Shown here: positions 1-64,000 of the stretch, piece by piece
How the letters are laid out: each line of letters opens with the position of its first letter
Position numbering within the stretch: position 1 is the stretch's first letter
Source: Prochlorococcus sp. AG-347-L17
Lineage (GTDB): Bacteria; Cyanobacteriota; Cyanobacteriia; PCC-6307; Cyanobiaceae
Reading direction: 5' to 3'
Assembly (NCBI GenBank): GCA_003278925.1
Contig: QCCN01000001.1
Coordinates: 62,001-126,000 of the forward strand
Length of the DNA stretch: 64,000 bases
Program-made: the position numbers and the translations under genes
Notes under the pieces: generated by a model
Seen by the model: only the letters and a program-made list of their open reading frames with translations
What the model was told of the DNA's origin: nothing
Databases searched by the model: none

Positions 1-875
1 TATTGGCTTATGTAGAAATGCTTCAAAGAGACTATGAAAGGTTTAAAGAAGTACGTGCAAGAGTCAATATTTCTCCTTTAGGAGCTGCAGCATTAGCTGG
101 AACAAAAATAAAAATAGATAGACAATTTACAGCTGCAGAATTGGGTTTTGAAAAGATTTATAAAAACAGTATTGATGCGGTTAGTGATAGAGATTTTAGT
201 ATAGAGTTTGTTTCTGCATCTGCTTTATTAATGTCTCATTTAAGTAAAATTTCAGAAGAAATAATTTTATGGGTAACTGATGAATTTTCTTTTGCAACAT
301 TAACAGATAAATGTGCCACAGGAAGTAGCTTAATGCCGCAGAAAAAAAATCCTGACGTTCCAGAATTGATAAGAGGTAAGACCGGAAGAGTGTATGGAAA
401 TCTTCAGGCATTGTTAACTATGGTCAAAGGGGTGCCACTTTCATACAATAAGGATTTTCAAGAGGATAAAGAGCCAATTTTTGATACTGTAGAAACAATA
501 TCTTCTTGCATTAAAGCAATGACTATTTTAATTAATGAAGGTATTGAATTTAATATTAAAAACTTATCTGATTCTGTAGAAAATGATTTTTCCAATGCTA
601 CTGATTTGGCAGATTACTTAGTTGGTAAAGATGTTCCTTTTAGGACAGCCTATCAGGTTGTAGGTGAGATAGTTAAATATTGCCTCGAGAGAAAAATGTT
701 ATTTAAAAATCTTAAAATCGATGAATTAAAAAAATTTCATCCTGAATTTGATGAGGATGTTTTTGTGGATCTTAAACCTCTTAATGTAGTTAAATCAAGA
801 AATAGTGAAGGTGGTACAGGTTTTGTTCAGGTAGAAAAAGAGTTAAATAATTGGCAAAAAAAATTGTTACTTTGA
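1..875 (+). CDS. argH: Argininosuccinate lyase, 3' part only
   Basis: ArgH cleaves argininosuccinate to arginine and fumarate, the last step of arginine synthesis, in the cytosol. About 290 codons are present and the reading frame is open to the window edge, so roughly the first 170 residues of a usual ~460-residue enzyme lie upstream. The fumarate-lyase superfamily signature [12 protein letters not shown] sits at fragment residues 107-118 (near position 321) and holds the catalytic serine loop. The TTG at position 3 is simply an internal leucine codon, not a start. A short hairpin with a T-run follows the gene. Identification is firm; the true start is outside the window. Confidence 0.97.
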
Positions 876-933
876 ATCTAAATTATTTTTCTACAACAAG
901 GGTATGCTTTGAAGTAGAATAATGAAGCAACGC

Positions 934-960
934 TATGGGACTACTTATTGTAGTTTTTTT
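934..960 (+). terminator. Candidate intrinsic terminator after argH
   Basis: ACTAC (940-944) and GTAGT (950-954) form a short stem with a 5-base TTATT loop, directly followed by a run of T to 960. The stem is weak (5-6 pairs), but position and T-run fit termination of argH before the RNA-binding protein gene. It could equally be a structured 5' leader of that gene. Confidence 0.4.
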
Positions 961-988
961 ATAAGGTAAATTTTTTGTTGAGTTTAAA

Positions 989-1510
989 GTGAGTATTTTT
1001 GTTGGCAATTTGCCGTTCCGCGCAGAGCGTGAAGATGTTATACAGTTATTTGCCCCTTTTGGTGAGGTTTCAAATTGCTCTCTTCCCTTGGAGAGAGATA
1101 CTGGTAGGAAAAGAGGTTTCGCATTTATTGAAATGGCAGATGAAGTAATTGAGTCAAAAGCTATTGATGGTTTGCAAGGTACAGAACTTATGGGTAGGCC
1201 ATTAAGAATTAACAAAGCTGAACCAAGAGGCTCTGGTGGATCTCGTAGAGGAGGAAGAGGTGGCAATAGTAGTGGTGGCTATGGAGGCGGCGGCTACGGC
1301 GGCGGCAATAATAGTGGCTATGGAGGTGGCGGCTACGGCGGCGGTAATGATGGATCTAATAGCTCTAATCCTAATAAATCTTCTGGAGCAGAAGGTTGGG
1401 AAGACAGAAGTTATGGAAATTCTTCTGACAACTCTGAATATGAAAATGGTAGAAGTAGAAGAAAAAGGGGAGTGTCCAATGAGAGGAATGCTTCAAACGA
1501 GACAAATTAG
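989..1510 (+). CDS. Glycine-rich RRM RNA-binding protein
   Basis: This is a cyanobacterial RNA-binding protein of the Rbp type: one RRM domain (about residues 1-80) with RNP2 IFVGNL at 3-8 and RNP1 RGFAFIEM at 42-49, then a glycine/tyrosine-rich stretch and an Asn/Ser/Arg-rich tail. Family members bind RNA and several are cold-inducible; the role here is inferred. The start is the GTG at 989, which puts RNP2 at the expected distance from the N-terminus. The Gly-rich part is encoded by a 39-bp tandem repeat of much higher GC than the surroundings. The stop overlaps the convergent dihydrouridine synthase gene by 4 bases. Confidence 0.93.
   Translation: MSIFVGNLPFRAEREDVIQLFAPFGEVSNCSLPLERDTGRKRGFAFIEMADEVIESKAIDGLQGTELMGRPLRINKAEPRGSGGSRRGGRGGNSSGGYGGGGYGGGNNSGYGGGGYGGGNDGSNSSNPNKSSGAEGWEDRSYGNSSDNSEYENGRSRRKRGVSNERNASNETN
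1277..1354 (+). repeat. 39-bp tandem repeat coding the Gly-rich domain
   Basis: Two adjacent 39-bp units (1277-1315 and 1316-1354) differ at only a few positions and encode GYGGGGYGGGN-type repeats. The GC content is strikingly high for this genome. Confidence 0.85.
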
Positions 1511-2511
1511 TAACCCATTTCTTCAAGCGCTGTCGTTAATTTAAATAGATATTCAATATTTAAATCTTTTTTTATAGATTTATTTGAAATTTGATTTCTC
1601 CAAATTTTAGCTTTTGGTATTCCTTCAACTAAATTTATAAGATGTTTACAAATATCCCAAGATTTTCCTCCATTACTTAAATGCGCTTCTATGTATGGAA
1701 TTAAGGAGAAAATAATGTTTGAAGCAGATTTTGAATTTTTATCAATTCCATAAATCTTTTGATCAATTTCAGACCATCTTAAGGGATGTTTATAAATTGA
1801 CCGTCCAATCATGACTCCATCAAAATCATTCAAGGCTTTTAATGATTCATCGATATTTGTTAAACCCCCATTGATTTCTATTAATAATTCTGGATTTAAT
1901 TTTTTTAATTTTTTTACTACATCAAAATTTAGCGGAGGTATGGTCCTATTTTGTTTCGGATTTAGACCTTTTAATATGGCTTTCCTTGCATGAACTGTAA
2001 ACCTATCTGCACCAGCTTTTGCGACAGTTCTTACGAAATTATTTAAGTTGACGAAACTATCATCATTGTCTACACCGATTCTATGTTTGATAGTAACCGG
2101 TAATGTGCAGTTATTTTTTAAGGATTCTATACATTTTGCTACTTTTTCAGGTTCTTTCATAAGTGAAGCGCCAAAATTTCCAGAACATACTCTTGGACTC
2201 GGACAACCAACATTAAAGTTTATTTCGTCATAACCCCAATCCTGTGCCATTTGGGCTGCTTCTTTAAGAATTTTAGGATCGTCCCCACCAAACTGAATCG
2301 ATATCGGGTGTTCTTCATCATTAAAATCTAGAAAAATTTCTTTTTTATTGGTATACACTAAACTCTGGGCCACAATCATTTCCGTATACAAAAGAGCTTT
2401 AGAACTTATTTTTCTCATTATCATTCTGAAGTGCTTATCAGTACAATCCATCATGGGAGCAATACTTAATTTATGAATATTTTTAATAGAATCAGATTGA
2501 ATTAATTTCAT
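1507..2511 (-). CDS. dusA: tRNA-dihydrouridine synthase (DusA-type)
   Basis: This FMN enzyme reduces uridine to dihydrouridine in the tRNA D-loop. The N-terminal motif SIAPMMDCTDKHFR, the catalytic-cysteine motif NVGCPSPRV, the HARKA segment and the GVMIGR phosphate-binding motif near the C-terminus are all typical of the Dus TIM barrel, and DusA is the closest subtype. I chose the internal ATG at 2511, which starts MKLIQSD and puts the first motif where the family has it. An upstream in-frame ATG at 2541 would overlap the divergent msrB start by 9 bases. The gene converges on the RRM gene. Confidence 0.93.
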   Translation of the reverse strand: MKLIQSDSIKNIHKLSIAPMMDCTDKHFRMIMRKISSKALLYTEMIVAQSLVYTNKKEIFLDFNDEEHPISIQFGGDDPKILKEAAQMAQDWGYDEINFNVGCPSPRVCSGNFGASLMKEPEKVAKCIESLKNNCTLPVTIKHRIGVDNDDSFVNLNNFVRTVAKAGADRFTVHARKAILKGLNPKQNRTIPPLNFDVVKKLKKLNPELLIEINGGLTNIDESLKALNDFDGVMIGRSIYKHPLRWSEIDQKIYGIDKNSKSASNIIFSLIPYIEAHLSNGGKSWDICKHLINLVEGIPKAKIWRNQISNKSIKKDLNIEYLFKLTTALEEMGY

Positions 2512-2532
2512 TGCTTTTTTTGATTTAAATAT

Positions 2533-3027
2533 ATGAATCAACTTCTATCGAGAAGAACTTTTATTCTAATTCCTGCTATGTCAATCTTAAAAAAAATCTT
2601 TAAGCCTATGAAAGTATTAGCATCTTCACTTGTTTCTAAAGAAGAGTGGAATTTCTCAAAAGAGGAATGGAAAACTAGGCTTAGCCCAGAATCCTATTAT
2701 ATTTTGAGGGAGGAAGGGACTGAAAGAGCTTTCAGCAGCCAATTAAATAATGAGAAAAGAAAAGGGATTTTTTACTGTGCAGGATGTGATTTGCCACTTT
2801 TCTCCTCAGATAAAAAGTTCGATAGTGGTACAGGATGGCCAAGTTTTTGGGATTCAATTCAAGGGTCAGTAGAAACAAAAGTTGATTTTAAATTAATTGT
2901 CCCTAGAACAGAATATCATTGCTCTAGATGCGGAGGTCATCAAGGTCATGTTTTCAATGATGGGCCACTTCCCACTGGCAAAAGATACTGCAACAATGGG
3001 TTAGCATTAAGATTTGTTCCTGACTAA
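2533..3027 (+). CDS. msrB: Peptide-methionine (R)-S-oxide reductase MsrB
   Basis: MsrB repairs the R epimer of methionine sulfoxide in proteins, using thioredoxin. Two zinc CxxC pairs are visible (C82/C85 in YCAGC, C130/C133 in CSRC), along with [11 protein letters not shown] and the catalytic cysteine in RYCNN (C153). The N-terminal ~30 residues are an extension with SRRTF followed by hydrophobic residues, which looks like a weak twin-arginine or membrane signal, so an extracytosolic form is possible; internal ATGs at 2578 and 2608 would remove it. It is divergent from dus, and a GC hairpin follows. Confidence 0.95.
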
Positions 3028-3030
3028 ATA

Positions 3031-3060
3031 TTTGTGCGGCCTTCCGCAACTTGTTTTGTG
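3031..3060 (+). terminator. Candidate terminator after msrB
   Basis: GCGG (3036-3039) and CCGC (3044-3047) around a CCTT loop, extended by a flanking TTG/CAA pairing, are followed by a T-rich stretch. This GC-rich hairpin stands out in the AT-rich spacer between msrB and grpE. Confidence 0.4.
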
Positions 3061-3101
3061 CATCACTTTATTGGAAAATAGTCTTATTAAATTTTAGAAA
3101 A

Positions 3102-3821
3102 ATGATTGAAAATCAATCAGACAATATTGATAATAAAGAAAATGATGATTGTAATCAGGATAATGCCCCTGAAGATATATCATCTACCCAAAATTCAACT
3201 ACTGAAAATGATGAATTATCTTCTCAAAAAACAGAAGAAATTAATACTGAAGAATTAAAAAATACTATTTCAAATAATGGTGCAAGATTAGAACAATTAG
3301 AAAAAGAGCATGAAACATTAAAAAATCAATATGTAAGGATTTCAGCAGATTTTGATAATTTCAGAAAAAGGCAGTCTAGGGATCAGGACGATTTAAAAAT
3401 CCAACTTGTATCCAAGACTTTAACTGCCATACTTCCTATTGTTGACAATTTTGAGAGAGCAAGACAACAACTTAAACCAGAAAATGAGGAAGCCCAAGCT
3501 CTTCATAGAAGTTATCAAGGTTTGTATAAACAACTAGTAGAAGTTTTAAAACAACAGGGAGTGTCACCCATGAGAGTTGTTGGGCAGCAATTTGATCCAA
3601 ACTTGCATGAAGCTGTATTAAGAGAACCTAGTGAAGAGTTTGAAGAAGATTTTATTACTGAAGAATTGCAGCGAGGATATCATCTAGAAGGTAAGGTTTT
3701 GAGACATGCATTGGTTAAGGTTTCTATGGGACCTGGTAAACAAAATTCACAACAGGAAGTAGAAAAGGATACAGTTGAAGGGGATGCTAATTCAGAGACA
3801 AATTCTTCTGAAGATGTATAA
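3102..3821 (+). CDS. grpE: GrpE nucleotide exchange factor
   Basis: GrpE releases ADP from DnaK in the Hsp70 cycle. The first ~70 residues are acidic and low-complexity (common in cyanobacterial GrpE). A coiled-coil helix follows, then [16 protein letters not shown] and the C-terminal beta-domain with [10 protein letters not shown] and [18 protein letters not shown] chose ATG 3102 (MIENQSD); an in-frame upstream ATG at 3051 would add 17 residues unlike the family. dnaJ follows 29 bases later, which suggests a chaperone operon; dnaK is not in the window. Confidence 0.96.
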
Positions 3822-3850
3822 ATTCCAAATTCTTATTTGAGCATTTTCTA

Positions 3851-4975
3851 ATGGCTGATTTTTACCAAATACTTGGAGTTTCAAGAGATGCTGATGCGGA
3901 TACCTTAAAAAGGGCTTATAGAAAATTGGCCCGACAATATCATCCTGATGTTAATAAAGAACCTGGTGCGGAAGATAAATTTAAAGAGATTGGTAAGGCT
4001 TACGAAGCATTAGCTGATCCTGAAACTAGAGCAAGATATGACCAATTTGGAGAAGCTGGCCTTGGAGGTGCAGCTGGAATGCCTGATATGGGAGATATGG
4101 GTGGCTTTGCAGATTTATTTGAAACTTTTTTTAATGGTTTTGGGGGGCAAAATCCACAAGGAGGAAGAACACAAAGAAGAGGTCCTCAACAAGGAGATGA
4201 TCTAAGGTATGACCTAAATGTTGACTTTAAAGATGCAATTTTTGGTCAACAAAGAGAAATTAAAATTCCTCATTTGGAGACATGTGAAGTCTGTAGGGGA
4301 ACAGGCGCAAAACCAGGAACCGGACCCAAAACTTGTTCAACATGTGGTGGAAGTGGACAAGTTAGAAGAGCTACAAGAACACCTTTTGGTAATTTCACAC
4401 AAGTAGCTGAATGTCCTTCATGTAATGGTGCTGGCCAGATAATTGCAGATCCATGTGTAACTTGTGGCGGTAACGGCGTAAAGCAAGTTAGAAAAAAATT
4501 AAGAATTAATATTCCTGCAGGAGTTGATACTGGCACTAAATTAAGAGTTTCCGGTGAGGGAAATGTTGGTTTGAAAGGAGGCCCACCTGGAGATCTTTAT
4601 GTTTTTATAAAGGTTAAGAATGATTCAAAACTTAAAAGAGATGGTGTAACTATTTACTCAGAAATAGCAGTGAGTTATTTACAGGCTATTTTAGGTGACA
4701 CTGTAAAAATCACTACAGTTGATGGAGATGTTAATTTAAAAATTCCAACTGGTACTCAGCCAAATACAACTCTTTCACTTGAGAATAAAGGGGTACCTAG
4801 ACTTGGTAACCCCGTTGCAAGAGGAAATCATGAAGTTTTAATAAAAGTAAAATTACCAACTCGTATAACCGACTCAGAACGAGAGCTTTTAGAGGGTTTA
4901 GCTTCTCAATATTCAGATAAAAATATTAATTCCAGTAGTGGACTTTTTAGTAAATTATTTGGTAAAGAATCTTAA
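3851..4975 (+). CDS. dnaJ: Chaperone DnaJ
   Basis: DnaJ is the Hsp40 co-chaperone that delivers substrates to DnaK and stimulates its ATPase. The order is complete: J domain with the HPD motif near residue 34, a Gly-rich linker with MPDMGDMGG, four CxxCxGxG zinc repeats ([32 protein letters not shown]), then the beta-sandwich substrate domains. At 374 residues it is normal length for type I DnaJ. Its stop codon overlaps the start of the next gene by one base (TAATG), so the small TusA-like protein is probably translationally coupled. Confidence 0.97.
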
Positions 4976-5205
4976 TGACTTCCTTAAAGCATTTGGATCT
5001 TAAATCTGTTCCATGTCCTTTAAATGTTGTCAAAATTAAATTAGCTTTGGAGAAGTTATCTAAAAATGAACAACTTATTGTTGAACTAGATAAAGGTGAA
5101 CCAGAAGAAATGGTATTAAACAATTTAAAAGAGATGGGACGTTTGTTTAAACAAATCAAAGAAAATGAAAAATTTATAAAAATAAAAATATTTAATGAAA
5201 ACTAA
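4975..5205 (+). CDS. TusA/SirA-like small protein
   Basis: A 76-residue protein with the TusA (SirA/YeeD) layout: beta strand, a CP motif at residues 14-15 in VPCPLNVVKIKLAL, helix, then a beta strand with DKGEP. TusA proteins carry sulfur as a persulfide on the cysteine of a CPxP motif. Here the second proline is asparagine (CPLN), so sulfur transfer is plausible but not proven. It overlaps dnaJ by one base and rsgA by 11 bases, so it is in the middle of a tight operon. The family assignment rests on motif and size only. Confidence 0.75.
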   Translation: MTSLKHLDLKSVPCPLNVVKIKLALEKLSKNEQLIVELDKGEPEEMVLNNLKEMGRLFKQIKENEKFIKIKIFNEN

Positions 5206-6112
5206 TAGTAAATATTTAGGATTAGTTACGAAAAAATTTAATGATTTTTTTTTAGTTGATTTAAAAAATCAAGAAAACTCTGGAAATAGCGAGAAATTTT
5301 TATGTAAGGTTAAGAAGTCTATAAATTTCAAGGATCAATTAATTTATGTTGGAGACGAGGTAGCGATTGAAAAAATTGATTTTAAAAGTAAACGCGCAGT
5401 AATAACAAGTCTAAAAAAAAGAAAAAATCTTTTAGTTAGGCCCTCAGTTGCAAATATTTCTAACATATATGTTACTTTTTCCGTCGACGAACCAGAGTTA
5501 AATTTATCTCAAGTTAATAGGTTTTTGATATCAGCAGAATCAATGGGAGTTGAAGTCTCATTAGTTTTGACAAAGTGTGATTTAATTTCTGATAAAAGAA
5601 AATCATATCTATTTGATAAATTTGAGAAATGGGGTTACCAAGTAATAACCTTAAATTTACAGGAATCTGATTGCTTTAAAAATTTATTAGTCGAGTTAAA
5701 GCAAAAAGAATGTTCAATTTTTATGGGTCCATCCGGAGTTGGCAAAACTACTTTGCTAAATATGATTATTCCAGGTCTTCACAATAGTACTTCTCCAGTT
5801 TCCCATAAAATTAAGAGAGGAAAAAATACTACTCGAAATGTTGAGTTATTCGCTGTGTCGAATCAAAGTTATATTGTGGATACTCCTGGTTTTAATATGC
5901 AACCTCTAGAGGTTGATATTAAGTTGTTACCAAATCTTTATTCAGAAATATATAAACAGATAATCGAAGAAGGTATCAAGTGTAAATTTCGTAACTGTTT
6001 ACATTTAAACGACGAGGGATGTAATTTAAATAAATCCTTTGAAAGATATTCTTTTTATAAAGAAATGATTGAGTCTTTTAAGAGTCACTATTATCAAAAC
6101 CAGGAAGATTAA
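5195..6112 (+). CDS. rsgA: Ribosome biogenesis GTPase RsgA (YjeQ)
   Basis: RsgA is a circularly permuted GTPase that checks 30S subunit maturation. The sequence shows an N-terminal OB fold, then G4 TKCD, then the P-loop [11 protein letters not shown], then G3 DTPGF, the permuted order that defines the family. A C-terminal zinc knuckle follows (C and H residues in [14 protein letters not shown]). The 305 residues match the usual length. Its start overlaps the TusA-like gene, and its end overlaps the convergent ebfC gene by 35 bases. Confidence 0.95.
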
Positions 6113-6428
6113 GATTTAATCCACCAGTCAAATCATTCATCCTTTCTTTCATAGTTGTAGTTGATAATTCATGAGCTTTTTGAATAGCCTGTAGAATACT
6201 CTGCTCTATTTGTTCTTTATTTGCATTTAAGATACTTTCTTTTACTTCTACCTTTAAAGGAAGTTGGTTTCCACTTATCCAAACTTTTATCATTTCATCA
6301 TCACTTTTGCCTTCAATCTCCATATTTTCAAGTTCATCTTGTAATTTTTGAGCATCTTGCTGAATTTGTTTAGCTTTTTTAAAAGCTTCTGTAAGTTGTC
6401 CAAAGTTAGGAAGTCCAAAACCCGCCAT
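6078..6428 (-). CDS. YbaB/EbfC nucleoid-associated protein
   Basis: A small DNA-binding protein of the YbaB/EbfC family (116 residues), which forms tweezer-shaped dimers on DNA. The N-terminus is [30 protein letters not shown], typical of cyanobacterial members, followed by a beta sheet and a second long helix. It lies 17 bases downstream of murB on the same strand, so murC-murB-ebfC looks like one operon. The 3' end overlaps rsgA on the opposite strand. Confidence 0.9.
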
Positions 6429-6445
6429 TTTGTAAAAACGTTTCT

Positions 6446-7339
6446 TTAGTTAGGATAGTCAAAACCAATCATTCTTACTTCCGGTTGCAAAAAAATCCCT
6501 TTGTTTTGTAGTACTTTTTGTTGAATTACCATTATTAATTCATAAATATCTTTTGAACTTGCTGAAGAAGTGTTAATTATAAAATTTGAATGCATTGTAG
6601 AAATTTCAGCACCGCCAATTTTAAATCCCTTTAAACCCATATCATCAATTAATTTTGCTGCATAATTATTGTCAGGATTTTTAAAAACACTACCAAAACT
6701 TGGTTGATGATATGGTTGTGTTTCTGTTTTTAATTTAAGGTTATTTTTGGTTGTTTGAATTAATTTTTCTAGATTTCCATTAGGTTCAAAATGTAATCTT
6801 GCACTAATAATTGTTAAATCATTTCTTTGAAAAGAGCTAAATCTATACTCAAAATCGATATCTTTTTTTTCAATTTCAAGTTTTTCATTAGTTTTATTAT
6901 TAATAACTTTTACGGAAATAAGATTTTTTGCTAGCGATAAATTACCTGTGCCAGCATTCATATAAATTGCTCCTCCCAATGTTCCTGGAATACCAACAGC
7001 CCATTCCCCTCCTTGTAATCCATTTTTAGCAAGAGAATTAGATAATGCTGGGAGCATTACACCTGCTTCCGCTTCAACAATTCCTGAATGTGGCTCTATC
7101 TTAAGTGATTTCAATTTTTTTGTACAAACAACTAAGCCTTTTATGAAAATATTATTTATTAAAAGATTTGAACCTGCGCCAATTATTTGACATCTTTGTT
7201 TATTTAAATTAGCCCATTTTATTAGATATAAAAGTTCTTCAACTTTTCTTGGCTCAGCAAAGTATTGAGCCACTCCTCCCACTTTTATAGTTGTATAACT
7301 ACTTAAATTACAGTTTTTAGAAAAATTTTTTTTATTCAT
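6446..7339 (-). CDS. murB: UDP-N-acetylenolpyruvoylglucosamine reductase
   Basis: MurB reduces enolpyruvyl-UDP-GlcNAc to UDP-MurNAc with NADPH and FAD, an early peptidoglycan step. Visible are the N-terminal TTIKVGG, the FAD-binding [22 protein letters not shown], the conserved arginine in YRFSSF, the serine-bearing SFGSVFKNP and the C-terminal LQPEVRMIG. It is a type II MurB of normal length (297). murC ends 20 bases upstream, the same gene pair seen in many cyanobacteria. Confidence 0.97.
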
Positions 7340-7359
7340 AAATTATTTATTTATTTTAA

Positions 7360-8763
7360 TTATTTTTCATTTAAAATTGGCCATAAATTATGACAATCAC
7401 CAGCTCCCATATTCAAAATCAAATCCCCTTTTTGAGTTAATTCATAAAAATTATTTGTAATTTCATAATAATTATTTATGTAACTAACATTTTTATTTTT
7501 TTTATAAATCAAATCAGTAATAATTTTCGAAGTAATTTTATCTTCGTTTCTTTCTCCTGCTCCATAAATACTGGTTACATAAATAACATCTGCTTTTGAT
7601 AATTCCTCAGCGAATTCTTCAGTAAATTGCTTTACTCGAGAGTATCTATGAGGTTGAAAGATAGCTATTAATCTACTTTTTTGACATTCATTATTATGTT
7701 TTTGCTGAATCAATAATCTTCCTAATTTAATAGTTTCTTTTATTTCGTTTGGGTGATGTGCATAATCATCATATAAACTTCTTTCATCTATTTGGCCTCT
7801 TAACTCAAATCTTTTTTTTGGGAGTTTCAGAAATTTTATATTTTTCTTAATTTCTATAAAATCTACCCCTACCATTCTTGAAGCTGCTATTGCTGCCGTG
7901 ATATTAGATAGATTGTGTAATCCTGGAATTGGAATATTTAAACTACTAATAAAATTTTCATTTTCATAATATTTTCCAATTGTATAGTTTGAATTAATTT
8001 CAGTAGGAATTATTGCATAAGCTACGTTTTTAGCCGTAGTGTTTGACCACTGACAATTAGAATAAAAATTATTTCTTGAGGTTTCACAATCAAAATTAAC
8101 TAGTAATTTTTTAGAGTTTTTAGCAAAGCTTTTAAAAGAAGATATGACTTCACTTAAATTAGAAAAGTGATCGCAATGATCAAAATCAATGTTATTGATT
8201 ATTCCGATATCAGAATTATATTTGTTAATTGTCCCATCAGATTCATCAACTTCAGCTACTAAGAATTTTGTATTTTCTAAATGACAATTAGAGTTGTAAA
8301 TAGGAATTATTCCTCCAGTTATTGAAGAAGAATTACGTGTACATAACTCAAGTATTGTAGATAGAAATGTACTGGTTGACGTTTTTCCGTGGCTGCCGGC
8401 TACGGCCAATGTAGTATAAGTGCGCATTAGCATTGCAAGTATCTCTGAACGATGTTTTATTGATAAATTTTTTTCTCTGCAGTACAAAAATTCTTCATTT
8501 TCTGGCTTGATCGCGGAGCTTACAACAAAATTGATCAATTTGTTGGTAAATTTTGAAATAACAAATTCAATATTTTGTCTAATTTGAGTAGTAAAGATTA
8601 CTGCTCCTAATTTCTCCAATTTTTTAGTTTCGTCGTTTTTAACTAAATCAGATCCTGAAACTGAACAACCTTTTTTAAGTAAACCTATTGCTAATGCTGA
8701 CATCCCAATACCTCCAATCCCAATAAAATGAAAATGACTTTTCAAAAGTAATTTTTTATCCAA
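7360..8763 (-). CDS. murC: UDP-N-acetylmuramate--L-alanine ligase
   Basis: MurC adds L-alanine to UDP-MurNAc with ATP. The N-terminal Rossmann motif GIGGIGMSALA, the ATP loop AGSHGKTSTS, the Mg-binding DESDGTI region, NIDFDHCDHF, and the C-terminal DDYAHHPNEI and FQPHRYSR are all intact. It is 467 residues, the usual length. It heads the murC-murB-ebfC cluster; the 192-base spacer to gap presumably holds divergent promoters. Confidence 0.97.
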   Translation of the reverse strand: MDKKLLLKSHFHFIGIGGIGMSALAIGLLKKGCSVSGSDLVKNDETKKLEKLGAVIFTTQIRQNIEFVISKFTNKLINFVVSSAIKPENEEFLYCREKNLSIKHRSEILAMLMRTYTTLAVAGSHGKTSTSTFLSTILELCTRNSSSITGGIIPIYNSNCHLENTKFLVAEVDESDGTINKYNSDIGIINNIDFDHCDHFSNLSEVISSFKSFAKNSKKLLVNFDCETSRNNFYSNCQWSNTTAKNVAYAIIPTEINSNYTIGKYYENENFISSLNIPIPGLHNLSNITAAIAASRMVGVDFIEIKKNIKFLKLPKKRFELRGQIDERSLYDDYAHHPNEIKETIKLGRLLIQQKHNNECQKSRLIAIFQPHRYSRVKQFTEEFAEELSKADVIYVTSIYGAGERNEDKITSKIITDLIYKKNKNVSYINNYYEITNNFYELTQKGDLILNMGAGDCHNLWPILNEK

Positions 8764-8890
8764 TGTTTATCTTTTACTTAAATCAAAATAACTTCTAGGT
8801 AGAATTTTGCTATTTTTTCTTAAAAAAAATGTTTTTTTTCCTTGAATTAATACAAAACTAGACTTATTTGCTTAATAAATCAAAAAAACC

Positions 8891-8919
8891 TTACGTTATT
8901 GCACAAAATTCAGTATGAT
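8891..8919 (+). promoter_or_regulatory. Candidate gap promoter
   Basis: TTACGT (8891-8896), a 17-base spacer and TATGAT (8914-8919) sit 37 bases before the gap start. The -10 box is close to consensus and the -35 is weak. This is pattern reading only. Confidence 0.3.
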
Positions 8920-8955
8920 CAGCAACTTAGGTTAATCATTTAGAAATTATTAGTT

Positions 8956-9978
8956 ATGACTTTGCGTGTTGCAATTAACGGCTTTGGCAGAATTGGTCGA
9001 AACTTTATGCGTTGTTGGCTTAGTAGAGGGGCTTACACCAATATTGAAGTCGTTGGAATTAACGTTACCTCAGATCCTAAGACTAATGCTCATCTATTAA
9101 AGTATGATTCAGTTCTTGGTCAACTTGATGGTGTTGATATTCAATATACTGATGATACTTTTGTAATTAATAACAAGACAATTAAATGTTTCTCTGATAG
9201 AAACCCAATGAATCTTCCTTGGAAAGACTGGGGGGTAGATCTGGTTATTGAATCTACTGGAGTATTTAATACAGATGTAGGTGCAAGTAAGCACTTAGAG
9301 GTAGGAGCAAAAAAAGTCATCTTAACAGCGCCTGGTAAAGGTGACGGCGTTGGTACTTATGTAGTTGGAGTCAATGCTGATACATATAAACATAAAGATT
9401 ATGATATTTTGAGTAATGCTAGTTGTACAACGAATTGTTTAGCTCCGGTAGTTAAAGTTTTAGACCAAACATTTGGGATTAACAAAGGCTTGATGACTAC
9501 AATTCATAGTTATACAGGGGATCAAAGAATTTTAGATAATAGTCATAGAGATCTTAGAAGGGCTAGAGCCGCTGCTACAAACATCGTTCCTACTTCTACA
9601 GGAGCTGCAAAAGCAGTAGCTCTGGTATACCCTGAAATGAAAGGCAAATTAACAGGAATTGCAATGAGAGTTCCAACTCCTAACGTTTCCGCAGTAGATT
9701 TTGTTTTTGAATCTTCTAAATCTGTTACAGCTGAAGAAGTTAATAATACGCTCAAGGAAGCATCTCTAAGCTCAATGAAAGGGATTATTAAGTATGGAGA
9801 TGAACCATTAGTGTCAAGCGATTATGCAGGTACCAATGAATCATCAATTGTAGATAGTGACCTTACAATGTGTATCGGAGATAATCTTGTAAAGGTGCTT
9901 GCATGGTATGACAATGAGTGGGGTTATAGTCAGAGAGTTGTAGATTTAGCAGAGATTGTTGCAAAAAATTGGGAATAA
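8956..9978 (+). CDS. gap2: Glyceraldehyde-3-phosphate dehydrogenase (Gap2-type)
   Basis: This is the GAPDH of the Calvin cycle and glycolysis. It has the Rossmann motif INGFGRIGR at the N-terminus, the catalytic cysteine in [12 protein letters not shown], and the conserved HSYTGDQR and [15 protein letters not shown]. At 340 residues, with no isoform marker against it, this is the only gap gene in view; the Gap2 (NADPH-using photosynthetic) label is inferred from cyanobacterial biology and the YTGDQR-type sequence. It abuts the convergent thiL stop with no spacer. Confidence 0.95.
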
Positions 9979-10965
9979 TTAAAAGTGCTTAAAAGGTGTT
10001 TTTTTTAATAATTTGTTTTTGTTACAATCTTTAAATTCTATTGATGGTTCACCATCAGTAAAAAACCCAATCTCGTTAATATCTTTATCAAGTTTAGATA
10101 AACTCTTTGCCCACTTTTTTGGCAGGGAGAAAACTAATTCGTAATCTTCACCTCCAAAAAAATAATATTCGTCCCATTTATCTCCTCTTGGCCAATCCTT
10201 GTCTTTGGGTATTTTTTCATAATTAATAATAGCTTTACATTTGCTAGCACTTGCTAAATCTTGTAAAGCTTGAAATAGACCATCACTGCTATCAGTACAT
10301 CCTATACTCTTGATTTTTTTATTTGAGCGAGTTTTTATAAGATTTTTTAGAAAATTTGGGTAAGCTTTAGGGCGACAAAAATGTTCAATGGATTTACTGA
10401 TTAATCTTTTATTAAGAGAAATATCATTATCTAAATAAATTTTATTTTTAATTAAAAACCCTAGTTTGCTAAGACCATGAATTCCTGTAGTTAAGATGAT
10501 ATCTCCTGGTTTACATGCGTTTCTTCTTAATTCAAGTTCACCTTGAATCCCAAAGGCAGTAATTGATATGGCTTTTTGATTCCCTTTTGAGCAATCTCCT
10601 CCAAGAATTATGCCGCCATATTCTTTTAAAGCTTTATTTATTCCTCTATATAACTCTTCAACCCAAATCCATTCAGTGCTAGAAGGTAGAACTAGGCTTA
10701 TTGTAATACCTACAGTTTTCTTGCTTCCACTGGATAATAAGTCAGAAATGTTACTAACAACTGCTTTCCACCCAAGGTCCACAGGACAAATAGTTGTGTC
10801 ATTGAAATGAACATTTTCCACCAAAGAATCTGTATTAACAAGTAAATTTTCATTTTTAGTTTTGATTAAAGCGCAATCATCTGAAATTTGATTTTTAGGC
10901 ATAAATTTTCCTAGCCTATTTATTAATTCTTTTTCCCCTATATTTTCTAATATCTCTTTATGCAT
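9979..10965 (-). CDS. thiL: Thiamine-monophosphate kinase
   Basis: ThiL phosphorylates thiamine monophosphate to the cofactor thiamine diphosphate. Evidence is the AIR-synthase-like fold with DDCALI near the N-terminus, NTDSLVENVHF, the ATP-binding GGDCSKG, TTGIHG, the GCTDSSDGL motif and GEDYELVF. The length (328) is normal. Its start overlaps the 3' end of the upstream cyclophilin gene by 8 bases, so the two are probably co-transcribed. Confidence 0.95.
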   Translation of the reverse strand: MHKEILENIGEKELINRLGKFMPKNQISDDCALIKTKNENLLVNTDSLVENVHFNDTTICPVDLGWKAVVSNISDLLSSGSKKTVGITISLVLPSSTEWIWVEELYRGINKALKEYGGIILGGDCSKGNQKAISITAFGIQGELELRRNACKPGDIILTTGIHGLSKLGFLIKNKIYLDNDISLNKRLISKSIEHFCRPKAYPNFLKNLIKTRSNKKIKSIGCTDSSDGLFQALQDLASASKCKAIINYEKIPKDKDWPRGDKWDEYYFFGGEDYELVFSLPKKWAKSLSKLDKDINEIGFFTDGEPSIEFKDCNKNKLLKKTPFKHF

Positions 10966-12049
10966 TTAATTTGAGGTTTTCAATCCCTTCTAAAACATCA
11001 ATTGAAATAATTTTGTCATCTCTAGTAAGCTCTTCTAATACATCAAATCCATCAACAACGTAACCAAAGGCAGCATTCCTTCCATCAATTAAATTGCGAC
11101 CTGCTGGATTTAATTCTGCTTCATATAAAAAGAAGAAAAATTGCGATGAGCCATCATCAACTGCGGTATTTGAATGGGACCATCCCAGAGTTCCAAGTGT
11201 TGCAAAAGGTAATATTGGCGTCTCTGTGTAAAGCCCTAAATCTTCAAAAGTTTGATTATAAAAAGTATCTTTTTCATCAGGAATTCTAATTTCTAGGGGA
11301 ACGTGACGAACTTCGTTTGTTTCAGGATCTATGTAACCTATATCATCCCCAATTGGATCACCTGTCTGCAGTACAAAAAATTCTTCTGCTCTGTTGATAG
11401 GTAAATCTTTGTAGAAATTTTTTGAAGATAAATCTATAAATGCTCCTGCCGTAAGTGGCGCGTTAAATCCATCCACAATAGCTTGCATATCACCTTTGGA
11501 GGTTTTTATATTGACTTTTGCTCTGCCCAGTAATCTTGGTAAATTATCAAATTCCTGGGGAATAGAGTATGGAAATTCATTTGGTAGAAAATATTCTTCT
11601 AATCCACCTATTTTAGTTAAAGCATCTCTTCGGGTCGCTATAAATGAGTATTTATCCTTTGATTTAGAGAAATCTTGAAGACTATCAAAATTTTCTTTGA
11701 GCTCTAAAAATGTTTTTTCGGCAATTTTCTTTTTATCGTTTGGTAATTCTTGAATAATTTTACTCTGGTATTTTTTTAGTAAAGATTGACATTTTGTAAC
11801 AGTTTTTGTAAGAGCGGGCCATCTCCCTCCTCTTACAAGGTCACTAGTGTCTTCCAATTTGTGTTGAAGTTCTTGCAACTCAACTTGCTTGATAGGGAGT
11901 GCGTTTCTGAGGATTGCACTAGGGTCTTTTACCGCATTTCCAGTAGGTAAATCAGCTAATACTTGAATAGGTTTTAAGAGAAAAACCTGTAAAATTACAA
12001 TCGATAGAATTAAGAAAAGTTTGTTCTGATTTGATAAGAATTTTTGCAT
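10958..12049 (-). CDS. Exported cyclophilin-type peptidyl-prolyl isomerase (TLP40-like)
   Basis: A 363-residue protein with an N-terminal signal/anchor (about residues 10-32), a helical leader region (about 40-150) and a C-terminal cyclophilin domain (about 175-360). The layout matches the thylakoid-lumen TLP40/CYP38 group rather than classical small cyclophilins. The usual active-site block is divergent ([17 protein letters not shown]), although [20 protein letters not shown] and VLEEL are recognisable, so isomerase activity may be low and a photosystem II assembly role is an inference from the family. It overlaps thiL by 8 bases. Confidence 0.88.
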
Positions 12050-12092
12050 AGCACTCTTGCAGGTTTATGATCCTTGGGGATGTAATACAGGA

Positions 12093-12653
12093 ATGATTTC
12101 CAGTAACGATTTTCGCACAGGTACTACCATCGAATTGGATGGACAAGTTTGGCGTGTTGTAGAATTTCTACATGTCAAGCCTGGCAAGGGTTCTGCTTTC
12201 GTGCGAACAAAATTAAAATCAGTTCAAAGCGGCAACGTGGTTGAAAAAACTTTTCGAGCCGGAGAATCAGTACAGCAGGCTATCCTTGAGAAGTCTAACC
12301 TGCAGCATACTTATGTGGAGTCTGGTGATTATGTTTTTATGAACATGACAAGTTTTGAAGAGACAAGACTCACCTCTGAACAAATCGGTAAAGGTGCAAA
12401 GTATTTAAAAGAGGGAATGGAGGTTAATGTAATTTTTCATAATGGTAAAGTTTTAGAAGTAGAACTTCCAATATCTATTACTTTGAAAGTTACAGAGACT
12501 GATCCTGGAGTTAAAGGTGATACTGCTAGTGGGGGCACGAAACCAGCTATTCTAGAAACAGGTGCTCAAATTATGGTTCCTTTATTTATTTCTGTGGGAG
12601 AAATGATTAAGGTTGATACTCGTAATGACAGTTATCTTGGACGTGAAAATTAA
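12093..12653 (+). CDS. efp: Elongation factor P
   Basis: EF-P helps ribosomes through polyproline stretches. I chose ATG 12093 ([10 protein letters not shown]), the canonical family N-terminus; an upstream in-frame ATG at 12057 would add 12 unrelated residues. The KOW domain carries the loop [14 protein letters not shown] with the conserved lysine, and the C-terminal OB domain ends in the signature-like [13 protein letters not shown]. At 186 residues it is standard. Its TAA overlaps the accB start by one base. Confidence 0.97.
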
Positions 12654-13159
12654 TGGCTATGAAATTAGATCATGATGACTTAGATCGCTTAATAGAGAAA
12701 ATCTCTACAAGTGATATACAAGAGTTCTCGCTAGAGGGAGAAGATTTTAAACTCGAAATTAAGAGGAACGTATTTGATCAGAATCAAGTTATTAACAATT
12801 TAGTTTCTAATACTTCATTTGATAAGCAGACAGTTGCTAATCAAAAAACTATTAATGATAACCTTCCTGTTGTTAACGAGCCTGAAGCACCTCAGGTGGC
12901 GCCCCCAGGACGTTCTGATCTAACTGAAATAACTTCTCCTATGGTTGGGACATTTTATAGGGCTGCAGCGCCTGGTGAAGAGCCATTTGTTGAAATAGGG
13001 AATAATGTTAAGGTCGGTCAAACTATTTGTATTTTGGAAGCAATGAAATTAATGAATGAAATTGAATCTGAATTTAATGCTGAAATAGTAGAGATTCTCG
13101 TTGAAAATGGAACACCAGTAGAATTTGGCCAAGTTTTAATGCGTGTTAAGCAGTCTTGA
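12653..13159 (+). CDS. accB: Biotin carboxyl carrier protein of acetyl-CoA carboxylase
   Basis: AccB carries the biotin that AccC carboxylates (accC is at 55.8 kb here) during malonyl-CoA synthesis. A helical N-terminus with LIEKISTSDIQEFSLEG is followed by a linker, a Pro-rich hinge (APQVAPPG) and the biotinyl domain with TSPMVGTFYRA and the biotinylation motif EAMKLMNE, with the target lysine at residue 132. It overlaps the efp stop by one base, the conserved cyanobacterial efp-accB pair. Its end overlaps pdxA on the other strand by 24 bases. Confidence 0.97.
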   Translation: MAMKLDHDDLDRLIEKISTSDIQEFSLEGEDFKLEIKRNVFDQNQVINNLVSNTSFDKQTVANQKTINDNLPVVNEPEAPQVAPPGRSDLTEITSPMVGTFYRAAAPGEEPFVEIGNNVKVGQTICILEAMKLMNEIESEFNAEIVEILVENGTPVEFGQVLMRVKQS

Positions 13160-14170
13160 ATTGTTAGTCATTTCTACGGCAGCCTTAATAGCCTCAATCA
13201 TGCTTTGAGATTGAGCAATTCCTTTGCCAGCAATATCAAATCCTGTTCCATGATCTGGAGATGTTCTTATAAAAGGTAAACCGATTGTGGTATTTACTGA
13301 GTAATTAAGAGCTATCACTTTCATTGGTATTAAACCTTGATCGTGATACATAGCAAGAATGCCATCATGCTTTTCAGCATTTTTGTCATTCCATGCTTTT
13401 ACCGAAGAATTCCAGCAACTATCTGGTGATAATGGGCCTAATAATTCAATACTTCTATTCTTTTTATTCCAAGTAATTAATGCATCATTGAGCCAATCTC
13501 TCTCTTCATTACCTAAAATACCCTCTTCGCCAGCGTGAGGGTTTAATCCTGCTACTTTTAAACTAGGTTTGTCAGTATAGGTATTACAAAAATCTTTGAA
13601 AAGATCCAATTTAGAGTGGATTAATTCTGTAGTTAATTTCTTGGGAACCTCAGAAAGGGCTATGTGGGTTGTAGCTAGTAAAGTATTAAATCTCCAACCT
13701 GTAATTGGTGATTTTGCTGTAAATAACATGCCAACGTTCTTTACTCCACATGATTTTGCTAATACCTCAGTTTGACCAGAGAAGAAATGACCTGCTAGGG
13801 ACCATGATTTCTTGCATATTGGTCCAGTTACAAGTGCTGAATTGGGGGATTGTTTTACAATTTCTATTGCTTTTTTTAAATATTGGAAACTTGAATTACC
13901 GTAACTTGATTTAGCGTCATTATATGATGAAGAAATTTTGAGATCATGTATATTTAAATTTTTAGGATTTGCAAGTTTTTCTAATCCTAAGGATCTAAGG
14001 TCTTTATATATATTTTGTAGATTTTTTTTGGATCCAACTAATATATAGTCAATATTTTCTGGTATTGCATCAGAATGTAGCGCTTTTAAGATTATTTCAG
14101 GTCCAATACCTGATTCATCTCCTACGCTTAATACTACCTTCGAAATTTTATTTGTATTTTGAAAATTCAT
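13136..14170 (-). CDS. pdxA: 4-hydroxythreonine-4-phosphate dehydrogenase
   Basis: PdxA oxidises 4-phosphohydroxy-threonine in the DXP-dependent pyridoxal phosphate pathway. Recognisable blocks are GDESGIGPE at the N-terminus, TGPICKKSW, GQTEVLA, LATTHIALSEVP, the metal-binding AGLNPHAGEEG, MYHDQGLIP and TSPDHGTGFDIAGK. The 344 residues match the family. It is followed at 9 bases upstream by the epimerase-like gene on the same strand, a likely two-gene unit. Confidence 0.96.
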   Translation of the reverse strand: MNFQNTNKISKVVLSVGDESGIGPEIILKALHSDAIPENIDYILVGSKKNLQNIYKDLRSLGLEKLANPKNLNIHDLKISSSYNDAKSSYGNSSFQYLKKAIEIVKQSPNSALVTGPICKKSWSLAGHFFSGQTEVLAKSCGVKNVGMLFTAKSPITGWRFNTLLATTHIALSEVPKKLTTELIHSKLDLFKDFCNTYTDKPSLKVAGLNPHAGEEGILGNEERDWLNDALITWNKKNRSIELLGPLSPDSCWNSSVKAWNDKNAEKHDGILAMYHDQGLIPMKVIALNYSVNTTIGLPFIRTSPDHGTGFDIAGKGIAQSQSMIEAIKAAVEMTNNSRLLNTH

Positions 14171-14179
14171 AAAAAATTT

Positions 14180-15058
14180 TTAACTTTTCAGATAGCAATT
14201 TTTTAAGCCTAATTTATAGTTTTTATAAATTAGTTTGTATCCGAGTGTTTCGCATAAAAGTTTGTTTGAAACTCTTCTATTTTCCATCCAAAAAGATTGA
14301 GCGATAGTTGATAATTCATCTTTTACATCCTCAAATAAAATTGGCTTTGGCATTTTTAAACCAAGTAAATCGTAGCAATATTGGATAACTTCTATCTGAG
14401 AACATGGTTCATCGTCTGCAATATTAATAATTTGGTGAAACTTTAAACAATCTTTATTTTGTAATAAAAAAATAATCGCATGTGTAATATCAGCAACATG
14501 CACTCTTGAAAATACTTGAGCTCTTTTAAAGATAACTCGAATTTTTTGATTTTTGATTGCTTCAAACGTGGATCTTCCAGGTCCATAGATACCAGGTAAT
14601 CTAAAAATTTGCACGGGCAAGCTAGATTCAATCCATTTTTTTTCGCAATTTAATCTATTGTGACTTCTTTTTTGAAAAGGATTAGGCTGATCTTTCTCAG
14701 AAACCCAACCACCTTCTGTGTTTCCATATACTCCTGTGGTAGATAAATATCCAACCCATTCAAGGGGTAAGTCTTGTAGTTTACTTTGAAGGCTTTCTAG
14801 GACGGGATCATTCCCATTTTTGTCGGGAGGTATGCAACTAAGAATATGCGTGACTCCATCAAAAATTTCTTTATCAGGAACTACTCCGCTTTCACTGTTG
14901 AAAATAAAACTATTTGGATCTTTACTTGCGGATCTTGAACTTGTTAAAACAGTGCAACCGAATTTTCTAATAGTGTGTGCAAAAAAACTACCGCTAAAAC
15001 CACATCCCAAGACTAAAAATTTATTATTATTTCCGAGAATACTTGCAGGCTTTTTCAT
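14180..15058 (-). CDS. NAD(P)-dependent epimerase/dehydratase-like protein (YeeZ-type)
   Basis: A 292-residue short-chain (extended SDR) protein with the nucleotide-binding motif VLGCGFSGS near residue 17, YLSTTGVYGN and FRLPGIYGPGRS, and HVADI typical of the family. The glycine pattern and overall pattern resemble E. coli YeeZ; the substrate is unknown. The catalytic YxxxK is not obvious, so it may be an atypical SDR. It lies directly upstream of pdxA. Confidence 0.85.
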   Translation of the reverse strand: MKKPASILGNNNKFLVLGCGFSGSFFAHTIRKFGCTVLTSSRSASKDPNSFIFNSESGVVPDKEIFDGVTHILSCIPPDKNGNDPVLESLQSKLQDLPLEWVGYLSTTGVYGNTEGGWVSEKDQPNPFQKRSHNRLNCEKKWIESSLPVQIFRLPGIYGPGRSTFEAIKNQKIRVIFKRAQVFSRVHVADITHAIIFLLQNKDCLKFHQIINIADDEPCSQIEVIQYCYDLLGLKMPKPILFEDVKDELSTIAQSFWMENRRVSNKLLCETLGYKLIYKNYKLGLKNCYLKS

Positions 15059-15078
15059 GGTTGGCTATAGTAGTACAT

Positions 15079-15321
15079 ATGTATTATTTAACAATGAAGA
15101 CATCTTTTGGGCCCGATTTAAAATTAAAAACTTTCTGTATTAGCAAAAGTTACCCCCTTCTTATAGGGAAAGAAGTAAGTTTAGTTAATTTTAAATTCTA
15201 CCAAAAGTTATTTGTCTTTCTTATTTCATTTTCGACAATTTTAATAATCCCAGAATCACCAAAAGAGTTGGAAAATATATGTGAGAGTTATAACTCTAGA
15301 AAAATATGTAATGTTTGGTAG
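15079..15321 (+). CDS. Small protein with a hydrophobic segment and short C-terminal tail
   Basis: An 80-residue frame starting at ATG 15079 (ATG 15094 is an alternative). The middle is basic, residues about 45-58 are hydrophobic (FVFLISFSTILII), and the protein ends in a short tail with two cysteines, CESYNSRKICNVW. It fills the spacer and stops exactly at the base before the convergent HNH gene ends, the tight packing seen for real genes here. I do not recognise the family; a secreted or membrane-anchored peptide is a guess. Confidence 0.5.
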   Translation: MYYLTMKTSFGPDLKLKTFCISKSYPLLIGKEVSLVNFKFYQKLFVFLISFSTILIIPESPKELENICESYNSRKICNVW

Positions 15322-15723
15322 TCACGCTGCTTTATATTTTGATTCATCATTTGTGTAATTTTTATTATTTACCTTAAATTTAGGATTAGCCCATTGTAGT
15401 AATCTAATGGCTAATCTTAAATCTCCTTCTAACCATGCTCTTATAGCCATTGCTCTTCGGGGATCATAAAATTTTTGCCTTCTATACCAATACAAAGCAT
15501 TTTCATCTGATTTATCCCCATTACATGAAAGACATGCAGGGACACAGTTTTCTGTTGTACTTAAGCCTCCTTGGCTTCTTGGTATTACATGATCAATAGA
15601 TTCAGATGGTTTTCCGCAATATATACAACTTTTACCTGTAAATCTATGAATAGATTTTCGCCATTGTCTTAATCTGAACTTAGGACATAAATCCTCTAAA
15701 AACACCGCATCATTTATATGCAT
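15322..15723 (-). CDS. HNH endonuclease-fold protein
   Basis: A 133-residue protein with a full HNH core: zinc pair CIYC, IDHVIPRSQGG with the catalytic His, then NCVPACLSCNGDKSD with the second CxxC. The flanks, including YWYRRQKFYDPRRAMAIRAWL, are typical of a conserved cyanobacterial single-copy HNH protein rather than of a homing or restriction enzyme. Its cellular target is unknown. No restriction or mobile gene lies beside it. Confidence 0.9.
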   Translation of the reverse strand: MHINDAVFLEDLCPKFRLRQWRKSIHRFTGKSCIYCGKPSESIDHVIPRSQGGLSTTENCVPACLSCNGDKSDENALYWYRRQKFYDPRRAMAIRAWLEGDLRLAIRLLQWANPKFKVNNKNYTNDESKYKAA

Positions 15724-15886
15724 TCAGAATATTTAGTTAAATAAATAATCGCTTGAATATAATAAAAGTCAACATTTATTTATGCTTTTTAGCTTAAATT
15801 GCCACTAAAAATAGGATTTAGTGTGTTTAGATACAAAAAAGTATTTATTAAATTTAGAAAAAATTATTATCTTTTGTAAGCCTTAA

Positions 15887-16351
15887 TTAGTAACTATATC
15901 TATCAAGTGTTTCATCGGTAAATTCTTCAGAAATTACATCATTAGTCTCTTCTAATTCTTTTTCTAATTTTTTTCTTTTGTTTTCTCTATCTTTTGCTTC
16001 TTTTTCTTTTCTTTCTTCTTCTTTTTCTAATTCTCGTATTAGTTTTCTATTTGGATGAAGATTATCTAAATATTCAACGCAATAACTAAATTTTTCTCTT
16101 TCTCTTATAACCGTTTCAGTAATTTGTGCTGCTGCATTTTTAGGTGAAACTTTGAATAATCCTCCCTTTTGTTTCTTTATATATGTGTATGCTGCATCCC
16201 AACTACTTTCATGGTCATTTCCACCATCTCTCATAGTACAAAAAATTTCTGCTCCAAATGAACTAGCATTAACTCCTGAAGTAGTAAGGGTTAGAGGAAT
16301 GAAAATTCCTAATGATAATGTTATTCGTTTTTTCTTATTCAATCTTTGCAT
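15887..16351 (-). CDS. Exported protein with charged coiled-coil tail, unknown function
   Basis: A 154-residue protein. Residues 1-30 look like a Sec signal peptide (basic start, LSLGIFIPLTLTTSGVNAS). A small domain with two cysteines (CTMRDGG... and FSYCVEYL) and a conserved-looking SSWDAAYTYIKKQKGG follows, and then a highly charged Lys/Glu helix (about 107-137) that should be coiled coil. It is a hypothetical protein; the small N-terminal domain resembles conserved Prochlorococcus exported proteins, which is memory-based and unverified. Confidence 0.75.
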   Translation of the reverse strand: MQRLNKKKRITLSLGIFIPLTLTTSGVNASSFGAEIFCTMRDGGNDHESSWDAAYTYIKKQKGGLFKVSPKNAAAQITETVIREREKFSYCVEYLDNLHPNRKLIRELEKEEERKEKEAKDRENKRKKLEKELEETNDVISEEFTDETLDRYSY

Positions 16352-16407
16352 TAGGCTTTTATCTTCTATTTAAAAATATCTTTTTTTGTGAATATGTCTA
16401 TAGAAAT

Positions 16408-16920
16408 TTAAGATTTAATTACTCCAAATAAATTCAAGCACTTTACCACTAAAGGAAGAATTAAAAGAACAGTAATTAGTCTTACTGCGTGTAGAGTTGC
16501 TACTGCAGCGCCCACTCCGTATTCGGACCCTACAAGACTCATTCCACTAATTCCTCCTGGCGCAGCACCAAGAATTGTTGTGATTATATCTATATTAAGT
16601 AATTTGCTTGTCCATAATCCAATTGCTAGTCCAGTTATAACTAATGTAAAAGTTATTAATATGGCTGGCCTCCACAAGTTTTGAATATCAACTAATGAGT
16701 CTTTTGTTAATGATGTACCAATGACTGTTCCAATTCCAATTTCTAAAATTGTTCTTGTGCCAATTGGCCACTCGGCTATGTCGACTTTGCCACTGATGCT
16801 AAGCATGCTTGCGCCTATTAAAGCGCCTGCAAGAGGAGCTGCAGGAATACCTGTTTTTAGAGCTAAAACCCCAAAAATACAACCTGCAATTAGATAATAG
16901 ATTAAGTTTATGTTATGCAT
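16408..16920 (-). CDS. AbrB-type integral membrane protein (half-length)
   Basis: A 170-residue, highly hydrophobic protein with about five membrane segments. Blocks such as GIPAAPLAGALIGASM and LGAAPGGISGMSL match the AbrB (formerly putative ammonia monooxygenase) membrane family, in which the GxxPGG loop is repeated. Full-length members have two tandem copies (~350 residues); this has one, a form found in cyanobacteria. Transport function and substrate are unknown. It should not be confused with the AbrB DNA-binding regulators. Confidence 0.8.
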   Translation of the reverse strand: MHNINLIYYLIAGCIFGVLALKTGIPAAPLAGALIGASMLSISGKVDIAEWPIGTRTILEIGIGTVIGTSLTKDSLVDIQNLWRPAILITFTLVITGLAIGLWTSKLLNIDIITTILGAAPGGISGMSLVGSEYGVGAAVATLHAVRLITVLLILPLVVKCLNLFGVIKS

Positions 16921-17053
16921 AAATTTGAGAGATGTTTGAACATAATATTAGAAAAAATTTTTTTTGTTTAAGTTTATAGTCAAATAATATTTTTGATTTC
17001 CTCTCATAATGTCCCCTTTTGTTGGCATAATATAAACTAAAGCATTATTTTTT

Positions 17054-17251
17054 ATGTCTTCACAAATTTCATATAAAGATAATAAAAATCGCATAAAGAA
17101 AAAATTATCTTTTTTCGAGGGTGACCATCAGCTTGAAAAATTAGAGTTTGCTCTTGCAATAGCTCAAACCAATGGTGATGAAAAAAAATCAATTGTTCTT
17201 AGAAAAAAGATTGTTGAATTAGGCGGAAATGTTGAAGAGCCAGGCACTTAA
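17054..17251 (+). CDS. Small conserved-looking protein, unknown
   Basis: A 65-residue, lysine-rich soluble protein with a helical core (HQLEKLEFALAIAQTNGDEKKSIVLRKKI shape: two helices separated by NGD). It ends exactly where the convergent aminotransferase stop begins, arguing for a real gene. I do not recognise a family. Helix pattern suggests a small helical hairpin. Confidence 0.65.
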   Translation: MSSQISYKDNKNRIKKKLSFFEGDHQLEKLEFALAIAQTNGDEKKSIVLRKKIVELGGNVEEPGT

Positions 17252-18415
17252 CTAATTTCCCTCAAGATGTTTCGATACAACAACTAATGCTTCACCAGCT
17301 TGTTGTGCTGTAATTCTACCGAGATCGAGAAGAGTATTACTTATAGCTGAAACTACCGTAATAATATCTCTATCATTAACATAACCTAAGTGTCCGACTC
17401 TAAATATTTTCCCCTTCAAATGGTCTTGCCCCCCTGCAAGTAAAATATCAAAATTATTCTTTATTGTTTTTCTAAATTCTTCAGCATCCATTCCTTCGGT
17501 TTTTATTGCAGTTATCGAAGGGCTTAAATATTTTTCATCAGCAAATAATTTTAGGTTTAAAGCCTTTACAGCATTGCTCATTGCTAATTTATGTTTGTTG
17601 TGTCTGAGGAAAATGTTATCTAAGCCTTCTTCTCTCATCATTTTTAAAGCTTCATCTAGAGCAAAAACTAAATTAACTGCTGGAGTATATGGATTACTGT
17701 TATTTAAAAGACTTTTTCTATAGGATTTCAAATTTAAATAAAACTTTGGTAGATTAGATTTCTCGGTAGCTTCCCACGCTTTTTGGCTCATTGCTATAAA
17801 ACTTAGCCCTGGAGGAATCATATATCCCTTTTGTGATCCTGAAGCAACGATATCTAATTCCCATTCATCTACTGGAACATTGCAAGCTCCAAGACTTGTT
17901 ACGCAGTCAATAATTGATAAAGCTGTATTGTGTTTGCGAATATATGAACTTATAGTTTTTAGATCATTAATTACACCTGTTGAGGTTTCAGAATGAGTTA
18001 AAATAACTGCCTTTATTTCTTTTTGTTTATCTTCCTCAAGTACCTTTTTGAAATCTTCTGGATCAAGTGGATTTCCCCATTCGGAATCAATTTTTATTAT
18101 TTCCAGACCAAATTCTTTAGCAACTTTTACCCATCTTTCACCAAATTTTCCATTTTCTCCACAAATTACTTTATCTCCTCTACTTAAGGTATTTATTATT
18201 CCAGCCTCCATTGCAGCAGTCCCACTACCTGTGATTGTTAAAACATCATTTTTAGTTTGATGAAGCCACTGTAAATTTTTTGTTGTGCTCTCTACGAGAT
18301 CTTGAAATTCTTTACTGCGATGGCCTATTGGATGCTTACTTAATGCTTGTAAAACTTTTTCTGGAACTGGTGTGGGTCCAGGAATCATCAATGATAATTT
18401 TTGTTGTATGGCCAC
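17252..18415 (-). CDS. Class V aminotransferase (serine/alanine--glyoxylate type)
   Basis: A PLP-dependent aminotransferase of 387 residues. The PLP lysine lies in SGSQKGYMIPPGL, with TGSGTAAMEAG, ILTHSETSTGV and DCVTSLGA as other family blocks, and FRVGHLGYVNDRD near the C-terminus. It resembles serine-glyoxylate or alanine-glyoxylate aminotransferases, which detoxify the photorespiratory product glyoxylate to glycine. Older cyanobacterial annotation calls this family a soluble hydrogenase small subunit, which is misleading. Substrate is inferred. Confidence 0.92.
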   Translation of the reverse strand: MAIQQKLSLMIPGPTPVPEKVLQALSKHPIGHRSKEFQDLVESTTKNLQWLHQTKNDVLTITGSGTAAMEAGIINTLSRGDKVICGENGKFGERWVKVAKEFGLEIIKIDSEWGNPLDPEDFKKVLEEDKQKEIKAVILTHSETSTGVINDLKTISSYIRKHNTALSIIDCVTSLGACNVPVDEWELDIVASGSQKGYMIPPGLSFIAMSQKAWEATEKSNLPKFYLNLKSYRKSLLNNSNPYTPAVNLVFALDEALKMMREEGLDNIFLRHNKHKLAMSNAVKALNLKLFADEKYLSPSITAIKTEGMDAEEFRKTIKNNFDILLAGGQDHLKGKIFRVGHLGYVNDRDIITVVSAISNTLLDLGRITAQQAGEALVVVSKHLEGN

Positions 18416-18475
18416 TTTTGATTTAATAGGTCATTCTTAGATTAGTTCTCATTATATATTTTTCAATTACTTGAT

Positions 18476-19594
18476 TTGAAAAAAGGATTTTCTTTACCTT
18501 TGTGGGTTGCTGGAGCTGCTAGGGCAGCATTAAAAAAACTAGTAGGGTTACCATTTAAGAATTATGAACTAATCAAAATTCCTAATGAAAATAAAGAAAT
18601 AAAAATCGAGATTCATTCTGTTGGTTTACTTAAAGATGAATTGCATGCATTAGGAATTACCTTTGCAAAATCTGGTTTAGATCTTGACATTACACAAAAC
18701 TTAGAAATATGGACAATAGCCTCTTTAGAAAAAATTGCTTTTGATAGTCCTGTTCAAACAATTCCAATAAATATTATTGCAGGATTTGGTGTAGGTATAA
18801 AAGAAGATACATCAGAGATATGCATTTCTAATTTTGCCAAAGAAGTTTTATATGAAAATTTATTAGATAGTATTCCTGCCGGCTTTAATTTGAAATTAGA
18901 AATTATTTTCCCAAATGGAGCTTTTTTAGCTGAAAGAACTAGTAATAAGTCATTTGGTATTGTTGATGGATTATCTATTATTGGTACTGCTGCTGAGACT
19001 TATTCGAGTGCTTCACCTGATCAATTAAAAGAGGCTAAAAATAATCTAGCAAGGTTAGTTCAAAACGACTTTAAAGGGAAAGTTGTATTTGTTATTGGTG
19101 AAAATGGGTTAAATTTGGCCAAAACTTATAATGTTGATTTGCCAATTATCAAAATTGGAAATTGGATAGGACCATTATTAGTTGATGCTGCAATAAAAAA
19201 AGTTAAAACTGTAATTCTTTTTGGTTATCACGGGAAATTAATTAAATTAGCAGGCGGTATTTTTCATACTCATAATCATTTAGCTGATGCAAGAATTGAG
19301 ATTCTTGTTTATTTAGCCGTTCAAGAAAAGTTACCATCTGAAATAATAGTTGAATTATCTCAGTTAGATAATCTTGAGAATGCATTACAACTTCTTGAAG
19401 GATTTAATAAATCTTTAGCTGATAAATTATTTAAGAATCTATCAAATACGATCGAAAAGCGTTCTTTTAATTATGTAAATAGGTATGTAAAAACAGATAT
19501 GGAAATCGCATCAATCATTTTTGATAGAAAAAGGAAAATTAGGTGGGCTGGAATTAATGGCACTAAGTATATTTCTTATTTTCACTTAGATTAA
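18476..19594 (+). CDS. cbiD: Cobalt-precorrin-5B C1-methyltransferase
   Basis: CbiD methylates C1 of the corrin ring in the anaerobic-type B12 pathway that marine cyanobacteria use to make pseudocobalamin. The N-terminus KKGFSLPLWVAGAARAALKKL, the segment PAGFNLKLEI, the glycine-rich middle and GYHGKLIKLAGGIFHTHNHLADAR are characteristic. The start is TTG at 18476, giving the expected N-terminus; length 372. guaA follows 48 bases downstream, as in other cyanobacteria. Confidence 0.93.
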   Translation: MKKGFSLPLWVAGAARAALKKLVGLPFKNYELIKIPNENKEIKIEIHSVGLLKDELHALGITFAKSGLDLDITQNLEIWTIASLEKIAFDSPVQTIPINIIAGFGVGIKEDTSEICISNFAKEVLYENLLDSIPAGFNLKLEIIFPNGAFLAERTSNKSFGIVDGLSIIGTAAETYSSASPDQLKEAKNNLARLVQNDFKGKVVFVIGENGLNLAKTYNVDLPIIKIGNWIGPLLVDAAIKKVKTVILFGYHGKLIKLAGGIFHTHNHLADARIEILVYLAVQEKLPSEIIVELSQLDNLENALQLLEGFNKSLADKLFKNLSNTIEKRSFNYVNRYVKTDMEIASIIFDRKRKIRWAGINGTKYISYFHLD

Positions 19595-19642
19595 TTTGTG
19601 ATTCATTATGCTTTTGTAAATAATTTGAGTTAACTTTTATAC

Positions 19643-21229
19643 ATGAGTCAAACAATTTTACAAAAAGAACGAGACCCTTCAATATTAATTTTGGATTTCG
19701 GATCTCAATATTCTGAATTGATTGCAAGAAGAATTAGAGAAACTAATGTTTTTTCTCTTGTAGTAAGCAATTACATTTCAATTGAGGATATTAAAAGTAT
19801 TAATCCTAAAGGGATTATTTTGAGTGGAGGCCCAAATTCTGTATATGAACAAAATGCGCCTAAGTGTGATGGAAAAATTTTTAATTTAGGAATTCCTATT
19901 CTTGGCATATGCTATGGAATGCAATTAATGGTCAAAGAACTTGGAGGATCTGTTATTTCAGCAACCAAAAGAGCTGAATATGGTAGAGCACCAATAAATA
20001 TAGACCAAGAATCTGACATCCTTTCTGATGTAGAAGATAAATCTATTATGTGGATGAGTCATGGCGATTCTATAAATTGTTTGCCTGATGGATTTAATAA
20101 AATTGCTCATACCGAGAACACACTCCATGCAGCAATTTCAAATGATGTAAAAAAATTATTTGGCGTACAATTTCATCCTGAAGTAATTCATTCAGAGTTT
20201 GGGATGACGGTAATTAAAAATTTCGTTTATAAAATTTCTTGTTGTGCCGCTGATTGGACAACCGAAACCTATATAGAGGAAACTATTCCCAGGATAAGAG
20301 AGCAAGTTGGCAATAAAAAAGTTTTGCTTGCCTTATCTGGAGGAGTTGATTCCTCAACTCTTGCATTTCTTCTCAATAAAGCTATTGGAAATCAGCTTAC
20401 ATGCATGTTTATAGACCAAGGTTTCATGAGAAAAGGTGAACCAGAATTTTTAATGAATTTTTTTGATAAGAAATTTCATATAAAAGTTGAATATATTAAT
20501 GCAAGGGAAAGGTTTATTGCCAAATTAAAAAATATTACTGATCCAGAACAAAAGAGAAAAATTATAGGTGAAGAATTTATTAGAGTATTTGAGGAAGAAA
20601 GCAATAGATTAGGACCTTTTCAGTATTTAGCCCAAGGTACTCTTTATCCTGATGTTATTGAAAGTGCTGGGACTAATATTGATCCTAAAACAGGAGAAAG
20701 AATAGCTGTAAAGATAAAGAGTCATCATAATGTGGGTGGATTGCCAAAAGATTTACAATTTAAATTAGTTGAGCCATTAAGAAAACTTTTTAAGGATGAA
20801 GTCCGAAAAGTTGGCGCTGCTTTAGGTTTGCCGGATGAAATTATAAAAAGGCATCCATTCCCAGGACCAGGATTAGCTATAAGAATTTTGGGAGAGGTAA
20901 ATAATGAAAAACTTGATTGTTTAAGAGATGCAGACTGGATAGTAAGAGATGAAATTAAAAAAGCAGAACTTTACAATGATATTTGGCAAGCTTTTGCAGT
21001 ATTGCTACCTGTAAAAACAGTAGGAGTTATGGGAGATAAAAGGACTTATTCATGGCCAATAGTTTTACGTTGTGTATCTAGTGAAGATGGTATGACAGCC
21101 GATTGGTCAAAAATTCCTTTTCAGATTTTGGAGAGGATTGCAAATAGAATCGTAAATGAAGTAAGTTCAGTCAATAGAGTTGTTTATGATATTACAAGCA
21201 AACCTCCTGGAACTATTGAGTGGGAATGA
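19643..21229 (+). CDS. guaA: GMP synthase (glutamine-hydrolysing)
   Basis: GuaA aminates XMP to GMP. The N-terminal class I glutaminase domain has GICYGMQL with the catalytic Cys, and FHPEV with the His. The ATP pyrophosphatase domain has the P-loop [10 protein letters not shown], and the C-terminal dimerisation domain ends KPPGTIEWE, the universal GuaA tail. The length of 528 is normal. The last 18 bases (21212-21229) are nearly repeated 138 bases downstream, a signature of integration at the gene's 3' end. Confidence 0.97.
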
Positions 21230-21343
21230 AAAATAGGTCATAAACCTAGTTATAGATTCAAATACTTGGTTTCACACGAGGAAATCGGTGATATAATATG
21301 CTCAAATGTATTGGTATCATTGACTTTACTAACGTATCTTTTT

Positions 21344-21367
21344 ACCGTGACTATAGAGTGGGAATAA
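21344..21367 (+). repeat. Displaced guaA 3'-end copy (att-like)
   Basis: Bases 21350-21367 match the final 18 bases of guaA at 16 positions, and read in frame as TIEWE plus a stop codon, the conserved GuaA C-terminus. This looks like the far attachment half left after an element integrated at the guaA 3' end, with the rest of the element now lost or replaced. Confidence 0.7.
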
Positions 21368-21483
21368 TCGTAAAGGCAAGATCGTAGATATAGACTATAA
21401 AAAAACATCAATGTGAATCATAAGTGATTTTTTGACAATCTTTTTGTAAGGATTTTCAAGCACACATCACACAAACATCACAC

Positions 21484-21530
21484 TTGGAAAAAGTTACTTT
21501 ACTTTTAATTCAGGAATGAAAATGATAATG
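21484..21530. repeat. Direct repeat, copy A
   Basis: About 45 bases beginning TGGAAAAAGTT and containing TTACTTTTAATTCA match the copy at 22671-22718 at over 80% identity. In one frame both encode a GKSxxTFNSxMK-like peptide; here it stops soon after. Confidence 0.7.
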
Positions 21531-21536
21531 GTCTAG

Positions 21537-22514
21537 TTAACAATTAAAGAAGGACGATGAGCTGTATTTAAGAATTCCATATTCTTTTGAAATTTTATTA
21601 AAGTAATTACTGAAAAGATCAAGTGGTATTCCAAGGCCTACACCTGAGCGACTACTTGTATTGCTGTATTCTTCTGACATACCATGTATTGCAAAAATAC
21701 CGCCATAAAATCCTGTAAATTCTATTGTTTTTTTTTCTCTTTCTATAGGCATTTTTCCATTTATACCATCATCGTAGTATTCGATGATCTTTTCAGGTAC
21801 TGTTAATCCTCCACAACTTCTTTGGCCAAATACTCCACCTCCGCTCATCCCTGGAACAGTAGATGAAGCCTCATACACGGCTTCATAACCTTGTTGATTA
21901 CCTTTTGCTCTTGTTAACATTTTTAAGCTTGATGTTCTAAAAATAGGAATATTTAATGCTTTTGTTGGCAAAGATACTCCCCCAATTATTGGTTTTCCAA
22001 GAATTTGCCATTCATTATCGCATTCTAAATAACCTTGATATCCGTCGTTAAATATATCAATATTTCTAATTGAACAAAAATCAAAATCTGGCTTATAATT
22101 TAATTTTTTTAAAATATAAGCAACGGGAAATTTAGTATCACTTTCAAAAACCCCAAGAGCTAAATCATAACCTTCAAATTCCTTAGGGTAAATAAATTTT
22201 TTTACTTTAATCTTATTTCTTTCATCAGTTACTGAATATATCCAATATTCTTCATTTTTACTAGGTTGACTTTGTGCGACATGCCTAGCTGTTATGAATA
22301 AATACTGATTTTTTTTTCTCCCAATTATTACTCCAGAACCAGAAGATCCTGGAGTTTCAATTCCTATAGAAACTGCTTTACTATATTCTTTCAGATAAGC
22401 TTTTTTATCTAATCCTTGAGGATGTTTTGGCCATGATTTGTATGCGTAGACAGTCGAGACATAACTTACTAAAAAGAAAAAAAGAATAATTTGTGTTTTT
22501 AGGAATTTATGCAT
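21537..22514 (-). CDS. Secreted trypsin-like serine protease
   Basis: A 325-residue protein with a Sec signal peptide (about 1-24, ending STVYA) and a chymotrypsin-fold catalytic triad in order: His78 in ITARHVA, Asp117 in YDLAL, Ser224 in PGMSGGGV. The SSGSGVIIG and GMSGGGVF loops are typical of S1/V8-like bacterial proteases. It probably cleaves proteins in the periplasm or outside the cell. It is flanked by an imperfect direct repeat and sits in the accessory block after guaA, so it is likely cargo acquired by transfer; there is no adjacent inhibitor or secretion gene. Confidence 0.85.
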   Translation of the reverse strand: MHKFLKTQIILFFFLVSYVSTVYAYKSWPKHPQGLDKKAYLKEYSKAVSIGIETPGSSGSGVIIGRKKNQYLFITARHVAQSQPSKNEEYWIYSVTDERNKIKVKKFIYPKEFEGYDLALGVFESDTKFPVAYILKKLNYKPDFDFCSIRNIDIFNDGYQGYLECDNEWQILGKPIIGGVSLPTKALNIPIFRTSSLKMLTRAKGNQQGYEAVYEASSTVPGMSGGGVFGQRSCGGLTVPEKIIEYYDDGINGKMPIEREKKTIEFTGFYGGIFAIHGMSEEYSNTSSRSGVGLGIPLDLFSNYFNKISKEYGILKYSSSSFFNC

Positions 22515-22622
22515 TAAGAACGAGTCAGTTTTAATTAATTAAATACTACAAATTTATCCCATTTTTTCCTATGAAAATAAACTAAGAAAAATAAAATAAG
22601 CAAAAGTAGCTGAATTTATTTT

Positions 22623-22781
22623 ATGAGAACTTTTTTATTAACTTCAAATAATGGTGATAATTACACCACATGTGGAAAAAGTTGTGTTACTTTTAATTCA
22701 TCAATGAAATTGATGCTAGTCAATGTTGAGGTCGAAATTTTTTCTAATTTCACTCCTTATTATGGAGTTGGAGTAAGTTAA
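22623..22781 (+). CDS. Possible 52-residue microprotein
   Basis: An open frame from ATG 22623 to TAA with two cysteines (TTCGKSCVTFNSSMK) and a hydrophobic-acidic C-terminal half. There is no clear ribosome binding site. The core is shared at the protein level with the frame across the other repeat copy (GKSYFTFNSGMK), which hints that both derive from one small gene family, one copy now truncated. Weakly supported. Confidence 0.3.
   Translation: MRTFLLTSNNGDNYTTCGKSCVTFNSSMKLMLVNVEVEIFSNFTPYYGVGVS
22671..22718. repeat. Direct repeat, copy B
   Basis: Partner of the repeat at 21484-21530; same orientation, separated by about 1.19 kb that contains the protease gene. Shared blocks are TGGAAAAAGTT, TTACTTTTAATTCA and AATGAAA. 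Confidence 0.7.
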
Positions 22782-22850
22782 CAAATTTTCTAATAAATTT
22801 AAGACTCTTATTTGATGTAAGAAATATTTTTAAATGAGATATTAATCGTA

Positions 22851-23564
22851 ATGAGCGAAAGTATTAAATTAAGTCGATCTACTGTTGAGAAATATCTTAG
22901 TTGTCCAAGATGTTGTGTACTAGACAAAAAATATCAAATAAAACCACCATCATTACCATTTACTTTAAATATAGCTGTAGATAATTTATGTAAAAATGAA
23001 TTTGATTACTACAGAAAAATTCAGGAGCCGCATCCTTTATTTATTGAATATGGTATTGATGCTGTTCCCTTCAAACACAAAGATTTAGAACGTTGGAGAA
23101 GTAATTTTCAAGGAATAAGATATAAGTCAATGGAACATAATTATGATTTTGGTGGAGCTGTTGATGATATTTGGCAAAAAAAAAATGGCGACCTTATCAT
23201 TATTGATGTAAAAGCAACATCTAGAAATAATTTTGATTGGTCTGAGACTTTTAATAAATACGAATATGCAAAAGCTTACAAGAGACAATTAGAAATGTAT
23301 CAGTGGTTATTTAAAAAAAACGGTTTTTCTGTAGCTCAAGAAGCTTATCTTTTATATTTCAATGGAAAGAAAAATGAAGAGTTATTTAATAACCAATTAA
23401 ATTTTGATGTACACCTAATTCAATTAGATTGTTCTACTTCATGGGTAGAAAATAAGATAATTGATACGGTCAATTTATTACGTTCGGATGTTTTCCCCAA
23501 ACCTTCCTCAAATTGCGAATACTGTAATTATTTAAAAAAGCGTTGGCGCTTATCAATGACTTAA
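22851..23564 (+). CDS. PD-(D/E)XK nuclease, Cas4/RecB-like
   Basis: A 237-residue protein with the RecB-family nuclease core: acidic residue in GGAVDD (about 105), then IIIDVKATS with Asp119 and Lys121, then the QxxxY helix motif (Gln146-Tyr150). Cysteines near the N-terminus (C18, C21, C22) and C-terminus (C222, C225 in CEYC) are placed as in the iron-sulfur Cas4/AddB-type nucleases. No CRISPR array, cas genes or recBCD genes are near. It lies in the accessory block after guaA; the role could be DNA repair, defence or mobile-element related, which the sequence does not decide. Confidence 0.82.
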   Translation: MSESIKLSRSTVEKYLSCPRCCVLDKKYQIKPPSLPFTLNIAVDNLCKNEFDYYRKIQEPHPLFIEYGIDAVPFKHKDLERWRSNFQGIRYKSMEHNYDFGGAVDDIWQKKNGDLIIIDVKATSRNNFDWSETFNKYEYAKAYKRQLEMYQWLFKKNGFSVAQEAYLLYFNGKKNEELFNNQLNFDVHLIQLDCSTSWVENKIIDTVNLLRSDVFPKPSSNCEYCNYLKKRWRLSMT

Positions 23565-23666
23565 TTTAATAAAAATAACTAAGTATTAATTGGAAAAATT
23601 TATTTGAAATTTCTGGAAAAATAACGAATCAAAGATAATCTTAAGTTAGGTTATAAATTTTTACTT

Positions 23667-24275
23667 TTGATAAAATCGAAAAACTCTGAAAGAAAGATAA
23701 CTAGTCATCTTCAACAAGATGTAGTAAAAATAGCTGGCAAAACAATTTTTATTAATCCTTTTTTGTATTGGCGAAGGTTTGATGAAAATACTAATAGATG
23801 GCTGCGAGAACCTGGTCAAATGTCAGATGAACAAATTCAACCCAATAGGAATCGTTTTTATCCAGAAGTAGAGTGGGCTGATTTAAGTAATGAGCAAAAA
23901 CTCATTAAAGATGCGACTGTTGAGATGTTTTTAAAGACTCTTGAATTGATAAGTACATTTCATCCTTACCTTAGTTCTGGACAACTATTAGAAGTTGAAA
24001 GAAAAATGGCGATTATAAAAAAGATACCTTTTGAAAAATGGGTTAAAAAATCGTTCGTTAAAAAAGCGAGATTATTAGAAAATGAAAAAAGAAAATTTCA
24101 AAGAGAACGGTTTTTGAATAGCTGGAGAGAATGGTTTAGACTTGAAAATACTCAGCAAGCGATCTTACCATTAATCGTTACGATATTTGTTTCTTCATTT
24201 ATTGGATGGTCTTTAGGTATATCAAAGAATAGTTGTAATCCTTACTTTGAACAAAATATAGATCAATTAAATTAA
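23667..24275 (+). CDS. Unknown protein with C-terminal membrane segment
   Basis: A 202-residue protein starting at TTG 23667. It has a basic N-terminus, an Arg/Trp-rich region (YWRRFDENTNRWLREPGQ), a long charged helical part (about 125-165) and one hydrophobic segment near the C-terminus (about 165-188, PLIVTIFVSSFIGWSLGI), so it is probably a tail-anchored or single-pass membrane protein. I do not recognise a family. Confidence 0.65.
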   Translation: MIKSKNSERKITSHLQQDVVKIAGKTIFINPFLYWRRFDENTNRWLREPGQMSDEQIQPNRNRFYPEVEWADLSNEQKLIKDATVEMFLKTLELISTFHPYLSSGQLLEVERKMAIIKKIPFEKWVKKSFVKKARLLENEKRKFQRERFLNSWREWFRLENTQQAILPLIVTIFVSSFIGWSLGISKNSCNPYFEQNIDQLN

Positions 24276-24383
24276 TTTGTTTTTGATATTTTAAGTATCT
24301 AAGTTAAAATAATTTTGAAAAAATAAATCTCTTATTTAAAATTATATCAATTAGAATAATTGCTTTAAATAAGGAAAAATTTT

Positions 24384-24527
24384 ATGAGTAGAAACTTGAA
24401 TTCAAATTATATTGAAAAGGATCATTTTAATGTGAATACTGAAGATAGTGATTATAAAGATTTAATCGTAAAACTTAAAAAAATAAAATCAAATATTGCT
24501 TTATTGGAAAAAACAATATTTAAATAA
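24384..24527 (+). CDS. 47-residue small protein
   Basis: A frame from ATG 24384 preceded by AAGGA at a good distance, encoding an acidic N-terminal half and a lysine-rich helix (KDLIVKLKKIKSNIALLEK). It ends 11 bases before the penicillin-binding protein start, so they may be co-transcribed. The predicted coiled-coil helix is the only feature; no family recognised. Confidence 0.5.
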   Translation: MSRNLNSNYIEKDHFNVNTEDSDYKDLIVKLKKIKSNIALLEKTIFK

Positions 24528-24538
24528 ATTTTATATTT

Positions 24539-26329
24539 TTGATAAGAACAAGTCCCAACAAAAAACTTTTTTCATTAAATAGACAACCTTTAGTCTTACT
24601 TATTTTTTCTTCTGTATCCTTTTTATTGATACTATCTAGGTTGATTTTTTTACAACTTTTAAATTATGAATCTTTTAAGAAGATGTCAGATGAGAATAGG
24701 ATCAGACTTATTGCTTCTCAGCCCATACGTGGAAGAATACTAGATAAAAATGGTTTTGTTTTAGCAGATAGTAGAGTTAAATATTCTTTAATAATAAAGC
24801 CTCAATCTGTTAATAAAAGCAACTGGGAAAAACATAAATCATTTATTTCTCATTTGTTAAATATAGATAGTAATGTACTTCAAAAAAAATACTCTGATGG
24901 TTTAAAAAATCAGAAACTTTCAGTAATTATTCTTGATGATTTAAATGTAGATCAATTAATAAAATTTAAGGAGAATGAAGGTAATTTAATTAGTTTTCAA
25001 ATAGCTACAAAATTAATTAGAAATTATCCTTATAAATCCCTTGCTGCTCATGTAATTGGATATACTCAGCCAATTACTGAATTAGAATATAAATTCTTAT
25101 CTAAGAATGGTTATAAATTAAATGACTTAATCGGTAGAACTGGAATTGAATACGTTTATGAAGATTATATAAGAGGTGAATGGGGTGGAGAAATGGTTGA
25201 AGTAAATTCATTAGGAAAATTTCAAAGATCATTGGGTATAAGACCTCCAGTACAAGGTAATGATATTGAACTAACAATCGATCTTAATCTGCAATTAGTT
25301 GCTGAGAAAGTGCTTAAAGATAAAAAAGCTGGAGCCATAATAGTAATGGATCCAAGAGATGGTGCAATAAGAGCAATGGCAAGTAAACCTACATTTGATT
25401 TAAATTTTTTCTCAAAGGATTTTAAACCTCAGAAAGAATATAATAAAATTTTTAATTCTCCTGAAAAACCTTTATTTAATAGAGCATTAAATGCCTACGA
25501 TCCAGGAAGCGTTTGGAAAATTGTAACGGCTTTAGCTGGCTTGGAAAGTGGAAAATTTCCTAGAGAAACCATGTTAGATACGAAACCATGTATAACTTAT
25601 GGGAGTCAATGTTTTAGAGAGCATAATGATTTAGGCTTTGGGGTAATAGGTTATGAAGATGCTCTAAGAGTTTCTAGTAATACATTTTTTTATCAAGTAG
25701 GTTATGGAGTTGGAGTTGATGAAATTCATAAGGTCTCACGAAAGCTTGGTTTTAATTCTTTATCTGGAATTGAAATTTCTGAACAAGAAAATATAGGATT
25801 AGTAGCTAGTAGTGAATGGGCTAAAGAAGGTAGAGGATGGGGGCAACCAGGAAGAACCCCTTGGGTTCCAGAAGATATTGCGAGTATGTCTATTGGACAA
25901 TTTGTTGTACAAGTTACTCCTATTCAAATAGCTAGAGCATATGCTGTAATTGCAAATGGAGGTTATCTAGTTACTCCCTATTTAGTTAAAAAAGATGAAG
26001 CAAATCTTTCTGATAAAAAACGTATTAAAATCGATATTGATCCAAATAATATTCAGTTGATAAAAAGGGGTCTCAGTAAAGTGGTAGAGTCTGGCACAGG
26101 AGTATCAATTAATTATGGTGTTTCAAATTTACCTCCAGTTTCAGGTAAAACTGGAACTGCTGAAGATGGTGAAGGTGGATTAGATCACGCTTGGTTCGTT
26201 TGCTTTACTCCCTCTGAAAAAAGCGAGTTACTTGTAGTTGCTTTTGCACAAAACACTCCTGGTGGTGGATCTGTTCATGCACTTCCCATGGCTAGAGAAA
26301 TTTTAAAAGTTTGGAATGAGAAAAAATGA
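24539..26329 (+). CDS. ftsI: Penicillin-binding protein, FtsI/PBP2 type transpeptidase
   Basis: A class B penicillin-binding protein of 596 residues that cross-links peptidoglycan, most likely at the division septum. An N-terminal membrane anchor (about 15-38) is followed by the dimerisation domain (RGRILDKNG) and the transpeptidase domain with the three active-site motifs: SVWK (around residue 324), SSN (around 379) and KTG in SGKTGTAE (around 536). Start TTG 24539 gives the correct short cytoplasmic tail. The assignment to FtsI rather than another class B PBP is by similarity of pattern and by being the only one seen. Confidence 0.92.
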   Translation: MIRTSPNKKLFSLNRQPLVLLIFSSVSFLLILSRLIFLQLLNYESFKKMSDENRIRLIASQPIRGRILDKNGFVLADSRVKYSLIIKPQSVNKSNWEKHKSFISHLLNIDSNVLQKKYSDGLKNQKLSVIILDDLNVDQLIKFKENEGNLISFQIATKLIRNYPYKSLAAHVIGYTQPITELEYKFLSKNGYKLNDLIGRTGIEYVYEDYIRGEWGGEMVEVNSLGKFQRSLGIRPPVQGNDIELTIDLNLQLVAEKVLKDKKAGAIIVMDPRDGAIRAMASKPTFDLNFFSKDFKPQKEYNKIFNSPEKPLFNRALNAYDPGSVWKIVTALAGLESGKFPRETMLDTKPCITYGSQCFREHNDLGFGVIGYEDALRVSSNTFFYQVGYGVGVDEIHKVSRKLGFNSLSGIEISEQENIGLVASSEWAKEGRGWGQPGRTPWVPEDIASMSIGQFVVQVTPIQIARAYAVIANGGYLVTPYLVKKDEANLSDKKRIKIDIDPNNIQLIKRGLSKVVESGTGVSINYGVSNLPPVSGKTGTAEDGEGGLDHAWFVCFTPSEKSELLVVAFAQNTPGGGSVHALPMAREILKVWNEKK

Positions 26330-26353
26330 GATAAATTTTTAGCTATTAAAAGT

Positions 26354-26878
26354 TTATGTTTTTAATTTTTTCATTTGTAAAAGTCTTTGAATAATATCTT
26401 CAATAGTTTTTGTATCTATAGGTTTACTATATGATGACAAAAGTTGTCTCCCTAATACTTGACTTCCTAAATGCACTAATTGAATGCGTAATGAGGTCAG
26501 GAGTTCTAACCCTATGCCACCAGAAAATGTTGCAATTGCAATCGGTTGACCATTAAATAAATTCCTAAAGTCATCTCCTGAAATAGAAAGCCATGCTATG
26601 AAGTTGGAGAGAATGGGAGGTATAGACCCATTATATTCAGGAGCACAAATCACCCACCTTTCAATCTTGAAAAGCTTTTTTTTTAATTCTTCTATTTCAT
26701 TTGGAATATTTTCTTTGCTGTGAATTCTTGGATTGAATAATGGAATATCAAGAGTAGTAAGATCTAAAATTTCAGAACTTATTTTAAGTTCATTACTTTT
26801 TTCAAGAAATTTTTCAGAAAGTTCTAGATTTTTACCACAACTAGCCGCGATGATTATTAGATCTTTTGTTTCAGTCAT
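26354..26878 (-). CDS. NAD(P)H-dependent FMN reductase
   Basis: A 174-residue flavodoxin-fold reductase with the APEYNGSIPPILSNFIAWLS active-site/FMN segment of the NADPH-dependent FMN reductase family (ArsH/ChrR-like). It lies directly downstream of flv1 on the same strand (17 bases), so it may support the flavodiiron electron pathway; this is inference from the neighbourhood. Length is normal. Confidence 0.88.
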   Translation of the reverse strand: MTETKDLIIIAASCGKNLELSEKFLEKSNELKISSEILDLTTLDIPLFNPRIHSKENIPNEIEELKKKLFKIERWVICAPEYNGSIPPILSNFIAWLSISGDDFRNLFNGQPIAIATFSGGIGLELLTSLRIQLVHLGSQVLGRQLLSSYSKPIDTKTIEDIIQRLLQMKKLKT

Positions 26879-26895
26879 AAATTAGATAAATAAAT

Positions 26896-28698
26896 TCAAT
26901 AGTTAGCACCTGTTTTGCGGTGATGAACTGCCGTTAGACTATCGGATTTTAGTATATTACCGTGTAGAACTTCGGCGTAAATTACCCAATGATCTCCACA
27001 TTCCATTCTTTCTTTTACAGAAGCATCTAACCATGCGAGCGATTCAGGAATGATTATCTGTTCATTAGGAGTTAATTCAATATTTATTCCTTCAAATCTA
27101 TCTTCTCCAGGTGCAAAGGGCTTTGTGAATCTTTTCAAAGGTTCTTTAAAATCTTTTTCACTAAGAATATTTAATGCGAATGAATCTCCTATTTGCAGAA
27201 GAGATTCTACAGATCTATCTTTTGCTACTGCAATACTTAACCCGGGTGGAGAAAAACTTGCTTGACTAACCCAAGATGCAAGCATAGCTCCTTTAATATT
27301 ATTCTCATCTTTGCCTTTAGAGGCTGTAAGGACACAAAGTGAACCAATTACTCTTCCTAGAGCTTGTAGCTTTGGATCTGTTTTGCTTGTAATCATTCCA
27401 GTATCTGATTTTCTGGGTTTTTTCTTTGCTTTTTTTATAATTTTTCTTCCAAAGTGAGTTCCTATTTCTTCTAACTCTTTAATCTTTGGTTTATTTGGAC
27501 TGAATTTAATCCTTATAGGGTCAAAACTAAACTTAAAACCACCGTCTTTTAATTTTGTTTCAAGTAAATCTATAGCTTCGCCGCTCCATCCAAAACTGCC
27601 AAAAATACCCACTGGCTTATCTCTATTACCTTCTGCTAACAATGTTCCTAGTGCACTAACTATTGGAGTTGGGGCGTGACCACCCAATGTGGGTGAGCCT
27701 ATTAAATATCCATCAGCATTTTGGATAGATTTTACAAGTACATCATTAGGTGTAAATTCACAATTAATACTTTCAACTTCTACAGAAGTTCTATTTATCC
27801 CTTTAGCCAATGCATCACCTATTGATGCTGTATTTCCATATGCACTTGCATATATCAGGGCGATCTTAGGATTATTTGTTGAGAGATTTTCTCCCCATCT
27901 AATATAGTCATTTAAAAAGCTTTTTAAGCTGTATTCGATCGCGGGACCATGTAATGGTGCAATAGTTTTAATGTCATAATCTGAAATTTTTTCAGTAATT
28001 GATACTACTTGATTAGACATTGGTGCCATCAAACAATCATAAAAATGTTTCCTATCAATTTCTGTACTAACTCGATTCGTTTCAGACCAATATTTAGTTG
28101 CAATGTGTGCAGAGAAAATTTTTTCACTAATAAGTATTTCTTGATTACGTTCATAAATTATCAGGCCACCAGGCCAACGTGCTGTTGGTATAGGAATTAA
28201 CTCAAGTGAAATGTTATCTAATTCTAAATTATGTTCCTTTTTGATTATGTTTATTTCAGGTAATTGAATTTCAATAAAGTTTTCTAATGTAGGATTTCTT
28301 TGATTCCAAAGTTCGCTAATAAGTTTATAACCTGGATTAGAGCAAGTAATAGTTGTGTTTTGAAATTGGGTACTTATATTTTTTATAGTTTCAATAATTT
28401 GGGGATTAATATGACCAGAAATGAAATTGATTTTATTTAATTTAAATTGATCGCAAAACCTAGAAATTACTTTATTAAAGGTATTTAAATATTGTTTTTC
28501 AGGTGGATGAATAATAAAAAGTTCCTCATGACTTCTAATAAAAAAAGTATTAAAAGAGGTTCCTTTTTCAAGGTTAAATTCAAGTTCAAATCTTTCTTTA
28601 TTTTGGTCTAAGAATCTTACACAAGAAAAATTTTCAGTAATTTCAAATTCTGATAAATTTTGATTTTCTGCAACTAAGCCTATATTAATGTCTGACAT
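26896..28698 (-). CDS. flv1: Flavodiiron protein Flv1
   Basis: A class C flavodiiron protein: N-terminal metallo-beta-lactamase-like domain, central flavodoxin domain (YASAYGNTASIGDA), C-terminal flavin reductase domain. The canonical diiron HxExDH ligands are replaced by HINPQI (residues 96-101), which is how cyanobacterial Flv1 is told apart from its partner Flv3. Flv1/Flv3 heterodimers reduce O2 to water with electrons from photosystem I, protecting it under fluctuating light. It lies 17 bases downstream of flv3; same operon. Confidence 0.92.
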   Translation of the reverse strand: MSDINIGLVAENQNLSEFEITENFSCVRFLDQNKERFELEFNLEKGTSFNTFFIRSHEELFIIHPPEKQYLNTFNKVISRFCDQFKLNKINFISGHINPQIIETIKNISTQFQNTTITCSNPGYKLISELWNQRNPTLENFIEIQLPEINIIKKEHNLELDNISLELIPIPTARWPGGLIIYERNQEILISEKIFSAHIATKYWSETNRVSTEIDRKHFYDCLMAPMSNQVVSITEKISDYDIKTIAPLHGPAIEYSLKSFLNDYIRWGENLSTNNPKIALIYASAYGNTASIGDALAKGINRTSVEVESINCEFTPNDVLVKSIQNADGYLIGSPTLGGHAPTPIVSALGTLLAEGNRDKPVGIFGSFGWSGEAIDLLETKLKDGGFKFSFDPIRIKFSPNKPKIKELEEIGTHFGRKIIKKAKKKPRKSDTGMITSKTDPKLQALGRVIGSLCVLTASKGKDENNIKGAMLASWVSQASFSPPGLSIAVAKDRSVESLLQIGDSFALNILSEKDFKEPLKRFTKPFAPGEDRFEGINIELTPNEQIIIPESLAWLDASVKERMECGDHWVIYAEVLHGNILKSDSLTAVHHRKTGANY

Positions 28699-28714
28699 TT
28701 CAAAGACTTATTTT

Positions 28715-30490
28715 CTAATAGTGATTAGCAACTTTTCTGTGATGAACTGCTGTCTTACATGATAAGTCAGAAACATTACCATTTTCAACAATTCCGTAAA
28801 TTATCCAATGGTCTGGAGTCTCTAGTCTTGAACTGACTTTACAATCTAAAAAGGCAAGTGAATCTGAGAGAACAGGTCCTCCTTCAGCGATGTTGCTAAT
28901 TACATCTACATCCGCAAATCTATCAGCTCCAGGGGCAAATCTTTTTAAAAAATGTCTGAACATTTTTTGATAGTTATCTTCTCTCAAGATATTCACAACA
29001 AAACCTTTACCAACTTGCATATATGATTCAATAGCTCTATCTTTTGCTACTGCAACTGTAACACCTGGTGGTGAAAAGCTTGCTTGACTAACCCAACTTG
29101 CGACCATTGCACTTTGTCTAAATGTCGAACCTTCCCCTTGACTAGCTGTTACTACATATAATCCTCCACTTAATCTACCTAACGCTTTATCTAAATTTGA
29201 ATCAAGGCTCTTCATAGAGGCAATATTCTTCTTTTTATTGATCAATTGACCCAAATCAGTTCCAGCTTCTTCGAATTGTTGATAAACAATCGGATCTGGA
29301 ATATTTTTAACTCTTAAGGGAGAGAAAGCTTCTTTTTGACCAAGTTCTCTTAATTTATTTGCTAAGGAATCTATAGGTTCATCATTTCCACCAAATGCGT
29401 CATAAACTGCAGTAAATTGTTTTGGCTTAAGTGCTGCAAATAAAGTACCGAGAGATTCTTTTAGTTCATTATCTGAGTCTACAGGCCATGTGGGAATAAC
29501 TACTGCTTTTGATTCGGAAATTAAACTTGTTAATTCTTGCGGGTCAGAAGATCTTAAATCTATTAATTGAACCTGTGCATCTGCTTTACTTATTCCATGA
29601 GATATCGCTTGACTGAGTCGATCACAATAACCATAGTCGCTTATGTAGCAGACTGAGACAAAATCATTGCCTTTGCTTTTATTGCTACTCCATTCTAGAT
29701 ATTTTCCTTTCCAAAAATTGACCTGATTATGGAGCAAAGGCCCATGACCAACAGCTATTGTTTTTAATTCAGGTAGTTTATCTATTCTTTTAATTGCCTG
29801 CATAACGCTTCTAGCGTTTGGACCCATAAGGCAATCGTAATAAAAACGGAAATCATCGTATATTTCTTTTTGATCAGTGTCAAAAAATTCGTCAGAACAA
29901 TAATGGAGTCCAAAAGCATCGCATGTATAGAGAACATTTGTGCTGTGATCATATGAAAATATGGTATCTGGCCAGTGTAAATTTGGTGCACTTATAAATT
30001 CAATATTATGTTCTAAACCACTATTAGGATTAGTTCCGAGATTTAAAAACTCTCCACTCTTAACCTCTAGACGTTTAAAAGGAATATGTATTTGGTCTTC
30101 AATAAATTTAAGTGCTAATTTTGATCCAACTATTGTGATATTTTGGTTTAATTCTAGAAGATTACCTATTAAACCAGAATGATCAGGTTCTGTATGGCTA
30201 GTAATTAGATAATCAACTTCTTGCGGATTTACCTTTTTCAGTAATTCTTCAAACCATAATTCTTCGAACTTTGCGTGACTAGTATCAATGATTGCTAGTT
30301 TCTCGCCTTTAATAATAAAACTATTGTAAGTAGTTCCATTTCTTAAACCAAATTCAATATCAAATCTACTGCGATCCCAATCCAAAGATCTTATGGCACA
30401 AGAATCATCAGCAAAGTTTTGAGATTGAACCGTCAACTTGTTATTAGTTTGTGCCAATTTAGAATTACTTGTCTGGGCAGAGGCTATCAT
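28715..30490 (-). CDS. flv3: Flavodiiron protein Flv3
   Basis: The partner of Flv1 with a full set of diiron ligands visible: ITSHTEPDHSG, giving His99, Glu101, Asp103 and His104. The flavodoxin domain (CYISDYGYCDRLSQA) and C-terminal flavin reductase domain (VASWVSQASFSPPGVTVAVAKDRA) follow. 591 residues. flv3 is first in the flv3-flv1-FMN reductase run on the minus strand. Oxygen photoreduction in the thylakoid/stroma-equivalent cytoplasm is known for the family. Confidence 0.93.
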   Translation of the reverse strand: MIASAQTSNSKLAQTNNKLTVQSQNFADDSCAIRSLDWDRSRFDIEFGLRNGTTYNSFIIKGEKLAIIDTSHAKFEELWFEELLKKVNPQEVDYLITSHTEPDHSGLIGNLLELNQNITIVGSKLALKFIEDQIHIPFKRLEVKSGEFLNLGTNPNSGLEHNIEFISAPNLHWPDTIFSYDHSTNVLYTCDAFGLHYCSDEFFDTDQKEIYDDFRFYYDCLMGPNARSVMQAIKRIDKLPELKTIAVGHGPLLHNQVNFWKGKYLEWSSNKSKGNDFVSVCYISDYGYCDRLSQAISHGISKADAQVQLIDLRSSDPQELTSLISESKAVVIPTWPVDSDNELKESLGTLFAALKPKQFTAVYDAFGGNDEPIDSLANKLRELGQKEAFSPLRVKNIPDPIVYQQFEEAGTDLGQLINKKKNIASMKSLDSNLDKALGRLSGGLYVVTASQGEGSTFRQSAMVASWVSQASFSPPGVTVAVAKDRAIESYMQVGKGFVVNILREDNYQKMFRHFLKRFAPGADRFADVDVISNIAEGGPVLSDSLAFLDCKVSSRLETPDHWIIYGIVENGNVSDLSCKTAVHHRKVANHY

Positions 30491-30609
30491 AGAATAATTA
30501 GCTTTATAAATTAACTTTAGTTATATAGAATATAAATTCGCGTGATTATCTTTGCGAAATAACCGAAATTACGCTTTTCTTTAATTTTTAATCTTCTTAT
30601 TCTGGATAA

Positions 30610-33270
30610 ATGACATCTCAATTAATAAAAAAAATAGTTACTGGAGATGAGATAAGAAATGCTTTTTTAAAATTTTACAGTGAAAAATTACATAAAATCA
30701 TTCCAAGTGCATCTTTGATTCCAGATGACCCTACGGTTATGCTCACAATTGCTGGAATGCTACCTTTTAAACCAGTTTTTTTAGGTTTAAAAGAAAGACC
30801 ATCAAAAAGGGCTACATCTAGCCAAAAGTGCATCAGAACAAACGATATAGAAAACGTTGGAGTTACAGCTAGACACCACACTTTTTTTGAAATGCTTGGT
30901 AATTTCTCTTTTGGAGATTATTTTAAACGAGAGGCTATTCAATGGGCTTGGGAATTAGTTACTAATATTTATCAACTTTCTGTTGAAAATATAATTGTGA
31001 GTGTTTTTCACGAAGATGAAGAGTCTGCAAAAATTTGGAGAGATGAAATTGGTATTCATCCAGATAGGATAGTCAAACTAGGTGAGGAAGATAATTTTTG
31101 GTCATCTGGCAAAACAGGTCCATGTGGACCTTGTTCAGAACTTTATTATGATTTTCATCCTGAAAAGGGTCTGCAGAATATTGATTTAGAAGATGGAGAT
31201 CGTTTTATAGAATTTTATAATCTTGTTTTTATGCAATATAATCGTGATCCTAATGGAAAATTGACAGATTTAAAATTTAAAAATATTGATACAGGAATGG
31301 GTCTTGAAAGGATGGCTCTAATACTACAAAAAAAGCAAAATAATTATGAGACAGATTTAATTTTTCCTATTATTCAAAAAATTTGTGAGATTGCAAATAT
31401 TGATTATTTTTCTTCAGATGATAAAAACAAAATTTCTTTAAAAATCATTGGTGATCATACAAGAGCTGTTATTCATTTAATTTCTGATGGAGTATCAGCA
31501 AGTAATCTCGGTAGGGGATATATATTAAGAAGGCTTATTAGAAGAATGGTCAGACATGGCAGATTATTAGGTATAACAAATGAATTTTTACCTCATCTTG
31601 CTACTGTCGGAATTAACTTAATGCAAAATAATTATCCTGATTTAAAAAATAATAATGATTTAATTTTGAATGAGATAAAAATTGAAGAAATAAGATTTAG
31701 GGAAACTCTTGAAAGAGGAGAGAAATTGCTAGATGAATTAATTTCTTCAGGGCAGAAATTAATTTCTGGTTTTAAAGCTTTTGAACTTTATGATACTTAT
31801 GGATTTCCTCTAGAACTTACTGTAGAAATTGCTGAAGAACATAGTATTAGTGTAGATGTAAAGGGTTTTGAAGAAGAAATGAATGTACAAAAAGAGAGAG
31901 CTAAAGCTGCTTCAAGTAATATTGATTTGACATTAGAGGGATCATTAGAGCGAGAAATAGATCTTTTTAACAAAACTGTTTTTAATGGTTATAAGTCACT
32001 CCTTTCGGAAGCTGAAATAAAGGGTATATTCTTGGATTCAACATTAGTTAAGGAAGCAAGTGAAGGTCAGAAAGTTTTAATTGTTCTTGATCAGACAACT
32101 TTTTATGGAGAATCTGGCGGGCAAGTTGGTGATATTGGAACAATATTTTCAAACGATGTTGAGGTCTTGGTTGATAATGTCATGCGAAAGAAAAATGTTT
32201 TTTTACATTATGGAACGATCAAAAAAGGAAAATTAACTATTGGACAAAAAGTTAAAACTAATGTTAGCTCCTCTAAAAGAGCTAAGGCTGCTGCAAATCA
32301 TACAGCTACTCATTTATTACAATCTGCACTTAAATCAGTTATTAATGAAAGTGTTGGACAGAAAGGTTCATTAGTAGCCTTTAATAAATTACGATTTGAC
32401 TTTAATTCCTCTAATCCTATTTCTAAAGATCAAATTTCTAAGATTGAGACTTTAGTTAACTCTTGGATTATGGAAAATCATGCCCTAGAAATTAAAAATA
32501 TGTCTAAGAGTGAGGCTCTTGCAAAGGGCGCAGTCGCCATGTTTGGAGAAAAATATGATGATGAAGTGCGCGTCGTTAATGTACCAGGAGTTTCAATGGA
32601 ACTTTGTGGTGGCACACATGTTAAAACTACATCCGAATTAGGTTCTTTCAAAATAATTAGTGAGGAAGGAATCTCAGCTGGAGTCAGAAGAATCGAAGCA
32701 TTATCAGGCCAATCAGCATTAGACTATTTCAGCGATAGAAATGCATTAGTAAACCAACTAAGTGATTTGTTAAAAGCAAATCCTAATCAACTTTTTGAAA
32801 GGGTTAATAATTTGCAAGCAGAGCTTATTAACAAGAATAAAGAGATACAAAAAATGAAAGATGAAATTGCATATTTTAAATACTCTTCTATAAAATCATC
32901 CGCAGAAATAGTAAATTCTTTTTCAACTTTAGTAAATCAGATTGATGGCTTAGATGGGAATTCTTTGCAATCTGCAGCACTTAATTTAACTTCTCATTTA
33001 GGAAATAAAGCAATAGTGATTCTTGGGGGAATACCAAATCCAGAAAATAGAAAGTTGTTATTTGTAGTTTCTTTAGGTGATGATGTAGTAAAAATAGGAT
33101 TGCATGCAGGTAAATTAATTAATGAGATTGCAAGAATTTGTTCAGGAGGTGGAGGAGGAAAGCCTAACTTTGCTCAAGCAGGTGCTAAAGATATTGATAA
33201 GTTAAGTGATGCTTTAGATTATGCTAAAAATTATTTGCAAAAAACATTAGCTAATCATTCTGATAAATAA
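30610..33270 (+). CDS. alaS: Alanyl-tRNA synthetase
   Basis: AlaRS charges tRNA-Ala. Class II catalytic motifs are at the N-terminus ([31 protein letters not shown]-type motif 2, GMGLERM motif 3), followed by the editing domain with HTATHLL and CGGTHV zinc-binding, and the C-Ala domain ending in [13 protein letters not shown]. 886 residues, normal. It is divergent from flv3 with a 119-base spacer and overlaps the convergent speA end by 16 bases. Confidence 0.98.
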
Positions 33271-35201
33271 CTACTTTTTCTGAGACTAATTTCGATTTGA
33301 TCCATTAATTTCCTTGCTTCTTCAATAGTTAATTTTTTTTGATCAATTGCTGATTCAGTATTAATTCTTATAGTTTCAACCAAAGAAGCTGAACTGTAAT
33401 CTAATAATTGTAAAATTTCAGATTTACTGTCCTCTTTAATAATATTTCTGACCTTATATGAATTATCTTGATTTATGTCTATATGAACAACGTTGGTATT
33501 GCCAAATAAATTGTGCAAGTTTCCTAATGCTTCTTGATAGGCTCCAGTCATAAAAATTCCAATTAGGTAATCTTTATCTTCTTCTGGCTTATGCAAATTT
33601 AGTAGTGATTTAATTTTTCCATTATCAATAAAATTATTTAGTTTCCCATCTGAATCACAAGTTAAATCTGCAAAGTTGCCTTTGCAGAACGGCTCCTCTA
33701 AGTGCCTATGTATTGGTACTATTGGAAAAATCTGATTTATTGCCCAGCTATCAGGAATAGATTTAAAGATAGATAAATTTGCATAATAAGTTGATGCAAG
33801 AGTTTCTGTAATTTCAGATAAATCAGGGTGATTGATTTCATCATTATCTAGGTTATTAGAAATTTCTTTTGCACAAGCCCAAGTAAGTTCTTCGGCATAA
33901 GCTCTTTCTGCCAAACTTAAAAATCCTAATCTAAAAGCGACTAAGCAATCTTCTTTAAACTTTTTTGCATCATTCCATAGTTCAATTATTTTAGATAAAT
34001 TTATTTTTTTATTTTTAAGTTTTTTTAATTCATAGAAAGTATCAAGTAAATTTGAAATTATTAATTGTTGATTTTTTTTATCAAAAATTTGTAGTTTGGA
34101 ACTGACATGACTTGTTCCTAAGACATTAAAAATTAAAACTGAACAATGACTAATTATTGCTCTTCCACTTTCTGAGATTATGGTTGGATGCTTGATATTA
34201 TTTAATTCACATGAATCCTTAATAGTTGCAATTACATCGTTAGCATAATTTTGGAGAGAATAATTAGTAGAAGTGTTGGAGGAGGTTTTAGTTCCATCAA
34301 AATCTATTCCTAATCCACCCCCAACGTCGATATATTGCATTGGGGCTCCTAGTTTGCATAGTTCAACATATATTTGACTCGCTTCTTGTAATGCGTCTTT
34401 GATCACAGCAATATCACTTATTTGACTGCCTATATGAAAATGGAGCAATTTCATTTCGTTGATAAGATTTGCTTCTTTTAGTTCTTTTATTGTCAACATA
34501 ATTTCTGGGATTGATAATCCAAATTTTGAATTATCTCCAATAGATTTACCCCACCTACCACTACTTTTACTTGATAACTTTGCTCTAATTCCTATCAATG
34601 GAGTCGCTTTAAGTTCTTGAACTGCTTGAATAATTCTTTTTACCTCGTCTCGTTGTTCAATAACTATTATCGGATTTTTGCCGAGTTTTCTGGCCAAAGT
34701 AGCAATCTCAATATATTTTTTATCTTTATATCCGTTGCATATTAATAATGAATTTTGGTTTTCAAGAAGTGCAAGGCCAATTAATAGTTCTGATTTACTT
34801 CCTACTTCTAAACCAAAATTCCATTGGCTACCAAACTCTATTATCTTTTCTAGGACATTTTTCTGTTGATTACATTTGACAGGAAAAACGCCTTGATAAA
34901 TGTTCTTATATTTATAGGTTTTTATTGCTTTTAAAAAAGAGTCATGTAATGCATTTATTCGATCTTTCAAGATATCATTAAATCTTATGATTAATGGAGG
35001 ATTTATTTCTCTACTCTTAAGTTCTTTGACAAGCTTAAAAAGATCAATCTTATTTTCAGATTTTATATCTTTAATTACTGATATATTTCCTTTGGAATTT
35101 ATAGAAAAATATTTATCTCCCCATTTGTCTATGTTATAAGTCGAAATACTATCTTCAATAGTCCAAATATTCTTTAATTTTTTCGGCTCAAAATTGGTCA
35201 A
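33255..35201 (-). CDS. speA: Biosynthetic arginine decarboxylase (SpeA type)
   Basis: SpeA decarboxylates arginine to agmatine, the first step to putrescine and spermidine. The alanine-racemase-like PLP barrel has the lysine in FPVKCNQQ (around residue 104), LHFHIGSQ and [12 protein letters not shown]. The 648 residues agree with bacterial SpeA. The start is TTG 35201. With argH and argJ elsewhere in the window it connects arginine synthesis to polyamines. Confidence 0.95.
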
Positions 35202-35323
35202 TTTATGTCTTAGTGATTAATAAATGTTTTTGAAAATAACTTAAAACAATATCTTTTATTTTAATGATTACTTGCCAAGTTACCACCCAAAAGTTGAATA
35301 TACATAGAGTGATTATTAACTAA

Positions 35324-35782
35324 ATGACTAAAGAGAGAACCTTTATTGCAATTAAACCAGATGGAGTTCAAAGAGGATATGTTTCTGAGATTATTGGCAG
35401 ATTTGAAAAAAAAGGATTTAAATTGGTTGGATTAAAGCAATTAATTCCTTCAAAAGAACTTGCTCAAAATCATTATGGAGTACATAGAGAAAGACCCTTT
35501 TTTGGTGATTTAGTAGACTTTATTTCAAGTGGTCCTGTTGTAGCAATGGTGTGGGAAGGCGAAGGAGTTATTTTGAGTGCTAGAAAACTAATAGGTGCAA
35601 CAAAACCTCTGGAAGCAGAGCCTGGAACAATTAGAGGTGATTTAGCGATTGATATTGGGAGGAATATTATTCATGGTTCTGATGGAGAAGATACAGCAAA
35701 ATTTGAAATTGATCTATGGTTTAACGAAGAGGAATTATGTGAGTGGGAAACTTCTGATTCGAAATGGCGATCTGAAAATTAA
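35324..35782 (+). CDS. ndk: Nucleoside diphosphate kinase
   Basis: Ndk exchanges gamma phosphates among nucleoside triphosphates. The motif [27 protein letters not shown] and the catalytic histidine in NIIHGSDG are intact. 152 residues. Divergent from speA; abuts the convergent thiO-like gene. Confidence 0.98.
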
Positions 35783-35785
35783 AAG

Positions 35786-36895
35786 TTAAATCGCAAATCT
35801 ATCTAAACTAAATTTTTCTAAAAAGCTTTTCTCTATTTCTTTGAGATTTTTATTTTGAACTATTTTCAAAAGAAGATCACTTGTTATTGCAGAAAATAAA
35901 ACTCCATTTCTGTAATGTCCTGTAGCAATATAAAGATTTTCAATTTTTGATTTTCCAATGATTGGTTTTAGATCTGGTGTGCAAGGTCTAAAGCCCCACC
36001 AATGTTCCATTTGTGGCCAATTAATAGCTTCTGGCAATAAAGAGCGAATACCTTCTTGCAGTTGTTTTATTCCATTAGGAGTATTACCTTGATTAAATTT
36101 TGAATCTTTTTCTACTGTCGCTCCAACTATAATAAGTCCATCATCCCGGGGAACTAGATAAGTTTTTGGACCAAAAATAACCCTTTTCAAAAAATTTGTT
36201 GGACCTTGTATTGATAGCATTTGTCCCTTTACAGGAAAGACTGGAATCTTATTAAAAATTTTTTTACTCCACGCACCGCTGCATATAATTGCTTTTTCGC
36301 AGTTAATTTTTTTTATTTCCCCAGTGGCACATAAAACTGTTGCACCTGTAATTTTGTTTTTTTCGAATGTCAAATCCTCCACTTCTGATCCCTCTTGAAA
36401 TTCGACTCCATTCAAGGAGCATGCTCTCTCAAGAGCACGCATCAGTTTTCTTCGATTATCTATTTGACCATCTTGTTCAAAAAGTAAACCATGTTTCCAA
36501 ATAGAATTCATTCCATTGATTTCTGTTTGAAGATCTTTGTGATTTAAATATTTTCCATACTCATAAGTGGGAAACTCTTCAAGATCTTCTTTGTTTTTAA
36601 AAGGAACTACTATGCCACATTTTTTTAAACCGCATTTAATATTACTATCTTGTTCAATACTTCGTATCCACTTTGGAATTAGATTTTGACTTTCTTGGCC
36701 AAATTTTAGTAATTCATCTTCGAGCCCTTCGGCATGAGTAGCTAACATTCCTGCAGCAACAAATCCAGCCGATTCATTTCTGTTTTTGCTTAAAACTAAA
36801 ACTTTGAAGTTATTTCTAGAAAATTCATAAGCAATAGATAAACCTAAAAGTCCACCTCCAATTATTAATATTGAATTTTTGGTTTCTTGTGCCAT
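35786..36895 (-). CDS. thiO: FAD-dependent glycine oxidase-like protein (ThiO/DAO family)
   Basis: A 369-residue DAO-family flavoprotein. The FAD motif IIGGGLLGLSIAYEFSRN is at the N-terminus, and the C-terminal block HWWGFRPCTPDLKPIIG plus GHYRNGVLF is characteristic of ThiO. ThiO oxidises glycine to dehydroglycine for thiazole synthesis in the thiamine pathway, consistent with thiL and a thiamine-binding protein in the same window. Other D-amino acid oxidases cannot be excluded. Confidence 0.85.
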   Translation of the reverse strand: MAQETKNSILIIGGGLLGLSIAYEFSRNNFKVLVLSKNRNESAGFVAAGMLATHAEGLEDELLKFGQESQNLIPKWIRSIEQDSNIKCGLKKCGIVVPFKNKEDLEEFPTYEYGKYLNHKDLQTEINGMNSIWKHGLLFEQDGQIDNRRKLMRALERACSLNGVEFQEGSEVEDLTFEKNKITGATVLCATGEIKKINCEKAIICSGAWSKKIFNKIPVFPVKGQMLSIQGPTNFLKRVIFGPKTYLVPRDDGLIIVGATVEKDSKFNQGNTPNGIKQLQEGIRSLLPEAINWPQMEHWWGFRPCTPDLKPIIGKSKIENLYIATGHYRNGVLFSAITSDLLLKIVQNKNLKEIEKSFLEKFSLDRFAI

Positions 36896-36974
36896 TTAAA
36901 AATTAATATTTTTATTTGTGTTTTGGTCCTCTTTTCCTTTATATCCAATAATATTAATAAAGAGACTTTTAATA

Positions 36975-38447
36975 ATGAACAATTTGGAATCTTGGGAAGC
37001 TGTGATTGGTTTGGAAACTCATGTACAGCTTAATACGAAAAGTAAAATATTCACATCTGCGTCAACAGCTTTTGGTGATGCACCTAATACCCATATAGAT
37101 CCTGTAGTTTGTGGGTTGCCAGGAACTCTTCCAGTTCTGAATGAGACTGTTCTTGAGTATGCTGTAAAAACTTCGTTAGCATTAAATTTAAACGTTGCAG
37201 AACATTGTAAATTTGATAGAAAACAATATTTTTATCCTGATCTTCCTAAAAATTATCAAATTTCACAATTTGATGAGCCACTAGCTGAAAATGGTTGGTT
37301 AGAGGTTGAAATAATTGAAAAGGACAAAGAACCTTATATCAAAAAAATTGGTATAGAAAGGCTACATATGGAAGAAGACGCCGGAAAACTAGTCCATTCA
37401 GGAAGTGATAGGTTAGCTGGCTCTAAGTATTCTTTAGTTGATTACAATCGTGCCGGAATAGCACTTTGTGAGATTGTAAGTAAACCAGATATTAGATCAG
37501 GTAAAGAGGCATCTGAATATGCTTCAGAGATTAGAAGAACAGTTAGATATCTAGGGGTATCAGACGGAAATATGCAAGAGGGTTCATTACGCTGCGATGT
37601 CAATATTTCAGTTAGAAAAGGACCTAATGCTCCTTTTGGTACCAAAGTGGAAATAAAAAATATGAATTCATTTTCTGCAATTCAAAAGGCTTGTGATTAT
37701 GAAATAGCCAGACAAATAGAAGTTTATGAAAATGGAGGAAAAATTTTCCAAGAAACAAGGTTATGGGATGAAGGTAAGCAATTAACGAAAAGTATGAGAT
37801 TAAAAGAAGGTAGCAGTGACTATAGATATTTTCCTGATCCTGACTTAGGTCCAATTGAAATAACAAAAGCCCAACAAGAAATATGGTTTAAAGAACTACC
37901 AGAATTACCTTCAAAGAAAAGATATAAATACATTAGTCAATTTGGGTTGTCTGCATATGATGCAAGGGTAATTTCTGATGAAATAAGCATGGCAAACTTT
38001 TTTGAAGAAACAGTAGCAAATGGTGCTGAGGCTAAACTAGCTTCAAATTGGGTAACTAGTGATATTGTGGGCTATTTAAAATCAAATAAACTAAGTTTTA
38101 GTGAATTAAAGCTTAGTCCTGAAAATCTTGCTGAAATGATTAACATGATTTCAAAAAATATAATTAGTGGAAAAATTGCAAAAGAAATTTTACCTGAACT
38201 TATTCAAAAAAATATTTCCCCGAAAAAATTAGTTGAAGAAAAAGGGTTGGCAATGATATCTGATTCTTCAAGTATTTCACCAATAATTGATGCACTTATA
38301 AATGAACATCCAAATGAAGTTCAAGCATTTAAAAATGGCAAAACTAAGTTACTTGGTTTTTTTGTTGGTCAACTTATGAAAAGAACAAAAGGTAAAGCTG
38401 ACCCTAAACTCGCAAATAAACTTCTTATGGAAAAATTAAATAGCTAA
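36975..38447 (+). CDS. gatB: Aspartyl/glutamyl-tRNA amidotransferase subunit B
   Basis: GatB with GatC/GatA converts Glu-tRNA(Gln) to Gln-tRNA(Gln), needed in organisms lacking a full GlnRS set. I chose ATG 36975 (MNNLESWEAVIGLETHVQLNT), the family N-terminus; the upstream in-frame ATG at 36918 adds 19 hydrophobic residues unlike GatB. YFYPDLPKNYQISQ, HMEEDAGKL and the C-terminal YqeY-like helical domain are clear. 490 residues. Confidence 0.97.
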   Translation: MNNLESWEAVIGLETHVQLNTKSKIFTSASTAFGDAPNTHIDPVVCGLPGTLPVLNETVLEYAVKTSLALNLNVAEHCKFDRKQYFYPDLPKNYQISQFDEPLAENGWLEVEIIEKDKEPYIKKIGIERLHMEEDAGKLVHSGSDRLAGSKYSLVDYNRAGIALCEIVSKPDIRSGKEASEYASEIRRTVRYLGVSDGNMQEGSLRCDVNISVRKGPNAPFGTKVEIKNMNSFSAIQKACDYEIARQIEVYENGGKIFQETRLWDEGKQLTKSMRLKEGSSDYRYFPDPDLGPIEITKAQQEIWFKELPELPSKKRYKYISQFGLSAYDARVISDEISMANFFEETVANGAEAKLASNWVTSDIVGYLKSNKLSFSELKLSPENLAEMINMISKNIISGKIAKEILPELIQKNISPKKLVEEKGLAMISDSSSISPIIDALINEHPNEVQAFKNGKTKLLGFFVGQLMKRTKGKADPKLANKLLMEKLNS

Positions 38448-38450
38448 AGC

Positions 38451-39068
38451 TTAAATAAGCTCTTTTATCGTATTGATCCATTTATTTTGATCATCCGAAT
38501 TCTCTAAAATGATATCTGAGAATTTTCTTTTTTCTTCAAAACTTAATTGAAAATTTATCAATTCATATGCTTCTTTTTCGCTAATTTTATCTCTTGTGAT
38601 AAGTCTGTTTTTTTGTATTTCTTTAGGACATTTAACTAACCATATTTCAGTGCAAATATCTTCAAATTTTGCTTCAAACAATAATGGAATAACCAACATT
38701 ATCGTTTGATTATTTCTGTATTGACTGCATTCTTCTATCATTCTTTCTTTAATTAAGGGGTGCAGTAGTTTTTCAATCCATTCCTTGCTTGCTGAATGTT
38801 TAAAAATAATGTTCCTTAAAAGTTTTCTGTTTATTTCCCTTTCTGAATTGCTTTTATTATCAATAATTTTATTTCCAAAATAATCTAAAATTTTCTTATA
38901 TCCATATGTGTTTGGTTTGATTAATTCTCTTGAAAAATGATCTGCATCTAATATTGGTATGTTTTTATGTTTTCTTATGTAATTAGTTATGGTTGTCTTC
39001 CCACTTGCAATACCTCCTGTTAAACCAATCCTTCTTTGGTTGTTTTTTAATTTTTGAAGAATATCCAT
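38451..39068 (-). CDS. coaE: Dephospho-CoA kinase
   Basis: CoaE phosphorylates dephospho-CoA in the final step of coenzyme A synthesis. The P-loop GLTGGIASGKTTI is at the N-terminus, followed by DADHFSREL and VPLLFEA, the family CoA-binding blocks. 205 residues. It converges on gatB with a 3-base gap and is divergent from argJ. Confidence 0.95.
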   Translation of the reverse strand: MDILQKLKNNQRRIGLTGGIASGKTTITNYIRKHKNIPILDADHFSRELIKPNTYGYKKILDYFGNKIIDNKSNSEREINRKLLRNIIFKHSASKEWIEKLLHPLIKERMIEECSQYRNNQTIMLVIPLLFEAKFEDICTEIWLVKCPKEIQKNRLITRDKISEKEAYELINFQLSFEEKRKFSDIILENSDDQNKWINTIKELI

Positions 39069-39143
39069 ATAATTAATAATAATCTAATTACTTAGTTTCT
39101 TTAGTATTAAAGAGTAGTTAGTATGAATTAAAATACCAAAATT

Positions 39144-40382
39144 TTGAGCCAGTTAGATTCCAATTGGTCGTTTGTTGATGACAGTAAGGTAACACCTAAG
39201 GGGTTTCTTTTTGCTGGGATATCTGCTGGTTTAAAAGCTTCTAATAAAAAAGATTTAGCACTAATACTCGCTCCAGAAGGAAGTATTTTTAGTGGGATGT
39301 TTACCCAATCAATAGTTCGAGCTTCTTGTGTGGATATTTGTGAGCAAAGGATTAAAACAACTTCAGGTTTTGGAAGGGCAATACTAATTAATTCTGGTCA
39401 AGCAAATGCATGTACAGGAAATCTTGGTATTCAACATTTTCAAATTGCTACAGGAAAGATTGCGGAACTTTTAGGAATAAAAGAAGAAGAAGTTTTAATG
39501 TGCTCAACTGGTGTAATTGGTGTTCCAATACAAATAAATGACTTAGTAAAAAATTTACCGAATTTAGTTAGTGATTTAAAGGGTAACAATTTTCAAAGTG
39601 CAGCAGAAGCAATTTTAACTACTGATTTGACTTTGAAAAAAGTGTCAATAGAGACGGTTATCCTAGGTAGAAAAATAAAAATAGCAGGATTTGCAAAAGG
39701 TTCAGGAATGATTTACCCCAATATGGCTACAATGCTTGCCTTTCTAACCTGTGATGCGGGTATTCAAAAAGAAGAATGGGACAAAATGATTGCTATTGCA
39801 GTTAAAAAATCTTTTAATGCAATATCAGTTGATGGAGAGACAAGCACAAATGATTCTTTTGTTGGAATAAATGCAGGAGAGAAAATTGAAAAAAGGTTTT
39901 TTCCAATTATCCAACAAGGGATTGATATTGTATGTCAGAACTTGGCAAAAAATATAGCAAGGGATGGAGAGGGAGCAAATTGTTTATTAGAAGTTTTGGT
40001 TCAAGGAGCAAAAAATACAGATGATGCAATTATGCTTGCGAAATCTATTTGTAATTCTGCCTTGGTAAAAACTGCGATACATGGTTGTGATCCGAATTGG
40101 GGACGAATCATTTCTGCAGCAGGTAATTCTGGAGTTAAATTTAATTTAAATGATGTTGACTTGTATATAGGAAACGTTCAGATTTTGGAAAATGGCAAGT
40201 TAAATAAATATGATCCACAAAAAGTCACAGACTATATTAAGTCCAGAATGAAAGGTAGATATTTAGTAGATGATATTGTAAAAATTATGATTAATCTAAA
40301 TTCTGGCGAATCGAAAGGCACAGCTTGGGGGTGCGATCTTTCTAAAAAGTATGTTGAAATAAATAGCGAATATACAACTTAA
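39144..40382 (+). CDS. argJ: Bifunctional ornithine acetyltransferase / N-acetylglutamate synthase
   Basis: ArgJ recycles the acetyl group between acetylornithine and glutamate in arginine synthesis. The autocleavage site KGSGMIYPNMATML is present, with the nucleophile Thr196 at the start of the beta chain. The C-terminus EINSEYTT is the conserved ArgJ ending. Start TTG 39144 gives 412 residues. The final 27 bases (40356-40382, including the stop) reappear as in-frame, stop-terminated copies at 42482-42523 and 44023-44046, marking argJ's 3' end as an integration site. Confidence 0.96.
   Translation: MSQLDSNWSFVDDSKVTPKGFLFAGISAGLKASNKKDLALILAPEGSIFSGMFTQSIVRASCVDICEQRIKTTSGFGRAILINSGQANACTGNLGIQHFQIATGKIAELLGIKEEEVLMCSTGVIGVPIQINDLVKNLPNLVSDLKGNNFQSAAEAILTTDLTLKKVSIETVILGRKIKIAGFAKGSGMIYPNMATMLAFLTCDAGIQKEEWDKMIAIAVKKSFNAISVDGETSTNDSFVGINAGEKIEKRFFPIIQQGIDIVCQNLAKNIARDGEGANCLLEVLVQGAKNTDDAIMLAKSICNSALVKTAIHGCDPNWGRIISAAGNSGVKFNLNDVDLYIGNVQILENGKLNKYDPQKVTDYIKSRMKGRYLVDDIVKIMINLNSGESKGTAWGCDLSKKYVEINSEYTT
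40356..40382 (+). repeat. argJ 3'-end repeat, resident copy
   Basis: The last nine codons of argJ. The 20 bases 40356-40375 recur exactly at 42497-42516, and the 26 bases 40357-40382 recur with three mismatches at 44021-44046. This is the proximal member of three att-like direct repeats. Confidence 0.85.
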
Positions 40383-40427
40383 CGCTAAAACATAGTTATA
40401 TCAACTGATTTGAAGATTATTAATATG

Positions 40428-40446
40428 TTGCTTACGGTCTGCTTAC
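40428..40446. repeat. Paired TTGCTTAC-type 8-mers
   Basis: TTGCTTAC at 40428 and CTGCTTAC at 40439, one 11-base period apart. A matching pair with the same spacing lies at 42357-42375 and a third, 12-base-period pair at 42417-42436, so each is near an argJ-tail copy. Possible binding sites for a site-specific protein. Confidence 0.45.
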
Positions 40447-40492
40447 ATTAAATTAGAACTTATTATTACTAATTTAATTTAGTCGCATTAGG

Positions 40493-40660
40493 TTAAACAT
40501 ATCCATTAACTATGGTTGGATGTTCTTGGTTTTTGAACATTTTTCTATAATCATCATGCAATCTTTCAGTTGCCAATTTTCTTTTCTTCATTGCATCTCG
40601 GATTAAATCCATTTCATTGAATTTTCGATTGAGAATGGTGAATGGAGTAGTTAGTTTCAT
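40493..40660 (-). CDS. 55-residue small protein
   Basis: A frame from ATG 40660 encoding MKLTTPFTILNRKF at the N-terminus, a basic helix (RDAMKKRKLATERLHDDYRKM) and a short tail. The start is preceded by AGAGG at the right distance. It is the first of several island microproteins whose N-termini share the pattern M(K/S)L-F-I. Function unknown. Confidence 0.6.
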   Translation of the reverse strand: MKLTTPFTILNRKFNEMDLIRDAMKKRKLATERLHDDYRKMFKNQEHPTIVNGYV

Positions 40661-40698
40661 AAAACCTCTTTTTTTAATAAAGACTAAAAATTAATAAC

Positions 40699-40881
40699 TC
40701 AATCGCAGTAAATTAAACAATTTTGATTTGTTGGATGTTCTCTACATTCTTTCTCCCAAAAGTTTTGAAACTCAGGATTGCACTTCTCAAGTTCTTTTGG
40801 GGTTTCGTTTAGATTTAATCCTGCATAGTTAAACGCAGTTAAGTATCTTGGAAGAATGTTAAATTGATTGAATAGTTTCAT
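40699..40881 (-). CDS. 60-residue small protein with Cys-rich tail
   Basis: A frame from ATG 40881 with a strong AGGAGG ribosome binding site eight bases upstream (unusual in this genome) and N-terminus MKLFNQFNILPRYL, related to the 40660 gene. The tail has four cysteines (CNPEF, ECREH, NCLIYCD). Likely a real microprotein of the module; function unknown. Confidence 0.7.
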   Translation of the reverse strand: MKLFNQFNILPRYLTAFNYAGLNLNETPKELEKCNPEFQNFWEKECREHPTNQNCLIYCD

Positions 40882-40917
40882 AAGACCTCCTAGATCTATG
40901 TCTATATTGTCCTCCTA

Positions 40918-40943
40918 TTGACTTGAAATTCATAGAGTATTAT
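40918..40943 (+). promoter_or_regulatory. Candidate promoter of the small RNA
   Basis: TTGACT (40918-40923) and TATTAT (40938-40943); the 14-base spacer is short, so only the -10 box is persuasive. It would start a transcript near 40950. Confidence 0.3.
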
Positions 40944-40949
40944 TACCCG

Positions 40950-41099
40950 AGTAAAAGTGCTTTGTGGTTGTTACGACTATCTTTTCTCGTTCAGTAGGAG
41001 TAGAAATAATTCAGGAGTCAAAAGCACTTCATCGACTTTGTGGACAGCGAGGTGCATACGACTCGAAGAGGGCAAACAAATGCCCTCTTATTTTATTTT
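40950..41099 (+). ncRNA. Candidate small RNA (or leader RNA)
   Basis: About 150 bases with RNA-like structure and no credible frame: AAGTGCTTT (40955-40963) pairs with AAAGCACTT (41021-41029), and an 8-pair GC-rich terminator hairpin closes the unit. It could be a stand-alone sRNA or a terminated leader of the thiamine-binding protein gene that starts 92 bases later; I see no TPP-riboswitch consensus. Ends are inferred. Confidence 0.5.
41067..41099 (+). terminator. Strong intrinsic terminator
   Basis: AGAGGGCA (41067-41074), a six-base loop, TGCCCTCT (41081-41088), then a TATTTTATTTT tail. It is the clearest intrinsic terminator in the window, oriented for the + strand. Confidence 0.85.
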
Positions 41100-41190
41100 C
41101 AGGAAACTTTTACTGGTTTTCTTCGCTAAATTTTAAGGATATTAAGCATTTAGAATGTAAATAGTTAGATTTATAAAAATAGAAAAAATT

Positions 41191-41484
41191 ATGTTTGTAA
41201 GTATTGATTTATGTTTAGTCCCGATTGGGGTTGGAACTTCTTTATCACCTTACATAAAAGAATGTATTGAAGTTATAAAAAGTGAAGGACTTTCCTACGA
41301 ATTAGGTGCTAATGGAACTGCTATAGAAGGAGATTGGGATAAGGTATTTGAATGTGTTAGAAAGTGTCATGAAAAAATTCATGAAAAAGGCGCTCCTAGA
41401 ATTTATACAACGATGAAAGTAAATACAAGAACTGATAAAGAACAAAAATTTTCAGATAAAGTTAAAAGTGTATTAGAGAAGTAA
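41191..41484 (+). CDS. Thiamine-binding protein, MTH1187/YkoF-like family
   Basis: A 97-residue protein of the MTH1187 (UPF0045) family. FVSIDLCLVPIGVGTSLSPYI, YELGANGTAIEGDWD and KGAPRIYTTMKV match the family blocks. Members are dimeric or tetrameric ferredoxin-fold proteins related to YkoF that bind thiamine or its precursors in the cytosol. It sits inside the first argJ module among microproteins, so it is an unusual cargo gene; no transporter is adjacent. Confidence 0.88.
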   Translation: MFVSIDLCLVPIGVGTSLSPYIKECIEVIKSEGLSYELGANGTAIEGDWDKVFECVRKCHEKIHEKGAPRIYTTMKVNTRTDKEQKFSDKVKSVLEK

Positions 41485-41515
41485 TGAAAATGAAAAGAGA
41501 GAGAGGAATGAATCA

Positions 41516-41695
41516 ATGACTCAATGGAATGACAAATCTTGGCAGAAAGACTTCTTGAATATGAAGTCACATTCTCCTTCAGATGCAAAACTCTTAATGG
41601 GGGGTGTAAAAGGTTTGAAAGATGCTTGGCGACTAGGTGTTCTTCACGTTGAATATGAAAGACTAAAGAAAATACAAGAGCAGCAACAGCAATGA
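41516..41695 (+). CDS. 59-residue small protein
   Basis: A frame from ATG 41516 after a GAGAGAGGAATG-like binding site. The helical body W..KDFL...LLMGGVKGLKDAWRLGVLHVEYERLKKIQ resembles that of the next gene, which it overlaps as ATGA, so the two are probably paralogues translated as a coupled pair. No known family recognised; the length and high helix content suggest a small dimeric protein. Confidence 0.65.
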   Translation: MTQWNDKSWQKDFLNMKSHSPSDAKLLMGGVKGLKDAWRLGVLHVEYERLKKIQEQQQQ

Positions 41696-41922
41696 AAGAA
41701 GAAATAGATTGGAAAAAAGAAATTCTTGAGAGTAGAGTCTTCAACAGCAAGTTTCAAAAGAACCTTTTAGAGGATGGAGCAAAGAATTTTATGCAGGGAA
41801 TCTATCTTGGTTATATGTATTCCAGATGGAAGAAGTTGAAAGGATATGACAAGTTTGATCCAAAAGAAAATACAGGGCAAATGCAATCATCATTAAAAGA
41901 GTTTTGGAAGAGAACTAAATGA
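41692..41922 (+). CDS. 76-residue small protein, paralogue of the preceding gene
   Basis: Starts at ATG 41692, overlapping the previous stop (ATGA), and overlaps the next gene the same way. The alignable region, W.KEIL...NSKFQKNLLEDGAKNFMQGIYLGYMYSRWKKLK, parallels the preceding protein in helix, Gly and aromatic positions. A tandem duplication with divergence is the simplest reading. Function unknown. Confidence 0.7.
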   Translation: MKEEIDWKKEILESRVFNSKFQKNLLEDGAKNFMQGIYLGYMYSRWKKLKGYDKFDPKENTGQMQSSLKEFWKRTK

Positions 41923-42050
41923 AGATAATTGCAAAAGTTCGATATTTAGATTTTCAAAAAAGATCTCACACAGTTGAAGTGCAAATTGCTATGCGTTATA
42001 AAATAATTGAGCATTTTAGTGATCATCTACAAAGCAATTTTCATGAATAA
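41919..42050 (+). CDS. 43-residue microprotein
   Basis: Starts at ATG 41919, overlapping the previous stop by ATGA, and ends two bases before the next start. It encodes MKIIAKVRYLDFQKRSHTVEV, a short beta-strand-like N-terminus and a helix with several histidines. Inclusion rests on the overlapping chain of starts and stops; no family recognised. Confidence 0.5.
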   Translation: MKIIAKVRYLDFQKRSHTVEVQIAMRYKIIEHFSDHLQSNFHE

Positions 42051-42052
42051 GA

Positions 42053-42256
42053 ATGTCATTATTTAACAAATTCTCGATTGAAGATATGATACTTTCAAGC
42101 AAAGAGGCATATAAAAAGGAACTCAAGAAAGGTGTGAGTTCACAAATAGGAAAGTCATTATTTAATAAATTCTCGATTAACGAGATCTTACTTTCAAGCA
42201 AAGAGGCATATAAAAAGGAACTCAAGAAAGGTGTGGGTTCACAAATAGGAAAGTAA
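42053..42256 (+). CDS. 67-residue microprotein made of two 33-residue repeats
   Basis: After the initiator Met the protein is two copies of one 33-residue unit (SLFNKFSI... to ...SQIGK). The two 99-bp halves (42056-42154 and 42155-42253) differ at seven positions only, so the duplication is recent. The unit's N-terminal part, SLFNKFSI, resembles the N-termini of the minus-strand genes at 40493 and 40699. It ends the small-gene chain of the first module. Function unknown; a dimerising helix is plausible. Confidence 0.75.
   Translation: MSLFNKFSIEDMILSSKEAYKKELKKGVSSQIGKSLFNKFSINEILLSSKEAYKKELKKGVGSQIGK
42056..42253 (+). repeat. 99-bp tandem duplication
   Basis: Two 99-bp units in frame, 92 of 99 bases identical, with most changes clustered in codons 9-13 of the unit and the remaining segment (from about 42091) almost identical. 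Confidence 0.9.
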
Positions 42257-42635
42257 TTAGATTTCCTCTTTAAAGTATGGTTGCAGTGTTTCCGAAAATG
42301 GTTTAGTGAGAATGTGCTTCTCAAGTATCTGAGTATTGGTTTCAGAGGAAGTCAACTTGCTTACGTTTTGCTTATAGTTACAAAGTAGAAATTAAGTTAT
42401 TACTTAATTTTTAACTACCGCTTAGACTTTGCTTACAGTTGTATTCATTTAAAAAAGTTAGTTATTGCAGTCTTTTATAGTGATTATCTTTCTATAGAAA
42501 TAAATAGCGAATATACTATATAGTCTGAGATCAACTGTGCTGCAGTTGAAGTGAAGGAATAGTAAAACGATATGACACTAATATGACAGTAGATTTCAAT
42601 GAATTTATTAATTTCAACTAATTAATTTAAAAATT
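42257..42635. other. Spacer with recombination-like repeats and argJ-tail copy
   Basis: 379 bases without a convincing gene. It holds two TTGCTTAC-type pairs (42357-42375, 42417-42436), the second argJ-tail copy (42482-42523) and a small inverted repeat CAACTG/CAGTTG (42532-42548). The stretch marks the border between the two modules. Confidence 0.6.
42482..42523 (+). repeat. argJ 3'-end repeat, second copy
   Basis: Reads in frame as D-Y-L-S-I-E-I-N-S-E-Y-T-I-stop, matching ArgJ's EINSEYT ending; the 20 bases 42497-42516 are identical to argJ. A shared CTTTCT block lies nine bases (three codons) closer than in argJ. Confidence 0.85.
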
Positions 42636-43667
42636 TTATTTAAGTTTATAAATTGCTAAATCTTTTGATTTAATTTCTTTAAGTGCAATTTTTTCAAGTC
42701 TTTCTAATCTTGATAATAGTTGCTTATTTTTTCCCTCGAGAGATTCAATTTTGTTCTTTAAATTTTCCTTCTCTTTCATACTGATTTGAGTTGGTTTTAT
42801 GGCCTTACCTAATTTCCATACAAATCCTGCTCTTGCAGAAAAAGTATCTTCAAAATTACCTGCATAATCTTGACCAGGCATAGTTATAGATGCAGCATAA
42901 TTAATTGAAAATTTTTCATTTAATTTTGAGGCACAACCTCCAGAAAAAGCAAAATCTCCTCCGTGAGTTCCAGTCCCCAAACCGCAAGCAAGAGTTGTTT
43001 CAGTAGGGACTGTTGGTAAACCTGTAAGAGCAGCGCTTAAAGCTCCGACATTATTTATTGATTGCTCTACATCTCTTCCGTTAATAAGAAATTTTGAACC
43101 TTTCACATTTATTGGAATCTTCTTCCCATTAGCATCTTGTCCCCAAATATTTTGTTTGCCATCTTCTTCTTTAGTTACAAAAGAGTTTTCCCCTAGATGA
43201 TATTCACCATTAGTTTTCTTTTTAAGGAGAATATCATCTCCATATCCGACATTTATAGTTCCATCAGTAGATGCACTCACTGAACTTCTGGCCTCAACAA
43301 CTGTGTAATCTCCTCTCCATTCATCTCCCCTGGTTGTCCAGGTATCAGTTTCTAAATTGTAAGAATATATTTCATTGGCAGGTGTGGTGAACCATAAATC
43401 TCCACTAGTAGGATCTACGTAGGCAGAGTCGCTACTCAACCCTGTCTCACATTGCCCACCATAATTAGGCATTACCCAGCATTTAGTATCTCTTAATGTG
43501 GCTTGACCAGTATCATTATTTATTGTGTAAAAGTCATATCCTTTACCTGTTGCATCTGAATTCGTTTTTATTGCCCAAAAGTCCCAATCTGCCTTAACTT
43601 GAGTTGAATATGGTATCAGTATTGATGAAGTTATGATTGCAGTAAAAAGTTTTTTTGAAAACGCCAT
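42636..43667 (-). CDS. Exported protein with YadA-like anchor and C-terminal coiled coil
   Basis: A 343-residue protein with a signal peptide (about 1-26). The middle (about 27-200) is a beta-rich domain with repeated aromatic/Asp blocks (NNDTGQATL, DPTSGDLWFTTPA). Then comes VGALSAALTGLP... to GFVWKLGK, which resembles the YadA membrane anchor of trimeric autotransporters. A Lys/Glu heptad segment (about 300-335) follows, which is unusual, because in classical adhesins the barrel is last and the coiled coil precedes it. It is the sole gene of the second module and probably a cell-surface protein. Confidence 0.7.
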   Translation of the reverse strand: MAFSKKLFTAIITSSILIPYSTQVKADWDFWAIKTNSDATGKGYDFYTINNDTGQATLRDTKCWVMPNYGGQCETGLSSDSAYVDPTSGDLWFTTPANEIYSYNLETDTWTTRGDEWRGDYTVVEARSSVSASTDGTINVGYGDDILLKKKTNGEYHLGENSFVTKEEDGKQNIWGQDANGKKIPINVKGSKFLINGRDVEQSINNVGALSAALTGLPTVPTETTLACGLGTGTHGGDFAFSGGCASKLNEKFSINYAASITMPGQDYAGNFEDTFSARAGFVWKLGKAIKPTQISMKEKENLKNKIESLEGKNKQLLSRLERLEKIALKEIKSKDLAIYKLK

Positions 43668-44038
43668 AATTTTTACTTGTTGAAAAGGAATTCCCTTTTT
43701 TTTGGTTTGAATATAAGTTTTTATATTTAATAAATAGTAATTTTTCTTACAAAAATATATATTTTTATCATTAAAAAATTTTTTATTAACTGCACGTTGA
43801 CAAGAAGTAGTAAATTTCCACCCCCCATCTCAATGCTGAATATTCACCTTTGGTATAAATGTGATTATTCTGTGATTACTCCTAAGATCACAGAAATTGA
43901 TTCTAATTATTTAAGTGGGGTTTGTATTGGAAAATCTAAAACTGTGATTATTTTTTAGAAACTGCCAATATTCATAGCAACGTATTACAGCAAGATGTAT
44001 ATACTAAATGCTTAGGGTTTAAATTAATAGCGAATATT
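43668..44038. other. Spacer with inverted repeat and module end
   Basis: 371 bases without a convincing gene. It contains a GGAATTCC palindrome region with an A/T flank upstream of the YadA-like gene (about 43683-43703), a perfect 7-base inverted repeat CTGTGAT/ATCACAG (43870-43893), and the third argJ-tail copy at its right edge. Confidence 0.6.
43870..43893. promoter_or_regulatory. Inverted repeat, possible operator
   Basis: CTGTGAT and ATCACAG in inverted orientation around a 10-base spacer. It does not match the CRP spacing (N6) or NtcA consensus, so a hairpin or unknown operator. Confidence 0.35.
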
Positions 44039-44046
44039 CTACTTAA
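44021..44046 (+). repeat. argJ 3'-end repeat, third copy
   Basis: From 44023 it reads I-N-S-E-Y-S-T-stop, the ArgJ ending with one substitution. Over 26 bases it differs from argJ at three positions and, unlike the second copy, retains the argJ stop context ACTTAA. It overlaps the 3' end of the 44039 membrane-protein frame on the other strand. Confidence 0.85.
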
Positions 44047-44284
44047 GTTTTAGTAAATCTAATGGTAGATATTCATTCACATAAAAAAACAGTATTGTTA
44101 ATGTTCCAATTACAGAGCCTATAAAACCTCCAAAAAAATTAACTAATAATCCAGATTGTCTAATTATTGCTTCTTCGTTTTTTTCTTCTTCTTCAAAATT
44201 AGGAGAATCAACTACTTTTAAGCGCTGATTGGTTGTTGGTTGTTTAAGTTGTTGGTGTCGGATGAGGGCTTCGAAATCAGGCAT
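44039..44284 (-). CDS. Small single-pass membrane protein
   Basis: An 81-residue protein from ATG 44284 (44308 is an alternative), with an acidic linker (NFEEEEKNEEAI) and one hydrophobic segment near the C-terminus (LLVNFFGGFIGSVIGTLTILFFY). Its start overlaps the end of the ParA-like gene by 67 bases in another frame, an unusually long overlap that suggests coupled translation. It may anchor the ParA-like protein; this is inference. Confidence 0.6.
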   Translation of the reverse strand: MPDFEALIRHQQLKQPTTNQRLKVVDSPNFEEEEKNEEAIIRQSGLLVNFFGGFIGSVIGTLTILFFYVNEYLPLDLLKLK

Positions 44285-44889
44285 GGAATTTGTGAGGCAA
44301 TTGAACAATAAGCAGACCAGCCCGTCATTCGACGAGGATCTGATCTACCTAAATCGTCTACAGCTTCAAATACAGCATTGCCCGAGGCTTCTGCTTTATC
44401 AAATGCTGAAAGTAAGGGTATAAATGTATCAAAAACATATAAACCAAAATTTTCTAGAGCTGCTTTGGCTTGTTGCGCTGCTTTTTGCTGTCTAAAATCA
44501 ACTTTTACTATCGCTACTGCATGGTTAACTTTTAAGTTGCTTAATAAATTAGCTAGTTCAACAGTTAATTCTACTGATCTTGCTTTTGCAGTTGTAGGTA
44601 AGATAACTAAATCTGAACCATACGCTAAGTGTTTAAGTTCTTCTTGATCACTGCTAGCCTGGCCGTCAGTTATTACAATTTCGGATGATCTTGATGCTTT
44701 AGCAGCTGAACTGACGGGGAAAACTGGAAATGGAAGATTGCCTCTTGATGCGTATGCTAAAGCAGATCTATTCTTGTCGGCATCAACTATGCAAACTTTT
44801 TTACCTTCAGAATGCCAAACACTAGCAAGGTGAATACTTGTGCAGGTCTTGGCCACACCCCCTTTTTGTCCGCAAACGGTAATGAACAA
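44218..44889 (-). CDS. ParA/MinD-like ATPase
   Basis: A 223-residue P-loop ATPase with the deviant Walker motif GQKGGVAKT of the ParA/MinD family, VDADKNRSA with the Walker A' aspartate, and ILPTTAKARS. It is short and has no partner ParB in view. Start TTG 44889 gives the typical F-I-T-V beginning. Family members position DNA or protein cargo; what this one moves is unknown. It lies at the right edge of the argJ islands and could be either core or cargo. Confidence 0.88.
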   Translation of the reverse strand: MFITVCGQKGGVAKTCTSIHLASVWHSEGKKVCIVDADKNRSALAYASRGNLPFPVFPVSSAAKASRSSEIVITDGQASSDQEELKHLAYGSDLVILPTTAKARSVELTVELANLLSNLKVNHAVAIVKVDFRQQKAAQQAKAALENFGLYVFDTFIPLLSAFDKAEASGNAVFEAVDDLGRSDPRRMTGWSAYCSIASQIPCLISKPSSDTNNLNNQQPISA

Positions 44890-45039
44890 TTTTTTATTTT
44901 TATTTCTCTTACTTTGGAGAATAATTTCTTAATGTCAAGAGAAATTGATTTTTAATGCTTTAAAACTTATTCTTTGAAATATTTTAAAGAAGTCAATATT
45001 TTTAGATAACCTTAGAAAGTTCCTTATTTAAATTGGTTA

Positions 45040-46002
45040 GTGAAGAAAAGAATTGGATTAGGTACGTGGTCTTGGGGGAATAAGCTTTTCTGGAATTACC
45101 AATCTACAAATGATGATGATTTGCGTGAGACATATAATGAAGCGTTACGAAGAGGTTTCGATCTAATTGATACTGCAGATTCTTATGGTACTGGGAATCT
45201 TCAGGGTAGAAGTGAATTGTTGATAGGAAAATTTTTATTAAATACTCCTTCAGCAAAGAAAAAAAGAATTCAAGTTGCAACCAAACTTGCACCTTATCCC
45301 TGGAGAATAGGTAACAGAGGTTTTAATAAACCTTTTTTGAAAAGTTTAGAAAGACTTAATAACAAATTAGATATAGTGCAATTACATTGGTCAACAGCAA
45401 AATACAATCCTTGGCAGGAATTACAGCTGTTGAATAATCTTTGCGATTTAAAAGATGAAGGCTTTGATTTTCAAATAGGCTTATCAAATATAGGCCCTAA
45501 AAGATTGATGAAATTAATTAATTTCTTGGCAAAAAGAGATCAGAGACTAAATAGTGTTCAGATACAGTTTTCTTTGCTTGCTCCCGATTTAGGAAAACAA
45601 TATCAGGTAAAAAAAATTTGCGAAGAAAATAATATTGATTTCTTTGCTTATAGTCCTTTGTCCTTTGGAATACTTTGTATGGATCCAGATAAAGAAGAGA
45701 ATAAAGAAAAAAGTTTTATTCGCAATGCATTATTTGAAAACTATAAAAAACCAACATATGAATTGCGGAGGTGTTTAAAAACAATTGCAAATCAAAGATC
45801 AGTTTCCCAAGCGCAAGTAGCAATTAATTGGTGTTGTTATCAAGGAGCTATTCCACTCGTTGGAATGCGAAAAAAATCTCAAGTTATTGATGTATCGAAT
45901 GTATTAAAGTGGAATTTAAATAAAAGTGAATTTAAAGAACTTCAGGAATTTTCAAAACAATGTTTAAAAAAAATGCCTAAAAATCCTTTTTCGAGTATTT
46001 AA
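45040..46002 (+). CDS. Aldo/keto reductase
   Basis: A 320-residue AKR with the family motifs LIDTADSYG (catalytic Asp and Tyr) and QVATKLAPYPW (Lys), and the IGLSNIGPK barrel block with nearby QIQFSLLAP. Start GTG 45040 gives the MKKRIGLGTWSWG beginning. NADPH-dependent carbonyl reduction is known for the family; the substrate is unknown. A conserved cyanobacterial type AKR. Confidence 0.93.
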   Translation: MKKRIGLGTWSWGNKLFWNYQSTNDDDLRETYNEALRRGFDLIDTADSYGTGNLQGRSELLIGKFLLNTPSAKKKRIQVATKLAPYPWRIGNRGFNKPFLKSLERLNNKLDIVQLHWSTAKYNPWQELQLLNNLCDLKDEGFDFQIGLSNIGPKRLMKLINFLAKRDQRLNSVQIQFSLLAPDLGKQYQVKKICEENNIDFFAYSPLSFGILCMDPDKEENKEKSFIRNALFENYKKPTYELRRCLKTIANQRSVSQAQVAINWCCYQGAIPLVGMRKKSQVIDVSNVLKWNLNKSEFKELQEFSKQCLKKMPKNPFSSI

Positions 46003-46010
46003 TTAAATTT

Positions 46011-46148
46011 TTAGCTAGATATTTTCTTATTTTTTTTAATTTGACAACCACTATTCCATAGTTCATTGGGAAATTTTTCGCCAGTGAATCTAATAATTTT
46101 TGGTTTGAGATTTATTATCAAGTCATTCAGTTTTTTATTAGATTCCAT
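46011..46148 (-). CDS. Possible 45-residue small protein
   Basis: A frame from ATG 46148 encoding a basic protein (MESNKKLNDLIINLKPKII) with FTGEKFPNELWNSGCQIKKN in the middle. It lies between the aldo/keto reductase and the tmRNA gene, and I see no strong ribosome binding site. The composition is protein-like, but I do not recognise a family. Confidence 0.4.
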   Translation of the reverse strand: MESNKKLNDLIINLKPKIIRFTGEKFPNELWNSGCQIKKNKKISS

Positions 46149-46302
46149 TTTGCAAGATTCGATTTTTTAATAAGATAAATTAATTTAAAACTTATCTTCT
46201 CAGTATTTATACTTATAAAATTAAAAAAATTCTTTTTAATACAAGCATTTGCAGCAATATTTACATATTAATAAATTATCTATTACAACTTCTTAGTTAT
46301 TT

Positions 46303-46600
46303 AAAAAAGTGGAGTCCTTCCAGACTCCTAGTATCATTTGGTTGATAAGGCTGATATAACCCCATCTCCTTTAGGATCAAGCAGCAACAGGTGCTGTTTG
46401 ACGGGAGAAACTAACGATTTTGTTAGCATTTGTGTTTTTGCTCTAACCGAGCAGGCTTCAGTCACCTTCCTTATGCCCCGTCGAAACCATTACAACCCCA
46501 AATAGTGGAGTTGAGCGGAATCGAACCGCTGTCCGAAACATCGGTTGAGATCACCTAGTCCAATTGGACATTTATATTCTGACAGGCAAAATGGTTATTG
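46303..46600 (-). ncRNA. ssrA: Two-piece (circularly permuted) tmRNA
   Basis: tmRNA rescues stalled ribosomes. Read on the minus strand, the acceptor half comes first, ending in T-arm GGTTCGATTCC and CAACTCC (3' end near 46506), then only about six bases later the coding half starts with GGGGTTGTAATGG (46499). The 7-pair acceptor stem GGGGUUG/CAACUCC joins the two. The tag reads ANKIVSFSRQTAPVAA (46377-46427), the known Prochlorococcus tag. The CCA is not encoded. A terminator-like hairpin GGAGTC/GACTCC with T-run ends it near 46303. The 5' limit (about 46600) is approximate. Confidence 0.92.
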
Positions 46601-46631
46601 AATAGTTTTTTTTTATTAAGTTTTAGCGTAT

Positions 46632-47756
46632 ATGAATGTAGTGGCATCATCTCCGGAGGGACTAGAGAAATCTTTAGCAGAAGAAATTTCAAATTTAGGC
46701 GGCTTTAATATTAATACTTTTAAAAGATTTATTAATTTTGAATGTGATTTTGAAACTTTTTATAGAGTTCATTTCTTTTCCAGATTAGCTTTTCGTTTTT
46801 ATAGACAAATTGCAATTTTTAATTGCTACGACAAGCAATCTTTATATGCGGGGGTTAGAGATTCATTTGATTGGTTAAATTGGTTGCACTTTGATAAAAC
46901 GTTTAATGTTCAAGTAACTGGTAGAACATCTTCTTTAAGTCATACGCATTTCACTGCTCTTGAAGTAAAAAATTCTATAACTGATTTGCAACAGGCAGTT
47001 TGGAATAAAAGATCAAATATTTCTCTTGATAATCCTGATTTTATAATTCATCTGCATTTAAATAATAATAAAGCAATTCTCAGTCTTCAAAGCAGCGTAG
47101 ACAGCTTACACAAAAGAGGATACAGACCCGCAATTGGAAATGCTCCATTAAAAGAAAATTTAGCTTCTGGATTGATAAATATGACTCAATGGAATGGCAA
47201 AGTTCCATTAATAGATTTTATGTGTGGCTCAGGAACTTTTTTAATTGAGGCAGTCAACCAATTTCTTGGAGTTCCCATAAATATTGATCAAGTATATCTT
47301 TTTGAGAATTGGTTGGACTTTAGGGAAGATATTTATCTTAATGAAAAAAATAAGGCAAAAAATAAAATTATAAATTATGAAAAATTACCAACAATAATAG
47401 GGTGTGAAATTAATAAAAAGGTTTTTGAGCAGGCGAATATAAACATATCATTAGCTGGACTCGAAAATTATATTGAGCTTATAAATAATGATTTTTTAGC
47501 ACTACAATTACGTTGCATTCCTGGGATAATCATATGTAATCCTCCTTACGGCAAAAAATTAGGCGATGAAAATGAATTGATTTGTTTATATGAACAAATG
47601 GGAATCTTCCTAAAGAAAAATTTTTCAGGTTGGGAATTTTGGCTGCTAAGTGGAAATGCAAAACTAACAAAATATTTGAAAATGAAATCTTCCTTAAAAA
47701 TTCCTGTTAGTAATGGGGGGATAGATTGTAGATGGATAAAGTATTTAATTAGGTAA
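46632..47756 (+). CDS. THUMP-domain rRNA/RNA methyltransferase (RlmL-like)
   Basis: A 374-residue protein with an N-terminal THUMP domain (about 45-150) and a Rossmann methyltransferase domain: PLIDFMCGSGTFLIEA (SAM site, about 195-210) and IICNPPYGKKLG with the N6/N2 methyltransferase NPPY motif. It resembles the N-terminal half of RlmL/RlmK-type 23S rRNA G2445 methyltransferases. Substrate is inferred. Confidence 0.9.
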   Translation: MNVVASSPEGLEKSLAEEISNLGGFNINTFKRFINFECDFETFYRVHFFSRLAFRFYRQIAIFNCYDKQSLYAGVRDSFDWLNWLHFDKTFNVQVTGRTSSLSHTHFTALEVKNSITDLQQAVWNKRSNISLDNPDFIIHLHLNNNKAILSLQSSVDSLHKRGYRPAIGNAPLKENLASGLINMTQWNGKVPLIDFMCGSGTFLIEAVNQFLGVPINIDQVYLFENWLDFREDIYLNEKNKAKNKIINYEKLPTIIGCEINKKVFEQANINISLAGLENYIELINNDFLALQLRCIPGIIICNPPYGKKLGDENELICLYEQMGIFLKKNFSGWEFWLLSGNAKLTKYLKMKSSLKIPVSNGGIDCRWIKYLIR

Positions 47757-47757
47757 T

Positions 47758-48159
47758 TTATTTTTTGCCTAAAACGGCCTTTGTTGTCTTGCCTAAACCC
47801 TCTAATGTTTGAGGAAGATATGGTCCTTTGGCTAATTTTCCTCCAAGCTTCAAACTTAAGCCTGCAAGAAATAAATCGATCAATATTATTAGCAATAAAT
47901 TATATTCAATATTCCAGTTATTATAATTTTTTAGAAAAAGATAAAAAATAATATGAATGCAAATTAGTACTAATAATAGTAATGTGCTTCCAATTGCAAG
48001 AAATATTCCACCACTAATTAATCTTCTTTTTTCTCTATCCACTTCTTGAAGAGCTATTCTGACGTGTAAATCCATGACTGAACTTGCGATAGCCGAAATT
48101 CTAGAAGCTGTATTTGCAAAGTTTTTATTTTTGGGTTTTTCCATATTATTTTTTGCCAC
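47758..48159 (-). CDS. Small membrane protein, YqjE/phage-holin-like family
   Basis: A 133-residue protein with two hydrophobic helices (about 49-72 and 84-104) between basic flanks. The pattern fits the YqjE / phage-holin superfamily-III type of membrane protein, and it overlaps the YqjD-like gene by 14 bases. In E. coli yqjD-yqjE are paired membrane proteins with ribosome links. Assignment by pattern and neighbour. Confidence 0.75.
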   Translation of the reverse strand: MAKNNMEKPKNKNFANTASRISAIASSVMDLHVRIALQEVDREKRRLISGGIFLAIGSTLLLLVLICIHIIFYLFLKNYNNWNIEYNLLLIILIDLFLAGLSLKLGGKLAKGPYLPQTLEGLGKTTKAVLGKK

Positions 48160-48607
48160 TGTTTAGGATAGATCCTATTAATAAACCAATACCAGCCGCA
48201 ATAGCAATAGATAATAGCGGTCTTTTTCTAATTGGACTTTCTATTTTGGGTCTAAGTGTATTGTTCAGTTCTTCTAATAATTCTTCTAATTGACTTTCTA
48301 TAGGCTCAATTTTTTCTGATATTTCCCAATTGTTTTCTCTTATAGAATCAATGATTTCAAATAGTTGGCTTTTAATTCCAATTGCTGAGGTTCCACTATG
48401 GCTAGCTATCACTTCAACTAAATCATCAATACTTCCTTTTGTGGCTTCAAGGGTTTGTTGTGCAATGTTAGGCCATTTTTCTTTTATTAAAGGTATTAAA
48501 CTGTCAATTTTTTCAAGTAACCATTTTTCTGAGATAACTTCTTTTTCAGGAAGATCAGAGTTATCTTTTTTTTCTTCTACTTCTTTGGGAGGATGGTAAG
48601 TCTCCAT
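48146..48607 (-). CDS. YqjD/ElaB-like (DUF883) membrane-anchored protein
   Basis: A 153-residue protein with a long amphipathic, acidic helical N-terminus and a C-terminal anchor (KRPLLSIAIAAGIGLLIGSIL), the layout of YqjD/ElaB, which bind ribosomes and attach them to the inner membrane in stationary E. coli. It overlaps the YqjE-like gene, so an operon. The ribosome role in cyanobacteria is inferred. Confidence 0.75.
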   Translation of the reverse strand: METYHPPKEVEEKKDNSDLPEKEVISEKWLLEKIDSLIPLIKEKWPNIAQQTLEATKGSIDDLVEVIASHSGTSAIGIKSQLFEIIDSIRENNWEISEKIEPIESQLEELLEELNNTLRPKIESPIRKRPLLSIAIAAGIGLLIGSILNSGKK

Positions 48608-48777
48608 TATTTAAACTTATTTATTTTAAGATTAGACCCTATTTTCTTAATTTGGAACCCTTACCTAAAGAATTGTGCGATTTATATAGAATAAAAACAT
48701 ATAAAAGTTTATTTACATTTTATTTATCTACTCGGTTCTGTAAGAAGGTTTTGTTAAGCTATTACTGAATTTATTAA

Positions 48778-48933
48778 ATGAGTTTAAATTTCATCATGGA
48801 TATTACATTTGCATCATTAATTTTTGCATCTCGCACAATCCCTACAGATTTTGGATTAGTAGCTGCAGCTATTGCAGGAGCTGGAAGTTTGCTATTCATT
48901 GCTTTACGATTTGTTCCTGATGCAAGTAATTAA
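48778..48933 (+). CDS. Small single-pass membrane protein
   Basis: A 51-residue frame (ATG 48778; ATG 48796 possible) with one hydrophobic helix (TDFGLVAAAIAGAGSLLFIALRF) and a short soluble tail. The clear membrane helix and a PTDFG turn are reminiscent of the small photosystem and NDH membrane subunits of cyanobacteria, but I could not assign a name. It is not overlapped by a larger gene. Confidence 0.6.
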   Translation: MSLNFIMDITFASLIFASRTIPTDFGLVAAAIAGAGSLLFIALRFVPDASN

Positions 48934-49016
48934 ATAACAGGAACCATCTATAAGAAAATATATTTTTATCTCAACTTTGTTTTGAAAATAGATTTGATTT
49001 ATTTATCAACTAGATA

Positions 49017-49379
49017 ATGAATAAATGGGTTTTGCTTGAACATAAAGTTTATTTTGCTAACTCTGTAGATATTCATTATGATTTTCTTGTTGAAAATGGA
49101 ATAGATTGTTTAACTTGGAAATTTTTAAAACTACCTCTATTAAATCAAGCTTCAATAGAAATTTATAAGCAGCCAAATCATAGACTTGTATGGTTATCCA
49201 GGATAGAACACGAACTTTCTGATAATAGAGGGTTTGTAAAAAGAATTGATCATGGAATATTTAAAAACGTTTCTGATAAATTTGACTCTGAATATTATAG
49301 ATACATTTTGGATGGTGAACTCCTTTATGGTTTGTTTGAAATTTCGGCTAATTCTTGCCGATTGAGCAAAAATTATTAA
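49017..49379 (+). CDS. Small protein resembling the LigD 3'-phosphoesterase domain
   Basis: A 120-residue protein with WVLLEHKVYFANSVDIHYDFLVENG, recalling the EHHA...HYDFRLE motif of LigD phosphoesterase domains, and the later HYDF/YRYILDGELLYGLFEI block. These domains trim 3' ends at breaks. The sequence is divergent, so this is a fold-level suggestion. There is no ligase or Ku gene beside it; smc follows. Confidence 0.55.
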   Translation: MNKWVLLEHKVYFANSVDIHYDFLVENGIDCLTWKFLKLPLLNQASIEIYKQPNHRLVWLSRIEHELSDNRGFVKRIDHGIFKNVSDKFDSEYYRYILDGELLYGLFEISANSCRLSKNY

Positions 49380-49455
49380 TATTCATTTATAAATAAACGT
49401 AATATTTCTATTGAGAATTTTTGCAAATTAGTTATTCTTATTTAGCTATTGAGAC

Positions 49456-52400
49456 TTGAGATTGGTACATATCAATCAGGTCGAGTTTGAAAATTTTAAA
49501 TCTTTTGGGGGAAATGTAAAAATTCCTCTTGAAGAAGGATTTACGGTGGTTACGGGTCCTAACGGTTCTGGGAAAAGTAATATTTTAGATGGAATTTTAT
49601 TCTGTTTAGGTCTAGCTAATAGTAGAGGGATGAGGGCTGAAAGATTACCAGACCTCATAAATAACTCCAAAGTTAAAGAGGGTAAGTCATCAGAAACATC
49701 TGTATCGGTAAAATTTAATATTCAAGATTGGTCTCCTAAAGAGGACCTTCCGCCTTTGGAAATAGAAGAAGAAGAAATTGCTCTGAATAAAGGTCAAAAA
49801 GAATGGATAGTTTCTAGAAAATTAAGGCTTATGCCAGGTGGTTCTTATGCTTCTACTTATACTTCTGATGGAAAACAATGTACCTTGCAACAAATACAAA
49901 GAATATTAAGGGATATTAGTGTTGATCCTGAGGGCAGCAATGTTGTTATGCAGGGTGATGTAACAAGAATTGTTTCAATGAATAATAAGGAGAGGAGAAA
50001 TCTTATTGATGAATTAGCAGGAGTCGCACTTTTTGATACAAGAATAGAACAAACTAATGCAAAATTAAATGACGTTTTCGAAAGACAAGAAAGATGTGAA
50101 ATTTTAGAAAATGAATTGCAATCTAGTAAACATAAACTTGAAAAAGAATGTGAAAAAGCAAAGCGATATAAAGAGTTAAAGGCAAAACTATTACAAATAA
50201 TGGAACTTGAGAAAGTTCTTATTTTTGAAAAACAAGTTAAGCATGTTGAAGCTATAGAAAAAAAAGAAAGTGAAATTGAAAAAAATAAATTTTTATTTAA
50301 TAAACAAAAAGAATCTATTAGTAAAGAAATATCAGTCTTAGAAGATGCTTTGAAAATACTTGTTGATGAGCTTAAGGAGAAAGGAGAGGATAAATTGATA
50401 AAAGTGAATTCTGATATTGGAAGTATTAATTCTAGCTTGAGAGAACTTGATAGGATATCAAGTCTGAATAAAGAAGAAGGTATTAAATTACAACAGCAGA
50501 GAGATGAAATTGCAATTTCTAAGAGGAATATCGAGTCAGAAAAGATGAGACAAGAAAATTTCGATGATAATTTTTTAAATCAATTGAACTTGCAAATTGA
50601 TGATCTCACTTTAAAACACAAATTATCCAGAAAAAAACTTTCTGATGCGGCTGGAGAATCTGGAGAATTCTCAAAACAAAGTATCAAATTAAATGCTGAG
50701 CTTGAAAGTATAAAAGATCAAATTAATCCTTTGGAATTAAAAAAAAGGAAAATTGAAGAAGAAACTATTCAAAATAATATTCAAAAAGAGGAGATCTTGT
50801 CTCAGATCGACTCCTTAGACTTAGAAAAGCAGAAACTTTTTAAGGGAAATCAAAGCAAAAAAGAGACATCCGATACAAAGAACAAAAACTTGGCAAGTAA
50901 TAGTGCAGAAATTAATTCTTTAAAAAATGAAATTGATTTATTAATTAAAACTAAATCAAGGCTAAATAACGAGCAATTAAGACTTGAAAAGGATTTATCT
51001 AGATTCGAAAGCAGAAAGGAAGCTTTAAACGAATCTAGAGGTTCATATGCTCTTAGAATTCTTTTAGAAGCTGGGTTAGAGGGTATACATGGTTATGTAG
51101 CTCAACTTGGAGAGGTCAGTGAAAAAAATAGATATGCATTAGAAATTGCTGCTGGCAATAGATTAGGACAAATTGTTGTTGATAATGATCATATTGCTGC
51201 TAAAGCAATTGAAATTCTTAAAAAGAAGAAAGCGGGAAGATTAACTTTTTTACCTTTAAATAGAATTAAAAGTCAAAAAAAGAATTATGCAATTTCAAGA
51301 TTTGAAAATAACTGGGAGAATGGATTTATTGATAAAGCTATTAATCTAGTTACTTTTGATGAAGTCTATTTAGAAGTTTTTCGATATGTTTTTGGAGATA
51401 CTTTGGTTTTTTCAGACTTATCCTCAGCTAGGTTATCTACACAAAAAAATAGGTTGGTTACCTTAAGTGGTGAATTATTAGAAACAAGTGGTGCTATTAC
51501 AGGAGGCAGTAAGTTAAATAAAGATTTGGCTTATAGGTTTGGAATTAACAATGATAATGATGATTCTAGTCCCTTAAAAGAAAGATTATTAGTTATCGAA
51601 GAAGCTTTAAAAAAATCAAATAATGATTTGATAATAAAAAATAATAGACTTAGTAAATTAAATTCTAACCACAGTCGAATAATTGAGGATTGCGCCTCAT
51701 TTAATAGAGAAATTGAGGTCAATCAAGATTCTCTTAAGGCTGTTTCGCAAAGAATTGAGGAATGTAAATCGAGATTAAATAAACTTGATACTGCTAATAA
51801 TTTACTAGTTAACGAGTTAGATCATTTAAAAAGTGAATTGAAGCCTTATCATGATAAGTTTGATCAATTACAAAACATTCAAAAGGCAAATTATGAAAAA
51901 AATCAAAAATCATCATTAATAGCTTTTAATAATGATTTTAATAATCTTGATAAAAAACTTGAATTACTTTTTAAGGAAAGAGATGCATTATTAGATAAAA
52001 AGAATCAATTTGCTTTAAATAAAGAGCGTATCAATAATTCATTAAAAATTACTTTGCTACAAGAAAAAAACTTGCAGGAATCTATTAAACAACTCGCAAT
52101 TTCTCATAATGAATGGATAGAAAAAAGAGATGCATTTAAAAAAGAGCTTTTAGACCTCGATAATCAAAAAAACGCTCTAGAAAAGGATTTAGGTTTATTG
52201 AGAAGGAAAAGAGATGAATTAAATTCTTCAATTTCAAATAAAAGGCAGGAAAATAATAGCTATCTGTTGAAGCTTGAATATCTTGAAAGGGATATGCATT
52301 CTCTTAAAGAAGAGATGAGGAGCGAGAAAATAAAATTAGAAAATTATAAAAAAGATTTACCTAATCCTTCCCCGCAGTTTGGAGAATATGAAGGGAAGAG

Positions 52401-53046
52401 TCTTGAATCTTTGCAATCAGAAATTTCGATCATTAATGCAAAACTGCAAAGCTTAGAACCTGTTAATATGTTGGCTCTTGATGAACTAGAAGAATTAATT
52501 GAGAGATTAAATGGTTTACGAGAAAAATTAGAAATTCTATCTATTGAAAGATCTGAATTATTGCTGAGAATAGAAACTGTATCTACAATGCGTCAGGAAG
52601 CTTTTATGCAAGCATTTACAGAAGTTGATAGACATTTTAGAGAAATTTTTGCAAATTTATCTGATGGAGATGGATTTCTTCAACTTGAAAATCCTAATTC
52701 ACCTTTAGAAGGAGGATTAACTTTAGTGGCTCATCCTAAGGGAAAAAATGTAAGAAGATTAGCCTCTATGTCAGGTGGCGAAAAATCGTTAACTGCTTTA
52801 AGTTTTTTATTTGCTTTGCAAAAGTATAAACCTTCACCTTTTTATGCATTAGATGAGGTTGATAGTTTTTTAGATGGTATTAATGTTGAAAGGTTGTCAA
52901 AACTAATATCGAATCAGTCATCAAATGCTCAATTTATAGTCGTAAGTCATAGAAGGCCTATGATTAGTGCGTCTGAACGAACAATTGGGGTTGCGCAAGC
53001 AAGAGGTGCTAATACTCAAGTTCTTGGGTTACCAAATGCTGCATAA
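49456..53046 (+). CDS. smc: Chromosome segregation protein SMC
   Basis: SMC condenses and segregates the chromosome. At 1196 residues it is full length: Walker A GPNGSGKSNILDG near the N-terminus, two coiled-coil arms, the hinge (about 520-680, including GIHGYVAQLGEV and TLSGELLETSGAITGGS), and the C-terminal ABC signature SMSGGEKSLTAL and Walker B ALDEVDSF. The start is TTG 49456 (49462 is an alternative). It lies in the conserved order with the PRC-barrel gene. Confidence 0.97.
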   Translation: MRLVHINQVEFENFKSFGGNVKIPLEEGFTVVTGPNGSGKSNILDGILFCLGLANSRGMRAERLPDLINNSKVKEGKSSETSVSVKFNIQDWSPKEDLPPLEIEEEEIALNKGQKEWIVSRKLRLMPGGSYASTYTSDGKQCTLQQIQRILRDISVDPEGSNVVMQGDVTRIVSMNNKERRNLIDELAGVALFDTRIEQTNAKLNDVFERQERCEILENELQSSKHKLEKECEKAKRYKELKAKLLQIMELEKVLIFEKQVKHVEAIEKKESEIEKNKFLFNKQKESISKEISVLEDALKILVDELKEKGEDKLIKVNSDIGSINSSLRELDRISSLNKEEGIKLQQQRDEIAISKRNIESEKMRQENFDDNFLNQLNLQIDDLTLKHKLSRKKLSDAAGESGEFSKQSIKLNAELESIKDQINPLELKKRKIEEETIQNNIQKEEILSQIDSLDLEKQKLFKGNQSKKETSDTKNKNLASNSAEINSLKNEIDLLIKTKSRLNNEQLRLEKDLSRFESRKEALNESRGSYALRILLEAGLEGIHGYVAQLGEVSEKNRYALEIAAGNRLGQIVVDNDHIAAKAIEILKKKKAGRLTFLPLNRIKSQKKNYAISRFENNWENGFIDKAINLVTFDEVYLEVFRYVFGDTLVFSDLSSARLSTQKNRLVTLSGELLETSGAITGGSKLNKDLAYRFGINNDNDDSSPLKERLLVIEEALKKSNNDLIIKNNRLSKLNSNHSRIIEDCASFNREIEVNQDSLKAVSQRIEECKSRLNKLDTANNLLVNELDHLKSELKPYHDKFDQLQNIQKANYEKNQKSSLIAFNNDFNNLDKKLELLFKERDALLDKKNQFALNKERINNSLKITLLQEKNLQESIKQLAISHNEWIEKRDAFKKELLDLDNQKNALEKDLGLLRRKRDELNSSISNKRQENNSYLLKLEYLERDMHSLKEEMRSEKIKLENYKKDLPNPSPQFGEYEGKSLESLQSEISIINAKLQSLEPVNMLALDELEELIERLNGLREKLEILSIERSELLLRIETVSTMRQEAFMQAFTEVDRHFREIFANLSDGDGFLQLENPNSPLEGGLTLVAHPKGKNVRRLASMSGGEKSLTALSFLFALQKYKPSPFYALDEVDSFLDGINVERLSKLISNQSSNAQFIVVSHRRPMISASERTIGVAQARGANTQVLGLPNAA

Positions 53047-53091
53047 ACACACTTTTTTAAATTTATACGTCAGAATGATAAAAAGAAATTT

Positions 53092-53865
53092 ATGAGCTTG
53101 TCTAACACATCTGCTAATAATAATCTCCCTAATTCGGTTCCTAGCGAACGTTTATGGTTAAGGTCAGAATTAATGGGAACACAAGTGATCACTACAGATA
53201 CTGGGAGGCGGCTAGGCGTAGTTGGGGAAGTTGTTGTTGATATCGATAGAAGAGAGGTGGTCGCTTTGGGATTAAGAGATAATCCACTTACAAGATTTTT
53301 ACCAGGTTTACCAAAATGGATGCCTTTAGAAAGTATAAAGCAAGTTGGAGATGTCATATTAGTTGACTCCCTAGATTCTTTGAGTGAGAGTTTTTCTCCA
53401 GAAAGATATGGGAAGGTAATTAATTGTCAGGTGATTACAGAATCTGGACAACTTTTAGGAAGAGTTCTTGGCTTTTCTTTTGATATTGAGACTGGGGATT
53501 TGATATCTCTTGTGATGGGTGCTGTTGGTGTTCCGCTTTTAGGTGAGGGAGTTTTAAGTACTTGGGAAATACCTGTTGAGGAAATTGTAAGTAGTGGTAC
53601 CGATAGGATTATTGTTTATGAGGGTGCTGAAGAGAAATTGAAACAACTCAGTAGTGGATTACTTGAGAAACTTGGAGTAGGGGGTTCTTCATGGGATGAA
53701 AGGGAAGCAAATGATACTCAGCAAATCTTGTACCTGTTGAGAATCAGTTACTTTCAGGTTCTGAATCAGAACAGCAAAATAATTTCGTCGAGGAATATGA
53801 AGAAGTTGTTGAACAAGATGATTATGAAGATGATTATGAAGATGAACTTGAATATGTTGAAATAA
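53092..53865 (+). CDS. PRC-barrel domain protein (frameshifted)
   Basis: The 257-codon frame begins with two PRC-barrel-like repeats (about 20-100 and 100-175), with GRRLGVVGEVVVDIDRREV and LLGRVLGFSFDIETGDLISL. After residue about 205 (DTQQ, 53719) the composition changes abruptly to basic/hydrophobic residues unlike the rest, and in another frame the expected acidic tail continues. A single-base deletion near 53721 explains both. The barrel is intact, so the protein may still work. Cytosolic, role unknown. Confidence 0.85.
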   Translation: MSLSNTSANNNLPNSVPSERLWLRSELMGTQVITTDTGRRLGVVGEVVVDIDRREVVALGLRDNPLTRFLPGLPKWMPLESIKQVGDVILVDSLDSLSESFSPERYGKVINCQVITESGQLLGRVLGFSFDIETGDLISLVMGAVGVPLLGEGVLSTWEIPVEEIVSSGTDRIIVYEGAEEKLKQLSSGLLEKLGVGGSSWDEREANDTQQILYLLRISYFQVLNQNSKIISSRNMKKLLNKMIMKMIMKMNLNMLK

Positions 53866-54134
53866 AGGGTTCTGCAGAGGAAATAAATGACAGAAAAAAG
53901 CTATACATGGATAGTGATTATTCTGATCAGATAGAGAATCAAAATATTGTTAATCAAATAGATGAAAAAAACAATATTGATTTTAAACAAAAGAGACAAT
54001 CAACTATTAATTTAGCTTCGAAAAGACCAATTCAAAATGCAACTGAAACTTTAGATATTGAACCACTAGATGAACAAAATTTAGTTAAAGATAATAAAAA
54101 ATCAGAAAAGTTTGAAATTGATGATCCCTGGTAA
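53721..54134 (+). pseudogene. Displaced acidic C-terminal tail of the PRC-barrel gene
   Basis: In the frame one base back, from 53721 the sequence reads ANLVPVENQLLSGSESEQQ and continues as an Asp/Glu-rich tail to the stop at 54134. An in-frame stop at 53712 closes this frame upstream, so the two halves join within about 53715-53740. The gene would be about 347 codons. A sequencing error or a real deletion could cause it. No homopolymer or slippery motif is present. Confidence 0.75.
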
Positions 54135-54137
54135 TTG

Positions 54138-55403
54138 TTAAAGTTTTTTTATTGAATTAATAATTATAGAAGCAAGTTTTTTTGCAGCACCTTTATCCCC
54201 TCTTTCTTTATGAAGATTATCCCTAATACTTTTTAATTGATCTCTATTTTTAATAAGAAATAATACTTCTCTTGCAATTTTTTTTGGCGAAATATTACCT
54301 ATCCTTTCAGGGACAATCATTTTTTTAGCTTTAATATTTGGCCATGCAAAAAACTTCTTTTTTTTAAAATAGAAATTTTTAATTATGAAAGTTAGGAATC
54401 TATTTATAAATGAAATTTTTCCAATTACTCCAAAAATACCATCCCAGGCATTCATCATATTTAAATGTTGAGTTGGCAGAACAACTAACATTGGAAGACT
54501 AATTGCTGCTAATTCTGCAGTATTTGCTCCTACAGTTGTAATTGCAAGATCACACTCTTTTAATATTTCATAGCAAGGATGTTTCTTTATTAGATAAATC
54601 TTTGTATTTTTTGATGTTTCAATTACATAATCAAAACGTGAGTCTCTGAAGTTTTTAATTGTTTTGATTTTTGATGAGTAATACTTAGCAATTGGATTTT
54701 TGTTGCTTTGAAAAAATAAATATTCACTTTTATCAGTAGTTGGAGCAATGGGAATTATAAAATTTATATTTTTATTTTCTTCAGCGATATGATCTGCAAC
54801 TTCCAAGAAGAAAGGAATTCCAACAGAAAGCTTTGCTTTCTTAGAACCAGGCAACAATGCAATGTAGTGCTTTTCTTCATTTCTTAATGATATTTCGCTA
54901 TTAAGTTTGATATCTGCCATCAAATCACCAATGACTGTACATTTATATTTATATCTTTTAGGTATTGACTCTTTTACTTTTACATTCATAGCGGCAATTT
55001 CGTTGTTCCATTTAGGCCATCGCGAAACCCATTCAGCATATGTGATATTTATATAACCTAATCTTTTAGCTAATAAAATGCTCCAAAATTGGTCCCCACC
55101 AAGGAAAATAACCACCCCTCTTTTTGGCCAATTAGCAAAGGAATGTGGCTTTATTAATAATTTCCAAAAACTTTTGGATTTTGTAATTAATTCGAATTTA
55201 TTCCATGAATTGGCAACTAAAAATTCTTTACCAGTGGCATTTGGGCAAGGAACAAGGACTAACCTAAGAGTGAAATCGTGTTTATCGTCATCACATAGTG
55301 ATCTATTTATTTTATTAAGCTCATCTACTACAGGATTTACCCATGTAGTTAATTCACCAGGACCATTGGAAATTATAACTACTGCAACTGATTTTTTTTT
55401 CAT
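54138..55403 (-). CDS. LpxB-like lipid-A-disaccharide synthase-related protein
   Basis: A 421-residue glycosyltransferase-like protein: VVIISNGPGELTTWVNPVVDEL at the N-terminus, then IFLGGDQFW, IALLPGSKKAK, TVGANTAELAAI and LPTQHLNMM. This resembles the cyanobacterial lipid-A-disaccharide-synthase-related family rather than authentic LpxB. I chose ATG 55403; the frame continues upstream through the tRNA gene, which cannot be coding. The substrate is unknown. Confidence 0.85.
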   Translation of the reverse strand: MKKKSVAVVIISNGPGELTTWVNPVVDELNKINRSLCDDDKHDFTLRLVLVPCPNATGKEFLVANSWNKFELITKSKSFWKLLIKPHSFANWPKRGVVIFLGGDQFWSILLAKRLGYINITYAEWVSRWPKWNNEIAAMNVKVKESIPKRYKYKCTVIGDLMADIKLNSEISLRNEEKHYIALLPGSKKAKLSVGIPFFLEVADHIAEENKNINFIIPIAPTTDKSEYLFFQSNKNPIAKYYSSKIKTIKNFRDSRFDYVIETSKNTKIYLIKKHPCYEILKECDLAITTVGANTAELAAISLPMLVVLPTQHLNMMNAWDGIFGVIGKISFINRFLTFIIKNFYFKKKKFFAWPNIKAKKMIVPERIGNISPKKIAREVLFLIKNRDQLKSIRDNLHKERGDKGAAKKLASIIINSIKKL

Positions 55404-55428
55404 TGCAGTTAAACCAGAATACATTAAA

Positions 55429-55510
55429 TGCGGACGGCGAGACTTGAACTCGCAAGGCCGAAGCCACACGCTCCTTAGACGTGCGCGTCTACCAATTCCG
55501 CCACGTCCGC
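55429..55510 (-). tRNA. tRNA-Leu (anticodon AAG)
   Basis: An 82-base cloverleaf: acceptor GCGGACG/CGTCCGC with discriminator A, D-stem GCG/CGC, anticodon stem CACGT/GCGTG (one U-G), loop CTAAGGA giving anticodon AAG, a class II variable arm GGC-TTCG-GCC, and T-arm GCGAG-TTCAAGT-CTCGC. The CCA is not encoded. The unmodified A at position 34 is rare in bacteria; it would need deamination to inosine to read CUC as well as CUU. Confidence 0.95.
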
Positions 55511-55770
55511 AAAGGGTTTTCAGCAACCGGGGGATACCTAAACCTTAAAAACATAATACATTATTGGCTGAAATAAGCATGTAGTTCAAAAAGAGTTTTT
55601 TTGTATATGATGAATAATTTTTCTATTGCATAAAACAAATATTTATACATATATAACGTTTTAGGTTGTATTGTAAAAAATGTCCTCTGATCACTAAAAA
55701 ATTTTGTTGAATATTTTGGCAAATAATTTTTTATTTTAAGTCATTTCATTTCTTCAATTTAATTTTCATA

Positions 55771-57120
55771 ATGGTTGAAAAAGTTTTAATTGCTAATCGT
55801 GGAGAAATAGCTTTACGAATTGTCAGAAGTTGTAGAGAACTAGGTATTGCAACCGTTGCAGTTTTTAGCACTGTAGATAAAAAAGCATTGCATGTTCAGC
55901 TTGCTGATGAGGCAGTTTGCGTCGGAGATTCATTGAGTAATAAGAGTTATTTAAATATACCAAATATCCTTGCTGCTGCTACATCGAGAGGAGTTGATGC
56001 TATTCATCCTGGTTATGGATTTCTTGCGGAAAATGATAAATTTGCTGAGATGTGTAACGATCACGGCATAGTTTTTATTGGCCCATCTCCTAAAGCTATT
56101 AGATCTATGGGAGATAAATCTACAGCTAAAGAAACTATGGAAGCAGTTGGAGTTCCAACAGTACCTGGTAGTAAAGGCTTGTTATCAAATGTTGATGAGG
56201 CTTATAAATTGGCTGATGATATAGGCTATCCGGTAATTATTAAAGCGACTGCTGGAGGAGGTGGAAGAGGGATGAGGTTGGTTGAAAACTCTGATAATCT
56301 TGAAAAAATGTTTAAAGCAGCTCAAGGCGAAGCAGAAGCAGCTTTTGGCAATGATGGTTTATATATGGAGAAATTTATAAAGAAGCCAAGACATGTAGAA
56401 ATTCAAATTTTAGCCGATAGGTCGGGTAATGTTGTTCATTTAGGAGAGCGAGATTGTTCAGTTCAAAGAAGACATCAGAAGTTGCTAGAAGAGTCTCCTA
56501 GTCCTGCAATTAACACTGAGCTAAGAAAAAAAATGGGGAGCGCAGCTATTGCTGCTGCAAAAAGTATCGGCTACGAAGGAGCGGGGACAGTTGAATTTTT
56601 AGTGGATGATGATGATAATTTTTATTTTATGGAAATGAATACTAGGATTCAAGTTGAACATCCTGTTACTGAAATGGTTACAGGAGTTGATTTAATAGCT
56701 GAGCAAATTAAAATCGCAAGCGGAGCAAGCTTGGAATTTAATCAGGATGATATCCATTTAAACGGTCATGCCATTGAATGTAGAATCAATGCTGAAGATC
56801 CTTCTCACAATTTCCGCCCATCACCTGGAAAAATAACTGGATGGCTTCCTCCTGGCGGACCTGGTGTAAGGGTGGATAGTCATGTTTATACAGGTTATGA
56901 AATACCTCCTTTCTATGACTCATTAATTGGTAAATTAATAGTCTGGGGAAAAGATCGTAATACTGCAATTAAACGTATGAATAGGGCCTTAAATGAATGT
57001 GCAGTAACTGGTATTCCTACAACAATTAACTTTCATCTAACCTTACTGAATAAATCAAAATTTAAGCAGGGTAAGATACATACTAAATATGTAGAAGAAG
57101 AATTATTGCCAAATTACTGA
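55771..57120 (+). CDS. accC: Acetyl-CoA carboxylase biotin carboxylase subunit
   Basis: AccC carboxylates the biotin on AccB (gene at 12.65 kb), with ATP and bicarbonate. It has the N-terminal [24 protein letters not shown], the ATP-grasp GGGGRGMR and [33 protein letters not shown] and [12 protein letters not shown]. 449 residues, normal for the subunit. Upstream 260 bases hold no gene after the tRNA. Confidence 0.97.
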
Positions 57121-57138
57121 GAAATAATTAAATGATTT

Positions 57139-57453
57139 CTATGAAATATGCGTATGCAATGCAAGTTTTATAAGTCCTTGCTGACCGACTAAAAGTTCTC
57201 TTAAAAAACTTATAATTCCGATCCAAATTACAGGTCCAACATCAACGCCTCCAATAGGAGGAATTAGTTTTCTTGTTAAATTAAGAATATAGCTTGATGG
57301 TATAGAAATTAATAACCATAAACCTTTACTTAAATCAATTTTCGGATACCAAGTAAGTATTAATCTTATTAGAAAAACTATAGTTAGATATGAAAGAGAA
57401 ATTCCTAAACTAATATCTAAAATTTGAAGAGAGTTTACAAGCAAGGAAATCAC
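57139..57453 (-). CDS. YggT-family membrane protein
   Basis: A 104-residue protein of the YggT family with two hydrophobic segments separated by LTWYPKIDLSKGLWLL, and the PIGGVDVGPVIWI block near the C-terminus, which is the family mark. Family members are implicated in membrane and division functions; in cyanobacteria and chloroplasts (Ycf19) this is a conserved membrane protein. Start GTG 57453. Confidence 0.85.
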   Translation of the reverse strand: MISLLVNSLQILDISLGISLSYLTIVFLIRLILTWYPKIDLSKGLWLLISIPSSYILNLTRKLIPPIGGVDVGPVIWIGIISFLRELLVGQQGLIKLALHTHIS

Positions 57454-57534
57454 AATTATTTAACTCATCTTAATAAATAACCCATTAAAACGTATTTAAT
57501 TCGTATTATAAATTGAGAATTTAATATTTAAAAA

Positions 57535-57720
57535 GTGTTTCAAATCTCAAATTTATTACTAGCCGCAGATTTTTCTGCTGAAGTTGCAAATAATTCCGCA
57601 GTGGGAATGATAGGTAGTTTTATTGCTGCTGCACTACTTATCGTTATTCCAGCTACTGCATTTTTGATTTTTGTTAGCCAGAAAGATTCCCTCGATCGTA
57701 CTTCTACTGGAAGACGCTAG
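57535..57720 (+). CDS. psbX: Photosystem II reaction-center protein PsbX
   Basis: A 61-residue protein: a short N-terminal part followed by one transmembrane helix ([20 protein letters not shown]) and a basic C-terminus. The helix matches the PsbX family ([13 protein letters not shown]). PsbX is a one-helix subunit near the quinone exchange region of photosystem II. Start GTG 57535. The longer N-terminal extension relative to plants is a cyanobacterial feature. Confidence 0.85.
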
Positions 57721-57799
57721 TTTTTGTAGAAGTTTTAAGTACACTATATATATGGGGATATAAGTAACCCTTTTAAAAATAAATTTTTGGAGAAAGAAT

Positions 57800-58729
57800 G
57801 TGGTCAATGCTAGTCTCAATTGGGCCAGTATTGTTGGTATAGTTCTCGCGGTATGTGGAGGAGGCCTTTATTTTTTAAGGTCCTTTAAACCTGCCTTGGC
57901 ACGGGATTATGATGTTTTCTTCGCAGCAATTGGACTTTTGTGCGGAGGAATATTATTTTTTCAAGGCTGGAGGTTAGATCCTATCCTTCAGTTTGGTCAG
58001 TTTTTATTAGCAGGAACTACAGTTTTTTTCGCATATGAAAGTGTGCGATTGAGGGGAGTTGCTACTGATCAAGCTAGAAGGTCATCTTATTTTGATGATG
58101 ATCCTATTTCTGATGTTCCAAGAAATTCTAGAGGTCGATTTAATGACGATTATGATAGGTTTGAAGAATCTGAAAGACTATCTAGGAGATTTAAACCTCA
58201 AGAAGATGAATTTGAAGAAGACTATACGGAGGAGAGATCTCGTAGGAGGAATGTTTCAAGAGCCATACCCTCTGCTGCAGCAAGTAGAGGTAGGCCATCT
58301 ACAAGGGAAACAAGTCAGTTTGAAAATGACGAGCCTATAAGAAGGAGAAGACAGACTTCTGAAGATAGAAATAGGAAACAACCAGAAACAAATAACTTTG
58401 GTGAAAGAAGAAATTTATCTCGCGATGGAGTTAAAACAGGGTCAAGACCCAGAATGAATCGTACAGTTTCTAGACAAGATAATAGCTCTCCTCCTGCTGA
58501 TTCTTCTCCATTAAGAAAGAAACCTACTAGATCCCCTATGAGGCAGCAAACTTCAACAGGTCAAGTAGAAGATGCTTCATTTAAAGATGCTAATGAAGCT
58601 AAAAAACTACGTCAGACTCGTAGAGTAAGCTCTTCAGATAGATCAAGTTCAAAAAATCAAAATAGTAGATATAACGTTGGAACAAACAAAAAAAAACCTA
58701 GAGATAATAGTTCTAGATTTGATGATTAA
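57800..58729 (+). CDS. ycf66: Ycf66-family membrane protein
   Basis: A 309-residue protein: an N-terminal membrane part with three hydrophobic segments (NWASIVGIVLAVCGGGLYFL, FFAAIGLLCGGILFF, FLLAGTTVFFAY) typical of Ycf66, followed by a long Arg/Ser-rich, low-complexity tail. Ycf66 is found in cyanobacteria and plastids, with an unclear role in photosynthetic membranes. Start GTG 57800 with GGAGAAAG upstream; abuts the convergent hli gene end. Confidence 0.88.
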   Translation: MVNASLNWASIVGIVLAVCGGGLYFLRSFKPALARDYDVFFAAIGLLCGGILFFQGWRLDPILQFGQFLLAGTTVFFAYESVRLRGVATDQARRSSYFDDDPISDVPRNSRGRFNDDYDRFEESERLSRRFKPQEDEFEEDYTEERSRRRNVSRAIPSAAASRGRPSTRETSQFENDEPIRRRRQTSEDRNRKQPETNNFGERRNLSRDGVKTGSRPRMNRTVSRQDNSSPPADSSPLRKKPTRSPMRQQTSTGQVEDASFKDANEAKKLRQTRRVSSSDRSSSKNQNSRYNVGTNKKKPRDNSSRFDD

Positions 58730-59005
58730 TTATAAGATTCCTGCCCATTTTAAAAAAGATTGTTTACTAAATAGTTCAATCAATATTATTGAAAGAAAGC
58801 CAATCATTGCAAATCTTCCATTAGTTTTTTCAGAATAACTACTCCATCCAAATTTATATTCATCTTTAATTTCTATCGATTTTTCATCTAATTGATTATC
58901 TCCAATTTGTTCATTGATATAATTTGGATCTTTCTGCTGTTCTATAAAACTCTCATTCTCTAGATTAGTGACTTCTGAGTTAGTTTGTTCTTCTTTCGGA
59001 TTCAT
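58730..59005 (-). CDS. hli: High-light-inducible protein (Hli/Scp)
   Basis: A 91-residue protein whose C-terminal helix EKTNGRFAMIGFLSIILIEL is the chlorophyll-binding HLIP signature (ExxNGRxAMIG). The N-terminal part is long, acidic and rich in Asn/Gln. Hli proteins bind chlorophyll and carotenoid and protect photosystems under strong light; they are many in high-light Prochlorococcus. Nine bases from the ABC transporter gene downstream on the same strand upstream. Confidence 0.93.
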   Translation of the reverse strand: MNPKEEQTNSEVTNLENESFIEQQKDPNYINEQIGDNQLDEKSIEIKDEYKFGWSSYSEKTNGRFAMIGFLSIILIELFSKQSFLKWAGIL

Positions 59006-59013
59006 TTTTTTTG

Positions 59014-60996
59014 TTAATCCTTAAAATTATACTTATCAGACGTCAATAATTTCCAGTCTCCCTGTCCATTTAATTCTAAAATATTCTCGTGAAAATCTTT
59101 TAAGCTAGGTCTATGCCCAACACTAATAAGAGAAAGTTCTCTTTCCTTAAGTAAACTATAGAGTTTTTTTTCGGTGTTAATATCTAAAGCACTTGTTGCT
59201 TCATCAAGTACTGCAAATCTTGGAGAATTTAGTAAGAGTCTTGCGAAAGCCAATCTTTGTTGCTCGCCTAAGGAAAGAATTCGTGGCCAATCTTGTTTGA
59301 TATCAAGATTAGGATACCGATCCACTAAAGTTTTTAAATTTACTTCATGAAGTACAGAAGTAAGATGTTCATCACTAAATTTCTTGACTTCTGTCGGATA
59401 ACATAATTGTTCCCTTAAAGAACCAAGTAGCATATATGGTTTTTGAGGTATGAATAATAATTCCCCAATTTTTGGTTTTTTAATTATTCCCTGATCGGGT
59501 TCCCATAAACCACTAATCATTCTTAATAAAGATGTTTTTCCACACCCAGATGGTCCTACTACCAAAAGTGATTGATTATTGTCGATACTCAAATTTAAAT
59601 TTTTAATTATTGTTTTATTTGATCCTGGTGGGCAAAGGTCAGCATTATTAATAAGAATTGAGGGGTAATCTGAAATAACGTTTTGATTGCTTGTTGGATT
59701 GGTTTGACTAATGGATTCAACTTTTGATTGGAATCCTTCTAATCTGCCAATACCAGCAGTAAATTTTGCAAGTTCTTCGATTTGATTAACAATGAAAAAT
59801 AACGAACCTTCAACCATTCCAAATGCAAAGCTTGCCTGAATAAAGCGTCCATAATCAATATCTCCTTTGAAGTAAGGGATTGCCATTATTAAATATGGAA
59901 AGAAATTTCCAGCATAATTAATGGATCTTCTCATGACGTCTATTATTACTCTCCAAATAATCAGTAAATTAAAGTTTCTCACCACTTCTCCAAGGCGTCT
60001 TTCAGTTTCACTTCGCTCAGGATTCTCCCCAGAGTAAAAGGCTATTGATTCAGCATTATCGCGAATGTGTACTAAGCCATATCGAAAATCTGCTTCATAT
60101 CTGAGTTGATCAAAGTCAATTTTTACGAGATTTTTTCCAGCAATTAAGAGGATAGAAGTTGCAAATGCGGCGTAACCAAATAAAGAAAAAGTAAGTTTTG
60201 TACTAATACTCCATAAAATAAGAATATTAAGTGAAAATGTTAGTAAGGCATCAAAAATACCTAATGTGAAAGAGAGACTTTGCCCGGTAAAAGCTCGGGT
60301 GTCATCTGTGATTCTTTGATCGGGATTATCTACATCGGTTTGTTCTTCATCATTGGGATTTAACTGGTAATAAGCTTTATTAGTCATATAATCTTTGACT
60401 AGACTTTTTGAAAGCCATTCTCTCCAAATTATTCCTAACTTATATGTAAAAAATATTTGGGAAACCCTTATTGGTAGAGCCACAGCGAAACAACAAGCGT
60501 AAATCCCCAATATCCGATAAAATCCATCTTCTTGTTTTTCTACTAAGGCATTTGTTAAATCTCTTGCTATGAATCCAATACCTGCGTTTATTCCGTTTAC
60601 CGCTAAAAGCATTAATACAATTATCGCAAGGAATAACCAATGTAACCATCTACGGTTTTTTAATTGACGTCTTAAGCTAAAAAAGCTTCCTGATCCAATT
60701 AGAAATAATGCAGAGAAAAGCAATCCCCAACTCCCAGCCCAAATTGAATTGACAGTGCTTACTACACCTCCGAAATATTTTTCAAGAAAAATTGGTTGAA
60801 AGCTTTCAAAAAAACTTATTATTCCTGTAAGACCAACAAGTACTACTCCACCAACACAAAATAAAAGAGAAATCAAAAGCCATATGAATTGGAATCCATT
60901 ACATTGATCTATGGGAAGAAAAAACGGCTGAGATAGCTTCCTTAATTTTTGTAATTGGTAAAGTATTTTGGATTTATTATTAACTGCTTTATTCAT
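59014..60996 (-). CDS. ABC transporter, SbmA/BacA-like fused permease and ATPase
   Basis: A 660-residue half-transporter: about six membrane helices (about 30-320) of the SbmA/BacA type (ABC_membrane_2), then an ATPase with Walker A VVGPSGCGKTSLLR, signature SLGEQQRLAFARLLL, Walker B FAVLDEATSALD and the H-loop ISVGHRP. Relatives import peptides, thiazole antibiotics or B12 in bacteria; substrate here unknown. Likely inner membrane. Same strand as the neighbouring hli gene with nine bases between. Confidence 0.88.
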   Translation of the reverse strand: MNKAVNNKSKILYQLQKLRKLSQPFFLPIDQCNGFQFIWLLISLLFCVGGVVLVGLTGIISFFESFQPIFLEKYFGGVVSTVNSIWAGSWGLLFSALFLIGSGSFFSLRRQLKNRRWLHWLFLAIIVLMLLAVNGINAGIGFIARDLTNALVEKQEDGFYRILGIYACCFAVALPIRVSQIFFTYKLGIIWREWLSKSLVKDYMTNKAYYQLNPNDEEQTDVDNPDQRITDDTRAFTGQSLSFTLGIFDALLTFSLNILILWSISTKLTFSLFGYAAFATSILLIAGKNLVKIDFDQLRYEADFRYGLVHIRDNAESIAFYSGENPERSETERRLGEVVRNFNLLIIWRVIIDVMRRSINYAGNFFPYLIMAIPYFKGDIDYGRFIQASFAFGMVEGSLFFIVNQIEELAKFTAGIGRLEGFQSKVESISQTNPTSNQNVISDYPSILINNADLCPPGSNKTIIKNLNLSIDNNQSLLVVGPSGCGKTSLLRMISGLWEPDQGIIKKPKIGELLFIPQKPYMLLGSLREQLCYPTEVKKFSDEHLTSVLHEVNLKTLVDRYPNLDIKQDWPRILSLGEQQRLAFARLLLNSPRFAVLDEATSALDINTEKKLYSLLKERELSLISVGHRPSLKDFHENILELNGQGDWKLLTSDKYNFKD

Positions 60997-61038
60997 TACT
61001 TGACTAGTGTTATGGAATAAATTATAACTTTTAGCAGT

Positions 61039-61317
61039 CTATTGACCAAAGCCAATATATGAAAGTGCCCAGTCAGGTAAATTCAAGTAATTCAAGATTA
61101 TTGAATCAAATTCATGAACTTTTGGAAAAGACTTATCTAATGCCCACCATAGTAGAAAAGGTAAATTAAATAAAATTTGTAATTGCCATTTATAAGTTAA
61201 AACGTTCCAAATTTTTATTAACTTAGTTTTGAGTGAATCATCTAGCTCTTCCCAATTTTTTGAAATTAAATTGAATAAATTTTTAGATTCTTTATTTAGG
61301 GACTCTGGAGTATTCAT
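61039..61317 (-). CDS. Small hypothetical protein
   Basis: A 92-residue protein with a charged N-terminal helix (ESLNKESKNLFNLISKNWEEL) and one weakly hydrophobic segment (ILFNLPFLLWWALDK), then LPDWALSYIGFG. Possibly single-pass or peripheral membrane. I recognise no family. Confidence 0.6.
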   Translation of the reverse strand: MNTPESLNKESKNLFNLISKNWEELDDSLKTKLIKIWNVLTYKWQLQILFNLPFLLWWALDKSFPKVHEFDSIILNYLNLPDWALSYIGFGQ

Positions 61318-61363
61318 TTTGTTTTTATTTATTTATAACCCATTAATATTTCTTTCGAGAGTT

Positions 61364-61705
61364 TTAACCTGGAGGCCAATTCATGTTTCTTCCAGATAAA
61401 AAATGAATATGTAAATGAAAAACTGTTTGTCCGGATTCTGCTCCAGTGTTAATTACTGTTCTCCAATTAGTTAAATTTTTTGATTTAGCTATTGTGCTAC
61501 CAACAAATAGTAAATGACCTAATAAATTTGCATCTTGCTCAATACACTCTAATAAACTGATTATTGGCTTTTTAGGAATCACTAAAAAATGTACTGGAGC
61601 TTGTGCATTTATATCATTAAACGCAATACAAAACTTATCTTCATAGAGCTTATCGCAGGGTATTTCTTCATTAATGATTTTTTGAAATATTGTTGTTTCA
61701 GTCAT
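61364..61705 (-). CDS. HIT-family nucleotide hydrolase
   Basis: A 113-residue histidine triad protein. The HIT motif is HLHIHFLSG near the C-terminus, with CDKLYEDKFCIAFNDI and VHFLVIPKKPI upstream. I chose ATG 61705 (MTETTIF), four bases from the def stop, as the family N-terminus; an in-frame ATG at 61729 would overlap def. Family members hydrolyse nucleotidyl-phosphoramidates and similar compounds. Confidence 0.95.
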   Translation of the reverse strand: MTETTIFQKIINEEIPCDKLYEDKFCIAFNDINAQAPVHFLVIPKKPIISLLECIEQDANLLGHLLFVGSTIAKSKNLTNWRTVINTGAESGQTVFHLHIHFLSGRNMNWPPG

Positions 61706-61709
61706 TAGA

Positions 61710-62315
61710 TTAATTAATTGAGATAACATCTTTTTCGTTAAACCCTTCTTTTAAAAGTTCTTTGTTCAAATCATCTTTTGATGTAACTCTATCTACAAAT
61801 AATATTCCATTTAAGTGATCCATTTCGTGTTGAATACACCTCGCTAGAAGTCCATCTGCTTTCATTTTACGTGGTCGCCCCATTTCATCTCTAAATTTTA
61901 ATTTTATAGTTGATGGTCTTACTACATTCAAATAGACGCCAGGTATACTCAAGCAGCCTTCTTCGTATGAATTAAGAGTTGTTCCAAAGTCTGTAATTTC
62001 TGGATTGATTAATATTAAAGGTTCTGCTGCTGAATCTTCAAAATTTACGTCTATGACAAGAAGCTCTTTGTTGATTCCAATTTGAGGTGCAGCAAGTCCA
62101 ATTCCTTTAGCTGCATACATACTTTGAAGCATTTCTCTAGCAAGTTTTCTAATCGATTCGTCAACTTTAGTTATTCTTTTGGAATTTTGTCTTAATACAT
62201 CATCACCAAGTTTATAAATGTCTAGAGATGGCTTACCTGGTTGTTCTTTTGAAATTTTTTCAGCGTTTCCATTTGTTCTTGACTTTTTTGCAAGTTGTGA
62301 AAAATGGTTTGCCAC
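61710..62315 (-). CDS. def: Peptide deformylase
   Basis: Def removes the formyl group from nascent proteins. All three motifs are present: GIGLAAPQIG, EGCLSIPG and QHEMDHLNGILF with the metal-binding His pair and Glu. The ~33-residue N-terminal extension before LDIYKLGDDVLR is typical of cyanobacteria. 201 residues. Confidence 0.97.
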   Translation of the reverse strand: MANHFSQLAKKSRTNGNAEKISKEQPGKPSLDIYKLGDDVLRQNSKRITKVDESIRKLAREMLQSMYAAKGIGLAAPQIGINKELLVIDVNFEDSAAEPLILINPEITDFGTTLNSYEEGCLSIPGVYLNVVRPSTIKLKFRDEMGRPRKMKADGLLARCIQHEMDHLNGILFVDRVTSKDDLNKELLKEGFNEKDVISIN

Positions 62316-62395
62316 GTTAAAAAAAAGGTTTTTACTTAAGAGTTTAGCTATAAAAATACTAGCACTTTAATTTGCATTCTTTATAGTTTTTTTAA

Positions 62396-64000
62396 ATGAG
62401 TAATGATGATCAGTTAAAAGTTAGGCAAACTGTATCTAAAAAAAAATCTTTTAAGGAATTAACTGTTGTTAGGGATATCATTTTTTGGATTGATCTTGTT
62501 GGTGAAGGTCAAAATGAAAATGCTATTTTTGCAAGACCATTTAATGAAAAAGAGGCGTTTCCTCAGAAATTAACAAGTAAGAAATATAATATAAAAAATA
62601 AATTTCATGGATATGGAGGTAAATCTTATAAATGTATATATTTAAAAAATAATTTTTATTTGATATGGATAGATCAGATTACCAAAGCAGTATGGTTGCA
62701 AATTTTTAAAGAGGTAGCATCAAATTATAGAGGTCAAAATAGATATCTCGATTCAGTTCAAGAACCTAGACAACTATCTAAATCAATTGATGGAAATTTC
62801 GATTCTTCATTTGTTATTTCTCAAAAAAATTTTTTGTATGGTATCTGTGAAATAAATAATAGAGATTACTTATTTTCTTTAAACATAAAAAAAACTAAAC
62901 AAGATATTCATCGAATAAAAAAAATTAAAAATTTCGCTGGAGAATTATCTTCTAATACTTCTGTTAGCTTACTTTCTTGGGTTGAGTGGGATTCTCCATA
63001 CATGCCCTGGGAGAAAAATGATCTTTGTTTTGCTGAAATTGACTTAGATGGAGAGATAACAAAAATAAAAAAATTCTCAGATGAGCAGATTAATGCCAAA
63101 AAAAAAGTTTCTTTTTTTCAACCTTATTGGATAAGTGAAACTCTTTTAGTATGTTCTGAGGATAGTTCTGGATGGTGGAACTTATTGTTTTTAGATGCTA
63201 GTAAAATTGAGAATATTTTTATTAAAAAAAGAGTAGAGAGAAAATTTGTTGAATATGGAGTACCTCAGTGGGTCTCAGGAATAACATTTTTTTCAGGGGA
63301 TATAAAAGATTTATTTTGTTTAGCAAAAAAAGAAAATAATTTAGTAGTTGAACAATATAAAGATCTTGAATTTGTTAAAGAATTCTCTACTCCTTTTACC
63401 TCAATAAGTGATTTTAGTGTTTTTCGGAAAAAAGTTCTTGTAAAAGGTTTTGGAACTGATTTTTTGGGAATTGTATTTGAAATTGATTTTGCAAAAAAAG
63501 TTTTATCAAATTTTTCTGATCAAATATTTTTTGATCATATAAAAGATTATTCAAAACCTGAAACATTTTGGTTTAAAGGTTTTGAAGATAAATCTACTCA
63601 TTCTTTTTTATATAGGCCGCTTGTTGAAAAATTTAGAAAACCACCGCTTATTGTTAGAGCTCATAGTGGACCAACTTCATTTTTTGATGGATCATATAAT
63701 TCTGAGGTTCAATATTGGACGTCGAATGGATTTTTTGTTGCTGAAGTCAATTATGGAGGATCATCAGGATTCGGCAAAGTGTATAGAGAGAGGTTGAATT
63801 ATAAATGGGGTATTGTTGATTCTTATGATTGCAAAGCACTAGCTCTTGAATTAATCAAATTAAATCAAGTTGATAGTGAAAAAGTAGTAATTTTTGGGAA
63901 TAGTGCTGGTGGGTTAACTGCCCTGAATTGTTTATTATATGGGTCTATTTTTACAGCAGCAATTTGTAAATATCCTGTTATTGATTTGAAGGATATGCAT
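62396..64000 (+). CDS. Prolyl-oligopeptidase (S9) family peptidase, 5' part
   Basis: A frame with no stop to the window end (535 codons). The first ~370 residues are a beta-propeller-like region with repeated tryptophans, and the C-terminal part begins an alpha/beta hydrolase: RAHSGPTSFFDG, FVAEVNYGGSSGFGKVYRERL, and the nucleophile elbow FGNSAGGLTAL with Ser503. The Asp and His should follow outside the window. Such S9 peptidases cleave small peptides. Start ATG 62396 suits the N-terminus seen. Confidence 0.9.
   Translation, partial: MSNDDQLKVRQTVSKKKSFKELTVVRDIIFWIDLVGEGQNENAIFARPFNEKEAFPQKLTSKKYNIKNKFHGYGGKSYKCIYLKNNFYLIWIDQITKAVWLQIFKEVASNYRGQNRYLDSVQEPRQLSKSIDGNFDSSFVISQKNFLYGICEINNRDYLFSLNIKKTKQDIHRIKKIKNFAGELSSNTSVSLLSWVEWDSPYMPWEKNDLCFAEIDLDGEITKIKKFSDEQINAKKKVSFFQPYWISETLLVCSEDSSGWWNLLFLDASKIENIFIKKRVERKFVEYGVPQWVSGITFFSGDIKDLFCLAKKENNLVVEQYKDLEFVKEFSTPFTSISDFSVFRKKVLVKGFGTDFLGIVFEIDFAKKVLSNFSDQIFFDHIKDYSKPETFWFKGFEDKSTHSFLYRPLVEKFRKPPLIVRAHSGPTSFFDGSYNSEVQYWTSNGFFVAEVNYGGSSGFGKVYRERLNYKWGIVDSYDCKALALELIKLNQVDSEKVVIFGNSAGGLTALNCLLYGSIFTAAICKYPVIDLKDMH

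Follow-up and report, generated by a model that had tools for sequence, protein, structure and literature searches.

The 3′ end of argJ as a probable attachment site for small, stacking integrative elements in Prochlorococcus

The 3′ end of argJ in Prochlorococcus is very probably the attachment site (attB) of small, mostly integrase-less integrative elements that stack by crossover within a short core. The locus lies in a 64,000-nucleotide stretch of the Prochlorococcus sp. AG-347-L17 genome (the window), in which two such modules follow argJ, the number given in the original prediction. Comparison of loci shows a common site with hybrid junctions, empty counterparts and stacking, restoration of the gene tail, and integrases in rare members of the family.

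Repeats of the argJ tail

The argJ tail is present in the window as three direct copies (40353–40382, 42494–42523 and 44017–44046), so that its predicted recurrence at two downstream places is borne out on the sequence. The recurring peptide EINSEYTT is as described, although its length had been worded slightly wrongly (it is eight residues and a stop). Copies 1 and 2 have the 20 identical bases reported for them (40356–40375 and 42497–42516), and the resemblance of copy 3 to the argJ tail, at 23 of 26 bases, likewise stands; the tail in copy 2 is in frame, as claimed, with a span of 42497–42523 rather than a start at 42482. The 1.52 Mb genome contains the 12-base core AATAGCGAATAT three times, on the same strand and always at the argJ locus, and the reversed pattern, used as a control, occurs once. 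A 17-base extended motif (≤3 mismatches) has four matches in the window against 0.94 expected, a number attained in 2 of 100 shuffles, and the best three are the argJ tail copies. The features of the region are as follows.

39144..40382, +, argJ, the target gene (ORF); its last codons and stop come from module 1
40353..40382, +, copy 1, attL, with the core AATAGCGAATATAC at 40362–40375 (junction comparison)
40376..42502, +, module 1, A-type ends, without integrase (end-family comparison)
40493..40660, −, small ORF, 55 aa, no Pfam family (ORF and Pfam)
40699..40881, −, small ORF, 60 aa, no Pfam family above cut-off (ORF and Pfam)
40930..41095, +, sRNA-like conserved stretch with a terminator-like hairpin at its end (no covariation support)
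41191..41484, +, thiamine-binding protein (PF01910, TIGR00106)
41516..41922, +, pair of microproteins (59 and 76 aa) from a phage-associated family without known function (phrog_16908, phrog_869)
42053..42256, +, 67-aa ORF on a 99-nt tandem duplication (ORF)
42494..42523, +, copy 2, where modules 1 and 2 meet, with the core at 42503–42516
42517..44025, +, module 2, B-type left end and C-type right end (end-family comparison)
42636..43667, −, YadA-like surface protein (PF03895, below the Pfam cut-off here)
44017..44046, +, copy 3, attR, with the native empty-site flank after it
44047..44217, no strand, native flank reaching the ParA-like gene (length equals that of empty sites)
44218..44889, −, ParA-like ATPase, the right-hand anchor

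Several of these features recur elsewhere. A near-identical ORF to that encoding 60 aa is present in at least four other arrays, the sRNA-like stretch is present in 13 other loci fetched, and there is a short match to cyanophage P-TIM68 across the second microprotein. The longest member of the YadA-like protein's cluster scores above the Pfam cut-off for PF03895. An Rfam search of 38000–47500 returned nothing but tmRNA models, and in the window tRNA or tmRNA genes were detected solely at 46286–46595 and 55428–55511.

Occupied and empty sites

We found argJ in 226 of 266 genomes of the genus, and most genomes were chosen from this list for long contigs. G106, G136, G152 and stretches around repeated cores were picked for clustered cores, and ten of these entered the count; L167 was left out as a repeat of G022, and L174–L176 hold no argJ. 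With parA off the stretch in four of 130 loci, 126 argJ–parA intervals from congeneric genomes were counted, of which 54 are empty, with argJ and parA 172–178 bp apart, and 72 are occupied, including one (L117) without a resolved module. When the ten picked entries and the window are set aside, 115 intervals remain, 62 of them occupied and 53 empty. A second, named collection, which overlaps the first, has 38 empty, 36 occupied and six incomplete sites out of 80, and the cultured strain MIT 9314 is among the occupied. Relatives without an insert, as expected of elements that integrate at the 3′ ends of genes, are therefore present, and they answer the check that had been proposed. Neither pattern that would have spoken against the prediction, cargo without tails or copies that are not argJ ends elsewhere, was seen among the 126 genomes.

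All 72 occupied sites have the native flank at their distal edge, in accord with the earlier proposal that an arriving element supplies a new tail and leaves the older one at the far side. The distal core is at the native distance in 69 of them, and in the other three the core next to the native flank is degraded. Other genomes have up to four resolved modules per site, although degraded arrays may hold more than were counted, because internal core candidates with five mismatches were not used as boundaries. Occupancy shows no trace of host descent, with 43 changes on the host tree against 40.7 for random labels (sd 2.8). Recurring argJ tails are also present in eight of 20 genomes from other genera, and a left-end motif search of 151 genomes found the motif in nine, with eight of the nine loci at argJ arrays and the ninth in G134 (L247). 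A second chromosomal docking site was considered and rejected, since 17 of 20 further 12-mer places fetched from other genomes are inside unrelated ORFs; the remaining places are two argJ tails and one displaced distal copy.

Junctions and a proposed mechanism

In 69 pairs of junctions, attL matches the empty site through core position 13 and breaks at position 14, whereas attR matches from position 0 rightward and breaks to the left of it. A variant serine codon is present in 15 attL sites and is shared by the partner attR in one of the 15; 12 attL sites have G at core position 8, and all 12 partner attR sites have A. These core states place the crossover near positions 6–7. With the native state in one outer copy and that of the element in the other, the repeats cannot be a duplicated target longer than about 2 bp. 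All 69 attL sites code for INSEYTT and a stop, using 22 different strings for the last nine bases, and 52 of 54 empty sites have a single string. The target gene end is restored and the native end displaced, as in other gene-3′-end elements. The copies are thus hybrids of a host half and an element half and not, as had been suggested, endings of older argJ alleles, and the original prediction of site-specific integration at this position is upheld by the empty sites, the hybrid attL and attR, and the element-specific ends.

A simple scheme is that small integrative elements of one family use the argJ 3′ end as their chromosomal attB. Such an element, as a circle, would align its own AATAGCGAATATAC core (attP) with argJ and be inserted by a single conservative crossover within the core. 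No excised circle was seen. At attL argJ would stay coding, with its last codons (T, T, stop) supplied by the element, and at attR the native argJ end would be displaced to the far side. Because the core is retained at both junctions, further elements can insert and stack. Integrases encoded by rare elements at the same site may mobilise integrase-less modules in trans, or these modules may travel as parts of composites.

Modules and cargo

The 104 resolved modules range from 142 to 9043 bp (median 1.7 kb), and include end-only modules of 142–274 bp. Their ends are recurrent within an end family and unrelated between families. YadA-like surface proteins are encoded by 43 of the 104, and some modules carry restriction genes. 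No conjugation genes were recognised by Pfam in the 10 of 63 cargo clusters annotated. In folding with RNA parameters, 33% of 101 left ends have z < −1 against 14% of 98 module middles, so that left ends are slightly more foldable, a faint hint of attC-like folding.

Module identity was compared with argJ identity in 29 pairs; modules are closer than argJ in eight and not in 21, a result that gives no proof of transfer. A route between cells may be supposed, and a carrier was found neither among viral contigs (pattern and integrase scans) nor by phage and plasmid BLAST, in which matches are few and short (2–3% of the query).

Integrases and end families

No integrase was found in the window's own two modules, and the earlier observation that a recombinase gene is absent holds for both. 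The proposed search of genomes with the same repeats identified tyrosine integrases inside at least three of the 104 modules at argJ, of 457 aa (G067), 468 aa (G173) and 527 aa (G046); R, K, YxxRH and Y are invariant across an alignment of five sequences. PF00589 fails to reach its cut-off on the 457- and 468-aa proteins, and the G173 module also contains a resolvase-like ORF, recognised by eye. Strong integrase matches (58–100% identity) occur in 2/266 and 1/266 genus genomes, and these are the three carriers themselves. The suggestion of a recombinase acting in trans is therefore plausible, but the window's genome has no match to the 457-, 468- or 527-aa integrases.

Some integrase-less end families resemble the ends of integrase-bearing elements, with which the integrases may pair. 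One example is the right end of the 468-aa element, which is the same at 40 of 40 bases as that of an integrase-less module in G145. With their best end matches the 527-aa element scores 31 and the 457-aa element 28, where 200 single-base shuffles reach at most 19 and 21, respectively; the second-best score of the 468-aa element (22, with the 457-aa element) barely exceeds the shuffle maximum of 21. A-type modules as a group take first rank for the ends of the 527-aa element; window module 1 scores 19 with it, equal to the shuffle maximum, and window module 2 is outside the eight best for the 457-aa element. The window's own modules have no significant end link to integrase-bearing elements, and no integrase was matched to end families D, E, F and G.

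A core serine recombinase was also considered as a candidate. A resolvase-family match is present in 27 of 30 genomes examined, and in the three core copies inspected the motif GYARAT has T at what we take to be the position of the catalytic serine; the candidate was rejected. Genome G049 has further resolvase-family copies, one of which keeps the serine.

Alternative explanations

The integrase-less cassettes could instead exploit the host's own tyrosine recombinase of 389–392 aa, encoded next to a cobO-like gene, much as IMEX elements exploit Xer. This protein is the sole PF00589 match in the window's genome and in G136 and G152, which have three modules each, although PF00589 misses the 457- and 468-aa integrases and being its sole match is weak evidence. 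Of 151 family genomes, 142 have a match (in a few cases weak), so that it is family-wide, like the recurring argJ tails, but a match is also present in 83 of the 116 genomes from the class (10 of them family members, and some matches weak or paralogous), and so it is not specific to the argJ system. There is no core-like site (≤2 mismatches) in seven 9-kb stretches around its gene, and elements at argJ encode other integrases; we regard this catalyst as rather unlikely.

Casposon- or IS-like transposition, with the copies as a duplicated target, would account for direct repeats on both sides of every module and for the inverted end motifs seen by eye in some end families. However, the systematic difference between the outer copies within the core largely refutes target-site duplication, no transposase was recognised by Pfam in the 10 of 63 cargo clusters and the integrase cluster, and we consider this origin extremely improbable. 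Homologous recombination alone, with the tails as remnants of argJ-end duplications, is also very improbable as the builder of the arrays. It has in its favour that module 2 has its left and right ends from two different families and so looks like a recombinant, that related YadA cassettes adjoin each other in several genomes, and that in 21 of the 29 pairs the shared modules do not exceed argJ in identity. Against this, the sequence shared at junctions is about 14–20 bp, ends recur within families and are unrelated between them, and end-only elements exist. Site-specific integration at argJ remains the reading that we favour.

Relationship to known systems

Integron gene cassettes occupy a communal site as stacked modules of one or a few genes without a recombinase of their own, and the argJ modules are similar in sharing one communal site, in stacking, and in mostly lacking a recombinase. 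Unlike in integrons, the coding end of a host gene is kept upon integration; there is no integron integrase beside the array (none is in the window's modules, and the core recombinase is on another contig). With regard to folded attC sites, the left ends are slightly more foldable than the module middles. Tycheposons of Prochlorococcus have reportedly been described by Hackl et al. (2023). As reported, they are 4–200 kbp in length and located at tRNA genes (PMC10872708), and they share with the argJ modules the genus, tyrosine recombinases, site-specific integration and swapped cargo; the argJ modules differ in their protein-gene target and median length of 1.7 kb.

A closer likeness in form is to the CIMEs and microCIMEs of Streptococcus salivarius, described as accreted at the 3′ ends of the protein genes rpmG, rpsI, fda and rplL, with integrase-less classical CIMEs of 1.2–13 kb and gene-less microCIMEs of 130–220 bp (PMC7563491). 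The argJ modules likewise have att repeats at a gene 3′ end, lack an integrase and are stacked as tandem composites, and their sizes are similar (142–9043 bp overall, 142–274 bp for end-only modules). However, the S. salivarius composites in that account contain ICEs or IMEs (or one MGI), whereas integrase carriers are 3/104 at argJ; the argJ arrays also have several end families with one core, another host and another target, and no conjugation gene was recognised in the annotated cargo. In Dehalococcoides, tandem genomic islands are described behind ssrA, each bounded by a gene-end repeat, of which 16 have an integration module and 15 do not and were suggested to be cis-mobilizable (PMC3146451). 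Stacking behind one gene and gene-end repeats as bounds are common to both systems, although those islands use serine recombinases and a tmRNA gene, and the argJ elements tyrosine integrases and a protein gene.

What appears to be new is an integrase-poor, CIME-like form of tandem integration at a gene 3′ end, probably involving mobilisation in trans. More tentatively, argJ could be a communal platform across the picocyanobacterial family. In this view integrase-less cassettes of several unrelated families would have come by convergence to use the same core, with a few rare integrases specific for argJ acting on them in trans; genes for YadA-like surface proteins and restriction genes would be shuffled by an integron-like form of capture that has no integron integrase. 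We consider this possible, and on balance somewhat doubtful.

Few photosynthetic organisms are as abundant as Prochlorococcus, and a protein-gene docking site used mostly by passengers is added here to its gene-swapping routes. Exchange of its genes has been linked chiefly with tRNA-borne islands (PMC10872708). The arrays offer a small, testable system for trans-mobilisation, and if the end-only modules are mobile and not remnants, about 70 bp at each end would be enough. With about half of the sampled genomes occupied irrespective of host descent, and with YadA-like surface proteins and some restriction genes as cargo, the argJ site could be a fast channel for change in cell surface and phage sensitivity.

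Repeated argJ tails and module arrays

The tail of argJ is present in three direct copies in the window, and the core that they share (AATAGCGAATAT) occurs three times in the genome, each time at this locus. The recurrence of the tail noted in the original prediction is thus real, and its reading of the locus as site-specific integration at the 3′ end of argJ is in the main right, with both empty sites and hybrid junctions being found (see below). The features are:

39144–40382, argJ
40376–42502, module 1, between the first and second core copies
42517–44025, module 2, between the second and third core copies

argJ is present in 226 of the 266 genomes of the genus, and we compared 130 argJ loci, each from a distinct genome and including that of the window. 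In 126 of these argJ and the ParA-like gene (parA) that anchors the right side are on one stretch. Empty sites, which it had been suggested to look for in relatives, make up 54 of the 126, with an argJ–parA spacing of 172–178 bp; the other 72 are occupied and have gaps of 317–9517 bp. Ten of the 126 loci were chosen for clustered cores already detected there, and without these and the window 62 of 115 sites are occupied and 53 empty. The final core copy lies at the native distance from parA (175 ± 8 bp) in 69 of the 72 occupied sites, and the other three keep the native flank next to a degraded core. Most arrays contain one (48 sites) or two (15) resolved modules, with three in six sites and four in two; one further site was not resolved. 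Module sizes range from 142 to 9043 bp (median 1698 bp, n = 104). The genome nearest to that of the window (97.6% over argJ and the downstream flank) has an empty site, and the next four nearest have one or two modules each.

Junctions and the restored end of argJ

In a column-wise comparison the argJ-side copy (attL) is native up to core position 13 and altered from position 14, and the distal copy (attR) is native rightwards and altered to the left of position 0. A variant serine codon inside the core is found in 15 argJ-side copies and in one distal copy, and the 12 argJ-side copies with G at position 8 all have distal partners with A (12 of 12). These differences place the crossover near positions 6–7, although in single cases later recombination in argJ, or drift of its codons, may blur the picture. 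A target duplication of more than about two bases was considered and is excluded by the same core states. The INSEYTT ending of ArgJ is intact in all 69 argJ-side copies through 22 different strings of the last nine bases, whereas a single string accounts for 52 of the 54 empty sites. The elements thus supply the end of argJ, and the supplied end is under coding constraint.

Module ends and cargo

Beyond the core, module ends fall by eye into recurrent left and right types. Both ends of module 1 of the window are A-type; in module 2 the left end is B-type and the right end C-type, making it a probable recombinant of two YadA cassettes. In 95 of the 104 modules there are 166 ORFs with a length of 80 aa or more, which form 63 clusters; representatives of ten clusters were compared with Pfam and ten proteins with PADLOC. 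The largest cluster, in 43 modules, is YadA-like, with the longest member above the Pfam cut-off for YadA_anchor and the window's copy below it. Other products include an Mrr-type nuclease-helicase protein, a type II restriction-modification pair, PD-(D/E)XK and TPR proteins, and PEBP and thiamine-binding proteins.

Module 1 also contains a 99-nt tandem duplication (42040–42237) that doubles a 33-residue unit within a 67-aa ORF, and a longer, 100-aa version of this ORF is present in an array of another genome (G152). A candidate sRNA at 40930–41095 ends in a terminator-like hairpin and has counterparts with 91–98% identity in 13 of the other loci examined. It has a strong consensus fold across 13 sequences, yet no covarying pairs, and an Rfam search gave no match at E 1.

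Which recombinase?

Tyrosine integrases are encoded within modules of three genomes: G046 (527 aa), G173 (468 aa) and G067 (457 aa). The 527-aa protein exceeds the Pfam cut-off for PF00589 and the 457-aa protein that for a SAM-like integrase domain, and PHROGs identifies both as integrases; the 468-aa protein has Pfam hits exclusively below cut-off and is 57% identical to the 457-aa integrase. Because PF00589 by itself recovers just one of the three at its cut-off, further diverged integrases may have gone undetected in unannotated cargo. The 6494-bp module in G173 also encodes, beside its integrase, a 238-aa ORF that by eye is resolvase-like, and a ParB/methylase-like ORF that PADLOC matches to methyltransferases.

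The ends of these elements resemble those of modules without an integrase. The best scores are with A-type modules for the 527-aa element (31 versus a shuffle maximum of 19) and with C-type modules for the 457-aa element (28 versus 21), and the 40-base right end of the 468-aa element is identical to that of an integrase-less 1261-bp module in G145. For the window the link is not significant: with the 527-aa element module 1 reaches 19, the same value as the shuffle maximum, and the eight best scores of the 457-aa element do not include module 2. Strong matches to the module integrases are restricted to the carriers themselves (2 and 1 of 266 genomes), with none in the window's genome; weaker matches occur in a few more genomes, located elsewhere. 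A rival explanation remains, namely that the catalyst is a core tyrosine recombinase of 389 aa, which is matched, in part weakly, in 142 of the 151 genomes of the family and in 83 of the 116 of the class. When the module integrases are aligned with the core recombinase and with a related protein of a different genus, the expected catalytic residues are invariant.

In the window's genome the core recombinase (389–392 aa) is on contig C3 (L156, 835–2013), adjoining what by eye is a cobO-like gene, and relatives with ~45% identity are found throughout the cyanobacterial class. A core resolvase-like protein of ~220 aa (loci L249–L251) has matches in 27 of 30 genomes. All three copies that were read have a threonine where the catalytic serine would be expected. 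Distant relatives of the 457-aa integrase (21–30% identity) are present in G053, G200, G145, G172 and G110 at a near-constant distance of ~10.7–11.6 kb upstream of argJ, which hints at a second hotspot; the corresponding position in the window is near flavodiiron-like genes at 26.9–30.5 kb.

Spread and rearrangement

Occupied and empty labels require 43 changes on a tree of the flanks, compared with 40.7 (sd 2.8) in 200 label shuffles, so occupancy does not track descent at the resolution of this tree (125 of 126 rows). The test is limited in that stars mark just 28 of the tree's 122 inner branches. Among 29 pairs of shared modules, eight are closer than their hosts' argJ genes, with the largest excess being 97.1% versus 92.7%; the other 21 are not, and module identity alone is therefore no proof of transfer.

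G041 (L166, L283) has argJ and the proximal copies on the minus strand at ~42 kb, with the distal copy and native flank on the plus strand at ~63 kb, probably as a result of an inversion with one end inside the array. Nine loci match the left-end motif, and L247 (in G134) alone among them has neither argJ nor a core within the 3 kb that was read there.

Other genera and related systems

Outside the genus, 20 genomes from the family were searched for the local tail (NADYTT, three mismatches or fewer) over as much as 12 kb downstream of argJ, or 4.5 kb in one case. Candidate further tail copies, at least one per genome, were found in eight of the 20, with a maximum of five in all. In one of these, G334, the first module encodes an integrase with 33% identity. 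The same module (L331) contains several similar small ORFs that by eye resemble Nif11-type leader peptides, and which are presumably prochlorosin-like.

No paper describing argJ as an integration site was found in the literature searched, which included the available text of PMC10872708 and PMC12416821 and had the main tycheposon paper outside its scope. The closest systems are CIMEs (PMC7563491) and those of Dehalococcoides (PMC3146451). Work on Islander (PMC4383910) describes the signature of a restored gene as well as arrays in tandem at tRNA genes. The argJ cassettes are a new, integrase-poor form of an already known kind of integration, and we infer that the modules are mobilised in trans and transferred from cell to cell.
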